Assembly: GCA_029263415.1 (NCBI GenBank) | Contig: JAJCXN010000012.1 | Span: 1 to 64,000, forward strand | Direction: 5' to 3' | From: Acidobacteriota bacterium | Lineage (GTDB): Bacteria; Acidobacteriota; Thermoanaerobaculia; Multivoradales; Multivoraceae | DNA: 64,000 nt | Shown: piece by piece, positions 1 to 64,000 of the stretch | How the letters are laid out: each line of letters starts with the position of its first letter | How positions within the stretch are numbered: position 1 is the stretch's first letter | Made by a program: the position numbers and the translations under genes | Notes under the pieces: model-generated | Seen by the model: the letters and a program-made list of their open reading frames with translations, nothing else | The model's database searches: none | What the model was told of the DNA's origin: nothing

Positions 1-57
1 AAGGACCACCAGGTAGCTATTCGTAGAGTGAAGATCAATTCCGCAGTACAGTGACAT
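1..57 (-). CDS. IS110-family transposase (recombinase), N-terminal end only
   Basis: The complement of the first 57 bases reads ATG followed by 18 codons giving MSLYCGIDLHSTNSYLVVL, and then leaves the window. The GIDLHS segment is the hallmark start of IS110-family DEDD recombinases, in which this Asp is the first acidic catalytic residue. A strong Shine-Dalgarno (AAGGAGGAG on the minus strand) lies just upstream of the ATG, which fixes the start. IS110 enzymes have a RuvC-like DEDD domain followed by a Tnp20 serine domain; neither can be checked here because the gene is cut by the window edge. The next gene rightward is an intact Asp-box protein, so the element end must lie before about position 182. 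Confidence 0.8.
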   Translation of the reverse strand, partial: MSLYCGIDLHSTNSYLVVL

Positions 58-175
58 CGGCTCCTCCTTGTTTGTTGGTTTCGTATCCAACCAGGCTACC
101 GCCTTGGTGCAAGGGGGAGCCGCAAGAGGAGTTTCGGGCAATCCTGCCGAAAGGGATCGACGACCCGTTCTGGAA
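58..175 (-). ncRNA. Non-coding end of the IS110 element, candidate bridge (seek) RNA region
   Basis: About 118 bases lie between the IS110 recombinase start and the stop of the next gene. In IS110-group elements the non-coding end upstream of the recombinase is known to encode a structured bridge RNA that guides target choice. Two stem-loops are visible: GTTGG/CCAAC at 74-91 and TTTCGGGCA/TGCCGAAA at 132-153 (one bulged G). No convincing coding frame crosses it. The exact element boundary and the two guide loops cannot be assigned from one partial copy, so the bridge-RNA call is inference from family knowledge and position. Confidence 0.4.
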
Positions 176-181
176 AGGCTT

Positions 182-1594
182 CTATTGGTGGACTCGCACC
201 TTGGCGCTCCAGAGCTGGTACACATCTCGTCGTGTGTCCGCCCAGAGCAAGTGGAAGACGCCGTCTGCTCCTGCGGCGAGACCGCTGTAGTCCCCTCCGA
301 ACTGCCAGCGCTGCGCGATGCCCCTGGAGGCTGCATGGTTCTGCGGGCAGGATGTAGCAGGAGTGATCCGCAGATTCTCTCCGAAACTCGAGCCTCCGTC
401 GGTGGAGGCCGCGAAGTAGATGTCGAAGCAAAGGCCGGTGTCCCGCGATGAGTGGCGGGTGTCGTACCAGGCGACACCGATCACGCCTCGCTGATCGATT
501 GCTACCGCAGGGGTCTGTGCGTCGCTTGTCGCAGGGCCGTCAGAAATGGGGTTGGGGCCCTGCCATCGAAGTCCGTGGTCGTTCGACAGCAGCAGCGACA
601 GAGGAGCGAGTTGGGGGGCGCTTGAGCTGGTCTCTTGCGGACCGCTGCCGTTGCGCTGCCAGTGGGCATCCAGCAGCGCGTGGAGCTGAGGTTGAGCAGC
701 GCTGGTGGCTCGGGCCGAGAAGGCCCACGTTAGTTCTTGTGCGCGCGACTCCCACAGCAGCGCGGGTAGCGAGAAACTCCTGGCCCCGTCTGATGAAGTC
801 GCTGTCCATGATCTGCGCCTATGGAGCAAGCGGCCGACGTTGTCAGCGTAGTCCATGAACGACACCACCACCGCGCCATCTGAGACTACGCCCAATCCGA
901 ATGGCTGTTGATGCAGTCGATCGTGGTGCACTAAGACCGGCTCGCTGAAGGTTGCTCCGCGATCGTTTGATCGGGCAACTACGGTTCCATAGGTCTGGCC
1001 TCCAGCTGGCAGTTTCACCCACTGGCCAACGGCGATGTAAACCCAACCCCGTCTTGGACCGTTACTGAGATCGACAGCCATCTTGGGCTGGTCGACTGAG
1101 CCGCCGCTAGCGAGTGGCACTGCGCTTGGCAAGAGCCAAGTGGTGCCCCCGTCTAGCGACCGATGCACCGAGACACCAGTGAGCCTCTGGTTGTCTTGAG
1201 TCCTCGAATCATGGCAGGACACGTACAGTGCTCCGGCTGGTCCGATCGCGGTCCACGGATCTGTGCCACAACCGTTAAGTTGTTGACGCCGCCAGGATCG
1301 GCCAGCGTCTGTTGAGATGAACGCGTCGCTTCGAAAGTCGCCGTTCGGCGTTGGCGCAACCGTGATGGCGGTGCCCAGCAGCACCTCGGGATCGGTCGGG
1401 TGGGCGCTTAGGTGAGGTTCCACGTGGGGAGCCGTGGCTAGGTCTCCCGAAACCAATCGGACCTCCGTTGGCAGCAGGTGGATCGCTGGGCGGGAGGCGT
1501 CCTCTGACGAAGGGGTCTGCATTGCCAACGCGCTCGAAGAGCAGATGGTTGCTGCACAGGCCGTCAGGAGGAGCAATGGTCGAGCTGTTGTCAT
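182..1594 (-). CDS. Exported sialidase-like (BNR/Asp-box) beta-propeller protein
   Basis: Predicted 470-residue exported protein. The N-terminus MTTARPLLLLTACAATICSS... is a clear signal peptide ending near ALA; longer upstream in-frame starts would bury it, so the ATG at 1594 is chosen. Asp-box motifs (S-x-D-x-G-x-x-W/F) recur: STDAGRSW, RSLDGGTTW, SNDRGATF, SNDHGLRW and STDGGSSF, spaced as in six-bladed sialidase-like propellers. Such proteins may be glycosidases or simply binding propellers; I could not place the arginine triad or the Tyr/Glu pair of true sialidases, so enzymatic activity is unproven. It stands alone, transcribed toward the IS110 end, and is divergent from the diguanylate cyclase. 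Confidence 0.75.
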   Translation of the reverse strand: MTTARPLLLLTACAATICSSSALAMQTPSSEDASRPAIHLLPTEVRLVSGDLATAPHVEPHLSAHPTDPEVLLGTAITVAPTPNGDFRSDAFISTDAGRSWRRQQLNGCGTDPWTAIGPAGALYVSCHDSRTQDNQRLTGVSVHRSLDGGTTWLLPSAVPLASGGSVDQPKMAVDLSNGPRRGWVYIAVGQWVKLPAGGQTYGTVVARSNDRGATFSEPVLVHHDRLHQQPFGLGVVSDGAVVVSFMDYADNVGRLLHRRRSWTATSSDGARSFSLPALLWESRAQELTWAFSARATSAAQPQLHALLDAHWQRNGSGPQETSSSAPQLAPLSLLLSNDHGLRWQGPNPISDGPATSDAQTPAVAIDQRGVIGVAWYDTRHSSRDTGLCFDIYFAASTDGGSSFGENLRITPATSCPQNHAASRGIAQRWQFGGDYSGLAAGADGVFHLLWADTRRDVYQLWSAKVRVHQ

Positions 1595-1843
1595 GATGCT
1601 GGTACGGAAACGGAACAGACAATGCCTAACGGAGCCTACGCAGCGGCCGAAGGGGACGAAAGTGCTCGGCCGCAACGTGAAGCGGCCAAAGGGGCTTTTC
1701 CCGCCACTTGCTCAAGAGAAGAGTGGCGAAATCACTCTGAGGATTCTGACGCGAGATGGGGACAGCGGCGGCGCGCGGCGCTCAGTGAGCTATGGGAGGG
1801 CCTTGACCCACACCTCAGGGTGTGTCCGAATATGTAGATTCCT

Positions 1844-3493
1844 ATGCTTGAATCCCTAAGCACTCTCTTTAGCGCGTCCTCTTGGCACTGGTCACCGTAC
1901 GCCATCCCAGCTCTCGGCTCGACCATGATCTGTGCCCTTACGGCCGTATACGTCTTTCCCCATCGGCGATCTCCGGGCGCGCGCCGGTTCCTATGGGTTG
2001 TCGCAGCCGCCTTCATGTGGGTAGCGCTTCAGGCTGTGGGCGCGTTCCTGGTGGGCGAAGAGCACAAGATACTGGCGTCCAAGTTCCAGTACCTCTTCAT
2101 TGCTAGTTGCCCGCCTTTGCTACTTCTGTTCGCGCTGGACTTCAATGGTCACTTGCGAAGTCGACGCCGCTGGGTGCCATGGGTGCTATTGATTGAGCCC
2201 ATTGTTGTGGTGGCTTTCGCTTGGACCAACGAGAGCCACGGGCTGATTTGGAAGGAATTCGGTAGTTCGGTGGATCTGCCGCTGCCGGTGATCAGTTTCG
2301 GCCCGGTCTTCACCTTCATGCACGTACCCTACGCATATGCAATGGTGTTGGCGTCCTGTGGAATTGGGGTCCTAGCTTTCCTGCGGACACCAGGCTGGTG
2401 GCGCCAGGGTGCTTTGGTCGCCGCAGCTCCACTTGTGGTCCTAGCGTTCAACGCTCTGTACCTGTCTGATGCAAATCCGATCGGCGGCCTCGACCCGACA
2501 CCCATCGGAATCGCAATCGCCGCGGCCATCATCGCGGTTGCGGTGTTTCGCTACAAGGCCTTCGACTTGGTGCCGATCGCGCAAAGCAACATCATCGACG
2601 CGATCGACTCAGCAGTCATCAGTCTGGATAGCCAGCAGCGCATCGTCGACACCAACAGAGTGGCGCGGGAGATATTCTCCGAGGAGTTGACTAGTGCTCA
2701 CGGTGGCTTGCTGAGCGCTGCTTTGCCCGCTGATGTGGTGCTCGCTTACGAGCAACTTCGCGACCAGCACGGAACTCTTGAGTCGACTGTAGTTGAAGTT
2801 GGTGATCGGTCCTTCGAAGGACGTTTGCAGAAACTGGGAAGCCCAACCGCCCATGTCACCGGCAATAACTTCATCCTACGCGACGTCACTGAACGTCTTC
2901 GCACTGAGCAGGCTCTGCAAGAGGCGCAGCAGAAGCTCGCGGCTGCCAATCTTGAGTTGAAGCAGCTGGCAAGTACTGACTCGCTCACTGGACTGGAGAA
3001 TCGCCGCTCAGTGCGTGAGCAACTGCGTCGCGAACTCGGTCGTGCCGACCGCAGCGACACCGAACTCGGCTTGCTGATGATCGACATTGATCATTTCAAG
3101 AAGGTCAATGATGCTCATGGTCATAACGCAGGCGATCGTGTGCTGCAGGCCGTCGCTCACACGATTTCCGCATCGGTGCGTACCGGTGACGTCTGTGCGC
3201 GCTGGGGAGGCGAAGAGTTTGTGGTGCTGGCGCCCGCAGTTTCCCACGCGGGTCTGATGGAACTGGCGGGGCGTCTCAAGGATGCCGTTGAGGGGCTGCA
3301 GCTGCAGGTGGGAGAGATCACCGTCAAGCCCACGATCAGCATTGGCGCTGCGGTATCGAGTGAGGCAGCTGAAGCCAAGTTGGTTCGCGGTCCCGGCTCC
3401 GCGAGCCTCGAAGTGGATGTGTTAGTAGGGATCGCTGACCAACGCCTCTACCGAGCCAAAGATGAAGGCCGAAACCGCGCCGTGGGTGACTAG
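1844..3493 (+). CDS. Membrane-bound diguanylate cyclase (7TM + PAS + GGDEF)
   Basis: 549 residues. Residues 1-240 hold about seven hydrophobic segments resembling the N-terminal 7TM module of sensor kinases. A PAS-like region follows (about 245-350, 'AIDSAVISLDSQQRIVDTN'), then a short coiled-coil (QALQEAQQKLAAANLELKQL) and a GGDEF domain from about 375. The active-site loop is GGEEF at 455-459, and an RxxD product-inhibition site (RTGD, 446-449) stands exactly five residues before it, so an active cyclase making cyclic-di-GMP from two GTP under feedback control is expected. No Shine-Dalgarno is visible before the ATG. A 6-bp inverted repeat (CACACC/GGTGTG, 1810-1825) lies just upstream and could be an operator. 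The input signal is unknown. Confidence 0.9.
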   Translation: MLESLSTLFSASSWHWSPYAIPALGSTMICALTAVYVFPHRRSPGARRFLWVVAAAFMWVALQAVGAFLVGEEHKILASKFQYLFIASCPPLLLLFALDFNGHLRSRRRWVPWVLLIEPIVVVAFAWTNESHGLIWKEFGSSVDLPLPVISFGPVFTFMHVPYAYAMVLASCGIGVLAFLRTPGWWRQGALVAAAPLVVLAFNALYLSDANPIGGLDPTPIGIAIAAAIIAVAVFRYKAFDLVPIAQSNIIDAIDSAVISLDSQQRIVDTNRVAREIFSEELTSAHGGLLSAALPADVVLAYEQLRDQHGTLESTVVEVGDRSFEGRLQKLGSPTAHVTGNNFILRDVTERLRTEQALQEAQQKLAAANLELKQLASTDSLTGLENRRSVREQLRRELGRADRSDTELGLLMIDIDHFKKVNDAHGHNAGDRVLQAVAHTISASVRTGDVCARWGGEEFVVLAPAVSHAGLMELAGRLKDAVEGLQLQVGEITVKPTISIGAAVSSEAAEAKLVRGPGSASLEVDVLVGIADQRLYRAKDEGRNRAVGD

Positions 3494-3502
3494 TAGCTAG
3501 TC
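3488..3502. terminator. Small hairpin spanning two convergent stop codons
   Basis: GACTAG-TAG-CTAGTC forms a perfect 6-bp stem. The TAG of the diguanylate cyclase lies in its left arm and the stop of the ocd-like gene on the other strand lies in its right arm. It is followed rightward by a short T-containing stretch. It may be a weak bidirectional terminator; the stem is short, so confidence is low. Confidence 0.3.
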
Positions 3503-4465
3503 TCTAGTTTCTGTGGATTTCGCTGCATAGGCGGAGAGAACCAGATTCGTCATCGCGAGGTCCTGAGCCGCGAGACCGGTGAGGTCGGCGATGGTGATCT
3601 GGCTCGCGTTTGATCGGCCGAGATGTGGAGCAATCAGGATCGCGCCCAGATCTTGCACGCTTTCGGCCTGGAGTTTGCCCTTGCGGTAGGGAATCGCGAA
3701 CTCACCGTGGTCGAGGCATTGTGCTGCTAGATCTGCGGCTAGGAGGTCCGCTTGGGCAACGAGTTCGGTGGCCAGTTCCTGCTTGCCTGGAGCGTCAGCG
3801 CCAACGGCCGTGAAGTGAGTGCCTGGACTTATCCAAGTTCGTTGGATGATTGGGGAGATAGCCGCGGTCGTTGTGACGATGATGTCGGCAGCGCGACAAG
3901 CAGCCTCAAGGTCTTCGACCATCGTAGTCGAGGCCTGCTCGCCTAGTTCGTTCGCGACCAACGCGGCTTTCGATGAGTTGCGACCCCACACAGTGAACTC
4001 GAGGTGAGAGCCGATCAATGCGATGTGTGCTTCCACTTGACGCCGCGCCTGGATGCCCGTGCCGACGATGAGTACCTTCTTGCTGTCGGCACGAGCCAAT
4101 TCTCTGGAGGCGATCGCTCCTCCAAGCGCCGTGCGAATGTCGGTCATCACCATCTCGTCATGTAACAGCGCCACTGCTTCGCCGGTCTCGGCGGACAGTA
4201 CCAACGTCATCCCGTTGCCGCTTGGCAAGCCGCGGTCAGCGTTGCCTGCGAAGCCCGTGGCGACCTTGATGGCGAAAATCGCATCGCCTTGAATATGGCC
4301 GTACTTGATGTGACAGTCGCCCTGATGCTCTGGAAAGGCGATGTGGCCCACCGGAGGGAGATTGACCCGGCCTTTGCTGACGGCGCGATACGCGGCTTCG
4401 ATTGCTTTGGCCGCGAGAGGGTAGTCGATCAGTGCTTCGATTTCAGAGCGGGATAGGGTGATCAT
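3497..4465 (-). CDS. Ornithine cyclodeaminase / mu-crystallin family NAD(P)-dependent enzyme
   Basis: 322 residues from the ATG at 4465, chosen because GAGGAGA precedes it at normal spacing; the longer in-frame start at 4516 lacks one. The N-terminal half has the conserved segment GDCHIKYGHIQGD...IKVATGF, with the active-site Lys of the family. The C-terminal half carries the Rossmann dinucleotide-binding motif VLIVGTGIQARRQ. Members deaminate ornithine to proline, reduce ketimines, or act as alanine dehydrogenases, so the exact substrate cannot be read off. It is divergent from a PLP aminotransferase with only 50 bp between starts, which suggests shared control and a joint role in converting one amino or imino acid. 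Confidence 0.85.
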   Translation of the reverse strand: MITLSRSEIEALIDYPLAAKAIEAAYRAVSKGRVNLPPVGHIAFPEHQGDCHIKYGHIQGDAIFAIKVATGFAGNADRGLPSGNGMTLVLSAETGEAVALLHDEMVMTDIRTALGGAIASRELARADSKKVLIVGTGIQARRQVEAHIALIGSHLEFTVWGRNSSKAALVANELGEQASTTMVEDLEAACRAADIIVTTTAAISPIIQRTWISPGTHFTAVGADAPGKQELATELVAQADLLAADLAAQCLDHGEFAIPYRKGKLQAESVQDLGAILIAPHLGRSNASQITIADLTGLAAQDLAMTNLVLSAYAAKSTETRD

Positions 4466-4515
4466 GAAGCGTCTCCTCGGGGCACAAGCCGAACCGTCTA
4501 CGTGGTGAAGGATCA

Positions 4516-5655
4516 ATGAAGACTCTGCCTGATTTCAAACTCGAAACGCACTTCTCAAAGTGGGAATTTGAAGCGAAGTATCACCTAACGGCATCCGATG
4601 CCGAGAGCGTCTCTCTGCGCGAGTTGTTGACCATGGCGTCGAGCGAGGAGCGAGAAGAGTTTGAAGGCATGTGGCTTGGCTACACACAGACCTTTGGAGC
4701 GCCCGACCTGAGGGAGGCGATAGCGACGACGTATGAGTCGAGATCTGCGTCAGAGGTTCTGTGTTTTGCCGGTGCAAGTGAGGGCATCTTTGCTGCCAAC
4801 TCGGTGATCCTCGATCGAAACAGCCACGCGATCGTGGTGACTCCGAACTATCAATCGCATGAGACGTTGCCGCTTGCGATCTGCGAGGCAACAGGCGTGC
4901 CCCTCGATCCGACCGACGGCTGGTCACTCGATATCGATCGTGTGGCGGCTGCAATCAGGCCCAACACACGCCTGATCACGATCAATTTTCCGCACAACCC
5001 AACCGGTGCCATCCTGTCGATCGATCGCTACCAGGCGCTCATCGAACTGTGCCGTTTGCGTGGGATCTACATCCTGCACGATGAAATCTTCAATGGACTA
5101 GGGCCAACGGGAACGAAGCACTTGCCGTTGGTGGCGGACCTCTACGAGCGCGGGCTTTCGCTGGGTGTGATGTCGAAGTCCTATGGATTGCCTGGCCTTC
5201 GGATTGGTTGGATCGCGTGCCAAGAGGCAGAATTGCTGTCCAAGATGGAACGCCTTAAACACTATTTGTCGATTTGCAACTCTGGTCCGAGCGAGCGATT
5301 GGCCAAGATCGCTCTGCTGCATTCCGACCAGTTGTTGGCCCGCAACTGCGCGATTGTCGACGAGAACCTGCCCAAGTGGCATGCTTTCTTTGAGCGACAC
5401 TCAGACCTGTTTGACTGGCGCAGGCCAGAGGGAGCATGCACTGCATTTCCTCGCTACATGGGACCGGGCGGCGTTGATGCCTTTGCTGAGCGGCTGGTGC
5501 GTGAGAGCGGGGTGCTGGTGTTGCCAGGCAATATCTACTCGTCTGAGTTGGGGCGGACCCCCGAGGATCACTTCCGCATTGGGCTTGGTCGCCGAGGGTT
5601 GGACGAGGGGTTGGCAGCCTTTGACGAGCATCTAGCGCGGGCGACGCCGCGCTAG
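4516..5655 (+). CDS. PLP-dependent class I/II aminotransferase
   Basis: 379 residues, fold-type I. SKSYGLPGLRIGW carries the Schiff-base Lys (about K221), NFPHNPTG is the conserved cofactor and substrate loop, and HDEIF holds the Asp that pairs with the pyridine nitrogen. The opening (LPDFKLETHFSKWEFEAKYH) resembles a subgroup related to capreomycidine-synthase-type aminotransferases rather than AspC itself. It starts 50 bp from the divergent cyclodeaminase-like gene. A pathway interconverting a keto acid and a cyclic or basic amino acid is plausible, but the substrate is unknown. Confidence 0.85.
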   Translation: MKTLPDFKLETHFSKWEFEAKYHLTASDAESVSLRELLTMASSEEREEFEGMWLGYTQTFGAPDLREAIATTYESRSASEVLCFAGASEGIFAANSVILDRNSHAIVVTPNYQSHETLPLAICEATGVPLDPTDGWSLDIDRVAAAIRPNTRLITINFPHNPTGAILSIDRYQALIELCRLRGIYILHDEIFNGLGPTGTKHLPLVADLYERGLSLGVMSKSYGLPGLRIGWIACQEAELLSKMERLKHYLSICNSGPSERLAKIALLHSDQLLARNCAIVDENLPKWHAFFERHSDLFDWRRPEGACTAFPRYMGPGGVDAFAERLVRESGVLVLPGNIYSSELGRTPEDHFRIGLGRRGLDEGLAAFDEHLARATPR

Positions 5656-5734
5656 CGCGACCCAGTCCACCAGCGGTGATCCTTTGGCCAACGCGACGCG
5701 ATTGTGATTCTCGAAGAAAGTTGAGGCACGTCGC

Positions 5735-5765
5735 TTGACCCTGACCCGACGTCAGGCCCTAGTCT
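5735..5765 (+). promoter_or_regulatory. MerR-type promoter with 19-bp spacer and operator dyad
   Basis: TTGACC (5735-5740) and TAGTCT (5760-5765) are separated by exactly 19 bp, the over-long spacer typical of promoters activated by MerR-family proteins. A perfect dyad CCTGAC-CCGAC-GTCAGG (5740-5755) lies between the two hexamers. The expected transcription start falls at about 5772-5773, on or next to the ATG of the regulator itself. This implies autoregulation and a leaderless mRNA. Confidence 0.7.
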
Positions 5766-5772
5766 TCCGTTC

Positions 5773-6528
5773 ATGAGCGAGAAGAACTACCAAGTAGCGG
5801 AGCTGGCTCGGTTGTCTAACGTGACAGTCCGAGCCCTTCATCACTACGACACCATCGGCTTGCTCGCGCCATCCGGGCGCACCCAAGCGGGATATCGCCT
5901 CTACGACGAAGCCGATCTTTTGCGGTTGCAACAGATCTTGATTCATCGAGAGCTGGGTATGCCCTTGGAACAGATCAAGCGCTCACTGGATGATCCAGGC
6001 TTTGACCAGAGAACTGCTCTGGTACAACAAAGAGAACATCTGCGGGAGCGCGCCCGAACGACGGCGTCGATGATCCGATCAGTGGATGCGGCGCTGGCGG
6101 CCTTGAAAGGAGACAACACTATGGATTTGGCGACGATCTTCGACGGCTTCGATCCGAAAGAGCACGAGGAAGAAACGCGGGCTCGGTGGGGTGAAAGTGA
6201 CGCCTACAAAGTCAGTGCGCGGCGCACCAAGAGCTACACTGCTGAAGACTGGCAACGCATCAAGGATGCTGATCAAGAGATTCTAGATGCACTTGCCGAG
6301 AAGCTACGTGGGGGAGCAGCAGCCGACGACGCGGACGTGCTGGCCCTTGCCGATCGGCATCGACTGCACATCGACAGGTGGTTCTACCCGTGCAGTCATG
6401 CAATGCATGCGGGCCTGGCCGAGATGTACGTCTCGGACCAACGCTTTGAGGCTTCGTTTGAGAAACGCCAAGAAGGCTTGGCCCGCTTCTTAGCTGAGGC
6501 TGTTCGTACCAACGCCAAGAACAACTAA
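5773..6528 (+). CDS. TipA-type MerR-family regulator with TipAS ligand-binding domain
   Basis: 251 residues, close to TipAL of Streptomyces (about 253). Residues 1-70 are a MerR winged helix (YQVAELARLSNVTVRALHHYD, then GYRLYDEADLLRLQ), followed by the long dimerisation helix and a TipAS domain from about 117. A Cys in the TipAS region (RWFYPCSHAMH, about C207) corresponds in position to the Cys of TipA that bonds covalently to thiopeptides such as thiostrepton; this residue match is my inference. No Shine-Dalgarno precedes the start, and the MerR-type promoter at 5735-5765 predicts a leaderless transcript. Such regulators sense antibiotics and activate their own gene. Confidence 0.9.
   Translation: MSEKNYQVAELARLSNVTVRALHHYDTIGLLAPSGRTQAGYRLYDEADLLRLQQILIHRELGMPLEQIKRSLDDPGFDQRTALVQQREHLRERARTTASMIRSVDAALAALKGDNTMDLATIFDGFDPKEHEEETRARWGESDAYKVSARRTKSYTAEDWQRIKDADQEILDALAEKLRGGAAADDADVLALADRHRLHIDRWFYPCSHAMHAGLAEMYVSDQRFEASFEKRQEGLARFLAEAVRTNAKNN
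6106..6528 (+). CDS. Internal ribosome site and short TipAS-like product (start 6121)
   Basis: Inside the MerR gene, AAAGGAG (6106-6112) sits 8 nt before an in-frame ATG at 6121 (Met117). Translation from there would give a 135-residue protein containing only the ligand-binding TipAS domain. In Streptomyces tipA the same gene yields TipAL and an abundant in-frame TipAS (144 residues) that soaks up drug. Here the internal site is much stronger than the start of the long form, so the same two-product arrangement is likely. The listed span includes the Shine-Dalgarno; the product itself is 6121-6528. Confidence 0.65.
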   Translation, partial: KGDNTMDLATIFDGFDPKEHEEETRARWGESDAYKVSARRTKSYTAEDWQRIKDADQEILDALAEKLRGGAAADDADVLALADRHRLHIDRWFYPCSHAMHAGLAEMYVSDQRFEASFEKRQEGLARFLAEAVRTNAKNN

Positions 6529-6619
6529 CGCGCGCGGATCACAGCGCGCTGGGAACGGCCCTGCACCGTTGATCGATATCGCCGGTGCTCGGCCCTTCCT
6601 TGCGCGCTACTGAGCGGCG

Positions 6620-7582
6620 CTATTCTTGAGGTGCGAGCTCCAACATCGTTTGCTTGATGTCTCCGCTGTCTCCTGGGTGCATCAGTTGTAGCGCCGGGGT
6701 GTGCACGCCACTTGCGACGTACTCCATCACCTGATCGCGACACTCCGCCGGTGATCCGGTGCACATGAGCTGGTCAACTAGCTCATCGGGGATCGCCTCT
6801 AGGGCAGCCTTACGATCGCCCGCTTCCCAATGCTTCCACATGGGCGTCAACATTTCGCCACGACCCAGCCACTCGTGAAACTTGGCGTAGACCGGGACGT
6901 TGAGGTAGGCCGCGATCGCGCGCTTGCCGATGGACAGTGCGGCGGCTCGATCGGTGGTTGGGATGACAAAGAGCCGCGCTGCGATTTCGCGCCCCTCTCC
7001 GCCTTCGTGCACATAAGGAGTGACGGTCTTCACGTCCTCGGCTGAGAGCCAGTTGAGGATGGCACCGTCTGATTCGCGGCCCGCCAGTCGGAGCATGCCC
7101 TTTTGTAGCGCTGCGATCAGAATCGGGGGTTGCTCCTTGAGTTCGCGACCGAGTCGGAAGCCCTTGACGCTGAAGGTGTCGAAGTCTTCAGTGATCTTTT
7201 CCCCGGTGAGGGCTCGGCGCAGGAATCGGACGGTGTCGCGCACGCGATACCAGGGACGATCGAACTCAACATCGTTCCAGTTCTGAACGATGATGTTGGA
7301 CGACGACCCAATGCCCATGACGAACCGACCCGGTGCTGCCTCCGCGAGACTCGCGGTGTGCATGGCCAGGAGCGCTGGCCCGCGGGTGTATGCAGGAATG
7401 ATGGCGATACCGAGCCTAGCCGTGGTCCATGCGGCAGCGAGCGCCAGCGGAGTGAAGCCGTCGGTGCCGTTCGATTCTGAGGACCAAAAATCAGTGTAGC
7501 CGGCGCCTTCGAGCTGCTTCAGGATTTCCTCGTGTTCGTGGAGAGGGAAGGCGAAGGGAACTGACATGCCGTAGCGATTCAT
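6620..7582 (-). CDS. LLM-class F420-dependent oxidoreductase (Rv3093c-like)
   Basis: 320-residue TIM-barrel protein of the luciferase-like monooxygenase superfamily. The opening MNRYGMSVPFAFPLHEHEE, the LAEAAPGRFVMGIG stretch and the ...GREL-KEQPPILIAALQKGMLRLAGRESDG segment match the deazaflavin (F420) subgroup rather than FMN luciferases. The ATG at 7582 is preceded by GGAG. The substrate is unknown. F420 genes (cofD, cofE, npdG) lie about 10 kb away and a second LLM enzyme is at 22788-23678, supporting F420 as the cofactor. It runs convergent to the TipA-type gene. Confidence 0.8.
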   Translation of the reverse strand: MNRYGMSVPFAFPLHEHEEILKQLEGAGYTDFWSSESNGTDGFTPLALAAAWTTARLGIAIIPAYTRGPALLAMHTASLAEAAPGRFVMGIGSSSNIIVQNWNDVEFDRPWYRVRDTVRFLRRALTGEKITEDFDTFSVKGFRLGRELKEQPPILIAALQKGMLRLAGRESDGAILNWLSAEDVKTVTPYVHEGGEGREIAARLFVIPTTDRAAALSIGKRAIAAYLNVPVYAKFHEWLGRGEMLTPMWKHWEAGDRKAALEAIPDELVDQLMCTGSPAECRDQVMEYVASGVHTPALQLMHPGDSGDIKQTMLELAPQE

Positions 7583-7639
7583 GAAGGCTCCTAACTGATC
7601 AGAGGCAATGTGAGGGATCTGGTGTTTGTCGACTGGCTG

Positions 7640-8095
7640 TCAAATCTGGAGGTCAAAGCGGTGGATCGGTACCTCTGGAACATCGAGCAGGGCTTCCTTG
7701 TCAGGACGCAAGTGCTGAGCTCCTCGAATGTAGATGTGCTGAATTTCACTCGGTGCCAAGGATGTGTTCCAGTGCAGCAGAACCCGAATGCAAAAGGGGA
7801 CACCGCTGGCGACCTCCATCTCATGGCCGCAAAGAAGTGCGACGTCATGCCAACCTAGCTTGCGCGCGGCCAGAGCTGGGTACTCAGAGACGATGTCTCT
7901 GGTGGTTGTGAGGTAGGCGCTAGCCAGATCATCGACTTTGATTTGGTTCTTCTCAACCATGTACCAAAGGAGTTCGCCGGTGGCGATCAAGACATCGTCG
8001 CGCTGGTCCGAGTCGACAGTGGTGGCTCCGCGCACGCCGCGACACAAGACAGGGCGGTCACTGGTGGGGGATGGGGTCGCTTCAGTATCCGTCAC
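7640..8095 (-). CDS. aroH: Chorismate mutase, AroH (Bacillus) type
   Basis: 151 residues, slightly longer than Bacillus AroH (about 127) because of a 20-residue N-terminal extension. RGVRGATTV carries the substrate-binding Arg; LLCGHEMEV aligns with the Cys and Glu of the active site; CIRVLLHW supplies the second Arg; IQHIYIRGAQHLRPD contains the late Tyr and the typical C-terminal LRPD. It converts chorismate to prephenate for Phe and Tyr synthesis as a pseudo-alpha-beta-barrel trimer. The start is GTG with only a weak AAGAG upstream. It stands alone behind the LLM gene with a 57-bp gap, so they could share a transcript. Confidence 0.85.
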   Translation of the reverse strand: MTDTEATPSPTSDRPVLCRGVRGATTVDSDQRDDVLIATGELLWYMVEKNQIKVDDLASAYLTTTRDIVSEYPALAARKLGWHDVALLCGHEMEVASGVPFCIRVLLHWNTSLAPSEIQHIYIRGAQHLRPDKEALLDVPEVPIHRFDLQI

Positions 8096-8204
8096 GATGG
8101 ACTCTTTGCTCGGTTACCGTGTGTGGGCTCTTGTTCGCAGGCGGGGAGCGGACGTTATCAACATGAACAGGCACACCCTGTTCTCGGTAGTTGTCGTCAG
8201 GTCC

Positions 8205-8240
8205 TTGCGAGTGGAAGGATGCCCCTGCAAGTGGAAAGAT
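8205..8240. repeat. Two 16-bp imperfect direct repeats, 20 bp apart
   Basis: TTGCGAGTGGAAGGAT (8205-8220) and CTGCAAGTGGAAAGAT (8225-8240) match at 13 of 16 positions, with a 20-bp start-to-start distance, about two helical turns. They lie 78 bp before the start of the exported phosphodiesterase gene, in an otherwise featureless 222-bp upstream region. Their phase suits a dimeric activator or repressor site; the binding protein is unknown. Confidence 0.4.
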
Positions 8241-8317
8241 CATGGTCTCTCTCAATAGTGATGCATGCCAATCGTTGTGCGGCTCGCTTTTACGGACCGG
8301 CTTAGGAAGGTGAACTC

Positions 8318-9703
8318 ATGCGGTTGACTGCTCGAACCTTGGTGCTATCGACCATTTTCGTCTCGTTCTTGATGTCTGGCTCCCCTGGTCTGGGCCAGAG
8401 CAGCGCTCACTCAACAGCTCACGCGCCAGCAGATCACGTGGTCCTCATTTCGATCGACGGCTTGCGACCGGAGTTCTATCTCGATCGCACATGGCCGGCG
8501 CCGAAGATTCAGCAAATGGCGCGGGATGGGGTCAGTGCGGAGGGGGTCCTTGGGGTCTTCCCATCGGTGACCTATCCGTCGCACACCAGTATGGTCACTG
8601 GTGCGCTTCCGGCGCGGCATGGGATCTACAACAACCGTCCGTTCGAACCTTCAGGCCAGACCGGCCGCTGGTACTGGCATGAGTCCGCGATCAAGGTCGA
8701 GACGTTGTGGGATCTTGTGAGAGCCTCGGGGCGGCAAACCGCCGCCTTCTCTTGGCCGGTCACCGACGGGGCACCGATCGACTACTTCGTGCCGGAAGTC
8801 TGGGCGCTCTCAGGCGACGCTTTGGGTCCAATGCGCGACGGCACGCGACCCGCCGGCCTGTGGCAAGAGCTGGGTCGAGAAGCGACCGGCAACTTGGATG
8901 CGGCGCGCTTCTCGCCCGACTACATGAGTCGTGATGACATCGGCGGCGCCGCTGGCGCGTACCTACTCGAGACCTACAAGCCGGCTCTACTGGCGGTACA
9001 TCTGCTAGCGGCTGATCACTTCGAACACGCAGACGGCCGAGATAGCGACCGAGTGCGCTTGGCTGTGTCAGCGGTGGATCGAGCGGTCGCGGCGATTGTC
9101 GATGCAGCTGATCGTGCGGGCATTCTCGAACGTACCGCCTTCTTGGTGACGGGTGACCACGGCTTTGTCGAGCTGCACACGAGTGTTGCTCCGAACGTAT
9201 GGTTGGCTCACGACGGACTCACCGGGACGGAGCCAGACAGAGGAGAGTGGCGGGCGAGTTTTCACACCAGTGGTGGATCAGCTTTGCTTTACTTAAAGGA
9301 TCCCTCGGATCGCGCGGCGGCTGTTCGAGTTAGGGCTTTGCTTACCGAGCAGCCTCAGCCCCTGCGTCGTCTTTTTCGCGTGATCGAGCGCAAGGAACTA
9401 GACGAGATGGGTGCTGATCCAACCATCGCCCTAGCACTGACCGGCGCGCTCGGAGTGAGTTTCTCTGCCCGTGCGTCGGGTGATGCCCTCGGTAGGGCAA
9501 CGGGCGGAACACACGGCTACGATCCCGAAGCCTTCCCGGAGATAAGGACGGGCTTCATCGGTTGGGGCGCTGGCTTGGTCGAAGGCGGTCGCATCATCCA
9601 TCGCATGCGGTTAGTCGATATTGCGCCAACCGTCGCGCGATTGCTGGGCCTGGAGTTCGAGGTTCCGGACGGCATCATCGTACGGGGCGCGTTGTCCGAA
9701 TAG
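8318..9703 (+). CDS. Exported alkaline-phosphatase-superfamily enzyme, nucleotide pyrophosphatase/phosphodiesterase type
   Basis: 461 residues with a signal peptide (MRLTARTLVLSTIFVSFLMSG...) and AGGAAGGTG before the ATG. VVLISIDGLRPEF gives the first metal-binding Asp. FPSVTYPSHTSMVTGALP holds the Thr nucleophile of NPP enzymes and the family's HxxMxTG-type segment. GDHGF supplies metal ligands and THGYDP the late His. Length and motif order fit bacterial NPPs, which hydrolyse pyrophosphate or phosphodiester bonds of nucleotides or lipids in the periplasm. It is followed 101 bp later by an exported peptidase on the same strand. Confidence 0.9.
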   Translation: MRLTARTLVLSTIFVSFLMSGSPGLGQSSAHSTAHAPADHVVLISIDGLRPEFYLDRTWPAPKIQQMARDGVSAEGVLGVFPSVTYPSHTSMVTGALPARHGIYNNRPFEPSGQTGRWYWHESAIKVETLWDLVRASGRQTAAFSWPVTDGAPIDYFVPEVWALSGDALGPMRDGTRPAGLWQELGREATGNLDAARFSPDYMSRDDIGGAAGAYLLETYKPALLAVHLLAADHFEHADGRDSDRVRLAVSAVDRAVAAIVDAADRAGILERTAFLVTGDHGFVELHTSVAPNVWLAHDGLTGTEPDRGEWRASFHTSGGSALLYLKDPSDRAAAVRVRALLTEQPQPLRRLFRVIERKELDEMGADPTIALALTGALGVSFSARASGDALGRATGGTHGYDPEAFPEIRTGFIGWGAGLVEGGRIIHRMRLVDIAPTVARLLGLEFEVPDGIIVRGALSE

Positions 9704-9804
9704 TCGGGCGCTTAGTCTGAGAGTGGCGCCTCGGACAACAGGGTGGCGGTTGGCTGTACACTCGCTCGAAGCGACACGAACAACCTATGGAGCGTTCCCT
9801 CTTG

Positions 9805-12060
9805 ATGAGCTTTGAGCAGACCCCCCGACGTCGGCTGACCCGTTTGGTTTCCACTTTTTGTCTGGCGGCTGTCGCCACGGCCGGTTTCTCCCAAATCGAC
9901 TCCGTACAGGGCTTCGCCGGGGACCGTTCGGCTGCTCAGTTGGCCTTAGAAAAGCGCATGGACGCCACCATGAATCCGGGTGAAACACTGGAGTGGAGCC
10001 AGCGCATGACGGTGCGTCCGCATCACATCGGCGCGCCGCAGACCAAAGACAACGCTGAGTGGCTAGTGGAGCTGTTTCGCTCGTGGGGCTACGAAGCTGA
10101 GATCGAGCGCTACGACGTCTTAATGCCCTACCCCAAGGTGCGCGAGCTCGAACTGGTTTCACCGACCCGCTTCACGGCCCGCCTGCAAGAAGATGTGATC
10201 CCCGGCGACGCGACCTCCAAGATCGCGGTCGAGACCGGACTGCCGCCGTTCAATGCATATTCTGCAGACGGCGATGTGACCGCAGAGTTGGTCTATGTGA
10301 ACCAGGGTGTGCCCGCCGACTACGAGGACCTCGAGCGTCTGGGGATCAGCGTCGAAGGCAAGATCGTGATTGCGCGCTACGGCGGATCATGGCGTGGCAT
10401 CAAGCCTAAGCTGGCCGCTGAGCACGGCGCAATTGGTTGTCTGATCTACAACGATCCCAAGGACGACGGATACTCGCAAGGCGAGACGTATCCCGACGGG
10501 GCCTACAAGCACGAGCGCGGCGTTCAACGCGGTTCGGTACTGGATCTGCCAGTACGACCTGGCGACCCGCTGACCCCCGACTACGGCGCCAAAGAGGGCG
10601 CTCCTCGCATTGATCGCGCTGATGCCGAGAACATCATGACCATTCCGGTCCTTCCGCTTGCTTGGAAGGACGCCCAACCGTTGCTCGAGGCACTGGACGG
10701 TCCGATTGCTCCGGCGCGCTGGCGTGGCGGATTACCGATCACCTACCGGGTGGGGCCCGGCGCGGCCAAGGTCCACCTCAAACTCGAGTTTGATTGGGGG
10801 TTGCGTCCCACCTACAACGTGATCGCACGTGTGGTGGGCAAGCGCTTTCCCGATCAGTGGGTAATGCGCGGCAACCACCATGATGCGTGGGTGATTGGTG
10901 CGCGGGATCCCATCAGTGGATTGATCGGTTTGATGGCTGAGGCGAAGGCGATCGGTACGCAGCTGAAGACCGGATGGCGCCCTGATCGTACGATTGTCTT
11001 CGCCGCATGGGACGGCGAAGAACCGGGTCTTTTGGGATCAACCGAGTGGGTAGAGGATCATCAAGCAGAGCTGCGCGACAAGTTGGCGGCCTACATCAAC
11101 ACCGATGGCAATGGTCGCGGGTTCGTTGGGATCGGTGGATCGCACGCGCTCGAGCCGATGGTAAACCAGGTTCTCTCTGCGGTTACCGATCCCCAAACGG
11201 GGGTTTCGGTGGCTGATCGCAGACGCGCACGCAGTGCGGTATCTAACCCGAGCGAGCGCTCACGCAGCCTGGACGGCGCCCCGCTGCGAATCAACGCTCT
11301 GGGTTCCGGGAGTGACTACTCACCGTTCTTTCAGCACTTGGGAGTGCCATCCTTGAATGTTGGATTTGGTGGCGAGAGCGGAGGCGGTGAGTACCACACT
11401 GCGTTTGATTCCCACGACTTCTACAAGCGCTTTGTTGATCCCACCGGCGAGTACGCGGTGGCGCTAGCGCAAGTCACTTCCAGGTTGACCACACGGTTGG
11501 CCAATGCGGATCTGATTCCGTTTCGGTACCAAAGCACGGCTACTACCATTCGCCGCTATTTGGAGGAAGTACAAGCCCTGGCCGAAACCGAACGCAAGAG
11601 CATCGCTGAAACCAACTCGATGATCGCGGCCGGTGTCTATGGCCTGGCCGCTGATCCCACCAAAACGAGTGTGCCGCCCAAGGAAGAAGTTGAGGCTCCG
11701 TTCCTTGAGTGGGCCCCTCTGCAGAACGCGCTTGCTGGGCTCGAGAAAGCGACGGCTGCGGTGGAGAAGGCCTCAAAGGAATGGCCCGCGCTCGACGAGG
11801 AACACTTGGCTCAGATCAACAAGGCCCTGTTCACCGCCGAGCAGCTGTTGACTAGCGAGGAGGGGTTACCGCTGCGGCCCTGGTTCAGACATCAGATCTA
11901 TGCACCTGGTTACTACACTGGCTATGGAGTGAAGACGCTGCCCGGAATCCGCGAAGCGATCGAGCAACACGACTGGCAGCAAGCGGCTGCGCAGATCAAG
12001 ATTGTTGCCCATCATCTCGGTGCCCTGACTGAGCGGATGGAAGGGCTTCTGGGGCACTAG
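9805..12060 (+). CDS. Exported M28 metallopeptidase, glutamate carboxypeptidase II (PSMA) type
   Basis: About 751 residues, as in the human enzyme. MSFEQTPRRRLTRLVSTFCL is a basic N-region followed by a signal peptide; GGAG lies 12 nt before the ATG at 9805, while an in-frame ATG at 9787 has no ribosome site. A PA domain (about 120-310) is followed by the M28 catalytic domain with all five expected zinc ligands: NHHDAW (His), ARDPISG (Asp), WDGEEPGLLGS (Glu), NTDGNG (Asp) and GGGEYHT (His). A C-terminal helical dimerisation domain (about 560-750) completes the family plan. It should trim C-terminal Glu or Asp from peptides outside the cytoplasm. Confidence 0.93.
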   Translation: MSFEQTPRRRLTRLVSTFCLAAVATAGFSQIDSVQGFAGDRSAAQLALEKRMDATMNPGETLEWSQRMTVRPHHIGAPQTKDNAEWLVELFRSWGYEAEIERYDVLMPYPKVRELELVSPTRFTARLQEDVIPGDATSKIAVETGLPPFNAYSADGDVTAELVYVNQGVPADYEDLERLGISVEGKIVIARYGGSWRGIKPKLAAEHGAIGCLIYNDPKDDGYSQGETYPDGAYKHERGVQRGSVLDLPVRPGDPLTPDYGAKEGAPRIDRADAENIMTIPVLPLAWKDAQPLLEALDGPIAPARWRGGLPITYRVGPGAAKVHLKLEFDWGLRPTYNVIARVVGKRFPDQWVMRGNHHDAWVIGARDPISGLIGLMAEAKAIGTQLKTGWRPDRTIVFAAWDGEEPGLLGSTEWVEDHQAELRDKLAAYINTDGNGRGFVGIGGSHALEPMVNQVLSAVTDPQTGVSVADRRRARSAVSNPSERSRSLDGAPLRINALGSGSDYSPFFQHLGVPSLNVGFGGESGGGEYHTAFDSHDFYKRFVDPTGEYAVALAQVTSRLTTRLANADLIPFRYQSTATTIRRYLEEVQALAETERKSIAETNSMIAAGVYGLAADPTKTSVPPKEEVEAPFLEWAPLQNALAGLEKATAAVEKASKEWPALDEEHLAQINKALFTAEQLLTSEEGLPLRPWFRHQIYAPGYYTGYGVKTLPGIREAIEQHDWQQAAAQIKIVAHHLGALTERMEGLLGH

Positions 12061-12068
12061 GCCCCGGG

Positions 12069-12087
12069 ACTTGTTTCACAAGTTTTA
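12069..12087 (+). terminator. Short intrinsic-type terminator after the M28 peptidase
   Basis: ACTTGT-TTC-ACAAGT is a perfect 6-bp stem starting 9 bp after the peptidase stop and followed by TTTA. It lies in the 50-bp gap between convergent genes, and read on the other strand it is followed by few Ts. The stem is AT-rich and short, hence moderate confidence. Confidence 0.4.
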
Positions 12088-12110
12088 GGGCTCGTGCCGG
12101 CCGGCCGCTG

Positions 12111-13676
12111 CTACTCGGCGGCTGGTTCGGGAAACTGCTCGCGCAGCACGCGCTTGAGGATCTTGCCCGAAGGATTGCGTGGGATCACGTCGACGAAGTG
12201 AACGCGTACCGGCTGTTTGAACCGGGCCAGCTTGCCTGAACAGAACGCGAGCACAGCGTCCTCGTCGAGGCTGTCGTCAGTGCGCACAACAATGGCCGCG
12301 CCAACCTCACCCCACTTGGCACTTGAAATACCGATCACTGCGGCTTCGCTGATGTGTTCGTGGCCCGCCAGGATGTTCTCTATCTCAGCTGGGTACACGT
12401 TCTCGCCGCCGGCGATGTACATGTCCTTGATCCGATCCTGGATGTAAACAAAACCCTCGGCGTCGATGGTGGCGCCATCGCCCGAATAGAACCAGCCATC
12501 GCGGATGGCTTCAGCGGTCGCTTCGGGTCGGTTCCAGTACTCCCGCATGATGTGCTTTCCGCGGATTGCGACTTCGCCGAAGGCTCCCGGAGCGACCGGT
12601 TTGCCGTCGTCACCCACCACCTCGACGTCGGTGTGGAAGAACGCTTTACCAGTCGATCCGGCGCAGCGGATCGCATCTTCTGAGGAGATAAGGCATGCAG
12701 GACCGCAGGTCTCGGTGAGCCCGTAGACCTGTTGGATCTCGATGTCGAGTTCGGCGTAGCGCTCGATCAGGCTGACCGGCACCGGTGCCGCGCCAGACAT
12801 GATCCATCTGAGCGAGCTGATGTCGCATTGGTCTGGATCGTAGGTCTGCAGCATGAAGTTGAGCATCGCAGGAACCTTGAGTGCGGTAGTGATCTTCTCG
12901 TCCTTGATGAGCTGCCAAGTCTTGACCGGATCGAACTGGCGCATGACGACTAGAGTGACGCCGCGATGAACCGCACCAGTACACGGAGTGAGCGCACCCA
13001 CATGAAACAGTGGTAGCGATAGCAGGTAGCGATCGGCGTAGTACTGGTCTGAGGTTGCGTTGATGCTGAGTACGCCCCAGGTGGCGGTGGTGTGGGTGTG
13101 GACAGCACCCTTGGGTAAGCCAGTTGTGCCCGAGGTGTACATGATGTAGAGCATGTCGTCATCACAAGCAGTGACTTCGGGTTCGGCAGTATCAGCTGCT
13201 TGGTGGAGACTGTTGTAGTCGAGGGCGAAGTCCGGTCGCCCTTCCGCACTCGTGACCTCGAGCCAGTTAGTGATCGAGGTGCCTTCGTCGCCCGCCGAGT
13301 TGATCGCACCGCGCGCCTCCAGATCGACCACCGATTCGCGGAACTCGGAACCGAAGATCATTGTTTGAGCACCAGCGTCGCGAACGATGAAGCTGAGTTC
13401 TTCGGGAGTTAGGCGCCAGTTGAGCGGAACGCAGACCGCCCCCAACTTCGCGATGGCGAAGAAGGTCTCAGCAAATTCAATCGAGTTCATCAACAGCAAG
13501 GCGACCCGGTCTCCCTTCTTGAGCCCTAGGTCCTTGAGTAACGCTGTGGTCTGATTCGATCGCTCGTTCCACTGTTGGTAGGTGAAACGACGGTTGGTAT
13601 CGACGTCGATGAAGCCGTCGAGATCTGGAGAGAGGTGCGCACGCTTGGTCAGGAATAGGCCGATGTTGTTCTTCAT
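12111..13676 (-). CDS. Acyl-CoA synthetase (AMP-binding, FadD-like)
   Basis: 521 residues of the ANL adenylating superfamily. The P-loop YTSGTTGLPKG, the YGLTETCG motif, the YSGDGATID...DRIKDMYIAGGENVYPAEIE hinge region and the C-terminal PSGKILKR with the catalytic Lys are all intact. It activates a carboxylic acid to acyl-AMP and then acyl-CoA. The length and lack of membrane segments fit medium- or long-chain fatty-acyl-CoA ligases, though aromatic acids cannot be excluded. It is a single gene, convergent to the M28 peptidase and divergent from the Ser/Thr kinase with a 251-bp control region between. Confidence 0.88.
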   Translation of the reverse strand: MKNNIGLFLTKRAHLSPDLDGFIDVDTNRRFTYQQWNERSNQTTALLKDLGLKKGDRVALLLMNSIEFAETFFAIAKLGAVCVPLNWRLTPEELSFIVRDAGAQTMIFGSEFRESVVDLEARGAINSAGDEGTSITNWLEVTSAEGRPDFALDYNSLHQAADTAEPEVTACDDDMLYIMYTSGTTGLPKGAVHTHTTATWGVLSINATSDQYYADRYLLSLPLFHVGALTPCTGAVHRGVTLVVMRQFDPVKTWQLIKDEKITTALKVPAMLNFMLQTYDPDQCDISSLRWIMSGAAPVPVSLIERYAELDIEIQQVYGLTETCGPACLISSEDAIRCAGSTGKAFFHTDVEVVGDDGKPVAPGAFGEVAIRGKHIMREYWNRPEATAEAIRDGWFYSGDGATIDAEGFVYIQDRIKDMYIAGGENVYPAEIENILAGHEHISEAAVIGISSAKWGEVGAAIVVRTDDSLDEDAVLAFCSGKLARFKQPVRVHFVDVIPRNPSGKILKRVLREQFPEPAAE

Positions 13677-13927
13677 GGCCGTGGATTGTCACACGGGAGG
13701 GGCTGTACTGAGAAGGTGCGCTCCAAACTCGGCCAAGAGGTTTGCACCAGTAGTGCTCCATCTGGCCTATGATTGAGGCTCTTCTATCGGCCCTAAGCTC
13801 TGCCGAGCACCCTCCCTCCCCCCGCGCAAGCGCCTGCGCTCTGAGAGCGAAGAACCACCTATGTTTCCAAAGCCCTATTCATAGCCTGCGGCCCAGACGA
13901 AGTGTGGTGCCACGCGCTAAGAGAACT

Positions 13928-16264
13928 ATGTCCCAATTGATTGGCCAATCAGTCGGTCACTACCACGTGCTGGAGCGCATTGGCGCTGGTGGGATGGGTG
14001 AGGTGTACCTGGCTCGGGACTCGACGTTGGACCGCTTTGCGGCGCTCAAGTTCCTGCCGCCCGACCTAGCGAACGATCAGGTCGCTCGCACGCGGCTAGC
14101 GCGTGAGGCGCGGGCTGCCGCGGCCCTCGATCATCCCTACATCTGCAAGGTGTACGCGATTGGTGATCATCACGATCAGATGTATCTGGCTCTCGAGTAC
14201 ATCGACGGGCAAACCCTACAGCGGGTGCTTAAGGGCGGATTGCTGCCGCTGGAGCGCGTGGCAGCTATCGTCACCGAGATCTGTGAGGCCTTGGGCGAGG
14301 CCCACAAGAAGGGGATCGTGCATCGCGACCTCAAGCCGAGCAACTTGATGTTCACCGAGCAAGGTCACATCAAAGTGCTGGACTTTGGGTTGGCAAAGCG
14401 TCATGAGTTGAACTCAGATTCCGATGCGGCGCTGACCGAAACAGGTATGGCGATCGGCACCATTCCCTACATGTCGCCCGAGCAACTCAACGGTGATCAG
14501 CTCGCGCCCACTTCGGATCTGTTCTCGGTGGGCACCTTGCTCTATGAGATGCTCACTGGCGTGCACCCGTTTGGCCGCAGGGTCAACATGGAAACGGCGA
14601 TGGCGATCCTGACCAAGGCCGCACCACCGATGCACCGCGTGGGAGAGAGGATCCCGGCGAACTTGGTCGAGCTGGTGCAGAAGCTCTTGAGCAAGTCGGC
14701 AGACAGTCGGCCTCAGACTGCCGCTGAGGTGGTCCAGGCGCTGAGCGCCGCGCCAGGTAGCGTTCAGTCGTTCAGCATGGCGCATGAGGCGGCCACGGCG
14801 ATTGCGCCACGACTAACAAGTTCAGAGACCGGTCACATAGCGGTTGCAGACGCGCCACTTGACTCGCCCACATCGGGGGCCAATCAGTTAGTTCCGACTG
14901 CTATCGCCGTGCTGCCCTTTGCTCGACTATCAGCAGATCCCGACGACGAGTACTTCGGTGATGGGTTGGCAGACGAAATTACCACCGCGCTCGCCCACCT
15001 ACGCCCGATCCGGGTAGTGGCTCGGACCTCGGCGTTTGCCTTTAAGGGCCGCAACCTAGACGTACGCGAGATTGGCAGAGAGTTGGGCGCTGACACCTTG
15101 CTTCAAGGCAGCATCCGCCGCGCCGGTTCACGGGTCCGGATCGGTGTGCAATTGGTCTCGGCCGCCGATGGCGGTCACCTATGGAGTGAGACCTTCGATC
15201 GCGAATTGACCGACGTCTTTGCCGTACAAGATGAGATCGCTCAAAGCGTGGTGGCGACCCTGCGACTCCAGCTGGGTTCAGGCTCAATGCGAGCGATTGC
15301 GGTGCCGCGAACGCACAGTCTCGAGGCGTACCAACTCTACCTACAAGCGCGGCACCAAGTGCGTAGCCACACTCAGCCCGGCTTGCAACAGGCACTGCGC
15401 TGCTACGAGGATGCGCTCAGCCTAGATCCAGAATTCGCGCCTGCCATGGTTGGCTGCGCCGAGGCCTACATCACGCTGGCGTTCTTCGCGGTGATTCCTG
15501 CCAAGGTCTCCTACCCGAAGGCCAAGGAACTGGTCACTCAAGCTTTGCAGCTCGATCCCAATGTCGATAACGCGCGCGGCGTGATGTCATCGATCCGGTC
15601 CAACTGGGAGTGGAACTTCAAAGCCGCTGAGGACGAACTGCGAACCGGGATCGCGAGCATTCCAAGCTACGCGGCCGGGCACTACACGCTGTCGGTCTTG
15701 CTCTCGGCCCTAGGTCGATCCGCTGAAGCTCTGGCTTCGGCCCAAGAGGCAAGTCGGTTGGACCCGCTGAATTCGACGGTCAGCGGGCAGGTGGGGCTGG
15801 CGTTGATGTTCGGAGGCCGATTCGACGAAGCAGAAACGAGCTTCCGGGCCTCAGTTGCGAAGCATCCTGCAGACGCAATGCCAGCAATGGGATTGTCTGT
15901 TGTGTTGCGGAACTCCGGGCGTTATCAAGAGGCGCTTGAGGTGATCGATGCGGCTCCCAAGATGCTGGGGGGCATCGCTGAGGCGTCGAGGGCGGCCTGC
16001 TTGCCAGAGCTGGGCCGGCCTGATGAGGCCCGTGCGATTCTTAGCGGGTTCGAGGCGGCGGCGACCGAGGAGTCACCGATTGCCTACGTGCGCGCGTCGA
16101 TTCATGAGGCGTTGGGGGAGGTTGATCAGTGTCTCGACCTGCTGGAGATTGCGGCCGACCACAAAGAGGCGATGGTGCTGCAAATCGGAGTGGCGCCATG
16201 GTTCTGTTCGATGCACGGTTTGCCGCGCTTTGAGGCTCTCAAACAGCGGATCGGCTTACCTTAG
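13928..16264 (+). CDS. Ser/Thr protein kinase with TolB-like and TPR domains
   Basis: 778 residues from the ATG at 13928, just before the typical MSQLIGQSVGHYHVLERIG start. An in-frame start at 13769 would add a compositionally odd tail. Kinase domain (about 11-280): GAGGMGEVY glycine loop, K41, HRDLKPSN (D134), DFGLAK and GTIPYMSPEQ, all intact and therefore active. Residues about 320-450 form a TolB-like domain (AVLPFARLSADPDDEYFGDG), as often fused to adenylyl-cyclase or CadC-type regulators, and about 450-778 are TPR repeats. No transmembrane helix is seen, so it is a soluble kinase scaffold. The stop overlaps by 4 bp with the convergent methyltransferase stop. Confidence 0.92.
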   Translation: MSQLIGQSVGHYHVLERIGAGGMGEVYLARDSTLDRFAALKFLPPDLANDQVARTRLAREARAAAALDHPYICKVYAIGDHHDQMYLALEYIDGQTLQRVLKGGLLPLERVAAIVTEICEALGEAHKKGIVHRDLKPSNLMFTEQGHIKVLDFGLAKRHELNSDSDAALTETGMAIGTIPYMSPEQLNGDQLAPTSDLFSVGTLLYEMLTGVHPFGRRVNMETAMAILTKAAPPMHRVGERIPANLVELVQKLLSKSADSRPQTAAEVVQALSAAPGSVQSFSMAHEAATAIAPRLTSSETGHIAVADAPLDSPTSGANQLVPTAIAVLPFARLSADPDDEYFGDGLADEITTALAHLRPIRVVARTSAFAFKGRNLDVREIGRELGADTLLQGSIRRAGSRVRIGVQLVSAADGGHLWSETFDRELTDVFAVQDEIAQSVVATLRLQLGSGSMRAIAVPRTHSLEAYQLYLQARHQVRSHTQPGLQQALRCYEDALSLDPEFAPAMVGCAEAYITLAFFAVIPAKVSYPKAKELVTQALQLDPNVDNARGVMSSIRSNWEWNFKAAEDELRTGIASIPSYAAGHYTLSVLLSALGRSAEALASAQEASRLDPLNSTVSGQVGLALMFGGRFDEAETSFRASVAKHPADAMPAMGLSVVLRNSGRYQEALEVIDAAPKMLGGIAEASRAACLPELGRPDEARAILSGFEAAATEESPIAYVRASIHEALGEVDQCLDLLEIAADHKEAMVLQIGVAPWFCSMHGLPRFEALKQRIGLP

Positions 16265-17100
16265 ACGGTCGCTTCCCGGCGGATGATGGCATAGCGGTTG
16301 AGATGGCCGCTCGCTCCATCTGCATCGAAGAAGTCGGTCCTGATCGACTCCAGGTTGGTGCCCTTACCCTGCTCGTGATCGGTGCCTAGGCCCGACACTA
16401 GAGCGCGGATGGCGTTGTGCGAATTGTGGCGGCAGTAGCGCACTAGGTTCTCTGTGTGCTGGCCCCAGCGCAACAACCAGTCGTCGCCGTCGAGCTCGTC
16501 GAGTTGATCCTCTCGCAGTAGCCCCTCATCGATAGCTGTCGTCCAAGGAACGCGGCGCCGTGCGAAACGCGGGTCGGCCCCGAACTGCCAGAACGAAACG
16601 CAGATCGTCCCAGCTGGAGCGGCCGCCTCAAGACAGCGGCGCAGAAGACTCTTTTGCAGTGGCGCAGGTATGTGATGCATGACGCCGAAGCAGGTCACCA
16701 AGTCGAAGGGGCCGCCGTCGGTCAGCCTGGGACACCCTTGGTAGTCGTTGCCCAAGAGGTTGGCGAGGCGCAGATTCGCCACACAGTCGATGGAGCGGAG
16801 CCGTCGCTCAGCTGCATGCAGAAGCTCTGAGCTTGCATCGCACCCGTTGTAGTGCAGTTGTTCGGCGCCCGCGCGCGGCGCAAGGAGACTGGCGTGCTGG
16901 GCGAGAAAACTGGCGAATCGTGCGTTGCCACAGCCGACATCGAGCACCCTCAGCACGCTCTTGGGAGCAAACTTGATCTTGGGCAGCATCTGCTCCCATC
17001 CAGCCCACGGCGCTGTGCGGGTCTGGTCGAAGTCCTGAGCGCTTTGGCTGTAGAACCGACGATTGATGCGGTCGAGAGCTTCCGCGGTTTCGGGAGTCAA
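16261..17100 (-). CDS. Class I SAM-dependent methyltransferase, possibly Trm9/ALKBH8-like
   Basis: 279 residues. VLRVLDVGCGNARFASFL is motif I of class I methyltransferases and FDLVTCFGVMHHIP is motif IV. The opening (INRRFYSQSAQDFDQTR) and the late DDWLLRW...RYCRH segment recall the Trm9/ALKBH8 methyltransferases that modify wobble uridine of tRNA, but this is from memory of the family and needs a profile search. The start appears to be TTG at 17100, embedded just downstream of a run of GGCTAC hexamers, so it is uncertain. It is the last gene of a minus-strand run behind an SDR, 32 bp apart. Confidence 0.75.
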   Translation of the reverse strand: MTPETAEALDRINRRFYSQSAQDFDQTRTAPWAGWEQMLPKIKFAPKSVLRVLDVGCGNARFASFLAQHASLLAPRAGAEQLHYNGCDASSELLHAAERRLRSIDCVANLRLANLLGNDYQGCPRLTDGGPFDLVTCFGVMHHIPAPLQKSLLRRCLEAAAPAGTICVSFWQFGADPRFARRRVPWTTAIDEGLLREDQLDELDGDDWLLRWGQHTENLVRYCRHNSHNAIRALVSGLGTDHEQGKGTNLESIRTDFFDADGASGHLNRYAIIRREATV

Positions 17101-17112
17101 GATGCAGGTGTC

Positions 17113-17142
17113 GGCTACGGCTAGGGCTACGGCTACGGCTTC
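17113..17142. repeat. Five tandem GGCTAC-type hexamers
   Basis: GGCTAC, GGCTAG, GGCTAC, GGCTAC and GGCTTC lie head to tail across the stop codon of the SDR gene and the leader of the methyltransferase. The unit could expand or contract by 6 bp, changing the SDR C-terminus (GPKP) or the spacing to the next start. Confidence 0.75.
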
Positions 17143-17945
17143 GGGCCGAGGCTCAGGCCACCGTCAATAGGAACCACGGCGCCGGTGATCCAGTTGTTCT
17201 CTGGTGATAGCAAAGTGAGAGCCAGTCGCGCGATGTCGGCCGGTTCGCCGATTCTTCCGATCGGGACCATCGGTGCGAAGCCGTCGAGGAACTCGGTTGC
17301 CGGTTGCTCTCCCATCATGGTGGAGAAGATCGGCGTGCGCACCACGCCCGGGCACATGGCGTTGACGCGGATCTTGTGCTCAGCGAGTTCGAGAGCTAGG
17401 CACTGAGTCAGCATGTCGACTCCGGCTTTGGCTGCGGAGTACAACGCGAAGTTGGCGAGCGCCATTTGTGTGACTGAAGAGGAGATGTTGAGTACCGAGG
17501 CGCTGCCTCGAGCGCTCGCTGCCAAGCGTAAGTGAGGGAGCGCCGCTTGGGTCATGTGGATTGGTCCCTTAAGATCAATGTCGATCACTGCGTCGACGTC
17601 CTCGGCGGAGACTTCCTCGAAGGGGCCGCTGCGGGCGATGCCCGCGTTGTTGACCAGCATGTCCAGTCCGCCCAGGAGGTCGGCGGATTGTTCGATCAAT
17701 CGTGCGCAGCCTTTCGCGTTGGCCACGTCTCCCGGGATGGAGAATGCGGTGCCGCCAGCCTCGGTGATCTCCGCGACGGTCGCCTCGAGCGGTTCTGTGC
17801 GGCGACCACAGACCACGACTTTGACACCGTGGTCGGCAAGTGCGCTGGCGATTGCTTTGCCCATTCCAGTGCCGCCGCCGGTAATCAGCGCGGCGCGGTC
17901 GGCGAATGCAACGTGAGTTGTGGACCCGGAGTTGGCGGGACTCAT
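17133..17945 (-). CDS. Short-chain dehydrogenase/reductase (FabG-like)
   Basis: 270 residues, classical SDR. ALITGGGTGMGKAIA is the TGxxxGxG cofactor motif, NNAGIA the structural NAG motif, a Ser-rich ISSSV strand holds the catalytic Ser, and YSAAK gives the Tyr and Lys. The Arg-rich segment after the first strand (CGRRTE) suggests NADPH preference. An AGGAG precedes the ATG. It follows cofD by 85 bp on the same strand; whether it works with the F420 genes or merely shares a transcript is unknown, and substrate prediction within SDRs is unreliable. Confidence 0.88.
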   Translation of the reverse strand: MSPANSGSTTHVAFADRAALITGGGTGMGKAIASALADHGVKVVVCGRRTEPLEATVAEITEAGGTAFSIPGDVANAKGCARLIEQSADLLGGLDMLVNNAGIARSGPFEEVSAEDVDAVIDIDLKGPIHMTQAALPHLRLAASARGSASVLNISSSVTQMALANFALYSAAKAGVDMLTQCLALELAEHKIRVNAMCPGVVRTPIFSTMMGEQPATEFLDGFAPMVPIGRIGEPADIARLALTLLSPENNWITGAVVPIDGGLSLGPKP

Positions 17946-18030
17946 GGAAGACTCCTGATGATCAAACGGCGGTAGGTCTAATTGGCATGCTACTCCAGCA
18001 ATCTTGGCAATCGAGGGACGATCGGTAGGC

Positions 18031-18987
18031 CTACAGCGTTTCGAGGATCGCTTCCATGATGTGCGTTCGGGCCGGCTTGGTGTTGAGCCGCGCCGGGCAG
18101 ATAATGGGCTCGATACCGAGATCCGCGATCGCAGCCTGTTGGTTACGGTCGACCGGATCGATGAGGAAGTGGGTGATGAGGCTTCTTGCAGAATAGTGCT
18201 TGGCGACGTTGAGGGCGGTCGACTCCAGGCCGAGCTCGGTCATCATCTTTGCTGCGGGTCCCTTGAGCGCGCTGCCGCCGATGATGGGCGAGATCGCGAC
18301 CACCGGAACTTCGCGCTGCCGCAAGGCACTCAGGTGATCTTCGAAGGTGGTCAGGCCCAGGATCGGGTCCATGCTGACGTACGGGTTGGAGGGGCAGAGG
18401 ACCGCGAGTTCGAGCGCTTCGGACTCAAGAGCCTGAATGCAGGGGGGACTGATGGCAGCGGTCTCGATGCCTCTGAATTGAAACCCGGTGACGGCGGGTT
18501 GGCATCGCTCGCGCACGAAGTAGTGCTGAAAGTCGAGCGGCCCTGAATCGGTGTTGACCTGGGTACGCACTGAGTCATCGCTCATCGGCACTACTGAGCA
18601 TCCGAGGCCTAACGAGCTGCAGAGTCGGGCGGTGACGGCGCTTAAGGTTGCGCCGGTACGTAGCAGCCTGGTCCGCTCAATGTGGGTGGCGAGGTCCTTG
18701 TCGCCGAGCTGGAACCAGGTCTCACCACCGAGGGGGCCCAGTGCCTCGAGGCAGTGCCAAGTCTCGTTGCGCCGGCCCCAGCCGCGCTCCTCGTCATGCA
18801 AGCTGCCGAGCCGGTACATCACCGAATCGAGATCGGGGGAGATATGCAGGCCGAGATGTTCGAAGTCGTCAGCGGTGTTGCAGATGACCGTCAGAGTCTC
18901 GGGGGCTTCGATGTTCTCGACTATGGCCTGCGCCATCTTCGCGCCACCGACGCCGCCCGATAGAGCGATCACCGTTGTTTCGCTCAT
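18031..18987 (-). CDS. cofD: 2-phospho-L-lactate transferase (coenzyme F420 synthesis)
   Basis: 318 residues, the usual CofD/FbiA length. The N-terminal VIALSGGVGGAKMAQAI loop binds the guanylylated (or PEP-derived) donor, and NTADDFEHLGLHISPDLDSV carries the conserved Asp residues that bind Fo and Mg. The enzyme joins a phospholactyl or phosphoenolpyruvyl group to the deazaflavin Fo, giving F420-0. The start overlaps the cofE stop by 4 bp (ATGA), so the two are translationally coupled. No cofC or fbiC is in the window, so the remaining pathway genes must lie elsewhere. Confidence 0.93.
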   Translation of the reverse strand: MSETTVIALSGGVGGAKMAQAIVENIEAPETLTVICNTADDFEHLGLHISPDLDSVMYRLGSLHDEERGWGRRNETWHCLEALGPLGGETWFQLGDKDLATHIERTRLLRTGATLSAVTARLCSSLGLGCSVVPMSDDSVRTQVNTDSGPLDFQHYFVRERCQPAVTGFQFRGIETAAISPPCIQALESEALELAVLCPSNPYVSMDPILGLTTFEDHLSALRQREVPVVAISPIIGGSALKGPAAKMMTELGLESTALNVAKHYSARSLITHFLIDPVDRNQQAAIADLGIEPIICPARLNTKPARTHIMEAILETL

Positions 18988-19781
18988 CGAAAGAGGTCGT
19001 CTGCTGTGGCTCGCAGGAGCGCCTTTGCGGGTCGGTGTGGATGACTTTCTACGAGCTCACGGGTGCCGCGGACCAGGACCGCAGGTATTGCCTCGTGGGA
19101 TTGTCCCATCACGATCGATGCGGCGGCAGCGAGCTGATCGGCGTGACCCACATCGGTCGTCCGCAGCTCTTCACCGAACAGGTCGTGTTGACCTTTGAGA
19201 TCGAGAACGGAAGCGACGCCAGCACATCCGATCGCGGCGCCCGCAGTACCCACCCGCCAGGGCCGGCCTAGCGAATCGCAGATCACCACGCCAACGTCGA
19301 CACCGCTGCGGCAGAGCAGTTGGGCGCGGATCTGTTCGGCACTCAGGTCCGGATCGACCGGCAGCAACAGGATCGTGTCGGTACCGTCTTCCGTTGCGGT
19401 GTCGGTGCCGCGTTGGTGCACGTTGGAGTGGTCGATGCCCGCATTGGCCAGAGTCAACCCGCGGTTGTCTTCGACGATCAGGACACCGGGCTTGTGGCGG
19501 ACCACAGCCCTGCTCTCTTGCAAGATCACCTCGACCAGACGAGGATCCTTGGAAACCTTTTTCGCAAGGTCGCGTGCGCGCTCAGATGGCTCGATGCTCT
19601 CCAGGAGGACCGTGCGGCCCTCGGCCTTGGAGACGATCTTCTGAGCGAGCACGAGGACGTCGCCAGGCTCGAGACTCAAGTTCGCGCGGTCGCACGCTTC
19701 GGTGAGGAGCGTGGCGAGGTCGTCGCCATTCTCGACTAGCGGGATACCGGACAGCCCGGTCAAAGTCAGTGCGACGCTCAT
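18984..19781 (-). CDS. cofE: F420-0:gamma-glutamyl ligase
   Basis: About 265 residues from the ATG at 19781 (MSVALTLTGLSGIPLVENGDD); an in-frame start at 19844 would overlap npdG and adds non-conserved residues. GDVLVLAQKIVSKAEGR is the CofE signature, and the metal-binding region CDSLGRPWRVGTAGAAIGCAG is present. It adds glutamates to F420-0. There is no C-terminal nitroreductase-like domain, unlike mycobacterial FbiB, so any tail-maturing dehydro-F420 reductase must be separate. The gap to the upstream npdG stop is 13 bp and the downstream cofD overlaps by 4 bp: one operon. Confidence 0.92.
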   Translation of the reverse strand: MSVALTLTGLSGIPLVENGDDLATLLTEACDRANLSLEPGDVLVLAQKIVSKAEGRTVLLESIEPSERARDLAKKVSKDPRLVEVILQESRAVVRHKPGVLIVEDNRGLTLANAGIDHSNVHQRGTDTATEDGTDTILLLPVDPDLSAEQIRAQLLCRSGVDVGVVICDSLGRPWRVGTAGAAIGCAGVASVLDLKGQHDLFGEELRTTDVGHADQLAAAASIVMGQSHEAIPAVLVRGTRELVESHPHRPAKALLRATADDLFR

Positions 19782-19794
19782 TGCTGGATAGACG

Positions 19795-20460
19795 CTATTT
19801 GGTTGGGTCGCCGGTGATCCGGACACCCGCGCCGTGCACTCCATAGCGCCTGTTGATCCCGATCAGCACAGAGGTCATTGCTTCGGCTGCTGCGGAGTTT
19901 GCCAAGGGGCCTGCATGCCAAGCCTTCATGCCAGCTGCTTCGACCAGCTCGACGGCCTGATCGCGGGCGGCAACCTTGTTGCCGAACACCATCACGTCGC
20001 AGTCGATCTGCTGGTCAGACCGGAGGTGTTCCGCTCCAACGTTGTGAAATGCAGACACCACATCGACGTTGTCGCCGAGGATCTCCTGGGCCAACTGGCC
20101 CGCGCTGCCACCTTCGGGCAGTTGCACGCGAGCGACCTTTGGCGGCACCAACGGCACTGTGCAGTCGAGCACGACCTTTCCGGCTGCTGCCTCGCGGATA
20201 GCGTCGAGGTTCACTTTTTGCACCGAGAACGGCACCGTGACCACGATCAGCTCGGCCGCCGCTGCGGCGTCGACGTTCGCTAGACCTTCAACGATTGCGT
20301 CCGGGTGGTCGGCAAGGATGCCCGCTGCTGCTGTCTCGGCCTTGTCTTGAGTCCGCGATCCAACGATCACGCGGTATCCAGCCTTGGCCCAACGCCAGGC
20401 TAGGCCGCCACCCAGATCACCTGTGCCGCCAATAACGGCCAGCGTCTTCTTCTCGCTCAT
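19795..20460 (-). CDS. npdG: NADPH-dependent F420 reductase (Fno/NpdG family)
   Basis: 221 residues. TLAVIGGTGDLGGGLAWRWAKAGYRV is a Rossmann NADP-binding start with SRTQ after strand beta-2, as in archaeal Fno, and VVTVPFSVQKV and FHNVGAEHLR match the family. It passes hydride between NADPH and F420, supplying reduced F420 for LLM-type enzymes. It is first of the npdG-cofE-cofD run, 78 bp after thiC on the same strand with no obvious terminator between, so partial co-transcription with thiC is possible. Confidence 0.9.
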   Translation of the reverse strand: MSEKKTLAVIGGTGDLGGGLAWRWAKAGYRVIVGSRTQDKAETAAAGILADHPDAIVEGLANVDAAAAAELIVVTVPFSVQKVNLDAIREAAAGKVVLDCTVPLVPPKVARVQLPEGGSAGQLAQEILGDNVDVVSAFHNVGAEHLRSDQQIDCDVMVFGNKVAARDQAVELVEAAGMKAWHAGPLANSAAAEAMTSVLIGINRRYGVHGAGVRITGDPTK

Positions 20461-20538
20461 GTCTTCGTTTCCTGTGCAGTTCGTGCCACCGCCTCAGTTC
20501 ACCTTGCGCTAGGGCATCGACGGCGTGAGACCCTTCGG

Positions 20539-22512
<1,974 letters not shown>

Positions 22513-22525
22513 CTAGCTGCGCTCG

Positions 22526-22675
22526 CTTCCCTACGCCGGTGTTAGCCGGTGGTTTGCCGCCTGCAAGTTCCCATGGAGGGTGCTGACAGCAACAGGTTCT
22601 AGGGCTTCGGCGTCTGCCTCTGGAACTACGGTCCAGCGAAACGTCATCTCAGGCCGTGCTTGCGGCCACACCAGA
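22526..22675 (-). promoter_or_regulatory. TPP riboswitch (THI box) of thiC, with an enlarged middle
   Basis: Minus strand, just upstream of thiC. The pyrimidine-binding arm is clear: P3 stem GGCCG/CGGCC followed directly by the invariant CUGAGA (22652-22647). The pyrophosphate arm is clear at the 3' end: CCGG-CUAACA-CCGGCGUAGGGAAG (about 22549-22526). Closing bases GCUC/GAGC can form P1. In a standard aptamer CUGAGA is followed within about 20-45 nt by CCUGAU and P5; here 97 nt intervene. A GAACCUG (22599-22593) is present, but it is not adjacent to P5. Extra sequence carrying an AGUUCC/GGAACU inverted repeat fills the middle. It is probably functional or recently altered; see findings. Confidence 0.8.
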
Positions 22676-22681
22676 GCTCAT

Positions 22682-22704
22682 AAAAGAGTTGTGGCTCAAG
22701 CCAC
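22682..22704 (-). terminator. Intrinsic terminator after the LLM gene, before the thiC riboswitch
   Basis: On the minus strand GTGGC-TTGA-GCCAC forms a 5-bp stem with a tetraloop (6 bp if the loop shrinks), followed by AACTCTTTTA. It lies 84 bp beyond the stop of the LLM-class gene and 7 bp before the riboswitch, so it insulates thiC from upstream transcription. Confidence 0.6.
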
Positions 22705-22787
22705 ACATTGAGCTTAGCGGATTTCATCCAAGCGCGATCTGCAGGTGGACTGTTTCGAACCCAGGGCTCCTTTGGCCGCTACCCCGG

Positions 22788-23678
22788 CTAGGCGGGTGCG
22801 AGAGCCTTGAGTGCTTCGAGGTCGGGCTTGGGTGAGCCGTCTGGCCTGAATGCTTGGATCGCCACGTGGTCCGCACCTGCGTCCCAGTGACCTTGAATGC
22901 GCTGTTGAATTGCGTCCCGATCACCCCATGCGACGAGTGCATCGACCAGGCCGTCGCTGGCGTTCCAATCTTGCCAATCGTCGGCAGTGAAGCCGAGTTC
23001 AAGCAGGTTGTTCTGATAGTTCGGCGCGCGCAGGTAGACCTTCAGGTGACGGCGCGCAAGTTCTCTAGCAGTGGTGGCGTCGGTCTCATGGATTACCATC
23101 TGTTCGGGACACAGCCAAGGGCCCGTACCTAGGATTCCACGAGCGATCTTGGTGTGTTCGGGTGTTACCAAGTAGGGGTGGGCGCCGCGGCACTCCTCAG
23201 CGGCGAGCTTGAGCATGAGCGGGCGCAAGGCAGCAATGACGATCGGTGCATCAAACTCCGGCCTGGGCCCGTGGTAGAGCGCATCAGGCAGGCCCTGAAG
23301 CACGCTGCGCATCTTCGCAACTGGTTTTTCCCATTCGTGACCACGCAGCCGGGTGACCAAATGCGGGTGTGAGACACCCAGACCGAGAATGAAGCGCCCA
23401 GGTAAGAACTCAGAGATGGTCTGGTGAATTGACTTGATCAGGTGTAGATCGCGCGCATAGATGTTGGCTATACCGGTGGAGAAGATCAGGCGGTTGGTCT
23501 GGGCGCCAAGATAGCCAATGAGGGCGAGTGGATCTCGACCGACCGCCTCAGGCAGCCACCAAGCTGAGTAACCCAGGTCTTCAATGGTCTTTGCGAACCC
23601 CACGCACTCGGCTGCGGACATGCCATCGGGTGTGGCCCAGACGCCAAGTGTTCCGGGGTGTTCGAGGGGGCTGCTCAT
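22788..23678 (-). CDS. LLM-class F420-dependent oxidoreductase (MSMEG_4141-like)
   Basis: 296 residues from the ATG at 23678, which has GGAG at good spacing (an ATG 12 bases upstream does not). TIM-barrel LLM fold: LGVWATPDGMSAAECVGFA start, GYSAWWLPEAVGRDP, LIFSTGIANIYARD, and PGRFILGLGVSHP for cofactor binding. The pattern fits the F420 subgroup related to MSMEG_4141 rather than FMN enzymes. The reaction is unknown. It follows an HSL-type esterase by 47 bp and a SMUG1-like glycosylase on the same strand, probably one transcript ending at 22682-22704. Confidence 0.82.
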   Translation of the reverse strand: MSSPLEHPGTLGVWATPDGMSAAECVGFAKTIEDLGYSAWWLPEAVGRDPLALIGYLGAQTNRLIFSTGIANIYARDLHLIKSIHQTISEFLPGRFILGLGVSHPHLVTRLRGHEWEKPVAKMRSVLQGLPDALYHGPRPEFDAPIVIAALRPLMLKLAAEECRGAHPYLVTPEHTKIARGILGTGPWLCPEQMVIHETDATTARELARRHLKVYLRAPNYQNNLLELGFTADDWQDWNASDGLVDALVAWGDRDAIQQRIQGHWDAGADHVAIQAFRPDGSPKPDLEALKALAPA

Positions 23679-23725
23679 GGGAGACTCCAAAGGAAACGGA
23701 CCAAGGACGGTCCGACGTTGACTGG

Positions 23726-24658
23726 CTAGCGGAGCGCTCGTTTGAGCGCGCCGACACTCTGGTCGATCGCTTCTTGGCCGGCGTCGACCAAGGCGCTCAG
23801 TTGGTAGAACATGTGCACCATGCCGTCGTAGCGCTTCACTTCAACTTCGGTGCCAGCGCTCTTCAATCTACCCGCGTAATCTTCGCCTTCGTCGCGAAGA
23901 GGGTCGTACTCAGCGGTGATGACGAGCGCTCGAGGAAGCTTGGATAGATCCTGCGCGTGTAGTGGTGAGGCCATCGGGTTGGTCCACTCCAGGGAGTCGG
24001 GCAGGTAGTGGCCACGAAACCACTGCATCCCGAGCTGAGTAAGGACCATGCCTTCGCCGTTTGTTTCAATGGACGCGTGCGCCTGAGTCATGTCCGTCGC
24101 CGGATAGATCAATAGCTGCAGTTGGATTTCTGGGCCTTCGCGATCGCGCGCGATCTGGCTGATCACAGCTGCAAGGTTGCCTCCGGCGCTGTCGCCACCG
24201 ACTGCGATGCGCTGCGCGTCGGCGCCGATGGTCTGCGCGTTTGCCGAGATCCACTCGAGTGCTGCGTAGCAATCGTGCACTGCGGCGGGGAAGGGATGCT
24301 CGGGTGCAAGCCGGTAGTGGACCGCGACCACGATTACGCCTGCGTCGTGGGCCAAAGCCCGGCAGACCTCATCGTGGGTGTCGAGGTCGCCGATTACCCA
24401 ACCTCCACCGTGGATGTAGAGCAGGACAGCTAGGTTGTTCTCATCGCTCGGACGATAGATGCGCAGCGGAATCGAGTTGCCGTCGGGCCCAGGAATGTTC
24501 TCATCCCTAACCGCGAATAGATCAGGTCCTGGGCCAACTGCCTCGGCGAGTGCGACATAGCCAGCGCGAGCCATCTCGATGGTCTGCTCTTGCAGCGGTG
24601 GCGTTCCCGCAGCCGCTTGCATGGCGAGGAAAGCTTCGATCTGCGGGTGTAGAGGCAT
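23726..24658 (-). CDS. Alpha/beta-hydrolase, hormone-sensitive-lipase type esterase
   Basis: 310 residues from the ATG at 24658 (GAGGAG upstream; an in-frame start at 24775 would overlap the SMUG1-like gene). The HGGGW oxyanion loop, GDSAGGN nucleophile elbow, EYDPLRDE with the catalytic Asp and GMVHMF with the catalytic His are all present. The family hydrolyses short-chain acyl esters. No signal peptide, so cytoplasmic. Part of the minus-strand set SMUG1-like, esterase, LLM. Confidence 0.9.
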   Translation of the reverse strand: MPLHPQIEAFLAMQAAAGTPPLQEQTIEMARAGYVALAEAVGPGPDLFAVRDENIPGPDGNSIPLRIYRPSDENNLAVLLYIHGGGWVIGDLDTHDEVCRALAHDAGVIVVAVHYRLAPEHPFPAAVHDCYAALEWISANAQTIGADAQRIAVGGDSAGGNLAAVISQIARDREGPEIQLQLLIYPATDMTQAHASIETNGEGMVLTQLGMQWFRGHYLPDSLEWTNPMASPLHAQDLSKLPRALVITAEYDPLRDEGEDYAGRLKSAGTEVEVKRYDGMVHMFYQLSALVDAGQEAIDQSVGALKRALR

Positions 24659-24726
24659 TGCCTTGAGACTCCTCGGTCCGAGGGTTGGTGGGCTCGCGAT
24701 GGTATCGCGCTTGGTGAATGCCGCTT

Positions 24727-25458
24727 CTACAGCGCGCCAATATCGACCAGCTGTTGTCGCGCGACCTGAGCCCACCCCCGGTTTGCGGCCGGGCTTGCTG
24801 GGCTCGGGTGCAGAATACGCGCGATTGGCAACTGATCACCGAAGATGCGTTGCGCCGCTTTCTCAGCGAAGGTACCCACGCCGATCACCCGATCAACCGA
24901 GATGGCGTTGACGATCGACTCAAGACCGTGATCACAGATACTGAACAGTGACGCTCGTTCATCGGGGCTCAGTTTGTCCGGAGTGAGGTTGCGACCGGTT
25001 TCGTGGAGGAAGAGAAGTGGGCAGTAGTTGGTAACGAAGAAGCGATCGAAGAAGCGGTCAGGCTCGGTGAATTCATCGCGGGCCCAACCCCACAGCCGCC
25101 GGCCGCTGACTTCTTCACGAGTTGAATCGAAACCAAGCACCGGCCGCTTGGGGTGGGTGGCGTGCGGAGTGCCGATCTCGATGGGGTTTTGGCCGTTGCG
25201 ATCGAGGCCGAGCCAGTCGCGCACCGCAGTGACGGCGCCGAAGGGAACACCGGTCTGAGCCATGCCGAAGGGCCCAGGGTTCATTCCGACCAGGAGTGAG
25301 CGGGGTGCGTCACGGTCGATGCCGAAGCGCCGAAGGTACTGCTCGTGAGCCGGCCATGCATAGTCGAGCGGATTGTAGACATAGGCCACTGGGTCGGCGA
25401 AGGATAGGGCATCTACGGCGTTGGACAGACTTCGAGTAGCAGCGATCAGGGGGTGCAT
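24727..25458 (-). CDS. SMUG1-like uracil-DNA glycosylase (UDG family 3)
   Basis: 243 residues. VGMNPGPFGMAQTGVPFG near residues 57-74 is essentially the animal SMUG1 active-site loop, with the catalytic Asn at about N60. HPSPASPAANRGW near the C-terminus supplies the catalytic His and the DNA-intercalating loop. VTNYCPLLFL matches the uracil pocket strand. It should remove uracil (and perhaps hydroxymethyluracil) from DNA. Bacterial SMUG1 proteins are known but patchy. The gene is divergent from gloA and leads the esterase and LLM genes. Confidence 0.9.
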   Translation of the reverse strand: MHPLIAATRSLSNAVDALSFADPVAYVYNPLDYAWPAHEQYLRRFGIDRDAPRSLLVGMNPGPFGMAQTGVPFGAVTAVRDWLGLDRNGQNPIEIGTPHATHPKRPVLGFDSTREEVSGRRLWGWARDEFTEPDRFFDRFFVTNYCPLLFLHETGRNLTPDKLSPDERASLFSICDHGLESIVNAISVDRVIGVGTFAEKAAQRIFGDQLPIARILHPSPASPAANRGWAQVARQQLVDIGAL

Positions 25459-25655
25459 GGTGGCTGAGCTTACCTAGCTGACTGAGTTGTTGGGCATTTG
25501 ATTCGCGTTTGAAGCGGCGCCAGTCGGGCATGTGTTGCGAGAGTGGTCGAACCGTCTTCGCGGGTTCGCTACAGTGCGCGCTCACACTGATCGAGGCCGA
25601 GTGGGTTCTCCAGCGCGCTCGCGGTTGCTCCTCACTTTGGAAAGGAAACCCATCT

Positions 25656-26096
25656 ATGCAGTTCCTGCACACCATGATCCGCGTCGCCGATGTCGACGCG
25701 TCGCTCGACTTCTACTGCAACCAGCTCGGACTGGTTGAGGTCAGACGCCACGAAAGCGAACAAGGGAGGTTCACGCTGATCTTTCTTTCAGCGCCGGGGG
25801 ATTTGGAGCTGGCTCAAGAGCGGCAAGCGCCGCTGCTTGAACTCACTCACAACTGGGATCCTGAGGAGTACCAGGGTGGCCGGAACTTCGGCCATTTGGC
25901 CTATCGGGTCGACGATATCTATGCGACTTGTCAACAACTCATGGACAGCGGTGTGGTGATCAACCGGCCGCCCCGTGACGGGCGAATGGCGTTCATCCGC
26001 TCGCCTGATGGCATTTCGATTGAGTTGCTGCAAACCGGCGAGGCGCTCGAGTTGAAGGAACCGTGGCTATCGATGGAGAGCAGCGGTAGCTGGTAA
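25656..26096 (+). CDS. gloA: Glyoxalase I (lactoylglutathione lyase), VOC family
   Basis: 146 residues starting at ATG 25656 with AAAGGAAA upstream; earlier in-frame codons read through the intergenic region. Two VOC repeats: FLHTMIRVADVDASLDFYCNQLGL (metal His) and NFGHLAYRVDDIYATC (second His), with the Glu ligands in the LELTHNWDPEEYQGGR and DGISIELLQ segments. Length and motifs match GloA, which isomerises the glutathione hemithioacetal of methylglyoxal. Divergent from the SMUG1-like gene by 197 bp. Confidence 0.85.
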   Translation: MQFLHTMIRVADVDASLDFYCNQLGLVEVRRHESEQGRFTLIFLSAPGDLELAQERQAPLLELTHNWDPEEYQGGRNFGHLAYRVDDIYATCQQLMDSGVVINRPPRDGRMAFIRSPDGISIELLQTGEALELKEPWLSMESSGSW

Positions 26097-26113
26097 AAAT
26101 TCCAGTAAGCAGC

Positions 26114-26144
26114 TTGCATTAAGATAGTCGGATATGGCTATAAT
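26114..26144 (+). promoter_or_regulatory. Candidate sigma70-type promoter
   Basis: A perfect TATAAT (26139-26144) in the gap after gloA, with TTGCAT 19 bp upstream (26114-26119; a looser match with long spacing). It is 78 bp before the DUF1800 gene and is the only consensus -10 box noticed in the window, so this pair may be strongly or constitutively expressed. Confidence 0.5.
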
Positions 26145-26221
26145 CGCGTGTCGCGACCGCACACTTTAGGTGCGATGGCTTCTCGTCGCCAATCGATACT
26201 TCGACCTCGAGGCACCAGTCG

Positions 26222-28045
26222 ATGCGCTTTCTACCTTCGGATGTCACTCACCAAACCACGGCCCGCCGACTGCTAGGCGACGGCAAGCTCGGAGTCCTCC
26301 AAGCAGAGAAGGCTCGACGACGGTCGGCTTTCGGGAGTTCGTCGCGTCAACCCCTGCGCCGCAGGTCTGCCGAGCAGATCCCACCGAGCGTCGTCGCGGG
26401 CTATGCGGGCCAGGAGGTTCAGTCCAGAGCCGGTGAGCCCACCGTTCCGCCACTTGCGACCATCGTCGGTCAGCGTCTCTGCTACGGCCCCAAAGATGGC
26501 GACATCGCGGCGTTCAACGCGTTGGGCGCGAACGATGCTGCGCGAGTTTCAGCTTGGATAACGAGTCAACTGGCAGCTGATCCCACAGATCCTGGAGCGG
26601 CGCTCGAAGTGAGCTGGGGCTTTGACACCCTCACCAAAGTAGAGGGCGATCTGTGGGAAGAGCACTACCGCAATCCGGACTGGCAAGTCTTCATCCAGCC
26701 GCTCAATGAGCTCGAGCGGCGCACGATTGCACGGGCAACGCACAGTACCCGTCAGCTGCAGGAGATGATCTTCGGCTTCTGGCACAACCACTTCAGCATC
26801 TACGGAGAAGACGTTGGACCGATGATGGTCAGCTTCGACCGGGATGCTATCCGGGCTCATGGCATGGGCAATTTCCGCGAACTCTTGGGCGCGGTGGTCA
26901 AGTCGTGGTCGATGCTGGCCTACCTGGACAACAAGTACAACAGCTATGCACCGTGGGCCGAGAACGACGGAATCAACGAGAACTTTGCTCGTGAATTGTT
27001 GGAGCTGCACACACTCGGGGATGAGCACTACTATCCCGGACTGACACCGGATGAAGTGCCCAACGGCACTGATGGTCTCAAGATTGGCTATACCGATACT
27101 GACGTCACCCAGGCTGCACGCTGCCTCACCGGATGGACCACCGAAGATGCTTACATCTGGGAAGGCTTTTGGCCCCCAACCCAGTACGAGTTTTCGTTCT
27201 ACCAGGACTGGCATGACGTCGTGAACGTCAAGACCGTTCTCGGTCAGTCGATCGACAACTTGTCAGATTCCGATGGTGGCACGCAGGCCGATGGCGAGCA
27301 GCTCCTAGATCTACTCTCAGGGCATCGGGGCACCGCGGTCTTCGTCTCTCGCAAGCTTTGCCGCCGTCTGCTGGCTGATGATCCGTCGGAAACGCTGGTC
27401 CAAAGCACCGCCGATGTGTTCCAGGCTCACGCTGCGTCTAGTGACCAGATCATCAGGGTGGTGCGGCATATTGCTGAGTCTTCCGAGTTCGCCTCAACCT
27501 TTGGCGAGAAGGTCAAGCGCCCATTTGAAGTGATCGTGTCGCAGATGCGAGGTCTCGATTACGACTTCGGGCTGACCATGGGTGAGGACCAGCAATCGGG
27601 GCGGGCGAACTGGTTCATGTGGCAGCTCTATCTGACCGGCAACATGCCCTTTGGCTGGGGGCCGCCGAATGGCTTCCCAGACGTCAAGGCGCCCTGGATC
27701 GGCTCGTCGCCGCGGGTCCTGACCTGGTGGTTCTCCAATTTCTTGTGTCATCTACAAGCGAGCGACGGCGGTCCTCACTACATCGATATCGAGGCGCTGA
27801 CCGGCAATCTCGCGACCATGACTCCGACTGAGATCGTCGACTACTGGGTCGAACGGCTGTGCGGGCGTGATCCGTTGACCGTCAACAGCGCGGAGCGTTC
27901 GGCGCTCATCGATTTCATGGCGGACGGTGACGATGCCGATGCCAACTTGGATCCTTGGCGACTCGCCGAGGATTGGCGAGCGCCGGCTCAGATTCGGACG
28001 CTGGTCTCGTTGATTGCGATGTCGCCCTCTTTCCTCTACCGCTAG
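26222..28045 (+). CDS. DUF1800 family protein
   Basis: 607 residues. The family motif RLCYGPKDGDIAAFNALGAND and the helical core (FWHNHFSIY, NFARELLELHTLG, TLGDEHYYPG...TDVTQAARCLTGWT, FVSRKLCRRLLAD) are characteristic. DUF1800 proteins are nearly always next to a DUF1501 protein, as here (53-bp gap). Function is unknown; the pair is usually exported and common in Planctomycetes, Acidobacteria and Proteobacteria. The first about 70 residues are Arg-rich and unconserved with no signal peptide, so the start may be wrong. Confidence 0.85.
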   Translation: MRFLPSDVTHQTTARRLLGDGKLGVLQAEKARRRSAFGSSSRQPLRRRSAEQIPPSVVAGYAGQEVQSRAGEPTVPPLATIVGQRLCYGPKDGDIAAFNALGANDAARVSAWITSQLAADPTDPGAALEVSWGFDTLTKVEGDLWEEHYRNPDWQVFIQPLNELERRTIARATHSTRQLQEMIFGFWHNHFSIYGEDVGPMMVSFDRDAIRAHGMGNFRELLGAVVKSWSMLAYLDNKYNSYAPWAENDGINENFARELLELHTLGDEHYYPGLTPDEVPNGTDGLKIGYTDTDVTQAARCLTGWTTEDAYIWEGFWPPTQYEFSFYQDWHDVVNVKTVLGQSIDNLSDSDGGTQADGEQLLDLLSGHRGTAVFVSRKLCRRLLADDPSETLVQSTADVFQAHAASSDQIIRVVRHIAESSEFASTFGEKVKRPFEVIVSQMRGLDYDFGLTMGEDQQSGRANWFMWQLYLTGNMPFGWGPPNGFPDVKAPWIGSSPRVLTWWFSNFLCHLQASDGGPHYIDIEALTGNLATMTPTEIVDYWVERLCGRDPLTVNSAERSALIDFMADGDDADANLDPWRLAEDWRAPAQIRTLVSLIAMSPSFLYR

Positions 28046-28098
28046 TAGCAGTTCTTGCTGACTGTGTTGTTTGGAACCTCGTACTGGAGTATGAATCG

Positions 28099-29424
28099 AT
28101 GAAGGTCAACCGAAGGAAGTTCCTCTGTGGCTGCTCGGCAGCAATCGCTGCGACCTACGGCGCACGATTCGATTCAATGTCGTTCGGCATGCCAGGGACG
28201 GGCAACGACATTTTGGTTGTCGTGTCACTCCGAGGTGGCATGGACGGGCTAAATCTTGTGGTTCCACGAGCTGGCGCTGACCGGGGCTACTACGAGGCTC
28301 TGCGCAGCGAGCTGGTGATCCCAGCTGGCCAATTGCTCGACATCGGTAGCGCCTCGTTTGGACTGCATCCAGCGGCTATGGCTCTACAGGAAGTCTTCCA
28401 GGACGGTGGCCTGGGTATCGTCCAGGCAGCCGGTCTGGTGGATGTCAATCGCAGCCATTTTGAAGCGACCCGTGTGATGGAACTTGGCAACGGTACCGAC
28501 AGTGGGACCAACGGTTGGTTGACCCGCCATCTGGCGACCGCCTCAGGCATTCCGGTGGATGCGTTGATGCCTGCCTTGGCGGTCAGTAGCCAGGTTCCCC
28601 TGTCACTGCTGGGCGAGTACCGAACCGTGAACTTCAATTCGCCCAGCGATTTCAACATTGACATGGTGCACTGGAACTGGGGGGACAAACAGCTCGAAGC
28701 GCTAGAAAATGTGTTTGCAACCGGTGATAGCTGGATGCACACGGCCGGAGCTCAGTCAAAGATCGCCATGGATATCGTCGATGCGAGTCTGGGAGCAGGC
28801 ACCTCCTATACACCGGCAAATGGCGCGGTGTATCCGACCGCCAACGGGCAGTTGGGGGAGTACCTGGAGTACGTTGCACGGCTGGCAAAGTTGGACCTTG
28901 GGCTGCAAGTCGCGACGATCGAGTACGGCGGTTGGGACACTCACGAGTCGCAGGGTGCAGAGACCGGCTATTTCGCTGATCAGATTCTGCACCTGTCCGA
29001 AGCGCTCGGCGCCTTCTACAAAGATCTTGACGACAGTGCTAACGGTAACCCGCTAGCACGAACCACGGTAGTGGTGACCTCTGAGTTCGGCCGCGAAGTC
29101 AGGCAGAACGAAGATGGTGGCACCGAGCATGGATTTGGCAATCCGTTGATGGTGCTGGGAGGCCCAGTCAATGGTGGACTCTGGGGTACCTTCCCTGGGC
29201 TGCACGAAGATCAGCTCTTCGACGGCACCGATGTCGCGGTGACGACCGACTATCGTCGTGTGTTGACTGAGATCCTGACCAAGCGCCTGAACAATCAGCA
29301 GATCGATCAGGTCTTTCCCGGTTACACCGGCTACACCCCGATGGGGATCATGAATGGGCCGGAGATCTTTGCCGACGGATTTGAGGGTGGAGGCCTAGGG
29401 GCTTGGTCGAGCAGCACTGGCTAG
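28099..29424 (+). CDS. DUF1501 family exported protein with DGFE...AWS C-terminal tail
   Basis: 441 residues from the ATG at 28099. MKVNRRKFLCGCSAAIAATYG is a Tat signal (RRKFL) with a Cys pair near the cleavage region. The core is the sulfatase-like DUF1501 fold: DILVVVSLRGGMDGLNLVVP, TIEYGGWDTHESQG and VVVTSEFGREVRQN...GTEHGFGNP (metal-type Asp and His segments). The last about 19 residues, FADGFEGGGLGAWSSSTG, resemble the tail of the FG-GAP protein at 48092-49483 and may be a sorting tag. It forms an operon with DUF1800. Role unknown. Confidence 0.88.
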   Translation: MKVNRRKFLCGCSAAIAATYGARFDSMSFGMPGTGNDILVVVSLRGGMDGLNLVVPRAGADRGYYEALRSELVIPAGQLLDIGSASFGLHPAAMALQEVFQDGGLGIVQAAGLVDVNRSHFEATRVMELGNGTDSGTNGWLTRHLATASGIPVDALMPALAVSSQVPLSLLGEYRTVNFNSPSDFNIDMVHWNWGDKQLEALENVFATGDSWMHTAGAQSKIAMDIVDASLGAGTSYTPANGAVYPTANGQLGEYLEYVARLAKLDLGLQVATIEYGGWDTHESQGAETGYFADQILHLSEALGAFYKDLDDSANGNPLARTTVVVTSEFGREVRQNEDGGTEHGFGNPLMVLGGPVNGGLWGTFPGLHEDQLFDGTDVAVTTDYRRVLTEILTKRLNNQQIDQVFPGYTGYTPMGIMNGPEIFADGFEGGGLGAWSSSTG

Positions 29425-29460
29425 CAGTCTGTGATGAAACTCCCGCGCGGCTGAGTTCGA

Positions 29461-29480
29461 GCGCCCGTCCCACGGGGCGC
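29461..29480 (+). terminator. GC hairpin after the DUF1501 gene
   Basis: GCGCCC-GTCCCAC-GGGGCGC-type stem 37 bp after the stop, followed by GGGGGTTT. Strong stem but a poor U-tract, so either a weak intrinsic terminator or just an RNA-stabilising hairpin. The rest of 29425-29674 holds no gene. Confidence 0.35.
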
Positions 29481-29674
29481 GGGGGTTTCCGGCGCCTGGC
29501 GGTACCGGTGCGTAAGCCTCCCGTGGAATATCGCCCGCGGCGGTAGCGGCCCACCAGACCCCGCAGATCCCCGCGCTCAGCCGCACGAGAGTTTCACCAC
29601 AGGCTGCTGGAGTACTCGCTGAGTTTGCCAGCAGAGTTAGATACCCTGTCGGCTCCAACGAAGAGGAGTCGAAG

Positions 29675-30297
29675 ATGGTTGAGCAGTCAGAACACGCTGA
29701 TCGTGTGGTCAGGATTGGGGGTGCGAGTGCATTCATTACGGACTCGCCCGGTGCTGCTCGTCAGCTCCTAGACGGAGGCAACCTCGACTACCTGGTTTTC
29801 GACTTTCTGGCCGAGGTGACCATCGCAATCCTGGCCAAGGCGAAGGCCAAGAGGCCTGAAGCTGGGTACGCGGAGGAGTTTGTGTCGGTGGTGCTCTTCG
29901 ACGTCCTGGAGGACGCGCTGGCTCAAGGTGTGCGTATCGTTGCTAACGCCGGAGGGGTCAATCTGCCCGCATGCCGGCGAGCCGTCGAGGAACTTGCGGC
30001 GCGCAAGGGGCTATCGCTAAGGGTGGCGATCGTCGAAGGAGATGACCTACTCGGTCGCGTAGTTTCCGGAGACTTGGACTGCTCGGCTGTACGAGACATG
30101 GACTCTCGCGCAGCGTTGCCTGAGCGCCTGGTGAGTGCAAACGCGTACCTGGGTGCGCCTGCGATCGCGGCAGCGTTGGATGCGGGCGCAGACATTGTGA
30201 TCACCGGGCGTGTGGTCGACAGCGCGGTGACCTTGGGGCCGCTGATCCATGAGTTTGCTTGGTCCTTGGATGACTACGATCGCCTGGCCCAGGCTAG
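29675..30297 (+). pseudogene. AtuA-family (DUF1446) gene, 3' part lost at the insertion sequence
   Basis: The first 207 codons of an acyclic-terpene-utilisation AtuA-like protein, with GAGGAG before the ATG. Conserved parts: IRIGGASAF-type start (VRIGGASAFITDS), LDYLVFDFLAEVTIAIL, VANAGGVNLPACR and GADIVITGRVVDSAVTLGP. Full-length relatives are about 440-600 residues. At 30297 the frame runs into the IS end (LDPVQKLSKGWNWEV then stop). The sequence on the far side of the IS does not continue AtuA, so this is a true truncation rather than a simple disruption. Unlikely to be functional. Confidence 0.85.
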
Positions 30298-31993
30298 CCT
30301 AGATCCTGTCCAGAAACTCTCTAAGGGTTGGAACTGGGAGGTTTGAGCGTAGAAACGGGCTGATCATTTCGTTTCGTTAGCCGGTAGAATTGTAGTTATC
30401 AAGACAAACAATTCTAAGCATCGAAGCGAGGAGTCAGCCCGTGCGCAAATCATACCGGAGACAGCAGTCGATCGAAACGCCTTGGCTCGATCTGGAGCAT
30501 GCGATGGAGCTCCGGACGATCTCGGATCTGCTCGACAGTTCGCCTGAGATCTATGAGCTGGCCTGGGAAGATCTTCGGCGGGTGAGCGATCCTGGGACGG
30601 CAACCGGGGCGAAAGGTTTGACAGCAGAGCAACTAGTCCGAGTTCTGATCATCAAACAGATGAACGGTTTCAGCTATCGGGAGTTGGCGTTTCATCTTGC
30701 TGACTCTCGTACGTACCGAGCGTTTTGCAAGCTGAGTAGCTGCGCGACGACCCCGAGGAAATCCAGCTTAGCCGCTGGGATCAAGGCTCTGCAGGGAGAG
30801 ACTCTCGAGGCGATCAATCAGGTCATCATCGCGCGAGCTGTGCAGTTGGGAGTTGACAACGGAGAGAAGCTCCGAATTGACGCAACAGTGGTGGAATCAA
30901 ACATCCACCACCCGACCGACTCGGAGTTGCTATGGGACTGTGTACGAGTCTTGACCCGCCTGGTGAAGAGATCGCAGAGTCTGGTCGGCGCCACGATGGT
31001 GCCGGCGCCTGACCACACGCGGCGGGCGAAGAAACGTCGGCGAGAGATCAACAGCGCGCGTCGCAAAGCCCACAGGATCAAGCCTTACCGCGACCTCCTT
31101 TGGGTGACCGAGAAGGTGTGTGGCTATGCAGAGGTGGCGGTCACCGCTCTTAGTGATTCTAGAGATCCTCGTGCACTCGGTTTGGCAGAGAAGCTTGGGT
31201 GCTTCCTCGAACGCAGCGTTCGGGTGGTCGATCAAACTCGACGCAGGGTCTTGCATGGTGAGACGGTTCCTTCCTCGGAGAAGCTGGTCTCGATCTTCGA
31301 AGAACACACCGACATCATCCGCAAGGATGCCCGTGACACCTACTACGGGCACAAGATCTGTCTCACCGCTGGCTCGTCCTCCCTGATCTTCGATTGCCAG
31401 ATACTCGCTGGCAATCCCGCTGACTCCACGATCGCCGTTGAGACCATTCAACGCCACATCGAGAACCACGGAAAGGTGCCTCGCCAAGTCGCGTTGGATG
31501 GCGGATTCTCGTCGAAGGAGAATCTCCTCGACATCAAAGGCCAGGGTGTCGAGGACGTGGTGTTCGCCAAGGGCCGAGGCATCAAGGTTTCTGAGATGGC
31601 GAGGAGTATCTGGGTCTTTCGTAAGTTGCGCAACTTCCGTGCGGGCATTGAAGGAATCATCTCCTTTCTAAAGCGTGGCTTCGGACTAAGACGCTGTACC
31701 TGGAAATCTCTCAGCTCCTTCAACAGCTACGTCTGGAGCTCGATACTGACGGCCAATCTTCTGGTCACAGCTCGGCATCGCCTCACATCGACCTGACTCC
31801 TCTGCTGCTTTCCAGCGAGGTTCCACGCCACCATTGGTTGCGCACAGGGAAGACGCGTGAAGCCACTGCTATTCCAGCCATCCCTTGGAACAATTGACCT
31901 AGTGCGCGCCAAGAAACGCACGAAGTACCACCGAAGAGAGAATCGACCACCGTACGGAACTCCCAGAAGCGCCATTTCCGGACAGGATCTAGG
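30298..31993 (+). mobile_element. Insertion sequence, DDE type (ISNCY/IS5-like), 1,696 bp
   Basis: Terminal inverted repeats: the left end CCTAGATCCTGTCCAGAAA and the complement of the right end CCTAGATCCTGTCCGGAAA differ at one of 19 positions. Both ends are flanked by CTAG (30294-30297 and 31994-31997), either a 4-bp target duplication or the outermost part of the repeats; because CTAG is palindromic these cannot be told apart. One transposase gene fills the middle. An AGAATTGT/ACAATTCT inverted repeat (30386-30415) lies before it. Two unrelated broken genes abut the ends. Confidence 0.9.
30441..31796 (+). CDS. Transposase of the insertion sequence (DDE)
   Basis: 451 residues, GTG start with GAGGAG upstream. 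An N-terminal helical region (GLTAEQLVRVLIIKQMNGFSYRELAFHL) is followed by the DDE catalytic core: first Asp in LRIDATVVES, second in VALDGGFSS, and Glu in FRAGIEGIISFLKRGFG. The NIHHPTDSELLW and VRVLTRL segment is typical of transposases I associate with the ISNCY group or IS5 relatives; the exact family should be checked. The frame is intact, so the element may still move. Confidence 0.88.
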   Translation: MRKSYRRQQSIETPWLDLEHAMELRTISDLLDSSPEIYELAWEDLRRVSDPGTATGAKGLTAEQLVRVLIIKQMNGFSYRELAFHLADSRTYRAFCKLSSCATTPRKSSLAAGIKALQGETLEAINQVIIARAVQLGVDNGEKLRIDATVVESNIHHPTDSELLWDCVRVLTRLVKRSQSLVGATMVPAPDHTRRAKKRRREINSARRKAHRIKPYRDLLWVTEKVCGYAEVAVTALSDSRDPRALGLAEKLGCFLERSVRVVDQTRRRVLHGETVPSSEKLVSIFEEHTDIIRKDARDTYYGHKICLTAGSSSLIFDCQILAGNPADSTIAVETIQRHIENHGKVPRQVALDGGFSSKENLLDIKGQGVEDVVFAKGRGIKVSEMARSIWVFRKLRNFRAGIEGIISFLKRGFGLRRCTWKSLSSFNSYVWSSILTANLLVTARHRLTST

Positions 31994-32139
31994 CTAGTGG
32001 CTCCTTCGACGCCACCAACGCTCGGGCCGTCGTCCACGACTCGGTCTTGTGGCTTCTGTGGTGCGCAACCGGACATTGCCCAGGGCACGACGGAAGTGGC
32101 GGCGCTGGCTGCAAGGAACTTGCGGCGATCAATCGTCAT
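31994..32139 (-). pseudogene. 5' fragment of a Tat-exported lipoprotein gene, cut by the insertion sequence
   Basis: The ATG at 32139 has AAGGAAAAG upstream. The first about 48 codons read MTIDRRKFLAASAATSVVPW then AMSGCAPQ: a twin-arginine motif and a lipobox-like Cys. At 31994 the frame enters the IS right end and runs to a stop at 31783 with IS-encoded residues. What follows the signal in the intact gene is unknown. It faces the truncated AtuA gene across the IS and follows the alpha/beta-hydrolase gene (94 bp) on the same strand. Confidence 0.75.
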
Positions 32140-32185
32140 TGTGCTTTTCCTTTTGTGCGGTACTGAGTGGTGCTGAGTAGTGCTG

Positions 32186-32222
32186 CGGCCTGAGGGCATT
32201 TGGAGGTCAAGACCTCAGGCCG
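32186..32222. repeat. 10-bp perfect inverted repeat
   Basis: CGGCCTGAGG (32186-32195) and CCTCAGGCCG (32213-32222) with a 17-nt spacer. Inside it, GAGGTC-AA-GACCTC forms a second nested or alternative palindrome. It lies 12 bp after the stop of the hydrolase gene (minus strand) and before the truncated Tat gene. There is no U-tract, so it may be an operator or RNA processing element rather than a terminator. Confidence 0.6.
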
Positions 32223-32233
32223 TGTCTTCCACT

Positions 32234-33745
32234 CTAACGTTGCGCTGGTGCTTCCTGTCTTGGTAACCGTTCTAAGCGCAGCCCTGTTGCCGTGCGGTTC
32301 GCGAAGCCCTTCCAGTAGGTGTGGCTCGCAGTTGGTGTGCCCTCGTCATCCATTGACCACGGTCCGTCTGCGGACCGTGGGGTTAGCTCCAGATAGCTGA
32401 CCATTGCTTCGTCACCCTTCAGTTCTTTGCCGAAGTACGCGGTGGCAAAGTGCTGCGCCACGTTGTTCATCCGAACGGTGTCCCATACCGCGTCGGCGTA
32501 GTGGCCGAAGGTTGCGGGATGCTCACCGTGGGCTACGCGTGACTCAGTTGGCGCTGGCATCGGAGCTGCGGCGTTGTGATTCGCGTTGTCGAAGGTGAGC
32601 AGATGGCGCTCGACGTTGATGGCCTGTTCAAAGAGCGCTCGCACGCCGCCTTCGTATCCGGAAACGTCGTCGGCACTGCCCGCAACGAACAGGATCGGAA
32701 CCTTCACTCCAGCGAGGCCAGCTTGGTCCCAAAAACCCACCGTCATTCCCCACGGTGCGAAGGCGACAATCGCTTTGATCCGGTCATCAAAGCGCTGAGT
32801 GAATTCAGGCGCACCGTCGCGGTGCATGGCCAACGCGTTGCGTGGCGCACCGCGATCGACGGCCTCCTGAGTGATCCCAGCGCCGGCGGTGATCATCGCG
32901 CCGTAGCCGCCCATGGAGTAGCCGACTAAGCCTGCGGTGTCGGCGTCGGCCAGGTTGTTGAGGAATTCGCCTGGTGTTTGGGAGAGACGAGCGATCTCGT
33001 CGAGAACAAACCGTTGATCCAAAGGTCGGTTCACTAGCGTGCTGGAAAAGGCAGCTCTGGTTCGGTAGGTCGAGTCGGTGTGATCGATTGAGGCAACGAC
33101 GTAACCCTTGGTGGCTAGGTTCTCGGCCAAGTGACTGAGCAAGAACCGATTGCCTGGGAATCCATGAGAGATCAAGATGACGGGATAAGGCGCTTCGCTC
33201 ATCGCTGGTGCGGCATCTCGAACCGCTTGGCCGTGGATCTCAACCGCGGTGGCGCCGTCGCGCAGGAACACCTTATAGGGAGCTGGTTCGCCACCCGGCA
33301 TCGCGGGATACCAGACTTCAACGATCAACGATCGGTCCGCTCGTGGGAGATCCTCGTCCTTGGCGGCTCTTGCTTGCGCCACGGCTTCATCTTGCTCGGC
33401 GTTGTTCTGTTCCGCTCCGTCTTGTTCCGCCCCGCTCTGAGCGGCAGCTTGGTTCTGAGCGGCAGTTTCGATCGCAAGCAAGTCGATCTGATCGGGATTC
33501 ACCAACTCGAGGGTGCGCACGCCGATGTCGTGTTTGCCAAACGCTGCGAGTTCCGGTGCGTCAGGTCGAATCCGATCGACTCGGTTCGTAGGGGCTGCAA
33601 CAGTAACCGTGGTCGCTGGCTCGCAACCCAATGCGGTCAACGAGGCAAGGGCCAGCGCGGCGACGGTGAGACCCCTGAGTGCTACGGAGCTTCGTTGTTC
33701 GCAGGTGGCTGAAGAGGGAAGTACACCCTTGGAGGTTGGAATCAT
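32234..33745 (-). CDS. Alpha/beta-hydrolase lipoprotein (PAF-acetylhydrolase / dienelactone-hydrolase-like)
   Basis: 503 residues. An N-terminal signal ends in the lipobox LTALGC, so it is probably membrane-anchored. LISHGFPGNRF is the oxyanion region, VGYSMGGYGA the nucleophile elbow, VAGSADDVSGYE holds the acid and FDNANHNAAAP the His. Between the signal and the catalytic domain is an Ala/Gln/Glu-rich, repeat-like linker (about residues 90-120) encoded by short imperfect DNA repeats near 33390-33475. It overlaps the stop of the large Asp-box gene by 4 bp (ATGA), so the two are co-translated. Confidence 0.87.
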   Translation of the reverse strand: MIPTSKGVLPSSATCEQRSSVALRGLTVAALALASLTALGCEPATTVTVAAPTNRVDRIRPDAPELAAFGKHDIGVRTLELVNPDQIDLLAIETAAQNQAAAQSGAEQDGAEQNNAEQDEAVAQARAAKDEDLPRADRSLIVEVWYPAMPGGEPAPYKVFLRDGATAVEIHGQAVRDAAPAMSEAPYPVILISHGFPGNRFLLSHLAENLATKGYVVASIDHTDSTYRTRAAFSSTLVNRPLDQRFVLDEIARLSQTPGEFLNNLADADTAGLVGYSMGGYGAMITAGAGITQEAVDRGAPRNALAMHRDGAPEFTQRFDDRIKAIVAFAPWGMTVGFWDQAGLAGVKVPILFVAGSADDVSGYEGGVRALFEQAINVERHLLTFDNANHNAAAPMPAPTESRVAHGEHPATFGHYADAVWDTVRMNNVAQHFATAYFGKELKGDEAMVSYLELTPRSADGPWSMDDEGTPTASHTYWKGFANRTATGLRLERLPRQEAPAQR

Positions 33746-36700
33746 TGCTCAGGACCCGCGTCGTCGTCTGACTTGGTTTCGAGAGACGCCTTCCCGGCTG
33801 ATTCGAGCGCGGTGTTGATCCGGGCAAGCGGAGCTCCGAGCGCCTCTTCGAGTTGGCTGAGGTGACTTTCCAGTTCCTGCGAGAGTTCGTCGTACACCTG
33901 ATACGCCGCGTCAGTGGGCTTAGCGTCACCCTGTTCGACGCTGCGTCTCAGTGATGACAGGCGATTGTTCAGTCGGATTGGAAAGTTGAGCGGGTCCTGG
34001 CCACTCTGATTCTTGACCTGGTAAAGAGCCTCTTCAATGGTCCCGATCGACTCTTCCAGAGACTGGATGTCGGTCGAGAGCTCGTCGTTAGCCGAGCTCA
34101 GATCAAGCTGCTCAAGCTGAGCTCGAATCGCACGGATCTCGATCACAGCTTCGTTGGCTCGACTGGTCTGATTGCGAATCTTCTGCGCCAAGTCGAACTG
34201 CTCGAGCAGGTCCTCTTGGGTGACGCCCTTGTAGTTCGGGTCGATCACGATGTCGAATGGAACTGTGATCGTTTGGTCGCCCGCTGTGATGCGCGCTAGG
34301 TACTGTCCAGGCGGCGCTTTGGGTCCACGTGCGCCGCTCGCGTTCCAAATGATGATGCCGTCGAATTGGGTTGGTCCGGGATAGCGCAGATTCCACTCGA
34401 ACCGATTGAGCCCCGCATGGACCGTTGGTGGCGGCGGTGGTGGTCGCCGGAACGAGTTCTGGTTGGCGGCCGGCTGGTCCTCATCCTCTTTCTTGCCGGT
34501 GAAACTGACGACCAGTTCGTCTTCGGTGCCTTGGCCGGTGCTGCGCAGAATGTCGACGGTGACCTCGTCTTGCTCTTCTCCAAGAAAGTACTGCACGGCC
34601 GCATTGCCGAGTCCGCGGATTGCAGGTGAGGTCTTGAACACCGTCAGCGGGGCTTGGTAGACCTCGCGGCTGAGTGCTCGCAACGGCTCGATGTCATCGA
34701 GGATCCAGAATCCTCGACCGTGGGTTCCCAGTACCACGTCTGATCCTTGGAGAACGAGGTCGCGGATGGGCGTATCAGGCAGTTCGAGCTGGAGTGATTG
34801 CCATCGATCTCCAGCGTCGAAGGAAACATACACGCCGTGTTCGGTTCCCGCGAACAGCAGGCCCGCCCGTTGAGCGTCTTCGCGTACCGCCCTGGCGAAG
34901 TGGCCTTCGGCGATTCCTGAGATGATTTTGGTCCACGTCTTGCCGTAGTCGCGCGTGCGCCAGACGTAGGGTGAACGATCATCAACCTGATAGCGATTGC
35001 CGGCAACGAAGGCTGTTCCTGGTGAGTGTGGCGACTCTTCAATAGTGCTCACTCGGGTGTACTTCGGCATGTCGGGCGGGGTGATGTTCTGCCAGTTCTT
35101 GCCGCCGTCACGCGTGACGTGCACCAGCCCGTCGTCGGAGCCCGCCCAGATAGTGTCCTCGTTGTGCATCGACGGCTCGAGCGCAAACACCGTGGCGTAG
35201 ATCTCGGGACCATTCATGTCCATGGTGATCACACCACCTGTCTTGCCCAGGGTTTCGGGGTCGGCCAATGTTAGGTCTTCGCTGATGCGTTTCCAGCTCT
35301 GGCCGTCATCTGTTGACTTCCACACATGCTGCGAGCTGGTGAACAGAGCGTTGGAGTTGAGCGGCGAGAAGATGATGGGGAAGGTCCACTGCCAGCGCTC
35401 GGGCAAGGCGCTGGCCGGCTCGCCGGAGAAGAAGCGTGGGTAGACTTGGATGTCACGCTGTTGACCGTTGCTGCGGTCGTAGCGTGTGAGCAAGGCGCCT
35501 TGCGACCCCGCGTAAAAGAGATCCTTGTTGGTTGGGTGTTGGGTGATGTAGCCGCTCTCTCCACCGCCGACCGCGTAGTACCAGCCGTGGCCCGGACCGC
35601 GCGCTTGGCGGTGTCCCCAGCCGTCGCTGGGCATGCACAGGGTGCTGTTGTCTTGCTGCGCTCCGCACACGTGGTACGGCACATCGCTGGTGGTGGTCAC
35701 ATGGTAAAACTGGGTGGTGACGAAGTCCTGTTCGGTCCAAGTGTCGCCGCCGTTAACCGAGACGTTGCCACCGCCGTCGTTCGAATTGCACATGCGTGAA
35801 GGATCGTTGGGATCGATCCAAAGGTCGTGTTGGTCGCCGTGCGGCGGCCGGATCCTGATGTCGAAGGTCTCGCCGCCATCGGTGGATTTGTACATGCCGG
35901 TGTTGAGACCGTAGACGGTGTCGCGATCGAGCGGGTCGGCGTAGATACGGGTGTAGTAGAAGTTGCGCTGGCGAAGTTTGCGTTCATCGTTGGTCTTCTC
36001 CCACGTTGCGCCGCCATTGTCGGACCGGAAGACGCCACCCTCCGCTGCTTCCACCATGGCGTAGACACGTAGTGGGTCGACCGGTGATACCGCCACGCCG
36101 ATCTTGCCGAGCGGACCTTCTGGCATTCCTGGGTTGGCGGATAACTCGTACCAAGTGTCGCCGCCGTTGTCTGACTTGTAGAGCCCGGACTCGGGACCGC
36201 CGCCCCACATCTTCCAGGACTTGCGATAGACCTGCCAAAGCGAGGCGTACAGCACCTCAGGGTTGCGCCGATCGATGATGAGGTCAGCGGCGCCAGCCTT
36301 GGGACTCGTATAGAGCACCTTCTCCCAGTGGTTGCCGCCGTCTTTGGAACGAAAGATGCCGCGCTCTTCGTTGTCTCCATAGGGATGGCCGAGCGCGGCA
36401 ACGTAGACGATGTCGGGGTTGTCAGGGTGGATGCGGATTCTCGAGATCGCTTGGGTTTCACCAAGGCCCAGATAGCGCCACGTTTCGCCGCCGTCGGTCG
36501 ACTTGTAAACGCCATCGCCTTGGGTGATCGAACCGCGCAGCTGGGTCTCGCCCATGCCGATGTAGACCACGTCTGGGTTGGTCTCCGCGACCGCCACCGC
36601 GCCCACCGAGCTGGAGGTGACCTGCCCATCCGTCACCGGAAACCAGGTGGTGCCACTGTCTGTGGTTTTCCACAACCCGCCACCGGTGGCGCCAAAGTAG

Positions 36701-36939
36701 TACTCGTGTTTGCGCCCAGGGCTCCCCATGCAGCTCAGCGATCGGCCGCCGCGTTGAGGGCCGATGTTGCGCCACTCAAGCCCTTGAAAGAGATCGCGGT
36801 CGATCGTCAGTTCGCTGCCATCGCCCGGTTGCGCTAAGGCTGTTGGAAGCAAGGCTAGATTGCAGGCCACAAGGCTCGCAATGAGCATGAAAGTTCTGCT
36901 GAGCAGAACTCGAGTCGATGAGCGCGGAAGGTGTCTCAT
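33742..36939 (-). CDS. Exported sortilin/VPS10-like beta-propeller protein with 11 Asp-boxes
   Basis: 1,065 residues from the ATG at 36939 (GGAGG upstream). The frame stays open to 37482, but that extension would hide the signal peptide (FMLIASLVACNLALLPTALAQ). Asp-boxes repeat along the first about 800 residues: TTDSGTTW, STDGGETW, SKDGGNHW, SDNGGDTW, SDNGGATW, STDGGETF, SVNGGDTW, STDDGQSW, TRDGGKNW, TRDYGKTW and SFDAGDRW. This suits the double propeller or 10-blade fold of WD40/YVTN/BNR-like exported proteins. The C-terminus has a Fn-type strand region and long coiled-coils. Function unknown; surface binding or polymer processing is plausible. Confidence 0.87.
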   Translation of the reverse strand: MRHLPRSSTRVLLSRTFMLIASLVACNLALLPTALAQPGDGSELTIDRDLFQGLEWRNIGPQRGGRSLSCMGSPGRKHEYYFGATGGGLWKTTDSGTTWFPVTDGQVTSSSVGAVAVAETNPDVVYIGMGETQLRGSITQGDGVYKSTDGGETWRYLGLGETQAISRIRIHPDNPDIVYVAALGHPYGDNEERGIFRSKDGGNHWEKVLYTSPKAGAADLIIDRRNPEVLYASLWQVYRKSWKMWGGGPESGLYKSDNGGDTWYELSANPGMPEGPLGKIGVAVSPVDPLRVYAMVEAAEGGVFRSDNGGATWEKTNDERKLRQRNFYYTRIYADPLDRDTVYGLNTGMYKSTDGGETFDIRIRPPHGDQHDLWIDPNDPSRMCNSNDGGGNVSVNGGDTWTEQDFVTTQFYHVTTTSDVPYHVCGAQQDNSTLCMPSDGWGHRQARGPGHGWYYAVGGGESGYITQHPTNKDLFYAGSQGALLTRYDRSNGQQRDIQVYPRFFSGEPASALPERWQWTFPIIFSPLNSNALFTSSQHVWKSTDDGQSWKRISEDLTLADPETLGKTGGVITMDMNGPEIYATVFALEPSMHNEDTIWAGSDDGLVHVTRDGGKNWQNITPPDMPKYTRVSTIEESPHSPGTAFVAGNRYQVDDRSPYVWRTRDYGKTWTKIISGIAEGHFARAVREDAQRAGLLFAGTEHGVYVSFDAGDRWQSLQLELPDTPIRDLVLQGSDVVLGTHGRGFWILDDIEPLRALSREVYQAPLTVFKTSPAIRGLGNAAVQYFLGEEQDEVTVDILRSTGQGTEDELVVSFTGKKEDEDQPAANQNSFRRPPPPPPTVHAGLNRFEWNLRYPGPTQFDGIIIWNASGARGPKAPPGQYLARITAGDQTITVPFDIVIDPNYKGVTQEDLLEQFDLAQKIRNQTSRANEAVIEIRAIRAQLEQLDLSSANDELSTDIQSLEESIGTIEEALYQVKNQSGQDPLNFPIRLNNRLSSLRRSVEQGDAKPTDAAYQVYDELSQELESHLSQLEEALGAPLARINTALESAGKASLETKSDDDAGPEQ

Positions 36940-37044
36940 GTTGAGCCTCCAATTCTTGCGTGTGTGGGATGAGTCTACTTGGACCAAGTTGCGTTGTATC
37001 CTGAATGCTAGAGACCCACCGATCAGAACCAAGTAGGAGTTGAG

Positions 37045-37617
37045 ATGAAGCATAGGATCGCCACTCGTTGGTGCCCAAGACTGAGGCATCTTCTGGTGTT
37101 CGGGGTTGTGTTCTGGTGCACAGCACCGCTTGCCGCTGGCGGCCTCAAGGCGGACCTCGAGAAGACGGCCTCCGGTCAACGGAAATTGATAATCAGCCTG
37201 GTTGAGGCGATGCCTGAAGCGTCGTTCGAGTCGCGCCCAACCGACCAGCAGCGCACCTTCCGAGAGGCTGCACTTCACGTCGCGGGAGCCAACAGCTTCC
37301 TGAGCGGATTCACCGGAGCGCAGACGCCGGGGCCTAAGGTTGCGGTGGCCAAGTTTCAGACAGATTTTGGCCTCGAGGCTGTGACCAAAACAGATGTGCT
37401 CGCCGCTCTGAACGCAGGCTTCGATCACATGGAAGCCGCCATTCAAGAGTTCGACGAGCAGGAGATGCTCGAAGAGGTGCAAGGCCCGCCTTGGGTCGGT
37501 AAGGTCCCGCGGGCATCAATGTTTTATTACCTGCTGAGTCACAATCACAATATCTACGGTCAGATGGTGGTCTATCTGCGGCTCGCAGGCGGCACACCGC
37601 CCGCTAGTGGCGGCTAG
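37045..37617 (+). CDS. Exported DinB-superfamily protein
   Basis: 190 residues with GGAG before the ATG. A basic start and hydrophobic stretch (HLLVFGVVFWCTAPLAAGG) make a signal peptide, followed by a four-helix DinB fold: QRKLIISLVEAMPEASFESRP, FREAALHVAGANSFL (first His) and MFYYLLSHNHNIYGQMVVYLR (two further His). The three His positions fit a metal site like that of mycothiol- or bacillithiol-dependent DinB enzymes, but export to the periplasm makes thiol transfer unlikely. Coupled to the following gene. Confidence 0.85.
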   Translation: MKHRIATRWCPRLRHLLVFGVVFWCTAPLAAGGLKADLEKTASGQRKLIISLVEAMPEASFESRPTDQQRTFREAALHVAGANSFLSGFTGAQTPGPKVAVAKFQTDFGLEAVTKTDVLAALNAGFDHMEAAIQEFDEQEMLEEVQGPPWVGKVPRASMFYYLLSHNHNIYGQMVVYLRLAGGTPPASGG

Positions 37618-37627
37618 CCCACAGAGG

Positions 37628-38467
37628 GTGAGATGGGGACGCACGTGGATTGCCTTGATCGTTATTGGCTTTCTGTTGATGCTGGCCCCGGCCGTTGCGG
37701 AGGACCCTGCTTGCGACCAGATACAAGGACTCGATGAGCTGGTGAAACCGTCAACGGTCTTGCTGGTCGGCGAGCTGCACGGAACCAGTGAGATACCCGC
37801 TCTGGTCTCATCCATCGTTTGCCACGCGATTGCAAAGCAGCTACCCGTGACCCTTGGGTTGGAGTTGCCGCGTACTGATCAGCCTCAGCTGGATGCATTC
37901 CTCGCTTCAAGCGGTGGCCAAGAGAGTCGCGCCGCTTTTCTCAGTCTGGTGTTCTGGAGCCGCGACTATCAAGATGGGCGCGCGAGCGTCGCTATGTTCG
38001 ATCTGATTGAGCAAAGTCGACAGCGCATGAAGGGTGGTTCGCTCCAGGTGGTGTTGATTGATCTGCCTTCGGCAAGAGCTGGCCGAGATCAAGCGATGGC
38101 GGATCACCTAGTGCAGACAGTCAAGGCGTCTCCCGATAGATTCTTTGTGGTTCTTACCGGCAACTTTCATAGCCGAGTTGCTCCCGGCGGCGGGAAGATG
38201 GGCGACTTGGCTGCCGCGAAGCTCCCAGAGGCGATAGTGATTTCTCTCAATACCTCGTATGAGTCAGGAACGGCCTGGATCTGCATGTCGGGGGCGCCCT
38301 GCGGAGTCCAGAAGCTGGGTGGCGCTGAGCAACTGGGTAGTGCACTGCGGCTCTCGACGGCTGTGTCGATCGTGCTCGACTCATCGAATGGGAACTACGA
38401 CGGCAGGCTGATTCTCGGGCCCATTTCGGCCTCTCTTCCGGCGAAGGATCAGCGCGCGCGACCTTGA
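37628..38467 (+). CDS. Exported ChaN/EreA/TraB-like protein of unknown function
   Basis: About 279 residues from GTG 37628; an earlier GTG at 37607 overlaps the DinB stop by 11 bp and is equally possible. A signal peptide (IALIVIGFLLMLAPAVAED) is followed by VLLVGELHGTSEIP and later VLTGNFHSRV. These Glu-His and His segments define the broad fold shared by ChaN haem-binding proteins, erythromycin esterases and TraB-like proteins. Translation coupling with the exported DinB protein suggests joint action in the periplasm. The nucleotides 38468-38665 after it hold no gene. Confidence 0.7.
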   Translation: MRWGRTWIALIVIGFLLMLAPAVAEDPACDQIQGLDELVKPSTVLLVGELHGTSEIPALVSSIVCHAIAKQLPVTLGLELPRTDQPQLDAFLASSGGQESRAAFLSLVFWSRDYQDGRASVAMFDLIEQSRQRMKGGSLQVVLIDLPSARAGRDQAMADHLVQTVKASPDRFFVVLTGNFHSRVAPGGGKMGDLAAAKLPEAIVISLNTSYESGTAWICMSGAPCGVQKLGGAEQLGSALRLSTAVSIVLDSSNGNYDGRLILGPISASLPAKDQRARP

Positions 38468-38665
38468 GTGAAGCGCCATCGTCCCAGCGTTGATTTGCCC
38501 TTCAAGAGCAGCGCCCGAGCAATGGCACTGCCGACCGGTTCAAGTGGAATGCGGGGACCTGCGACCGCACGTTCAACGGTGTACTGTGTGCCTTCAATCG
38601 CAGACGATCCCGCAGTCCGTTCCACACAGGCATTGCGGCAAACGAACTGAGAGCAGAGGCAAGAC

Positions 38666-39742
38666 ATGGCGCCGATCCCAAGAGGCGGAACAGTCGCAGT
38701 CACCGGCAGTGCCGGTTTCATCGGGGGCTGGACGGTCAAACTCCTGCTCGATCAGGGCTACCGAGTCCGGGCTTGCGTGCGTGATGCAGATGACGCCGAG
38801 AAGACCGAGTTCCTCAAGCAGATGCCGGGCTACTTAACTGGTCGTATGACGCTGCATTCTGCAGACCTCGATCAGGACGGCTGCTTCGATGAGATCTTCG
38901 CCGGCTGTCACGGGGTCGCGCACATTTCCCACGTGACTGACTACGACGATCAGGAGTACGTTGCTCGGGTCTGCGCTCACATCATCGAGAGCATCAATCG
39001 AGCAGGCAGTGTCACGCGCGTGGTGGTCACCTCGAGCATTGCGGCGGTCATCTCAGAAGTCGATATCCAAGAGTTCGTGCGGCGCCCGGTGCTCTACGAG
39101 GATCGCTATCCGGACGAGTCGAACCCGAAGCGGACTCCGCAGCGTGGACAGGGATACTCCATGGGCAAGGTGATCGCTCAGCGTGCCTTCTCGGACGCGG
39201 CCACCGAGAGTGGAGCCTGGGATGCGATCACGTGCTGTCCTGGCGACAATGTGGGGCCGATTCTCTCGAGGCATCAAAAGGAGAAAGGGCCCTGGCAACA
39301 CAACATCGAGAAGATGCTGCTGGGTGAGTGCGAACAAACACCGGCCTATCGACCCTGGATGACTGTCGATGTCCGAGACACCGCCGAGTGCCACATCCGG
39401 TTGCTGGAGAGCACCGAGGTTGTCAATGGCGAACGCTACATCGCCTGGTCGACTGATGCGGTTGCGGTTGAAGACATTAACTCAGGTATCGCGCGCTTGT
39501 TGCCAGAACTCGGCCACGACGCCGGTGCCGTGGTCGATCCCTTCCCTGAACGGATCCAAGCTCGTGAGGCAGAGTTTCGCTCGATTTGGTCAGGGTGCGA
39601 ACTTCGCAATGAGCGCATACGTAAAGTCACAGGGCTCGCTTTCAGGCCGTTCGACGAGTCGTTGCGCGATTGTGTGGAGTCTTTGGTGGCTGTCGGTAAG
39701 GTGCACGTCAGAGCTGAGTCCGACTCAGGGGATCACAGCTAG
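38666..39742 (+). CDS. NAD-dependent epimerase/dehydratase family, dihydroflavonol-reductase-like
   Basis: 358 residues, extended SDR. TVAVTGSAGFIGGWTVKLLLDQGYRVRACVRD is the cofactor motif (GxxGxxG) with an Arg pattern after beta-2 suggesting NADP. VVVTSSIAAVIS holds the catalytic Ser region. YSMGKVIAQRAF gives the YxxxK pair. The closest plan is dihydroflavonol 4-reductase or cinnamoyl-CoA-reductase-like bacterial enzymes that reduce a ketone or aldehyde beside an acyl or sugar group. Substrate unknown; stands alone. Confidence 0.87.
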   Translation: MAPIPRGGTVAVTGSAGFIGGWTVKLLLDQGYRVRACVRDADDAEKTEFLKQMPGYLTGRMTLHSADLDQDGCFDEIFAGCHGVAHISHVTDYDDQEYVARVCAHIIESINRAGSVTRVVVTSSIAAVISEVDIQEFVRRPVLYEDRYPDESNPKRTPQRGQGYSMGKVIAQRAFSDAATESGAWDAITCCPGDNVGPILSRHQKEKGPWQHNIEKMLLGECEQTPAYRPWMTVDVRDTAECHIRLLESTEVVNGERYIAWSTDAVAVEDINSGIARLLPELGHDAGAVVDPFPERIQAREAEFRSIWSGCELRNERIRKVTGLAFRPFDESLRDCVESLVAVGKVHVRAESDSGDHS

Positions 39743-39884
39743 CCTCTGGATCCGCGCCGACCCGTGTCAGGCCCCTTCGCAGACGTTGCGATTGGATCCT
39801 AGATGGAACCAATTGTTGAATGGTGTGGTCTCTTCGTTTGGCGACGTAGGCCTGGCGCCGCCGTTCCCTACCTGTGAGAACCCA

Positions 39885-42278
39885 ATGCGACTGATCTGTA
39901 CCGTCTTGTTTGTAGCCGCAGTATTCGCGTCGACGCACCTTGCTGCGGCTGAAGAGTGGACGCACCTGTGGGGTTCAGATCAGCGTGGAAGTGTCGCGCT
40001 GCCGACCATCGCTGAAGCGTCGACTTTGACCTTCGACGTGCTCTGGAAGCGTCCGTTGGGCTCTGGCTACTCATCAGTCACTGTCAGTGAGACCCGAGCG
40101 TTTACGATGGCTTCAGAGGGTGCATCTGACTGGCTCTTTGCGTTGGACCGAAGCAGCGGGGCGGAGGTTTTCCGCGTCGAGCTGGGTGAGGCTTGGCTCG
40201 GCCGCAGTGGCTCACGCGATGGCCCGATGAGCACACCCACGATCCATGCCGGGACGGTCTATGCACTTGGGCCCTTCGGAAACCTGCTCGCGGTGAATGC
40301 TGATTCTGGAGACGTCAGGTGGCAGAGCGATCTTGCTGCGAGGTTTGAGGCGCGAACGCCAGGTTACGGGTTTTCCACGTCCCCGTTGGTGGTCGACGAT
40401 TTGTTGATCGTGCAAATTGGCAACCCTGCAAGGGATGAGTCTGTGGCGCTGGAGTCGCAGCCAGGCGCGCTCGTAGCTCTTAAGCTGAGCGATGGGGAGT
40501 TGGTCTGGCGTTCCGGCTATGGCGAGGTGGAAACACAGGTTCCTTTGATCGCGACGCTCGCAGGTCGGCGACAGATAGTGACTTCGACTGCCGAACGAGT
40601 CTTTGGACTCGATCCCGAGAGCGGAAATCTCCTTTGGCAGTTCACCGTGGAGCCGAGACGACGGTGGACCATGGTCAGCCTTGCCGGTCCGAACGAGTTG
40701 GTTGTCGCTGGAAGCCGAGGCACGGCGCTGCTCGAGATTTCGCAAGGGGCCGATCAACAGCTCGTTGCCATGCAGCGGTGGGATACCAACGTCCTGCGGG
40801 GCAACGGCCAGAACTCCCGGATGCCGATCTATCGCGACGGCTACCTCTACGCTCACACGGGGAAGTTTCTAAGTTGCGTGGATGCGCGCGACGGTTCTTT
40901 AGTGTGGCGATCTCGTCCGCCTGGCGGCGAAACTCTGATCGAAGTTGGTGGTCACCTGATGATGCTCGGAGCAGACGGCGCGCTAGTGGCGGCCCGCACT
41001 CTCGCTGATGGCTACCAAGAAACAGGACGCATCACCGTTTTTGGACCAGAAAGGGCGCACACACCGCCCACCGCTGCGGACGGCATCTTGTATGTGCGCA
41101 ACCTGAGTGAAGTTGCAGCGGTTGCAGTCAGCGCTGCCACGGCGGTTGATCCGCCGCCTCTGCCAACGGCCGTAACTGGCTCGACTCGTTTTCAAGAGTT
41201 GATCAGCGAGGTCAGCGCGGCCACCGACAAGCGAGCCGCAGCTACGCGGTTGCTAGCGGCACTGTCAGAATCGCCGTGGCTTGACGACGGCTGGCTGCAC
41301 TTCTTGTTTCAAGGTCCTGTTGAGGATCTCGTGATTCAAGGAGACATCACGGGCTTCTGGCCAACCAAGGCTATGTCCCGGATCCCGGGTACAGAATTGT
41401 TCTACGCCGCGTTTCAGCGCGATGGTCTAGACCGAGTTCAGTATCGCTTTCATACGTTCGATGAACAACTAGTTGATGCTCGCAACGACGCTTCGGTCGA
41501 ACTACCTGAAGGCGAGTTCTCCGTCTGGACAGCTGCTGAGTGGTCGGAGTCTGAGGTCTTTGAGACCGCTCGACAATTGCCAGACCCCGCCACTGACGCG
41601 CACACCATCGAGATTGGTACGCGCAGCGTCGAGATTCACGTGGTAGTTCCGGCTGCCGTTGGGTCAACGCCAGGGTCGATACCCTTGGTACTTATTCCTC
41701 AGGGCGACGAGGCGCGATCGATCGGTCTTTGGAATCGTGCGCTCGCTCGGCTGTATGCGGATGGAGAACTGGCGTTGTCACCTGCGGTTTTCGCCTTCTT
41801 GAGCCTTCCCGACGGGGTCTGGTATTCGGGAGGTGTTCGCTGGCTCGGAGAGAATCTTAAAGGGCGCATTGTCCAGTTTCTCAACACGCACTACCCGGCT
41901 ACTGAGGGTGCTCGTAGTGCGCTAGTTGCGCAAGGAGAAACGGCTCGTAACATCCTTCAAGTAGCGAGTGATCCGACGCTCGGGGTGGATCGATTGGTCT
42001 TACAGTCGCCCTATATGGACCCTGATCTCAGGGCCCAGCAATGGCCGGTGTTTCTAGACTCTGCGAATCGCTCGTTGGCAATCTGGATCGGTTGGGGAAG
42101 TCACGATGGCTACGATCTGTCTATGGACGTTGACATTGCCCGGGATGCTGAGGACTTCGCAGCAGTGCTGCGGGAGCGCGAGTTCGTCGTCGAGGCTGCA
42201 GAAAGTCCCGGTGGATTCGGTTGGCTGCGTTGGCGTGAGGAGCTGCCGGAGATTCTGAAGTTCGTACTCGCCCCCTAA
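39885..42278 (+). CDS. Exported PQQ-type beta-propeller fused to a degenerate esterase domain
   Basis: 797 residues from the ATG at 39885 (signal peptide MRLICTVLFVAAVFASTHLAAA); the frame is open upstream but overlaps the previous gene. Residues about 22-440 are a PQQ-like quinoprotein propeller (FALDRSSGAEVFRVEL, LLAVNADSGDVRW, VALKLSDGELVWRS, VFGLDPESGNLLW, CVDARDGSLVW). From about 480 follows an enterochelin-esterase-like E-set and alpha/beta-hydrolase domain. There the nucleophile elbow reads VAQGETA (681-687) instead of GxSxG, and the late His position reads PGGFGW (F778), so the domain is probably catalytically dead and a binding module. Confidence 0.85.
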   Translation: MRLICTVLFVAAVFASTHLAAAEEWTHLWGSDQRGSVALPTIAEASTLTFDVLWKRPLGSGYSSVTVSETRAFTMASEGASDWLFALDRSSGAEVFRVELGEAWLGRSGSRDGPMSTPTIHAGTVYALGPFGNLLAVNADSGDVRWQSDLAARFEARTPGYGFSTSPLVVDDLLIVQIGNPARDESVALESQPGALVALKLSDGELVWRSGYGEVETQVPLIATLAGRRQIVTSTAERVFGLDPESGNLLWQFTVEPRRRWTMVSLAGPNELVVAGSRGTALLEISQGADQQLVAMQRWDTNVLRGNGQNSRMPIYRDGYLYAHTGKFLSCVDARDGSLVWRSRPPGGETLIEVGGHLMMLGADGALVAARTLADGYQETGRITVFGPERAHTPPTAADGILYVRNLSEVAAVAVSAATAVDPPPLPTAVTGSTRFQELISEVSAATDKRAAATRLLAALSESPWLDDGWLHFLFQGPVEDLVIQGDITGFWPTKAMSRIPGTELFYAAFQRDGLDRVQYRFHTFDEQLVDARNDASVELPEGEFSVWTAAEWSESEVFETARQLPDPATDAHTIEIGTRSVEIHVVVPAAVGSTPGSIPLVLIPQGDEARSIGLWNRALARLYADGELALSPAVFAFLSLPDGVWYSGGVRWLGENLKGRIVQFLNTHYPATEGARSALVAQGETARNILQVASDPTLGVDRLVLQSPYMDPDLRAQQWPVFLDSANRSLAIWIGWGSHDGYDLSMDVDIARDAEDFAAVLREREFVVEAAESPGGFGWLRWREELPEILKFVLAP

Positions 42279-42415
42279 CCTTTCGGGCGCGGCGCCACCT
42301 GTCTCTCTTCGCGGCTGAGACGTCTCTGCCTGCTCGAGAGCGTTCTTCGAGTCGACCTAGATCTTGCGAAGTTCGCGAGCAGATTCCGTGCTGAGTCGGG
42401 TGTTGGATCAGGGCT

Positions 42416-42871
42416 TCAGTCTTGCAATCGAGCGACCCGAGCTGTGCGGATCTTCCAGCGTACCGCCGGCTTCACGACGATCGCCGTCATCGCCTCTCGC
42501 ATGATTCCACTAGCCACTGTGCCGAAGGTCATGACGAGGTCCACGTGAGCGATTGTGGGTGACAAAAAGATCACTTGATCGATCTCAACCTCGATCTTGA
42601 GTTGATCCGTTGTTGTGCGGCCGTGAAGACCCACTTCCCACACTTCAGCAATGGAGGGCCGGCCCTTGTAGATTGTGCGCGACCCCACCATGCTCATCCA
42701 TTCGCCGTCCTCGGTCCAGAGCGTCGCGAGGCCTATTGGATCGGAGGCTCGCCATGAGCCCGCGAACTCCTTTGTGAAGACATTCGCGATCTCGTTAGCA
42801 GGCTGGGCTTGGGTGAAACCCACGGCGACGAAGAGCAACTGCAAGAGGAGAGGGATCACCAAAGTGCGCAT
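42416..42871 (-). CDS. Exported SnoaL/NTF2-like protein (SgcJ/EcaC type)
   Basis: 151 residues, signal peptide MRTLVIPLLLQLLFVAVGFTQAQ. The cone-shaped SnoaL/DUF4440 fold is indicated by the KEFAGSWRASDPIGLATLWTEDGEW helix-strand start and later strands (GSRTIYKGRPSI, PTIAHVDLVMTFGTV, WKIRTARVARL). Such domains bind or turn over small hydrophobic ligands; no specific residues can be assigned. Single gene; convergent to the propeller-esterase gene. Confidence 0.75.
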   Translation of the reverse strand: MRTLVIPLLLQLLFVAVGFTQAQPANEIANVFTKEFAGSWRASDPIGLATLWTEDGEWMSMVGSRTIYKGRPSIAEVWEVGLHGRTTTDQLKIEVEIDQVIFLSPTIAHVDLVMTFGTVASGIMREAMTAIVVKPAVRWKIRTARVARLQD

Positions 42872-43210
42872 AGCAATTGCCTTTCTTTGGCTCTGGAAAT
42901 CTGAGGGTCTGGTTTCAAGGTAACAGCGACTGGAGTTGGGGTTGAGACCCTCTGGGCAGGGTCCGGCTGCGATCCTGGCGTCGGATTCTTAGTGCTACAG
43001 ACTCCCGACCGCTTGGAGGTGACTAGCAGGGGCTGCGTTGTCGAAAGCTCCACACTTCTGTTTGAGCAAGAGTAGGGCCGAAAGGTTCCCAAGAAACGAA
43101 CATGCCTGCGGGCGGGGTGAGTATCGATGTTCCTTGGACGCGAGAAGGCACCATTCGTCCACAGCCGCCCGAAGACCGATGCAATAGTTTTGAAGAATCC
43201 GAAGTTATGA
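42872..43210. other. 339 bp without a recognisable gene
   Basis: Between the SnoaL-like gene start and the broken VWA gene. No convincing coding frame, RNA gene or repeat was seen. It may contain decayed upstream sequence of the VWA gene, whose N-terminal part is missing. Confidence 0.5.
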
Positions 43211-44688
43211 AGCACCCCGGGCCGACGGTGTGGTGACGCTCGCATTGAATCTTCCTTCGACGTACCGCGAGTAGCTGATGCCGAGGACTCGGGGCGTAGC
43301 TTGATCGAAGCTTTCCCATTTCTAGCAGAGGCGCTCGAGGCCGGGGAGCAGGGCGAGCGGTATCTGAAACTGATTCCGCCCAATGACCCGAGTGGCGTAC
43401 AGCACGGGATGATTCAGTTCGACACCAGGGCGGTCGGGGACTTTGAGGAGGTGAGTTTCTACCTCGATGACCAGATGGTGCTCACGAAGAGGAAACCGCC
43501 GTTCGCGGTTTCGCTCAACCTGGGGTCTGTGCCTGGGTTGCACCGTGTACGGGTTAGCGGGTTCGTTGATGGACACCAGGTGGCTACCGACGAACTCTCG
43601 GTCAATCAAGGAGGCCAGCGCTTCAGAGTCCGATTGACGGAACCTCGGCCCGACGTGACCTACACCAACAGTGCAAGGGCGGTAGCGCATGTGCAGGTCC
43701 CAGATGCTTCGGCCCTTGATCGCGTTGAGCTGTACTTGAACGAACAGCGTATGGCGACGCTCTTTCAGGAGCCGTTCATTTCGTCATTTGAACTCGACTC
43801 GCTTGATTTCTCGATCGTTCGTGCGGTTGCCTATTTGACGGATGGAAGCCAGGCCGAGAATGTCGCTTTTGTTAACGGTCCAGAGTTCACCGAAGAGCTC
43901 AACGTGCAATATGTGCAGGTGTTCGCTGGAATTGTTGATGGCGAAAACCGCGCATTCAAGACCTGGCGGTAACGGACGTTGTGGTCGAAGAGGATGGTGT
44001 TGAGCAATCGCTGACCCGCTTCGAGTTCCTGCAGGATTTACCGGTGCACGTTGGCCTTCTCTTTGACACGTCCAGTTCTATGAGCGGGCAGATCGAGCGT
44101 GTGCGATCGGCGGCCGAACGTTTCGCGAACAAATTTTTGCGGCAGCAAGATCGCGTCACCGTGATGTCGTTCGACACTCGCGCTCAGAACAGAATTGGAT
44201 TCAGCAACAAGAAGGCCAGAACTGATTCAGACCCTTGCTGGGTTGCAAGCTAGTGGTAGTTCGCCCCATACGATGCGGCCATCTATGCTCTGAGCTACTT
44301 CGACGGAGTGACTTCGCAACGGGCCTTGCTGCTGCTGTCAGATGGGGAGGACGAGACCCGTTTGTTCGATTTTGAGCGGACAGTGGAGGTTGCCCGACGA
44401 AGCGGAGTCACAGTTTTTGCGATCGGTCTTGGCAAAGCGGCACGAGAGCGAGAAGCGCGGAGGACGCTTCGGTTTTTAGCGGAGGAGACCGGCGGTCGGG
44501 CCTTCTTCATCCAGTCGGTGGACGAACTTGACGAGATCTACGCCGCGATTGATCAAGACCTGCGCTCGCGCTATCTGATGGTGTATCAGTCCACCAGTTC
44601 GAAGAGCGAGGAGGAGTTTCGGTCGGTGCGGGTCAGAGTACAGCGGCGCGGAGCAAGGGTTAGAGCTATGTCTGGGTACTACCCGTAG
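43211..44688 (+). pseudogene. VWFA-related gene (Acidobacteria type), three frameshifts and no proper start
   Basis: In three frames the sequence spells one protein: repeated strands YLKLIPPNDPSGVQHGMIQFD and VSFYLDDQMVLTKRKPPF, then VVVEEDGVEQSLTRFEFLQDLPVHVGLLFDTSSSM (VWA MIDAS DTSSS), then YDAAIYALSYFDGV and LLLLSDGEDE. Frame changes are needed at about 43951 (two extra bases, GCGC), at 44218 (one extra A) and at about 44267 (one missing base). The frame is open upstream only to 43211 and has no ATG; the usual longer N-terminus is absent. Either a decayed gene or a poorly assembled stretch. Confidence 0.8.
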
Positions 44689-44781
44689 TGCGATCAATGC
44701 ATACGCGCCAGATCTTATGGTGCGGTGGTACAAGACCAAACACTATGGATCTGTGCCTAGTCTGTGGATCGCAGAAGAGGC

Positions 44782-45861
44782 TTATGAACCGTTGGTACTA
44801 CCCAAGGCCTCGCTGCGAAGCCGATCACGTCGAAGGAGTTCTTGGGCAAAGTTGGCGCTGAAGATCGTGTCGTCGACAGTCAGAACCACATCCTGGCCCC
44901 GGCCATAAGACACGATGGCATCCAAGACTTCGCCAAACCTCATTCCGTTGAACTTGTGGAGTTCAAAGAAGGCGTCTTCAGCTCGAAGCTCAGCATAGGA
45001 GCTGCTCGAAATCACCATGAGTGTCGGCTGGTCTGGCAAACCCAGGCGTTGCCTAGCTTGGGATGCAGCCTCTGCGCCGCTGAAGCCGAAGGCTGACCAG
45101 ACAGAAGCTGGTGCTTCTTCAAGAATCCGCGCTGCGAGATGCTCTCCGCTCTTTTGGCAATGCAGCTTCCCGAAGACCGCGAGGGCGCGTAGGCCCGGCT
45201 CTAGGACCTCTTTGCGGATGAGTCGGCGTTGATAGCTCAGGCGATCAAGCCAGGGTTCGAGGTCTTGGGGAGTCTCGATGTCTTCCCATGGGATGGGCGC
45301 CGCTGCGCCGATCAATCGGACGCGACGTTCGCGAGGCAACGTGGCGTTCAGTTCGTGGAGCTCTCGGAGAAATTGCTCATAGATGGGGAGCTGCCACATG
45401 ACCCCGCGGCCTGCGTCCTCCCAGATTGGTTGCAGTTGCGATCTGGAGAAGTCGGCTCCCTCCAGGACGAAGTCGTCGATCAACCCTTGGTGCAAACCGC
45501 TCGCGCCTTCGAACAAGATCACGTCGACGGCGTCGACGAATTCTGGGTGTGCGAGAAGCGCGGAGCGGAGCGCCGCATCGGCAAGGTGTCCGTGGGTTTC
45601 TCCAAGACAGATCACGCTTGCTTGCTCGGAAGCTTGCAAGACGGCGCCTGCGAGCCGTTTGAAAGATCCCTCGTTCGAGGTCTCATCAGCGGTGCTGGAC
45701 GAGGGGCTTTGGAGCGGAGAAACGCTGGGTGCTGGAGCGGAAGGAGGACCTGCCTGCAAGAGGACCAGCGCGGCTAGAGCTCCAGCCAGCATGACGCCGA
45801 TCCGAATCGGCGGCAGGGCCGCGATTCGGATCCTTGGCGCCTCATCGAGACGTTTGTTCAA
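44782..45861 (-). CDS. Membrane-anchored EreA/ChaN-like protein of a sigma-factor operon
   Basis: 359 residues. A hydrophobic segment at about 20-37 anchors it; a Ser/Pro-rich linker follows, then VICLGETHGHLADAALRSALL (Glu88 and His90 of the GExHG motif) and IRLIGAAAPIPWEDIETP. Several His, Glu and Asp in similar places are used by erythromycin esterases and ChaN-type proteins, but the target here is unknown. It is the last of four minus-strand genes, overlapping the previous one by 4 bp, so its amount tracks the sigma factor operon. Confidence 0.72.
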   Translation of the reverse strand: MNKRLDEAPRIRIAALPPIRIGVMLAGALAALVLLQAGPPSAPAPSVSPLQSPSSSTADETSNEGSFKRLAGAVLQASEQASVICLGETHGHLADAALRSALLAHPEFVDAVDVILFEGASGLHQGLIDDFVLEGADFSRSQLQPIWEDAGRGVMWQLPIYEQFLRELHELNATLPRERRVRLIGAAAPIPWEDIETPQDLEPWLDRLSYQRRLIRKEVLEPGLRALAVFGKLHCQKSGEHLAARILEEAPASVWSAFGFSGAEAASQARQRLGLPDQPTLMVISSSSYAELRAEDAFFELHKFNGMRFGEVLDAIVSYGRGQDVVLTVDDTIFSANFAQELLRRDRLRSEALGSTNGS

Positions 45862-46430
45862 TCCAGAGGGCTGTCTGATTCGTCGGTTGTCGATCGATCA
45901 CGATTGGCCTGGTAGACCAAGTATCCGCCGAAAGCGATGAGGGCTAGAGGCCACCAGTCCTCGAGCCAATCCAGCGAAAAGTCGAACGCGGTGTTGGACA
46001 GGAGTACCAACCCCACAAGAGCAACTGCTACCCCGCCGATGACGGATCCATTGACGCCGACACTGTTGAAGTCCGAGGGCAGCTCGACCTCGGAGCCTCC
46101 GGCGAGGGCCTGGTTGTACAACATCGCACGACGGCCGGCGTCAATAATGTTGTAAAGAAAGAAGAATGCCAGGAAGATTGCACCTAAAGGCTGGAGCGCT
46201 CCTAAGCCGTTCACCAGCAGGGTGATCAGAGATGCAACCACCAACGCGTTGATAAACCCACGCTGGTAGTAGCCCACGTAGACTTGTCCTAACCCGGGCA
46301 TGGCCGATAGTACGCAGGCCACGAATGGCGATTTGGTCCGGGGGTCGGGTACTCGAGCGAAGTGGACTCCGGGTACTGCCGCGGTCTCGGGCGGGGCTTG
46401 GGCTTGGCTGTTGTCGATGGCATCGCTCAT
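45858..46430 (-). CDS. Membrane protein with TM2-like and LiaF-type helices
   Basis: 190 residues, about four membrane segments: PFVACVLSAMPGLGQVYVGYYQRGFINALVV (GLGQxYxGxxxRG resembles TM2/DUF5683-type proteins), VNGLGALQPLGAIFLAFFFLYNIIDA, a VIGGVAVALVGLVLLSNTA helix, and WWPLALIAFGGYLVYQ, the last two being like the LiaI/LiaF transmembrane region. Sits between an anti-sigma factor and the EreA-like gene with 4-bp overlaps on both sides. Probable role: membrane partner in an envelope-stress response; this is inference from context. Confidence 0.7.
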   Translation of the reverse strand: MSDAIDNSQAQAPPETAAVPGVHFARVPDPRTKSPFVACVLSAMPGLGQVYVGYYQRGFINALVVASLITLLVNGLGALQPLGAIFLAFFFLYNIIDAGRRAMLYNQALAGGSEVELPSDFNSVGVNGSVIGGVAVALVGLVLLSNTAFDFSLDWLEDWWPLALIAFGGYLVYQANRDRSTTDESDSPLD

Positions 46431-47281
46431 GATGTCTCCTTAGGATCTGTTTTTTTCAGCGTTGAGAATCTCTCGCCGCTTCTGTCGAGCAATGACGCAG
46501 CGCGGTCCCAGAGGGTTCCAAACTGAGTTTCGACATCGCCTATGAAGACTGTGGTGCGCTCTACGATTCCCACGCCTGCGGCCTGCCACCTGGCTATCGT
46601 GCGGCCACCGTCGGACTGCCTCAGCAGTTCGGTTGTCGCTTCTAGGCGCGTGCTGAGATCAATGGAGGGAAGTTCAGGCTTGGTCAGACCGTGGTCTTTG
46701 ATGATTGCCAAGGTATTACCGGGTACCGCTTGTAGTGGAGAGGCGGGCGTAGCGAAGACCATGACCATCACTAACAGGCCGGCGTAGGCGGCCTCAGAGG
46801 CGAACCGTGGCCGTTTCACCATTTCCGGCCATTTGGCATGCCACCAGCGTCGCAGTCTCACGTGAAGCGGCAGTGTTCGCCGAAGGACATCCTCTGCAAA
46901 GTGGCGACCTGGCTGCAGCTGTGCCAGCCGAGGCAGGTCTTGCTTGAGGTCCGATAGCACGGTAGCCAAGCCTCGACACTCGCTGCATGAGGTCAGGTGG
47001 CTGTCGACTAGCTTTTTGTCAGTGGCCTGTATTGGAGTATCTGCTGCGCTGGCAAGTAGCCTAAGTGCCCTGCCGCAAGCATCGACGTTGGTCGCCCTTA
47101 GGACTGCTTGAACCAGACCAGTTAGATCCTGCGAAGCATCGCTGCTGAGCATCGCGAGCTCGGCTAGTTGTTGGCAGGACTGGCATGTATCGAGATGCTC
47201 TTCACAAGCTGATCGCTCTTCTTGCGACAGATCGTCTTGCGAGAGCGCTTCCAGTCGTTCCTCGAGATAGAGACAATCCAT
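46427..47281 (-). CDS. Anti-sigma factor with two zinc-finger (ZAS-type) motifs
   Basis: 284 residues. C26-x2-H29-x3-C33-x2-C36 is a complete ZAS motif and H95-x3-C99-x2-C102 a second. A single transmembrane helix follows at about 165-186 (AAYAGLLVMVMVFATP), and the rest is periplasmic with no recognised domain. It should hold the adjacent ECF sigma factor at the membrane. The start is 5 bp after the sigma stop and its own stop overlaps the next gene by 4 bp. Two zinc motifs in one anti-sigma factor are unusual. Confidence 0.85.
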   Translation of the reverse strand: MDCLYLEERLEALSQDDLSQEERSACEEHLDTCQSCQQLAELAMLSSDASQDLTGLVQAVLRATNVDACGRALRLLASAADTPIQATDKKLVDSHLTSCSECRGLATVLSDLKQDLPRLAQLQPGRHFAEDVLRRTLPLHVRLRRWWHAKWPEMVKRPRFASEAAYAGLLVMVMVFATPASPLQAVPGNTLAIIKDHGLTKPELPSIDLSTRLEATTELLRQSDGGRTIARWQAAGVGIVERTTVFIGDVETQFGTLWDRAASLLDRSGERFSTLKKTDPKETS

Positions 47282-47286
47282 CGTTC

Positions 47287-47850
47287 TTACGCTCCGTAGG
47301 CGGGGTCGAGTTGTCGGACCACTTTGGCTAGTTCGATGCGGATGCGAAAGGTCCGCGACTTGATGGTGCCAGTGGGTATGGACAACAGTTCCGAGATCTC
47401 ATCGACCTTCATTTCCTGGATGTCCTTGAGCATGATGAGTTCCCGATCGCTCTCATTGAGTTGGCCGAGTGCCCTGTAGAGCAGGTCCTGGCGGGCATCC
47501 ATCATCGTCTCTTGTTCGGGCGAAGGATCGGTCGACGGGATCTCGGGAGCGTCTTCGACCGGAATCGCGAACTCAGGGCTTCGGACCTTTGAGCGCCTGA
47601 GGCGGTCGATGCAAGAATTGCGGGCCACCCGCAGCATCCAAGGTAAGAACGACTGTCCCTCATCGAGGCGGTCGAGGCCCTTGTACAGTCGGATGAATAT
47701 CTCCTGCGCCGCGTCTCTTGCCTCCTCGCGATCGCGCATGAACTGCATCGCGACGCCGAAGACACGAGCCTGGTACAAGCGCACGAGCGCCTCCCAGGCG
47801 AGATCGTCACCCTGGCGACAGCGAGTCAGTAGTGTGTTGAGGTCCGGCAA
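47287..47850 (-). CDS. ECF sigma factor (RpoE-like)
   Basis: 187 residues. Region 2: LVRLYQARVFGVAMQFMRDREEARDAAQEIFIRLYKGLDRLDEGQSFLPW split by normal helices. Region 4: LGQLNESDRELIMLKDIQEM with the helix-turn-helix VDEISELLSIPTGTIKSRTFRIR. TTG start at 47850 with a strong GGGAGAGG. First gene of the sigma, anti-sigma, membrane protein, EreA-like operon. Such factors usually activate their own promoter; no clear pair of boxes could be fixed upstream. Confidence 0.92.
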   Translation of the reverse strand: MPDLNTLLTRCRQGDDLAWEALVRLYQARVFGVAMQFMRDREEARDAAQEIFIRLYKGLDRLDEGQSFLPWMLRVARNSCIDRLRRSKVRSPEFAIPVEDAPEIPSTDPSPEQETMMDARQDLLYRALGQLNESDRELIMLKDIQEMKVDEISELLSIPTGTIKSRTFRIRIELAKVVRQLDPAYGA

Positions 47851-48091
47851 CGCCTCTCCCGTTGGAACGCCTGCGCTTGATTGCTCTCGGGCTCTCTACG
47901 GATGTTGACGCATATACGAGATGGAGGGTTCCATGCAATCGCTCAGATAGTTGTGCGACCTTCGCCAAGATCGAACTGCACTTGGGTTCATCTCGGTCCG
48001 CTCCTCCGTATTGCTGAAGTCTTCTTTGGCCGCGCGTGGGCAAGGTGTCGCCGCTGCGACCATGGCAGAGCAGTGTCAGGTGTCCCGCTGC

Positions 48092-49483
48092 CTATGGCGT
48101 CGACGCACTCCATGCGGTGGTGTTGCCTGACTCGAACCCGTCGGCAAATACTGCTGCTGAATCGAATGAGTAGGCCGTGCCGACCGCGTTGTTTGAGGGG
48201 GTGTCGCCATCATCTCCGGGCGCTCCGACAAGCAGTCGGCCCTGAAATAGGGAGACCGCAGCACCAAACTCGTCATTTGCGGCGGTGTCCGAGGCTTCGA
48301 ATTGATCGAACGGTATCCAGCCTCCCGGGGTTCGCTGGTAAAGGTAGACCGAGCCTGCGTCCGTGCCAGCTGCGTCGTGTTTTTGTGCGCCGACGGCCAC
48401 CAGCCCGCCGGTCATGTCGATTGCTACCGAAGCACCGAAGTTGTCGCCAACGATGGTGTTTGGTGGGATGATCACCTGTTCGATCGGCAGGCCTGACAGG
48501 AAGTCGTAGATGTATGCGGCTCCACCTCCACCGTTAGCGTTCAACGAAGCCCCCACCACAAACACGGTTGGTCCGCCAAAGGCGGCGTCGATTGCCACTG
48601 AAGAACCGAACCAGCGTCCTCTTTCGTTGCCCATACCGTAGTCGCCCGGCTGCTTTCGATCCTGTTGATTCCACACATTGGTAGAGCCTGAGCGCGCAAA
48701 GACGTAGACGGCGCCAGCGTCTGAACCGAGTTGCTCGTCTTGAGGGGCCCCTGCGACGATCACATCACCCTTCATTGCGACTGAACTTCCCGTCTGGCCA
48801 CCTGACAGCGTGTCGTCGTCAAAGAACTCGCCGATCTCTTCCCACTGGGTCTTGTCTGGGCTCAGTTGGTAGAGCAAAACTGCGCCGTCGAAGCTGCGCA
48901 TTGGGCCGGTTCTGCGTGGAACGCCGACGACCACGTTGAGCACTTCGTCGCCCGAAGTGCTGTCCTCCGGAACCGCGATCTCGATATCAACACTTGTCCC
49001 GAACTGCTCGTTGCTGCTGGCTCCTTCGAAGGCGTCGATTTCTTCCCATGTGGCACCGTTGAACTGGTAGAGGTAGACGACTCCAGACTCCACAGCGCTC
49101 GCGTTCGCTGCGAACCGAGCGCCAACCGCGATCAGGTCTCGACGTACCGCAACTGCGATGCCGAACTCATCCGATTGGGAACCGTCGGATGCCAAGAGTT
49201 TTTGCTCAAACAGCCACTGGTCATCGGAGCGCCGGAAAACGTAGGCGGCGCCAGCGTTGGAGCCGAGTTGGCTGTCGAACTGTGCTCCAACCACCATCAA
49301 GTCTCCGTCGAGATCTGTGCTCTCTCCGAACCGTGCGCCGGTCGTTTGGTCGGGCGCAATGACGCGCTGTTCGCAGAACACCAGGGATGGTTGCAAGCCG
49401 AGGAGGATGGTGACGGCGACGATGGTGATGATGCGCGTCAACGAGTGGCGCGGGCTGTAGGCAGGTTGTTGCTGGCTGGGCAT
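48092..49483 (-). CDS. Exported FG-GAP (integrin-type) propeller protein with DGFE...AWS tail
   Basis: 463 residues from the ATG at 49483 (GAGGAGGG upstream). A signal peptide (TRIITIVAVTILLGLQPSLVFC) is followed by seven FG-GAP-like repeats of the form ...GxxFGxSxxxDGDLMVVGAxxDxxxG(S)xxGAAYVF: GARFGESTDL, DEFGIAVAV, EQFGTSVDI, TGSSVAMKGD, RWFGSSVAID, DNFGASVAID and DEFGAAVSLF, with Asp-rich Ca-type loops. The last residues VFADGFESGNTTAWSASTP match the DUF1501 tail at 29365-29421. Likely a surface or secreted binding protein. Confidence 0.87.
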   Translation of the reverse strand: MPSQQQPAYSPRHSLTRIITIVAVTILLGLQPSLVFCEQRVIAPDQTTGARFGESTDLDGDLMVVGAQFDSQLGSNAGAAYVFRRSDDQWLFEQKLLASDGSQSDEFGIAVAVRRDLIAVGARFAANASAVESGVVYLYQFNGATWEEIDAFEGASSNEQFGTSVDIEIAVPEDSTSGDEVLNVVVGVPRRTGPMRSFDGAVLLYQLSPDKTQWEEIGEFFDDDTLSGGQTGSSVAMKGDVIVAGAPQDEQLGSDAGAVYVFARSGSTNVWNQQDRKQPGDYGMGNERGRWFGSSVAIDAAFGGPTVFVVGASLNANGGGGAAYIYDFLSGLPIEQVIIPPNTIVGDNFGASVAIDMTGGLVAVGAQKHDAAGTDAGSVYLYQRTPGGWIPFDQFEASDTAANDEFGAAVSLFQGRLLVGAPGDDGDTPSNNAVGTAYSFDSAAVFADGFESGNTTAWSASTP

Positions 49484-49793
49484 TCGCCCTCCTCTTGTCG
49501 CAGAGACGGTGGACCGATTTCGCCGACCTGACTGCACGGCGCTGTTTCACCATGCGCGGTTTGCGCACAAAGACCGCCATGCGCTTCGATTTGTCTGCCA
49601 GACCTATGGTCGGATTCGGTTCCTGATCCGTCGATGAGGATTGCCGTTCGTTGACGTCGCATGAATCGCCGGGTCGTGGAGGCGGGCTCAGATATTCGAT
49701 TGGCCTGTCCGAATGACCTGGTTGGTTCCGTCTACCTGAGTGACGGGCCGTCGACTGCAGATTGAGCGGTTGGTTGATTTCAGGAGAAACGCT
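49484..49793. other. 310-bp divergent intergenic region
   Basis: Lies between the start of the FG-GAP gene (minus) and the SGNH-like gene (plus). It must contain both promoters, but no clear consensus boxes, operators or small coding frames stand out. Confidence 0.5.
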
Positions 49794-50630
49794 ATGCCAG
49801 TGCCAGACGCAGCCAAGCTCACCACGATTCTGGGCCTTCGAGAGCAGATCCGGAACCGTTCTGATCGGCCGGTCTTGCTGACCGAAGGCGACTCTTGGTT
49901 CTCGTTTCCCTTGCATCGCAATGTGGTTGATCACTTGCGAACGCTAGGCCGGTTTTCAGTTCTCCGATTGGAGAAGCCCGGCGATGAACTGCTCAACATG
50001 TTGCGTCCAGAGTGCCTGAAGAATCTGAAGAAGCACCTGTCGCGAACGTACCTAAGGCGCGGCGGCAAGGACTATCGAGCCGAGGCTCTGCTGATGAGCG
50101 GTGGCGGTAACGACTTGTTAGGTAACGATCTCGTGCTCTACCTCAAGTCCAACCCGGCGGGAACGCAGCCAACTGACTTCATCGAAGTGGTCAGGGCGCG
50201 CGAAAAGCTGCGGCAGATCGGTATCGCCTATCGAGAGCTTTGCTGGGCGCGCGATGACGTCAATCCTGACTGCGTGATCTACGCGCACGGCTATGACTAC
50301 GCCATTCCTGGTGATCGGCCAGTTCGGATCTTGTGGGGTCTCAAGAAGTTTGGCCCGTGGATGCACAAGGCGATGAGCGGTGCAGTCGACCCGGCGGTGG
50401 TGGTTGAGGAGTCGCAACGAGCGGCGGTAGCACGTTGGTTTGTGGATGAGTTCAATCAGGTCGTGGCGGAGGTGGCTGCGGTGGAGAGTAATTTCGTCTG
50501 TGTCGATGTTCGAGGTTCGGTCGACGCGGACGAGTGGAACGATGAGATCCACCCACGTAGCGCGGGATTCCGCAAGGTCGCACAGCGCTTCGAGGCCGCG
50601 TTGCGACCGAACTTCCCTGGATTCTTCTAG
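49794..50630 (+). CDS. SGNH-hydrolase-fold protein
   Basis: 278 residues from the ATG at 49794 (AGGAGA upstream). Block I is LTEGDSWFSFP with the Ser nucleophile (GDSW), block III is MSGGGNDLLG (GxND), and block V is WNDEIHPRSAGF with Asp and His three apart. This is a complete SGNH catalytic set. No signal peptide, so cytoplasmic or released otherwise. The substrate could be an acyl, acetyl or sugar ester. The GDSWFSFP subgroup is common next to unknown proteins; its role is undefined. Confidence 0.82.
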   Translation: MPVPDAAKLTTILGLREQIRNRSDRPVLLTEGDSWFSFPLHRNVVDHLRTLGRFSVLRLEKPGDELLNMLRPECLKNLKKHLSRTYLRRGGKDYRAEALLMSGGGNDLLGNDLVLYLKSNPAGTQPTDFIEVVRAREKLRQIGIAYRELCWARDDVNPDCVIYAHGYDYAIPGDRPVRILWGLKKFGPWMHKAMSGAVDPAVVVEESQRAAVARWFVDEFNQVVAEVAAVESNFVCVDVRGSVDADEWNDEIHPRSAGFRKVAQRFEAALRPNFPGFF

Positions 50631-50895
50631 ATCCGAGCGGGGTCCAGTCGCGCAGCGCTAGACGCCGGCCTCGGTGGGGGAGTGTGAGCAGGGGTTGAGA
50701 GCGACAACCGCTTTGGTTGGAACTGAACCGGAGCCTCGCCGAGGCTGGTCCTGGAGCGGGCCGCTGTGCAAGCGACGGCAGTGTCTGTGCAACTTGGCCG
50801 AAACCTAGTTGTGGGTCCCGACGTTAGAGAGAGCGAACCCCCGAGCCAGGTGGTTACATTCGCCTACTCTCACTGTTCGCCTCATTGGAGATCTG

Positions 50896-51603
50896 ATGTT
50901 TGCCACAGTCTTTGCGACCCTACTGCTGTCTTTGACTGGATTCGACGCACCGGATGAGCGGCTTCCGGGCTTCAGTGATGAGATATTCATCGTCGATGGT
51001 GGGCCGTTGGTCGAAAAAGTGTCCATGGGCGAGAAGGTTACGGTGGTGTTCGGGGCCGGAGAGCTCGAGGTGCTCGCGGGCGATGGCCTGGAAGTTCGCG
51101 CCGAGGTGGAAATTCGTTGTCCTCCTGAACGTCAGAAGCGGTGTGGAAAAATTCGCAAACGCTTGCGCGTCGAGCCGAAGCGCACAGCGAACGGCTTGGA
51201 GGTGCGCATGCGAGGCGTGCGGGCGAGTCTGCTCAAGCGCCTAAACATCAGTGGCACCGTGGTTGTGCCACGCACATCGCCCTTGGACGTCCGTGCCGGG
51301 TATGGCGAGGTTGACATCGAAGCTGGCAACCGCACGACCACGGTCGCGATGACAGCTGGGGATCTTCGGGTGACAGCAGCGAGCAGTGAATTTGCGAAGG
51401 CTGAGGTGCGGACCAAGGTCGGCGATGCTTCGGTTCGCCAAGAAGGCCGCCTGGTTTCGAGCCGCAGAAGGAAGCTGGTTGGTGCTAGCGCCGAGTGGCA
51501 AGCGGAGCAAGGCTCGACCTCGAGCGAAGCGATTAGCGTGCGCCTTCGCTTTGGAGATGCCCGCGTGGTGTTGGAAGACGCGGTGGCTTCCAGGGCTCAC
51601 TAG
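50896..51603 (+). CDS. Small exported DUF4097-like beta-strand protein
   Basis: 235 residues from the ATG at 50896 (GGAG upstream). Signal peptide MFATVFATLLLSLTG. The body has alternating strands of the type VTVVFGAGELEVLAGDGLEVRAEVEIRC, VVVPRTSPLDVRAGYGEVDIEAGNRTT and EAISVRLRFGDARVVLED, as in DUF4097 beta-helix proteins. A Cys pair (CPPERQKRC) may form a disulfide. Function unknown. Follows the SGNH gene by 265 bp. Confidence 0.65.
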   Translation: MFATVFATLLLSLTGFDAPDERLPGFSDEIFIVDGGPLVEKVSMGEKVTVVFGAGELEVLAGDGLEVRAEVEIRCPPERQKRCGKIRKRLRVEPKRTANGLEVRMRGVRASLLKRLNISGTVVVPRTSPLDVRAGYGEVDIEAGNRTTTVAMTAGDLRVTAASSEFAKAEVRTKVGDASVRQEGRLVSSRRRKLVGASAEWQAEQGSTSSEAISVRLRFGDARVVLEDAVASRAH

Positions 51604-51815
51604 ACGCTGCCGACGAGGTTGCGGGGGTTTCGTCTCTTTGGCGTTGCACGCTCCTTCGAGTCGACAGCGCTTGCCCCTCGGTGTCGCCGCACTAGGGGAG
51701 GGGCTCGCAAACGCCCTGTCGCCCTGAGGTCGACAGGGCTGCGTTGGGTGTTGTTGATTTCAAACACTTTGCACCGACTAGGGCCGTCAGCCCATAGGCT
51801 CGTAGCGGAGAGCCA

Positions 51816-52556
51816 ATGGAGATACACCAAGTCAAGACCCCCCTCGCCAATAGCTACGTGGTCAACCACGACGGCCAGCTGCTAGTGGTCGACGTTGGTG
51901 TAGGCTGTCACGAGTTTGTCGTGGGCTTCATTGAGCAAAAACTAGGGATCGATCGAAGCGGCGTGCAGCTCATCATATGCACGCACGACGATCTGGACCA
52001 CATCGGAGGCTTGAGGCATATGGCCCTCGCGTGCGGCGCGCCGTTCGCTCTTCCGCTGGCGTCTCGTTCCCTCCGTCGCAAGCATCTCAATGATCCGACG
52101 GGGTGGCTTCTGCGATTCGGTACGTCAGTGGTGGAGGCTTCGAGGCCACGGGCCTGGAGGATGTATGGCAGTCCCGCCCGCAGGGATCGCCTCGCGAGGC
52201 GGCCACGCACCAAGATCCGCTTGCCGCCAAGACAGATCAGCAAGCTGCGTCCCATCCAGCGGCTCCAGCAGGGGGATCGGCTCCCGGGCTTCAATGACTG
52301 GGAGGTGATTCACAGCCCCGGTCATACGTGGGACAGCTGTTGCTACCTCCACCGCCCTAGCAAGAGCTTGCTCAGTGGAGACACCCTTCTCGGTAGCGCC
52401 AGTAAGCGGCGGGTGGTGCTGCCATCGATCCTGTCGAATCGCGCGCAGATGCGGGACACCGTTCGTCGACTGCATGATCTCAAGGTTGAGAGCATCTACC
52501 CGGGCCACGGTTCAGTGATTCACGGCCAACATCTGCTCGATCACCTGGTGCGCTGA
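51816..52556 (+). CDS. Metallo-beta-lactamase-fold hydrolase with HDDLDH variant
   Basis: 246 residues, GGAGAG before the ATG. The metal motif is THDDLDHIGG (57-62), where the usual HxHxDH has Asp for the second His. Later ligands are present: VIHSPGHTWDS (His), LLSGDTLLG (Asp) and IYPGHGSVI (His). The variant suggests one changed metal ligand, as in some glyoxalase-II-like or phosphodiesterase members. A basic stretch (about 108-150) is inserted between the third and fourth motifs. Substrate unknown. Confidence 0.85.
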   Translation: MEIHQVKTPLANSYVVNHDGQLLVVDVGVGCHEFVVGFIEQKLGIDRSGVQLIICTHDDLDHIGGLRHMALACGAPFALPLASRSLRRKHLNDPTGWLLRFGTSVVEASRPRAWRMYGSPARRDRLARRPRTKIRLPPRQISKLRPIQRLQQGDRLPGFNDWEVIHSPGHTWDSCCYLHRPSKSLLSGDTLLGSASKRRVVLPSILSNRAQMRDTVRRLHDLKVESIYPGHGSVIHGQHLLDHLVR

Positions 52557-52581
52557 TTGGACCAGCGCGGCCCGCGTTGGC

Positions 52582-52700
52582 TTAGAGGTCTGCACCTTGT
52601 TCGCGTAGGAAGGCCTGAGTGTCGGTGACGGTTTCAAACAGTTCAGCGAACCCACTGCGATCGGTCTTGCGGGGAAAGCCCGATGTTCGGTTCCCGGGCG
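52582..52700 (-). pseudogene. Possible C-terminal remnant of a lost gene
   Basis: A 35-codon open stretch ends with ...DRSGFAELFETVTDTQAFLREQGADL and TAA at 52582, preceded by an in-frame TGA. The sequence has the look of a protein C-terminus (possibly a STAS/SEC14-type small domain) but no start or upstream part remains. Low confidence; may be chance. Confidence 0.25.
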
Positions 52701-52807
52701 AAAGGCTCTCTCATTGGAGGGCCTCAATGATCGAGAACTCGATGATTCGGGACTACACGGTCATAGGTGACAAGGAGTGAAAGCTCCCTGCATGATGTGT
52801 TTCGACC

Positions 52808-53128
52808 CTACTTGGGGTCTGTATGGTGCTCCTGGTCGATTTCACACATAGCTAGTGACATCGGCTCTGCCGCCCACTGTTTCATCTGTGCGACCAGTGC
52901 CAGTGAGTAGGGCTGAGCGAGATGCTGATCGAGTGCCGCACGGTCCAGCCATCGCTCGAAGAAGAAGAATCTGGTCGGTTCGCTTGGATCGACGAAGACG
53001 TCGTGGCGAATACAGCCTGCTTCCTTGCGCGAGGTGGCGACGTGACTAATCGCTAGTTGAAGCGCTTGTTCTCGATGTTTCAGTTTAACGATGAGTGTAG
53101 ACGTGATCTGGATTGCCTTCTCAGCCAT
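52808..53128 (-). CDS. Antibiotic-biosynthesis-monooxygenase (ABM) domain protein
   Basis: 106 residues, AAGGAG before the ATG. A single ABM ferredoxin-like domain: ITSTLIVKLKHREQALQLAISHVATSRKEAGCIRHDVFVD and RFFFFERWLDRAALDQHLAQPYS. Relatives include quinol monooxygenases (YgiN) and heme-cleaving proteins. The conserved His after strand 3 and the Trp (RW) are present. Cytoplasmic dimer expected; no specific substrate. Confidence 0.83.
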   Translation of the reverse strand: MAEKAIQITSTLIVKLKHREQALQLAISHVATSRKEAGCIRHDVFVDPSEPTRFFFFERWLDRAALDQHLAQPYSLALVAQMKQWAAEPMSLAMCEIDQEHHTDPK

Positions 53129-53544
53129 GCAATTGCTCCTTAGAGTGCATCGTAGCCGAGAGTTCGCCTAGGCGCCGCTTGCTGTACGTCGTTCGCTGCT
53201 CTGCAGCTCTGCTGCTCTGCTCATCTGCGCGGCCCTGGGCCGCGTTTGTCACGGTCAGTGCTGGCCCCTGGGTAGAACGGTCTCCTCGACTGAAGAGGGC
53301 AATGGATCTGCAGCGTAAGACCGATGCCGCGCCCGGACCTTGTCAACTTGCGCCTGCAACGGGAGCGCCACCAGCCCGCCAAGTAATTGGAGTTGGTCCG
53401 AGCGTCCTCGGTCGTGCAGGGCACGTGATTCCCAGACAGAATCGCAACCTAGGTTGTCGAAAACCGTCTCTGTCGATCGACCTACCTATGCCGTGTCCTT
53501 GGGGGCAACGCGATACACAGCACAATAGAGAAGGGAGCTGAACC
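53129..53544. other. 416 bp without a convincing gene
   Basis: Between the ABM gene and the DUF899 gene. Contains a run of CTGCT/CTCTGC short repeats (about 53187-53225) and a perfect 8-bp palindrome CGCGGCCC-T-GGGCCGCG (53228-53244) followed by TTTG, which may act as a terminator or structural element. Open frames here lack ribosome sites and normal codon use. Confidence 0.5.
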
Positions 53545-54246
53545 ATGAAGCAATCAACGATCGTGACGGACTCCGTTTGGCTGGAAGCGCGTCTCGACCT
53601 TTTGAAGAGAGAGAAAGAGTTCTCACGCTTGCAGGACCAACTCACCGAAGAGCGTCGCAACATGCCTTGGCGCAGGATAGAGAGCGAATATGAACTCGAG
53701 AACAGCTCGGGACCCTGCTCACTGGCCGACTTGTTTGGCGACTGTGACCAGCTGCTGATCTATCACTTCATGTTCGGGCCAGAGTGGACCGAAGGCTGCA
53801 AGATCTGTTCGATGTTCACTGACAGTGTGTCTCGGATGATCCCGCACCTCGCGGAGAGAGACGTCAGCCTGGTGCTTGTCTCGCGCGGACCGCTGGAAAA
53901 GCTGCAGGCATTCCGCAAGAGGATGCAATGGGATGTGTCGTGGGTTTCGTCGCTCAATAGCGACTTCAACCGCGACTTCAACGTCTCGTTCACGGAGGCG
54001 GAATCCGAAAGTGGAGAAGCGAGCTACAACTTTCGTAAGGGCCCCGTATCCGCGGGTGAGTCACCCGGTATCAGCTGCTTCGCGAAGAATGAAGAGGGCG
54101 AGGTTTTCCATACGTACTCGGCATATGCGAGGGGCCTCGAGAATCTCATGGGCATCTATCGATTGCTGGACATCGTTCCCAAGGGGCGTGACGAGCAAGG
54201 GCTGCCTTGGAGTATGGCCTGGGTGAACCACCGCGATCAATACTAG
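53545..54246 (+). CDS. DUF899 family thioredoxin-fold protein
   Basis: 233 residues, AGGGAG before the ATG. Family signatures: REKEFSRLQDQLTEERRNMPWRRI, FMFGPEWTEGCKICSMFTDSV (with a CxxC-like CKIC), LVLVSRGPLEKLQAFRKRMQWDVSWVSS and GISCFAKNEEGEVFHTYSAYARGLE. Predicted cytoplasmic thioredoxin-like oxidoreductase of unknown partner; common as a single gene, as here. Confidence 0.87.
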   Translation: MKQSTIVTDSVWLEARLDLLKREKEFSRLQDQLTEERRNMPWRRIESEYELENSSGPCSLADLFGDCDQLLIYHFMFGPEWTEGCKICSMFTDSVSRMIPHLAERDVSLVLVSRGPLEKLQAFRKRMQWDVSWVSSLNSDFNRDFNVSFTEAESESGEASYNFRKGPVSAGESPGISCFAKNEEGEVFHTYSAYARGLENLMGIYRLLDIVPKGRDEQGLPWSMAWVNHRDQY

Positions 54247-54337
54247 CCGCCTCGAGGCTCGACCACGCTCACACTGCCCGCCATGTGACTCGTCTGCTTC
54301 CGCGCGGCGAGTGGACCGCCACTACGGTGCGCGGCGC

Positions 54338-55774
54338 CTACTTCGCATAGGCAATCCAACTGCGGATCTGTTGGGCGACGGGGCTTGCGCCTCGTCCAAC
54401 GTTTGCTAACACGATCACCGTATAGCCCAGTTCGGGGAAGATCGAGAACTCCGCATTGATGCCCGGAGCGCCACCGTTGTGACCGACGTAGCGCTGGCCG
54501 TTCTCGGTGCGGTCACCGAAGAGGTAGCCGTAGCCTGGAGCTTTCGCTGTGGTCATTTGTTCGCGGTGCTCGGCATCGATCAGCGAGCCGTTGTAGAGCG
54601 CGTTGGCGAATCGGAGCAGGTCGTTGGCCGAAGCGTATCCGCCGCCTGCGGGACTGCCCATTCGTCCGAGATCTTCGTGGTTGGAGATTGCTGTGGACTG
54701 GCCTTGCGGTACGAAATAGCCTGTGGCCTTTCCGCTCTCCTGCTCGAACTTGTCGTAGTGATCCGAGTTGGTCATACCAGCCGGCCGGTAGACATGTTGC
54801 CTTATGTAGCTGAAGTAGTCCTGCTTGGTGATGGCTTCGATGATCAAGCCTAGAACCACTGGTCCTGCGTTGCTGTAGGAGTTGCCGGTGCCCGGTGCGA
54901 ACTCCAATGAGTCGCCAGCAAATAGTTCTGCGAAGTCGCCAATGGTCTTGAGCTTGTTCTTGTTCTTCGAATACGCGCGGTTCCAATAGGAGCCGAGACC
55001 GGAAGTGTGGGTCAAGAGCTGGTGAACGGTCACGGTGTCGCGCACTTTAGTGTCGGGGTAGTGCGGCAGGTGCTGACCGACAGTGTCAGTGAATGCCAGT
55101 TTGTCCTGGGCAACAAGCTGGGTGATCGCGAGGCCAGTGAACATCTTGTTCATCGAACCGAGGTTGATGGGCGTGTCGAGCGTGTTCTTTCGTTCAGAAA
55201 CTCGATCAGCCAGCCCATAGGCGTTTGAGAAGATCGGTTGTCCCTTCTTGGCCACGATCACGCTGCCAGCGAACCCGTCATTGGCGACTCGCTCATCCAT
55301 GAAGTGTGCGATCCGCTCGACGATCTTCTCATCGTCGAGACCCAGATCAGTTTCCTTCGGCGGGGCATTGGTGAGACTCACCTCGAACCCATCGATCTTC
55401 TGATCGGCAGCGATGTTTAAGCCGACATTCATCCACTTGCCCTTGGCAGAGGACGCCAGGAACAGAATCTTCTCGGCTGAGCTTTCGCTGACGCTGTGAA
55501 TGGCGATGTCACCGTTGTCGCCGTAGACCATGTCAAAGATCCGGGCAAGGCCGTCAGCGCCGCGACGTTCGATGAACTCAGAGGTGAAGACTTCGACGTT
55601 TCGCTCAGCGCGAGCGTCGCCTGCGTTCCAATAGGCGACGAAGGTCTTGGCTGCCACCTCATTCGATGGCTCGGCCGAAGCCTGTAGCGAGTCTGCTGAG
55701 AGCAAGCTAGTGAGCGTCGCCATGCCCATAAGCAATGCCGCAACGGGTATAGGCAATACGGTCGATCTATTCAT
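54338..55774 (-). CDS. Exported class C beta-lactamase-family serine hydrolase
   Basis: 478 residues from the ATG at 55774 (AGGAGA upstream), signal peptide MNRSTVLPIPVAALLMGMATL. A SnoaL/DUF-like N-terminal part (about 30-130) precedes the serine hydrolase domain: GSMNKMF (SxxK), YSNAGPV (YxN) and HNGGAPG (replacing KTG). This is the PBP/class-C esterase fold, typical of D-aminopeptidase or esterase EstB-like enzymes rather than true antibiotic resistance. Periplasmic. Confidence 0.9.
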   Translation of the reverse strand: MNRSTVLPIPVAALLMGMATLTSLLSADSLQASAEPSNEVAAKTFVAYWNAGDARAERNVEVFTSEFIERRGADGLARIFDMVYGDNGDIAIHSVSESSAEKILFLASSAKGKWMNVGLNIAADQKIDGFEVSLTNAPPKETDLGLDDEKIVERIAHFMDERVANDGFAGSVIVAKKGQPIFSNAYGLADRVSERKNTLDTPINLGSMNKMFTGLAITQLVAQDKLAFTDTVGQHLPHYPDTKVRDTVTVHQLLTHTSGLGSYWNRAYSKNKNKLKTIGDFAELFAGDSLEFAPGTGNSYSNAGPVVLGLIIEAITKQDYFSYIRQHVYRPAGMTNSDHYDKFEQESGKATGYFVPQGQSTAISNHEDLGRMGSPAGGGYASANDLLRFANALYNGSLIDAEHREQMTTAKAPGYGYLFGDRTENGQRYVGHNGGAPGINAEFSIFPELGYTVIVLANVGRGASPVAQQIRSWIAYAK

Positions 55775-56039
55775 GCGCGATTCTCCTGTCCAAGTCGTGT
55801 GAGCGGGCCAAGACACTCTTGCCACCAGCACCGAAGCTCTAGGTGGAGTTTTCCCGTTCAACGGAGAACCGGGGGAAATGTTCCACTGGGCTGTTGTGGC
55901 CGTGAGGTCGTCGGTTAACGAAACAGTCCGAGGCTTCAGGCACTCTCTTGATCAAGAGCCAGGTGTCCCATACTTGTGGTTTGCCGCTGCAAAGAGCGAC
56001 GCTACTCTTAGCCACCAACCTGAACCATGGAGACCTCCC

Positions 56040-57656
56040 ATGTCGAGTCCAAGCCGCCGCCCGTTGCGCCTCGCCTCAATCGTTGCGACAGTCGTCACTT
56101 TAGTAACCCTCCTTCTGACACTCCCGGCACTGGCACAAGACCCGCGAAACGGTGAGAAGTCGGCAAACGCTGAGGATGGGAGTAAGAAGGCGAAGAGGCT
56201 GGATCTGCCGGAACGCAGGCTCCCAGCCGACTCAGTGATCACCGCGAACGACGAGGTGACCATCCTCGGCAAGAAGGTCCCTTATCGGGTCACCACCGGA
56301 ACTCAGCCTGTTTACGGCGAAGACGGCGTGGCGGTGGCGTCGCTCTACTACACGTACTACGAGCGCACGGATGTGAGTGACCTTGCGCGCAGGCCGTTGT
56401 TCTTCTCCTTCAACGGCGGCCCAGGGTCGGGTTCGCTGTGGATGCATCTGGGCTACACCAGTCCCAAGCAGTTGATCGTCGACGATGAGGGCTATCCAGT
56501 GCAGCCCTACGGAGTGCGCGACAACCCACACTCCATTCTTGATGTTGCGGACATCGTGTTCATCAACCCGGTCAACACCGGCTTCTCTCGGATCCTGGAC
56601 GAGGATGCCAAGCGCAGTGATTTCTTTGGCACCAAGGCCGACGTCACTTACCTCGCTGACTGGCTGGATGTCTTCGTTTCCAGACAGAAGCGCTGGCGGT
56701 CGCCTAAGTACTTGATCGGCGAAAGCTACGGCACCACGCGCGTTTCAGGCCTTGCTGGGGCTTTGCAGAATCGGCATTGGATGTACCTCAACGGAGTGAT
56801 TCTGGTGTCGCCAACCGGGCTCGGCATGGCTCCCGAAGGCCCTGCGCCGCGTTCGCCTGTGCTCAAATTGCCGTACTACACGGCTGCTGCTCACTACCAC
56901 GGTCAATTGTCTGAAGAACTGCAGAACCTCGATCTGGTTGAGCTCTTGGATGAGGTTGAGCAGTTCACCTTGGACCAGTATCTGCCCGCTCTCAGCCGCG
57001 GCGGCTTTCTCGAAGAGGCGCCCCGCGACGAGATGGCTAAGAAGGTCGCGCGATACTCGGGGCTCTCGGAGCAGTTCGTTCTGGATCACAACCTTGCCGT
57101 TCCAGAGTCGGCGTTCTGGAAGGAGCTGCTGCGCGAAGAAGGCTTCACCATTGGTCGCCTGGACTCTCGCTACTTGGGCATCGACAGCAAGAGCGCTGGC
57201 GAACGCTACGACTACCCGGCAGAGCTCACTGCCTGGAACCATGCCTTCGCGCCCGCAATCAATCACTACTTGAGAGATGAACTCGGCTTTGAGACAGATC
57301 TGCAGTACTACCTCTTTGGTCCGGTCCACCCCTGGGGCGACCGCGGCGAGGTCGATGTTGCCGAAGAACTCCGTCAAGCCATGGCGCAGAACCCGTATCT
57401 CCACGTCATGGTGCAATCCGGCTACTACGACGGAGCCACTGACTACTTCACTGCTAAGTACGTGCTATGGAACCTGGATCGCAGCGGTCGCCTCACCGAT
57501 CGCATGCGTTTCGAGGGTTACCAAAGTGGGCACATGATGTACCTGCGCAAGGACGATCTCGCGGTCTCGAATCAAGACATCCGCGAGTTCATCGAAGCCA
57601 CCCTGCCGGGCGAGGGACAGCCGGCGAGTTATGGGTCGGTCGTTCGGCGCCCGTAG
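56040..57656 (+). CDS. Exported S10-family serine carboxypeptidase-like protein
   Basis: 538 residues from the ATG at 56040 (GGAG upstream), signal peptide with a long hydrophobic stretch (VATVVTLVTLLLTLPALAQ). FFSFNGGPGSGSLW is the oxyanion loop, IGESYGTTR the nucleophile elbow, SGYYDGATDYF the Asp and EGYQSGHMMY the His, so the S10 catalytic triad is complete. S10 enzymes remove C-terminal residues at acidic pH; bacterial ones are usually exported scavenging peptidases. Confidence 0.93.
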   Translation: MSSPSRRPLRLASIVATVVTLVTLLLTLPALAQDPRNGEKSANAEDGSKKAKRLDLPERRLPADSVITANDEVTILGKKVPYRVTTGTQPVYGEDGVAVASLYYTYYERTDVSDLARRPLFFSFNGGPGSGSLWMHLGYTSPKQLIVDDEGYPVQPYGVRDNPHSILDVADIVFINPVNTGFSRILDEDAKRSDFFGTKADVTYLADWLDVFVSRQKRWRSPKYLIGESYGTTRVSGLAGALQNRHWMYLNGVILVSPTGLGMAPEGPAPRSPVLKLPYYTAAAHYHGQLSEELQNLDLVELLDEVEQFTLDQYLPALSRGGFLEEAPRDEMAKKVARYSGLSEQFVLDHNLAVPESAFWKELLREEGFTIGRLDSRYLGIDSKSAGERYDYPAELTAWNHAFAPAINHYLRDELGFETDLQYYLFGPVHPWGDRGEVDVAEELRQAMAQNPYLHVMVQSGYYDGATDYFTAKYVLWNLDRSGRLTDRMRFEGYQSGHMMYLRKDDLAVSNQDIREFIEATLPGEGQPASYGSVVRRP

Positions 57657-57791
57657 AGGAGGCAGTCGGCTACAGCAAGGGTTGGTGTGAAGCGGATGGT
57701 CCGGAAAGGTCGCGGCAAACGTGCCATCTTGCGCCTGAGAGAGTTTACGGCCCGTATCGGCGAGTCCCCCAGTGTCGCCTCGAGCGCGGAG

Positions 57792-58409
57792 CTAGTGCGT
57801 CCTCAAGATCAGTTGTTCGAGCGCTGCGACTGCTTCGTCTCCTGGGCTGAGAAGTGCCTTGCTTGGGTATAGATTAAGCAGGGCACGGACGTTCAGGTAG
57901 TCGGGGTGATGGGTCTCGGCAATCGACGCATAGCGGACCTTGTCAGTACCGTTGTCCAACACTAGGCGATATGCGTGCAGGCCGAGGCTCAATGGTGTGG
58001 CTAGGCGCATCAGCTCACCGATTGGGTGCTGTGGGCCGCTGATCTCGAGCTCTCCCACATAGAAGGTCTCTTTGTTGATTGTCCAACCGGCTTCAGCGAG
58101 TGTGGCTCCGAGTGATGCGCCAGCCACGATCGCTTGATGTGCGTCCGCCACGCCGCGAGCCGAGGTGTTCTCAAACTGGACGACGGCATACGTCCGGCAG
58201 GTGGTTGTGCCGTTGGTGGTGGAGTTAAGACTGGCGCGACGTAACGTGGCACTTTGCTCCAGCACCTCAACGCCGTAGCTGCCGTATCGTTGAAAGATGC
58301 GCTCGCTGTTCAGAAGCTGCGGTCGCGCGGAGCAGGCGCTGAACGCGGTGGCAACCACGATCGGGATCAATAGAGCTTTCAGCGTTCTTGAAACGGCGGT
58401 GTTGATCAT
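57792..58409 (-). CDS. Hypothetical lipoprotein
   Basis: 205 residues from the ATG at 58409. Lipobox VATAFSACSARP follows a basic, hydrophobic signal (RTLKALLIPIVV). The rest is soluble with no recognised motif: ERIFQRYGSYGVEVLEQS, TCRTYAVVQFENTSARGVADAHQAIVAGASLGATLAEAGW and a late ETHHPDYLNVRALLNLYP. Codon use looks normal. Function unknown. Confidence 0.65.
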   Translation of the reverse strand: MINTAVSRTLKALLIPIVVATAFSACSARPQLLNSERIFQRYGSYGVEVLEQSATLRRASLNSTTNGTTTCRTYAVVQFENTSARGVADAHQAIVAGASLGATLAEAGWTINKETFYVGELEISGPQHPIGELMRLATPLSLGLHAYRLVLDNGTDKVRYASIAETHHPDYLNVRALLNLYPSKALLSPGDEAVAALEQLILRTH

Positions 58410-58446
58410 GCGCTGACAGTAGCGCTTGCGCACGAACGGAGGCAAC

Positions 58447-58530
58447 GGGCCTGCGATGGGTTCGTAGCGAGATGGTCGCAGGCCCGGTTGCTCATCAAGG
58501 CCACTGCGGCTCTTGGCCCTCGAGCCGCAG
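58447..58530. repeat. Two adjacent perfect hairpins
   Basis: First: GGGCCTGCGA (58447-58456) and TCGCAGGCCC (58476-58485), 19-nt loop, extendable by CAAC/GTTG with one bulge. Second: CTGCGGCTC (58504-58512) and GAGCCGCAG (58522-58530), 9-nt loop, followed by GCTTTCTATT. They lie between the Ig-like gene stop (58668) and the lipoprotein start (58409) on the minus strand. They could be terminators, a REP-like element or an RNA processing site. Confidence 0.65.
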
Positions 58531-58667
58531 GCTTTCTATTAGCCGGGTTGAAGCGTCTATCGGCTCACGAGTGCCGTCGCTGACTGGTTGATCTGGAATC
58601 GAACGAGTGGCAGTGAGCCGGATCTGGCCGATCGTCGCCAACACCATCGCTCGAAGTGCCGATGGCT

Positions 58668-59894
58668 CTAGCCGTCGCGTCCAACCTTGAAGGGCAGCCG
58701 AACGGGCGCGGATGCGGTTGGGTGCGGGCTGACGCGCTCGAGAGGTGCCGAGGGCCCTGTTTCTTCATCGAACAATCGACCGACTGAGTTGCCGGCGAGA
58801 TCTTCGACCAGCGGTTGGACTTCGACGATCATCTCGGTGGCTGGCCATGGTTCGCGAGGAGTAAAGGACCACGAACGTCCGTCGAGACTGGTTTGAGCGC
58901 TTCCCGGGATCGCCTCGCCGGTGTCTGAATGGTGCGCCGTGACGAACCGCATCAGTTGGGCCCGGTCGAGCTGTTCGTCGAAATCCACGGTCACCGCCCC
59001 GTGAGCGGCCAGCGGCATTCTGAGCGACCACGCTGTTGGGTCGGGTGATGCTCTATCAGCGTCGATCACGGTGAAGTGCCGTTCGAATGGCTGGGCGAGA
59101 CCGAGTCCGTTCTGCGCTAGGACCGGCCGTTCAATTCGCAGGGTGACTCGATGGCCAGTGGTCAACACCGGGCCTTGAACCGTGCGCGGCCCGACACCTC
59201 GCTTGATGCGGCCCGGATGGACGAACAGAGTCAGTCGTCGTGCTTGCGCGTCCCAGAGCCCATTGGGAATGTCTACGAAGGCGTCTGCGATAGGAGTGCC
59301 GTCGGTACCAATCAGTTGAACGTGTTCAGAGATCGACCGGGTGTGCATGGGCTGGCTGAAGGTTATGTAGAAGCGCAGGAGATTTGCGGGCACTTCAGAA
59401 GAGGAAGGCCAAACTTCGGAGACGGTCGGGGCCGCGGATGCGGCGCCGCTGCTAGGGGTGAATGTCAGCTGCAGGACTGCTCGTTGGCTTTGCGGTTGCG
59501 TATGACCAAGACGCCGTAGGTCGACGCAGGCGGAATAGGTTGTGCCCGCTGCGAACGGAAGCCGAGGTCTGAACCTTAAGGTCTCGCCGTGCCGCTGCAG
59601 TCTCCCTAGGACTGTGGCTTGGGATTCTGGGTGTGCACAGGACGTTGGTGACAGCGCAGCCGCACCCGTCCATACCGAGAAACCCTCGCTCGATGCGGAT
59701 GCGGATGCGGATGCGGATGCAGGCGCGGTCGGCGAACGAAATGGACCCAGTTGCACAGTTCCGAACGACTCAGAGGTGCGATCGTCGATGTACCGCAATT
59801 GGGCCGCCGCGTTGCCCCCGGCGTTGACCCCGGCGTCGGTTCCAGCGCTGTCCCGCGCCGCGCATCCGCAAAGGGCAAGAACCGCCGCCGCCAT
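58668..59894 (-). CDS. Ig-like (SbsA/bacterial surface) lipoprotein with a hypervariable Ser-Ala run
   Basis: 408 residues. MAAAVLALCGCAARD is a very short signal with lipobox LCGC; no basic N-region or ribosome site precedes it, so the start (ATG 59894) is uncertain or damaged. The body contains Ig-like SbsA strands (SEVWPSSSEVPANLLRFYITFSQPM, VTVDFDEQLDRAQLMRFV, IVEVQPLVEDLAGNSVG). A hexamer DNA repeat at 59692-59721 codes for alternating Ala and Ser near residues 58-67. Probably surface-exposed. Confidence 0.7.
   Translation of the reverse strand: MAAAVLALCGCAARDSAGTDAGVNAGGNAAAQLRYIDDRTSESFGTVQLGPFRSPTAPASASASASASSEGFSVWTGAAALSPTSCAHPESQATVLGRLQRHGETLRFRPRLPFAAGTTYSACVDLRRLGHTQPQSQRAVLQLTFTPSSGAASAAPTVSEVWPSSSEVPANLLRFYITFSQPMHTRSISEHVQLIGTDGTPIADAFVDIPNGLWDAQARRLTLFVHPGRIKRGVGPRTVQGPVLTTGHRVTLRIERPVLAQNGLGLAQPFERHFTVIDADRASPDPTAWSLRMPLAAHGAVTVDFDEQLDRAQLMRFVTAHHSDTGEAIPGSAQTSLDGRSWSFTPREPWPATEMIVEVQPLVEDLAGNSVGRLFDEETGPSAPLERVSPHPTASAPVRLPFKVGRDG
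59692..59721. repeat. (GATGCG)5 microsatellite in a coding region
   Basis: Four exact GATGCG units and a fifth ending in A. Being 6 bp long, copy-number changes keep frame and lengthen or shorten an Ala-Ser run in the Ig-like lipoprotein. This is a typical variable-number site. Confidence 0.9.
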
Positions 59895-60006
59895 TAACTC
59901 AAGGATAGGGCGTAGGCAGTGGTGCGGCTGTTGGCTACTGATGATGACTCTAGGTTTGGTTGCCGGTTACAGGTGCGCCTTCGTCGAAGTGCGCTCGATG
60001 CGGGGC

Positions 60007-61203
60007 TCAGCCGCGACGGATCTCCTGAACACCAAGGTTGAGCGTGCCGGCTGGTGTTCGTTGCAGCATCACCAGGTACTTGTCCGCCATGACATCCAGT
60101 TGTTGCACCCCGGTGCCAGAGCGCTTGATGTGCTCGACCCCGGCGCTGTACTCCTCGGGCCGTTCGATGATCTCGCCCTTGAAGTCGGCGATGTCCTTCG
60201 CGTTCACAACAATCAGAGGGAGGTTGCTGTTGGCCATCATCAGACGCTCGCCGTCAGGGCCAGGGATCACAACCATGTCGAGCGGATAGTTGCCGGATCC
60301 GAACTCGGCGATAGTGCGGCCTCGGAGATGGTCCTTGGTCTCTAGGTCCTTCATCTTGAACAACGACAACGGCGTACACAGGTAGGCGGCGAGGATGTGC
60401 TCCTCGCCGTTCAGGGTGTAAGGGACGAAGGTCCTGATCGGTGCCTGCGTTTCGTATTCGCCGTGAGCGCCGTGGTAAATCTCAAGCGTGGTGGCGGTAG
60501 TCGCCTTGGTGAAGGGCAGCGGAACTCGCCACATCGTCGACGCAAACTCTTCGTTTGAAAGGCCGGCGACCAACAGGGTGTCGCTGGTGAAGCCCATGTC
60601 GGTGATGGTGTCGCTCCGGAGACTGAGTTCCTTCATCCATGGATGCTTCTTTTCAGTGGCGACCGGGTTGGGCAGCGCAACCTTTGCAAAGCGAACGTCC
60701 TCGAGCGCGAATTCCTCGATTGTGCCGTCGCTCGCAACGGTCAACAATATGTCTGCGTTGGCCACTTGGTTCGGCAGCTTCCAGGCCGAGTCCCACTGCT
60801 CTCGACCGCGTGAAACGGAGAGAAAAACTCGGTTCGATACAGGGTGCACAGCCATATCGTGCACCATGACCTTCGACGCATCAGTGCCAAGTCTGGCGGC
60901 GATCTTTCCCTCGATATCGCTCACTTGGATCGGTCCAGCCTCGGTTCTTGTTTCGGCGCTGGTGTCGATCGCGAAGATCGTTGCTCCGATGGAGTCAGCG
61001 ATAAAGAGAGTGCCGTCATCGGTGAAAGCCAGCACACTCATGGACTGTGGTGCTGGGGTGCCACGCTCGAATGACTCGGCGAGAGCCGAATCGGAGCTGC
61101 TGGAACTTGAAGCGAGGCTTGTACCCGGGGCGCCCGCCGCCACCAAGAGCAGCGCGATGAGTCCTGCGCCGATAGATGAGATCAAGAGTGTTTTCCGGTG
61201 CAT
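60007..61203 (-). CDS. Exported beta-propeller-like protein, unknown function
   Basis: 398 residues from the ATG at 61203 (GAGGAAAG upstream). Signal peptide TLLISSIGAGLIALLLVAAG then a Ser run. Strand-turn repeats such as SVLAFTDDGTLFIADSIGATIFAIDT, DMAVHPVSNRVFLSVSRG, DMGFTSDTLLVAGLSNEEF and DMVVIPGPDGERLMMANSNLPLIVVN suggest an NHL/YVTN-like propeller; VASDGTIEEF is a similar blade. No catalytic residues are evident. An in-frame start at 61218 lacks a ribosome site. Confidence 0.72.
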   Translation of the reverse strand: MHRKTLLISSIGAGLIALLLVAAGAPGTSLASSSSSSDSALAESFERGTPAPQSMSVLAFTDDGTLFIADSIGATIFAIDTSAETRTEAGPIQVSDIEGKIAARLGTDASKVMVHDMAVHPVSNRVFLSVSRGREQWDSAWKLPNQVANADILLTVASDGTIEEFALEDVRFAKVALPNPVATEKKHPWMKELSLRSDTITDMGFTSDTLLVAGLSNEEFASTMWRVPLPFTKATTATTLEIYHGAHGEYETQAPIRTFVPYTLNGEEHILAAYLCTPLSLFKMKDLETKDHLRGRTIAEFGSGNYPLDMVVIPGPDGERLMMANSNLPLIVVNAKDIADFKGEIIERPEEYSAGVEHIKRSGTGVQQLDVMADKYLVMLQRTPAGTLNLGVQEIRRG

Positions 61204-61375
61204 GCGTGCTTTCCTCATGGAGAGTGACTTGCCTTGCCAAGTGAACGGCAAGGGCAAAGGCGGCGGGTTCCTTGATGGAGGTCCTTCTTTCATACGGCTC
61301 GTGGAGTGGTCAGGTTCCCGGCTAAAGCGGACCGTGTCCCGTTCACAATCTTACAGAAGGGCTTGGCGCCGCCGC

Positions 61376-61968
61376 TTACTCATCACCGAGAGCCCTCGAC
61401 GCTAGGGCTCCTTGCTCAAGGAGAATCGGGCTTGCACCCGCGTGCAAGGGCAGTTCTCCACTGAGCCTGAAAGCCCAACGTTCTGACCGAAACAGGCGAA
61501 TTTGTATGGTCTCGCCGTCAAGGCAACCGGCCTCCTCGCAGTTCAGCTTCTCGGTGTTCCAGGGCCAAGCAAGTTCGCCGTCTGTTGGAGCAACATCTTC
61601 TTGTACTCCGATCTCGTCCCAGCCTTTGACCGCGGTGAGCATTGGAGGAACAGGATCTGAGCCTTCGAAGACCACCGAGTCAACTAGGCAGCTGCCGAGC
61701 GCGTTCTCGAGGTATTCAGTGTCAATTGTGTAGGCGCAGAACTTGAGAACTTCACCCAGTTCGGATCGCTTGTCTTCGGCTTGGACAGGAGCAGAGCCGG
61801 TACGTCGTGGTGCAGCGAGATGGTGACTGATGAGCATTCGCTGGTCGCGCGAGCTGGCTGTGCCGGTCCAGCGCTCCAGAGAGCTGCTGCGAAGAGAGCG
61901 GCGATACCAAGGGTGCTTGTTGGCGCTGAAGCTCGTTGCAGCGTGGCGGCTTGGTGCCGCTGGCTCAC
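61376..61968 (-). pseudogene. Frameshifted exported protein
   Basis: The N-terminal part in one frame begins at ATG 61968 with a signal peptide (STLGIAALFAAALWSAGPAQPARA) and SECSSVTISLHHDVPAL. The C-terminal part in another frame continues near position 61795 with APVQAEDKRSELGEVLKFCAYTIDTEYLEN and ends at 61376 (ALASRALGDE). Both halves have normal composition. One base change would restore a protein of about 197 residues. Either a frameshifted gene or an assembly error. Cys pairs (CEEAGC) suggest disulfides. Confidence 0.55.
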
Positions 61969-61998
61969 GCTGTGGTCCTCGTGCCGGTCGTGCCGGAC

Positions 61999-62501
61999 TG
62001 TGGGAAACGTACAACGAAACCCCGGGCGGCATGTGGGGGATCTACGCGGCCAAGACCAGGGAACAACAGCGAACGGATGATCCTGTTGGCCAGCAGCTTC
62101 TCGAGGCCTTCCTCGCTCCCAAGTTGTTCGGATATAGGGCGCTGATCGATCCCGAGTTCGACGGCACCTTCACTCTACGCCGGATTCCCGAACTCGCTTG
62201 GACCACCAAGTCTCAGTATCTAGTCGACGCGCAGCTTACGGGCTCGCTCTCTAGCGGACTGGAGGGCAACGGCGAAGACAACTTACTGATCGGCAATGCT
62301 GGGGACAACCAGATCGATGGCCGCAGTGGGCACGACACCGTCTCCTTCCAGGGCTCGAGAGGCGAGTATCAGTTCGACGGCACCGAGGAAGGCTTGATCG
62401 TCCGAGACATGGTCGAAGATCGTGATGGTGCGGATACGCTAGTCTCGATCGAGGTCCTGCGGTTTACCGACCGTGAGGTGAGTTCCGCCGAGGCCAACTA
62501 G
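61999..62501 (+). pseudogene. C-terminal fragment of an RTX-type calcium-binding repeat protein
   Basis: ETYNETPGGMWGIYAAKTREQQ, QQLLEAFLAPKLFGYRALIDPEFDGTF and then hemolysin-type Ca repeats GNGEDNLLIGNAGDNQIDGRSGHDTVSF and a terminal DTLVSIEVLRFTDREVSS. These look like the end of a much larger secreted protein whose front part is missing. The frame is open back to 61830, but that part overlaps the gene on the other strand and has unlikely composition. The junction lies near 61970-62010. Confidence 0.6.
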
Positions 62502-62573
62502 CGGGTGCGGAGATTTGGTCTGAGGGCCTGTGCCGATAGCCAAAGGGGTGTCAAGCCGAGGGGCTGCCGAGTG

Positions 62574-63005
62574 CTACTGAGGTGGTTCGGAGAACTGACT
62601 CATCACTTCGGCTTCCGTCATCTTGGTGGTTTCCCCCGAGAAGGCGTATCCATCCGGCTTGTGGTCGATAAAGAGCTCCCGCGTTAGCTTGATTCCGTCG
62701 GCTTCGTTGAAGCTACCTAGGGCAACATAGAAAATGCCCTGGTGTCCTCCAGGCGCCGTGACGCGATACCACAGGGAGCTTCCGCAGGTGCTGCAGAACG
62801 CCCGTTCGGCCCATGGTGAGGAAGCGAAGATCGCAATTGCTTCCTCGCTATCAATGGCGATCTGATCGGGTTGGACCTGCACGCTCAGGAACGCACCACC
62901 GGTCCACTTGCGGCACATGCTGCAGTGACAAGAGGTCGTCTCTTGAGCGCTCGGTTGAACGCGGAACGCGACTGCGCCACACAGGCATGAGGCTTGTCTC
63001 TCCAT
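62574..63005 (-). CDS. GFA-family (CENP-V-like) zinc protein
   Basis: 143 residues from the ATG at 63005 (AAGGAG upstream). Zinc-binding Cys motifs of the glutathione-dependent formaldehyde-activating family: ASCLCGAVAF, CHCSMCRKWTGG and AFCSTCGSSLWYR. Relatives bind zinc and sometimes glutathione; most are of unknown role. Single cytoplasmic domain, standalone gene. Confidence 0.88.
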   Translation of the reverse strand: MERQASCLCGAVAFRVQPSAQETTSCHCSMCRKWTGGAFLSVQVQPDQIAIDSEEAIAIFASSPWAERAFCSTCGSSLWYRVTAPGGHQGIFYVALGSFNEADGIKLTRELFIDHKPDGYAFSGETTKMTEAEVMSQFSEPPQ

Positions 63006-63145
63006 TTGGAGTCTCCTTTGGGACTTTGGGGTGCGTGACTGAGGCCTAGCACTAGTACCGTGCTGCGCGGGCGGCTGAGTTGGTGACCGCACACTTGCAA
63101 CAGCAAGGTGCTAGACGTGAGCGAGGCATCCTGCGGCGCCGGAAA

Positions 63146-63604
63146 TCAGGTGGCTGCTGCTTGCTCTCGAGCCCAGGCAACGGTCGCGAGCCAGAAGACA
63201 AAGAGGCGCGCCGGAAGTCGCCATTCCTTGGGCAGGTTGAGGGTGCTGCGGCGCACGAAGACGCCGTCTGGCTCGATCGAGCCAATCAAGGTGTCGGCCT
63301 GTCTCAACTCAAAACGCCGCGAGAAGATCGACGCCTTGCGCAGCACGAACAAGTCGCCTGCGACCTCAACCTCCAAACGACTGCTAAACGCACTGGTTTT
63401 GTGAGCCACGGCCAGCTCTTCTTGCTGTTCTAGGAGGGTGAAGCGCCCGCTGAAAGCCGAGCCTTTTCGAAGTGTGTAGGTGACGCCGTCGATGGTGAAG
63501 GTCCCGCGCTCGCGCCACGCCGAGAGGTCCAGAAGAATCTCGCGTTGGTCATCGAGGGTGACGATCCAGTCGTTGGAGAACCAGGCTTTGGGTGCCGCTT
63601 TCAT
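63146..63604 (-). CDS. Small beta-rich protein, LURP-one/tubby-C-like, with C-terminal helix
   Basis: 152 residues from the ATG at 63604 (GAAAGG upstream). Repeated strand pattern: GVTYTLRKGSAFSGRFTLLEQ, KTSAFSSRLEVEVAGDLFVLRKASIFSRRFEL, IGSIEPDGVFVRRSTLNLPKEW, ending in a hydrophobic LFVFWLATVAW helix. This resembles bacterial relatives of the plant LURP-one / scramblase-like beta-barrel. No enzymatic residues; possibly membrane-associated. Function unknown. Confidence 0.65.
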   Translation of the reverse strand: MKAAPKAWFSNDWIVTLDDQREILLDLSAWRERGTFTIDGVTYTLRKGSAFSGRFTLLEQQEELAVAHKTSAFSSRLEVEVAGDLFVLRKASIFSRRFELRQADTLIGSIEPDGVFVRRSTLNLPKEWRLPARLFVFWLATVAWAREQAAAT

Positions 63605-63684
63605 GTGCCTTTCAGGATATCGCAAGGATCGACCGCTTCGGCCTTGGATCAATCCATCAAGCATTCAGCCGGCCGACAGGCGCC

Positions 63685-64000
63685 TTAGCGAGCGCCCCGA
63701 GAGATCTGTACCTCGATTCCGTCGGGATCGTCGAAGTAGGTTCTTTGACCGCGTAGCTTAGGTTTGATTCCCGCAGCTCGAAGGCGTTCCGCTGCGGCGT
63801 CCTGGGTGTAGTCGGGGATGGCGTAGCTGTAGTGTGCGAGGCCCGGAGTCTCACCGCGAAAGAGTGCGACGAAGTGCGGGCCGCAATCCATGAACACACT
63901 GTTGGGAGATTGGCTCGTAACCGACAATCCGAGGTGCTGCTGGTAGAACGCAGCTGAGCGCTCGGGGTTGGTGACCGAAAGCGCGATGTGATCGAGCCCC
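63685..64000 (-). CDS. VOC-family (glyoxalase-like) protein, 5' end beyond the window
   Basis: The last about 104 codons of a gene running off the right edge, stop at 63685. GLDHIALSVTNPERSAAFYQ is the first VOC repeat with the metal His; VFMDCGPHFVALF and AHYSYAIPDYTQDAAAERL, and DPDGIEVQISRGAR with the late Glu, complete it. Members include glyoxalase, fosfomycin-resistance and dioxygenase types; no assignment is possible. Confidence 0.85.
   Translation of the reverse strand, partial: GLDHIALSVTNPERSAAFYQQHLGLSVTSQSPNSVFMDCGPHFVALFRGETPGLAHYSYAIPDYTQDAAAERLRAAGIKPKLRGQRTYFDDPDGIEVQISRGAR

Follow-up and report, generated by a model that had tools for sequence, protein, structure and literature searches.

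A putative thiC TPP riboswitch variant with a helix inserted in junction J4-5 in Acidobacteriota, and candidate counterparts in other bacteria

The TPP riboswitch is the most widespread riboswitch and among the best studied. The size of its pyrophosphate junction is generally regarded as constant. Crystal structures identify U39-A43, U59, G60, C77, G78, and A80 as the highly conserved positions of the aptamer, and a UNRN sequence in L5 is needed for docking on P3 (PMC3764141). In fungal TPP riboswitches the two guanines that pair in J4-5 are reported to lie at a conserved distance of 18 (PMC5882874). Structural variation is treated in passages of Barrick and Breaker 2007, which describe the optional P3a stem of TPP riboswitches, state that riboswitches tolerate nonconserved stem-loops at specific sites, and report that genuine low-scoring matches had insertions at unusual positions; those passages do not name the TPP J4-5 as such a site (PMC2258182).

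Here we describe an element upstream of thiC in a 64,000-nt stretch of DNA from an Acidobacteriota bacterium (contig JAJCXN010000012.1), referred to throughout as the window. It shares with the TPP riboswitch/THI element (RF00059) the conserved positions, the order of P2-P5, a UNRN L5, the optional P3a, and the site before thiC, and differs from it in holding 43 nt with a hairpin of its own between G60 and P5. This insert is like P3a, as described in the passages cited above, in being a variable, dispensable hairpin at a fixed point beside a ligand-contacting junction, where it makes a three-way junction; P3a, however, branches off on the pyrimidine side, between P3 and P2, whereas the insert lies in J4-5 on the pyrophosphate side, and the window carries both. 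TPP aptamers with an expanded L5 (L076 and L099 from Halomonadaceae; L123, L128, and L151 from Planctomycetes) likewise have a longer pyrophosphate arm, but there the added nucleotides lie in the loop of P5, J4-5 is a normal AU, and the G-G distance grows through the loop only. We found no description of a helix in TPP riboswitch J4-5 in the openly accessible literature searched.

Aptamer architecture at the thiC leader

An earlier note, made from the sequence alone, had reported pyrimidine and pyrophosphate arm motifs upstream of thiC. All of them are present on the minus strand, in the 5′-to-3′ order P1, P2, P3, CUGAGA, a 47-nt block, GAACCUG, 43 nt, P5, CGUAGGGA, and P1:

22516-22677, minus strand: the whole TPP riboswitch aptamer, bounded by its two P1 strands and including the P3a arm and the J4-5 insertion (RF00059, 19.1 bits; core identity)
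22677-22674 and 22524-22521, minus strand: P1 strands GCUC and GAGC, 4 bp
22652-22667, minus strand: P3 hairpin GGCCG-CAAGCA-CGGCC, the pyrimidine arm (sequence; conserved in relatives L002 and L003)
22647-22652, minus strand: CUGAGA, the J3-2 T-loop expected to hold the pyrimidine ring (sequence; RF00059 consensus positions)
22600-22646, minus strand: P3a arm (optional in the family), then P2 3′ strand and J2-4, 47 nt
22636-22620, minus strand: P3a inner stem CUGGA/UCCAG (sequence)
22593-22599, minus strand: GAACCUG, comprising the last part of J2-4, the 5′ strand of P4, and the invariant guanine of J4-5 (G60, E. coli numbering; invariant in the relatives' alignment)
22550-22592, minus strand: segment inserted in J4-5, a hairpin UUGCUGUC...GGCGGCAA (22592-22554) plus 4-nt linker ACCA (absent from 17 sister-genus leaders; folding)
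22536-22549, minus strand: P5 hairpin CCGG-CUAACA-CCGG, whose L5 (UAAC) is of UNRN type (sequence; conserved in relatives)
22528-22535, minus strand: CGUAGGGA, comprising J5-4 (C77, G78) and the P4 3′ strand (sequence; conserved in relatives)
22438-22462, minus strand: hairpin UUCCUU...AAGGAA covering the probable Shine-Dalgarno sequence (AAGGAA, 22443-22438; folding prediction)
20542-22431, minus strand: thiC, the putatively regulated gene (Pfam ThiC_Rad_SAM and ThiC-associated; about 80% identical to family homologues)

The aptamer precedes a thiamine gene on its own strand, the downstream thiC (ThiC_Rad_SAM, 2e-185; ThiC-associated, 2.5e-32), whose probable start is an AUG at 22431. A UGAGA T-loop directly follows P3 (22652-22647), the pyrophosphate-site residues U59, G60, C77, G78, and A80 are supplied by ACCUG and CGUAGGGA, and U39-A43 are also present, such that every position listed as highly conserved (PMC3764141) is kept. 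Helices P2-P5 and the docking loop are in place (P3, 5 bp; P5, 4 bp; P4, CC/GG), and the L5 sequence UAAC fits UNRN. P2 keeps GGU/GCC; the weak spots are a P1 of just 4 bp and a U-C mismatch at the outer P2 pair.

The distance from CUGAGA to P5 is exactly 97 nt, the figure the earlier note had given. Its suggestion of extra sequence in this middle holds for 43 inserted nucleotides; the remainder is a normal P3a arm, P2 3′ strand, J2-4, and P4 strand, the last being the GAACCUG that had been taken for a stranded motif and is the ordinary J2-4/P4 5′ strand of the RF00059 consensus. The insertion point falls immediately after the invariant G of GAACCUG, within J4-5, at the pyrophosphate site. As a result, G60 and G78 are 59 nt apart (22593 to 22534) versus 18 ordinarily, a spacing rule that derives from fungal members and that variants elsewhere also exceed. 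The insert folds on its own (minimum free energy, −17.7 kcal/mol; z = −2.25) and would turn the P4/J4-5/P5 internal loop into a three-way junction of P4, insert, and P5. The AGUUCC/GGAACU inverted repeat remarked on earlier does exist, at chance level (1 observed, 1.1 expected from shuffles) and with its halves in two different stems; we discarded it as a P3a-insert contact, given its chance frequency and its absence from L002 and L003. No further copy of the insert was found in the window's genome at three or fewer mismatches.

Scanning the window with RF00059 at its gathering cut-off (54.3 bits) finds nothing, and relaxed filters give 19.1 bits over 22683-22510 on the minus strand, with 47 nt skipped as a local end; the covariance model thus does not score the element as an ordinary aptamer. 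The 35-bit shortfall concerns a detection threshold rather than a biological feature, and plain members of the same families also fall just below it (44 to 53 bits). Against the whole 6.9-Mb genome, RF00059 has no match at E values up to 10, this element included, and the element would therefore normally stay unannotated. Among scanned J4-5 variant loci, 4 of 18 pass the cut-off. A plus-strand match to Histone3 (RF00032; 20 bits, cut-off 34) was judged spurious. A pattern search of this genome and two relatives for a second TPP switch gave nothing convincing, and an extra match in G000, on contig 23, was taken as chance.

Filled and plain leaders among relatives

We compared thiC leaders from four genera of the family: g1 (the window), g3 (L003), g4 (L002), and the sister genus g2. 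The 17 g2 leaders carry an ordinary aptamer with J4-5 reading AAA, so that 3 nt separate GAACCUG from P5, versus 43 in the window, and those scanned score 48 to 57 bits. The long middle is therefore unusual against these relatives, and is not common to all the thiC leaders compared. Alignment to the plain relatives maps the extra segment to one point, the GAACCUG/P5 interval. L002 and L003 carry inserts of 23 and 51 nt at this same point, hairpins unlike that of the window; the three inserts have diverged in sequence and length, yet all fold (z = −2.3 for the window, −2.4 for L002, and −1.6 for L003). They also share a layout, with no nucleotide before the helix and with P5 preceded by a 4-nt linker whose last base is A (ACCA, GCUA, and GACA in the window, L002, and L003, respectively). 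The block of P3a, P2, and J2-4 measures 47 nt in the window, 36 to 49 nt in the plain relatives, 47 nt in L002, and 66 nt in L003.

Over 54 nt, the aptamer cores of the three insert-bearing leaders are 94 to 98% identical, while fourfold-degenerate sites of thiC are 40 to 53% identical; sequence comparison thus indicates strong purifying selection on the core and argues against decay. In the ThiC tree the window pairs with L002 (support, 97) and L003 joins the plain genus (support, 83). Together with the shared insert layout, this suggests that the insert was gained once, at the family's base, and was lost in g2. The plain g2 aptamers (L004-L021) sit directly on thiC, with the P4/J4 sequence AGGGA about 8 nt from the ATG, at Shine-Dalgarno distance; once bound, TPP would thereby mask the ribosome site with no separate expression platform. 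Leaders L185-L187 and L197-L199 of genus g139 look similar in how the aptamer lies against the gene.

Genus g139, an Acidobacteriota genus of another family (f40), holds both filled and empty sites. In three species (G300, G247, and G464; loci L185-L187) the thiC aptamer contains a J4-5 insert of 44 to 45 nt with two tandem hairpins, which would form a four-way junction, and in four species (L197-L200) the site is empty and reads GAACCUG-AU-CCxG. Two filled loci, L185 and L187, score 25.0 bits with RF00059, versus 54.6, 52.0, 44.4, and 37.1 for the plain ones; in the clearest comparison (against 54.6 and 52.0) filled and empty congeners differ by about 27 bits, which attributes the low score to the insertion. 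The G247 and G464 inserts are single-copy at three or fewer mismatches, in a search whose pattern missed the more diverged G300 copy, and hence those found are no obvious dispersed repeats.

J4-5 helices in other bacteria

A single pattern scan that covered about 85,000 species genomes, followed by hand curation, yielded 64 TPP aptamers in which UGAGA lies upstream, P5 is intact, and J4-5 holds a folded hairpin, a set in which labels of metagenome-assembled genomes (MAGs) may be wrong and some loci are near-copies (e.g., L082 and L152). Paenibacillus contributes 36, Dethiobacter 6, and other Bacillota 16; the remainder are single to few cases from Lysobacterales, another Pseudomonadota MAG, Omnitrophota, Desulfovibrio, and Thermoanaerobaculia. 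Mean insert folding z is −2.9 in a wider, less strict automatic set of 77. The inserted helix shows compensatory pairs across 16 aligned Paenibacillus inserts (0 of 500 shuffles as high by every measure), and 91% of cells in that alignment are paired, versus 35 to 45% when slid. Seven of the 10 downstream open reading frames tested encode thiamine proteins (two ThiG, two ThiW, Thi4, ThiC, and ThiT/YuaJ), two encode ABC-transporter parts, and one (L082, probably in the wrong frame) has no match.

Two junction layouts recur, one with the helix against P4 and a 4- to 5-nt 3′ linker (Acidobacteriota, Lysobacter) and the other, seen in most Bacillota, with the helix against P5 and a 3- to 5-nt 5′ linker whose first bases are usually AU or UU, which suggests more than one origin of J4-5 helices. 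Class-wide and phylum-wide scans gave mostly chance matches beyond the loci named here, and matches lacking TGAGA were set aside as chance. We also excluded L057, L071, L127, and L155, in which GAACCTG occurs incidentally inside P3 of normal switches, and loci with a 15-nt J4-5 that is unfolded or weakly folded (L107, L121, L142, L156, and L163; L073, L137, and L160). The first five of these are Bacillota TPP-like leaders whose J4-5 has no fold of its own, a different J4-5 variant. L062, L076, L099, L123, L128, L146, and L151 were removed as L5 expansions; in Halomonadaceae (L076, L099) and Planctomycetota (L062, L123, L128, L151), L5 has grown by about 20 to 40 nt, replacing the UNRN docking loop.

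Proposed function and alternative readings

We put the probability at roughly 85% that the element is a functional thiC TPP riboswitch whose J4-5 5′ strand is opened by, and tolerates, an inserted helix, a reading based on the motifs and their placement, the filled and empty relatives, selection on the core, and recurrence in other bacteria. The earlier note had offered an inserted hairpin that still lets the arms meet as one of three options, and the J4-5 placement, the folding, the unlike hairpins at one point, the empty sites, and core selection bear this option out. Ligand binding, the direction of control, and the outward orientation of the helix we infer as follows. The TPP pyrimidine would sit in the UGAGA T-loop as usual, U59-G60 on one side and C77-G78 on the other would hold the Mg-bound pyrophosphate, and L5 would dock on P3. 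The added hairpin would project outward, outside the pocket, leaving G60 and the contact residues in place, and TPP binding would lock P1 and lower thiC translation.

Some observations speak against this reading: the unconstrained fold is favored over the aptamer fold by 6.6 kcal/mol in the window, although the difference is 5.5 in L003 and 5.6 in a plain relative; P1 is short and the outer P2 pair is mismatched; and the full leader folds no better than shuffles (z = 0.21). The probable Shine-Dalgarno sequence lies in the local hairpin in both predicted folds. The thiC start codon is predicted to be open in the free fold and to be paired once the aptamer fold is imposed, as would suit an OFF switch acting on translation, and no terminator was found between the aptamer and thiC. 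Just upstream of the aptamer, a terminator-like hairpin and U-tract (TGTGGCTTGAGCCACA ACTCTTTT; 22705-22682, minus strand) probably ends the upstream gene (22788-23690), and the sequence between them revealed no sigma-70-like promoter.

The helix could instead be an adaptive module that tunes the switch, through rigid stacking on P4 or P5, folding speed, or affinity, or that interacts with a protein or a different region of the RNA. Hairpin formation that persists under sequence turnover and the two recurring layouts speak for this, but neither a loop nor a receptor sequence is conserved among the inserts, close sister genera do without an insert although their target gene is the same, and genus g139 holds both empty and filled sites; we consider such a role possible but unlikely. 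More speculatively, J4-5 may serve at the ligand site as a natural port for insertions, exploited repeatedly and independently to build three- and four-way junctions, with the helix tuning the switch or adding a second input, an idea we regard as doubtful.

Decay, in which the insertion broke the aptamer and thiC lost TPP control in this lineage, had also been proposed. It would account for the very low RF00059 score (19.1 bits), the weak P1, and the P2 mismatch, but the core has stayed nearly invariant across three genera in which fourfold sites of thiC have not, insert folding is kept despite sequence change, like insertions elsewhere precede thiamine genes, and the score follows from the insertion itself, as the g139 loci illustrate (25.0 versus 54.6 and 52.0 bits); we therefore find this option unsupported and very improbable. 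Clean filled and empty sites in g139 would also be left if the leader had received a copy of a dispersed palindromic repeat or a mobile element, but the inserts are single-copy in the window's genome (at three or fewer mismatches) and in G247 and G464, and we give this little credence. Least probable is an extreme P3a or alternative P5 with no J4-5 insertion: P3a length does vary in the family, as the passages on P3a report (PMC2258182), and some loci of the same scan are L5 expansions (L076, L099, L123), but here the 47-nt P3a block is within the range of plain relatives, and both P5 (CCGG-N6-CCGG, UNRN loop) and GAACCUG are preserved and align with theirs in the same register. The alternative fold raised earlier is unsupported.

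Returning to the riboswitch with a tolerated J4-5 helix, the comparative sequence evidence indicates that the window element is a genuine TPP riboswitch variant under conservation, one of a set that is scattered and seldom annotated. J4-5 helices in Acidobacteriota, Paenibacillus, Dethiobacter-like Bacillota, Lysobacter, and others suggest that the ligand site tolerates an extra branch. Rfam annotation misses most of these variants, and thiamine regulons now overlooked would be recovered by a revised covariance model in which a J4-5 stem is optional. Congeners with filled and empty sites provide a natural comparison for the effect of an inserted helix on an aptamer.
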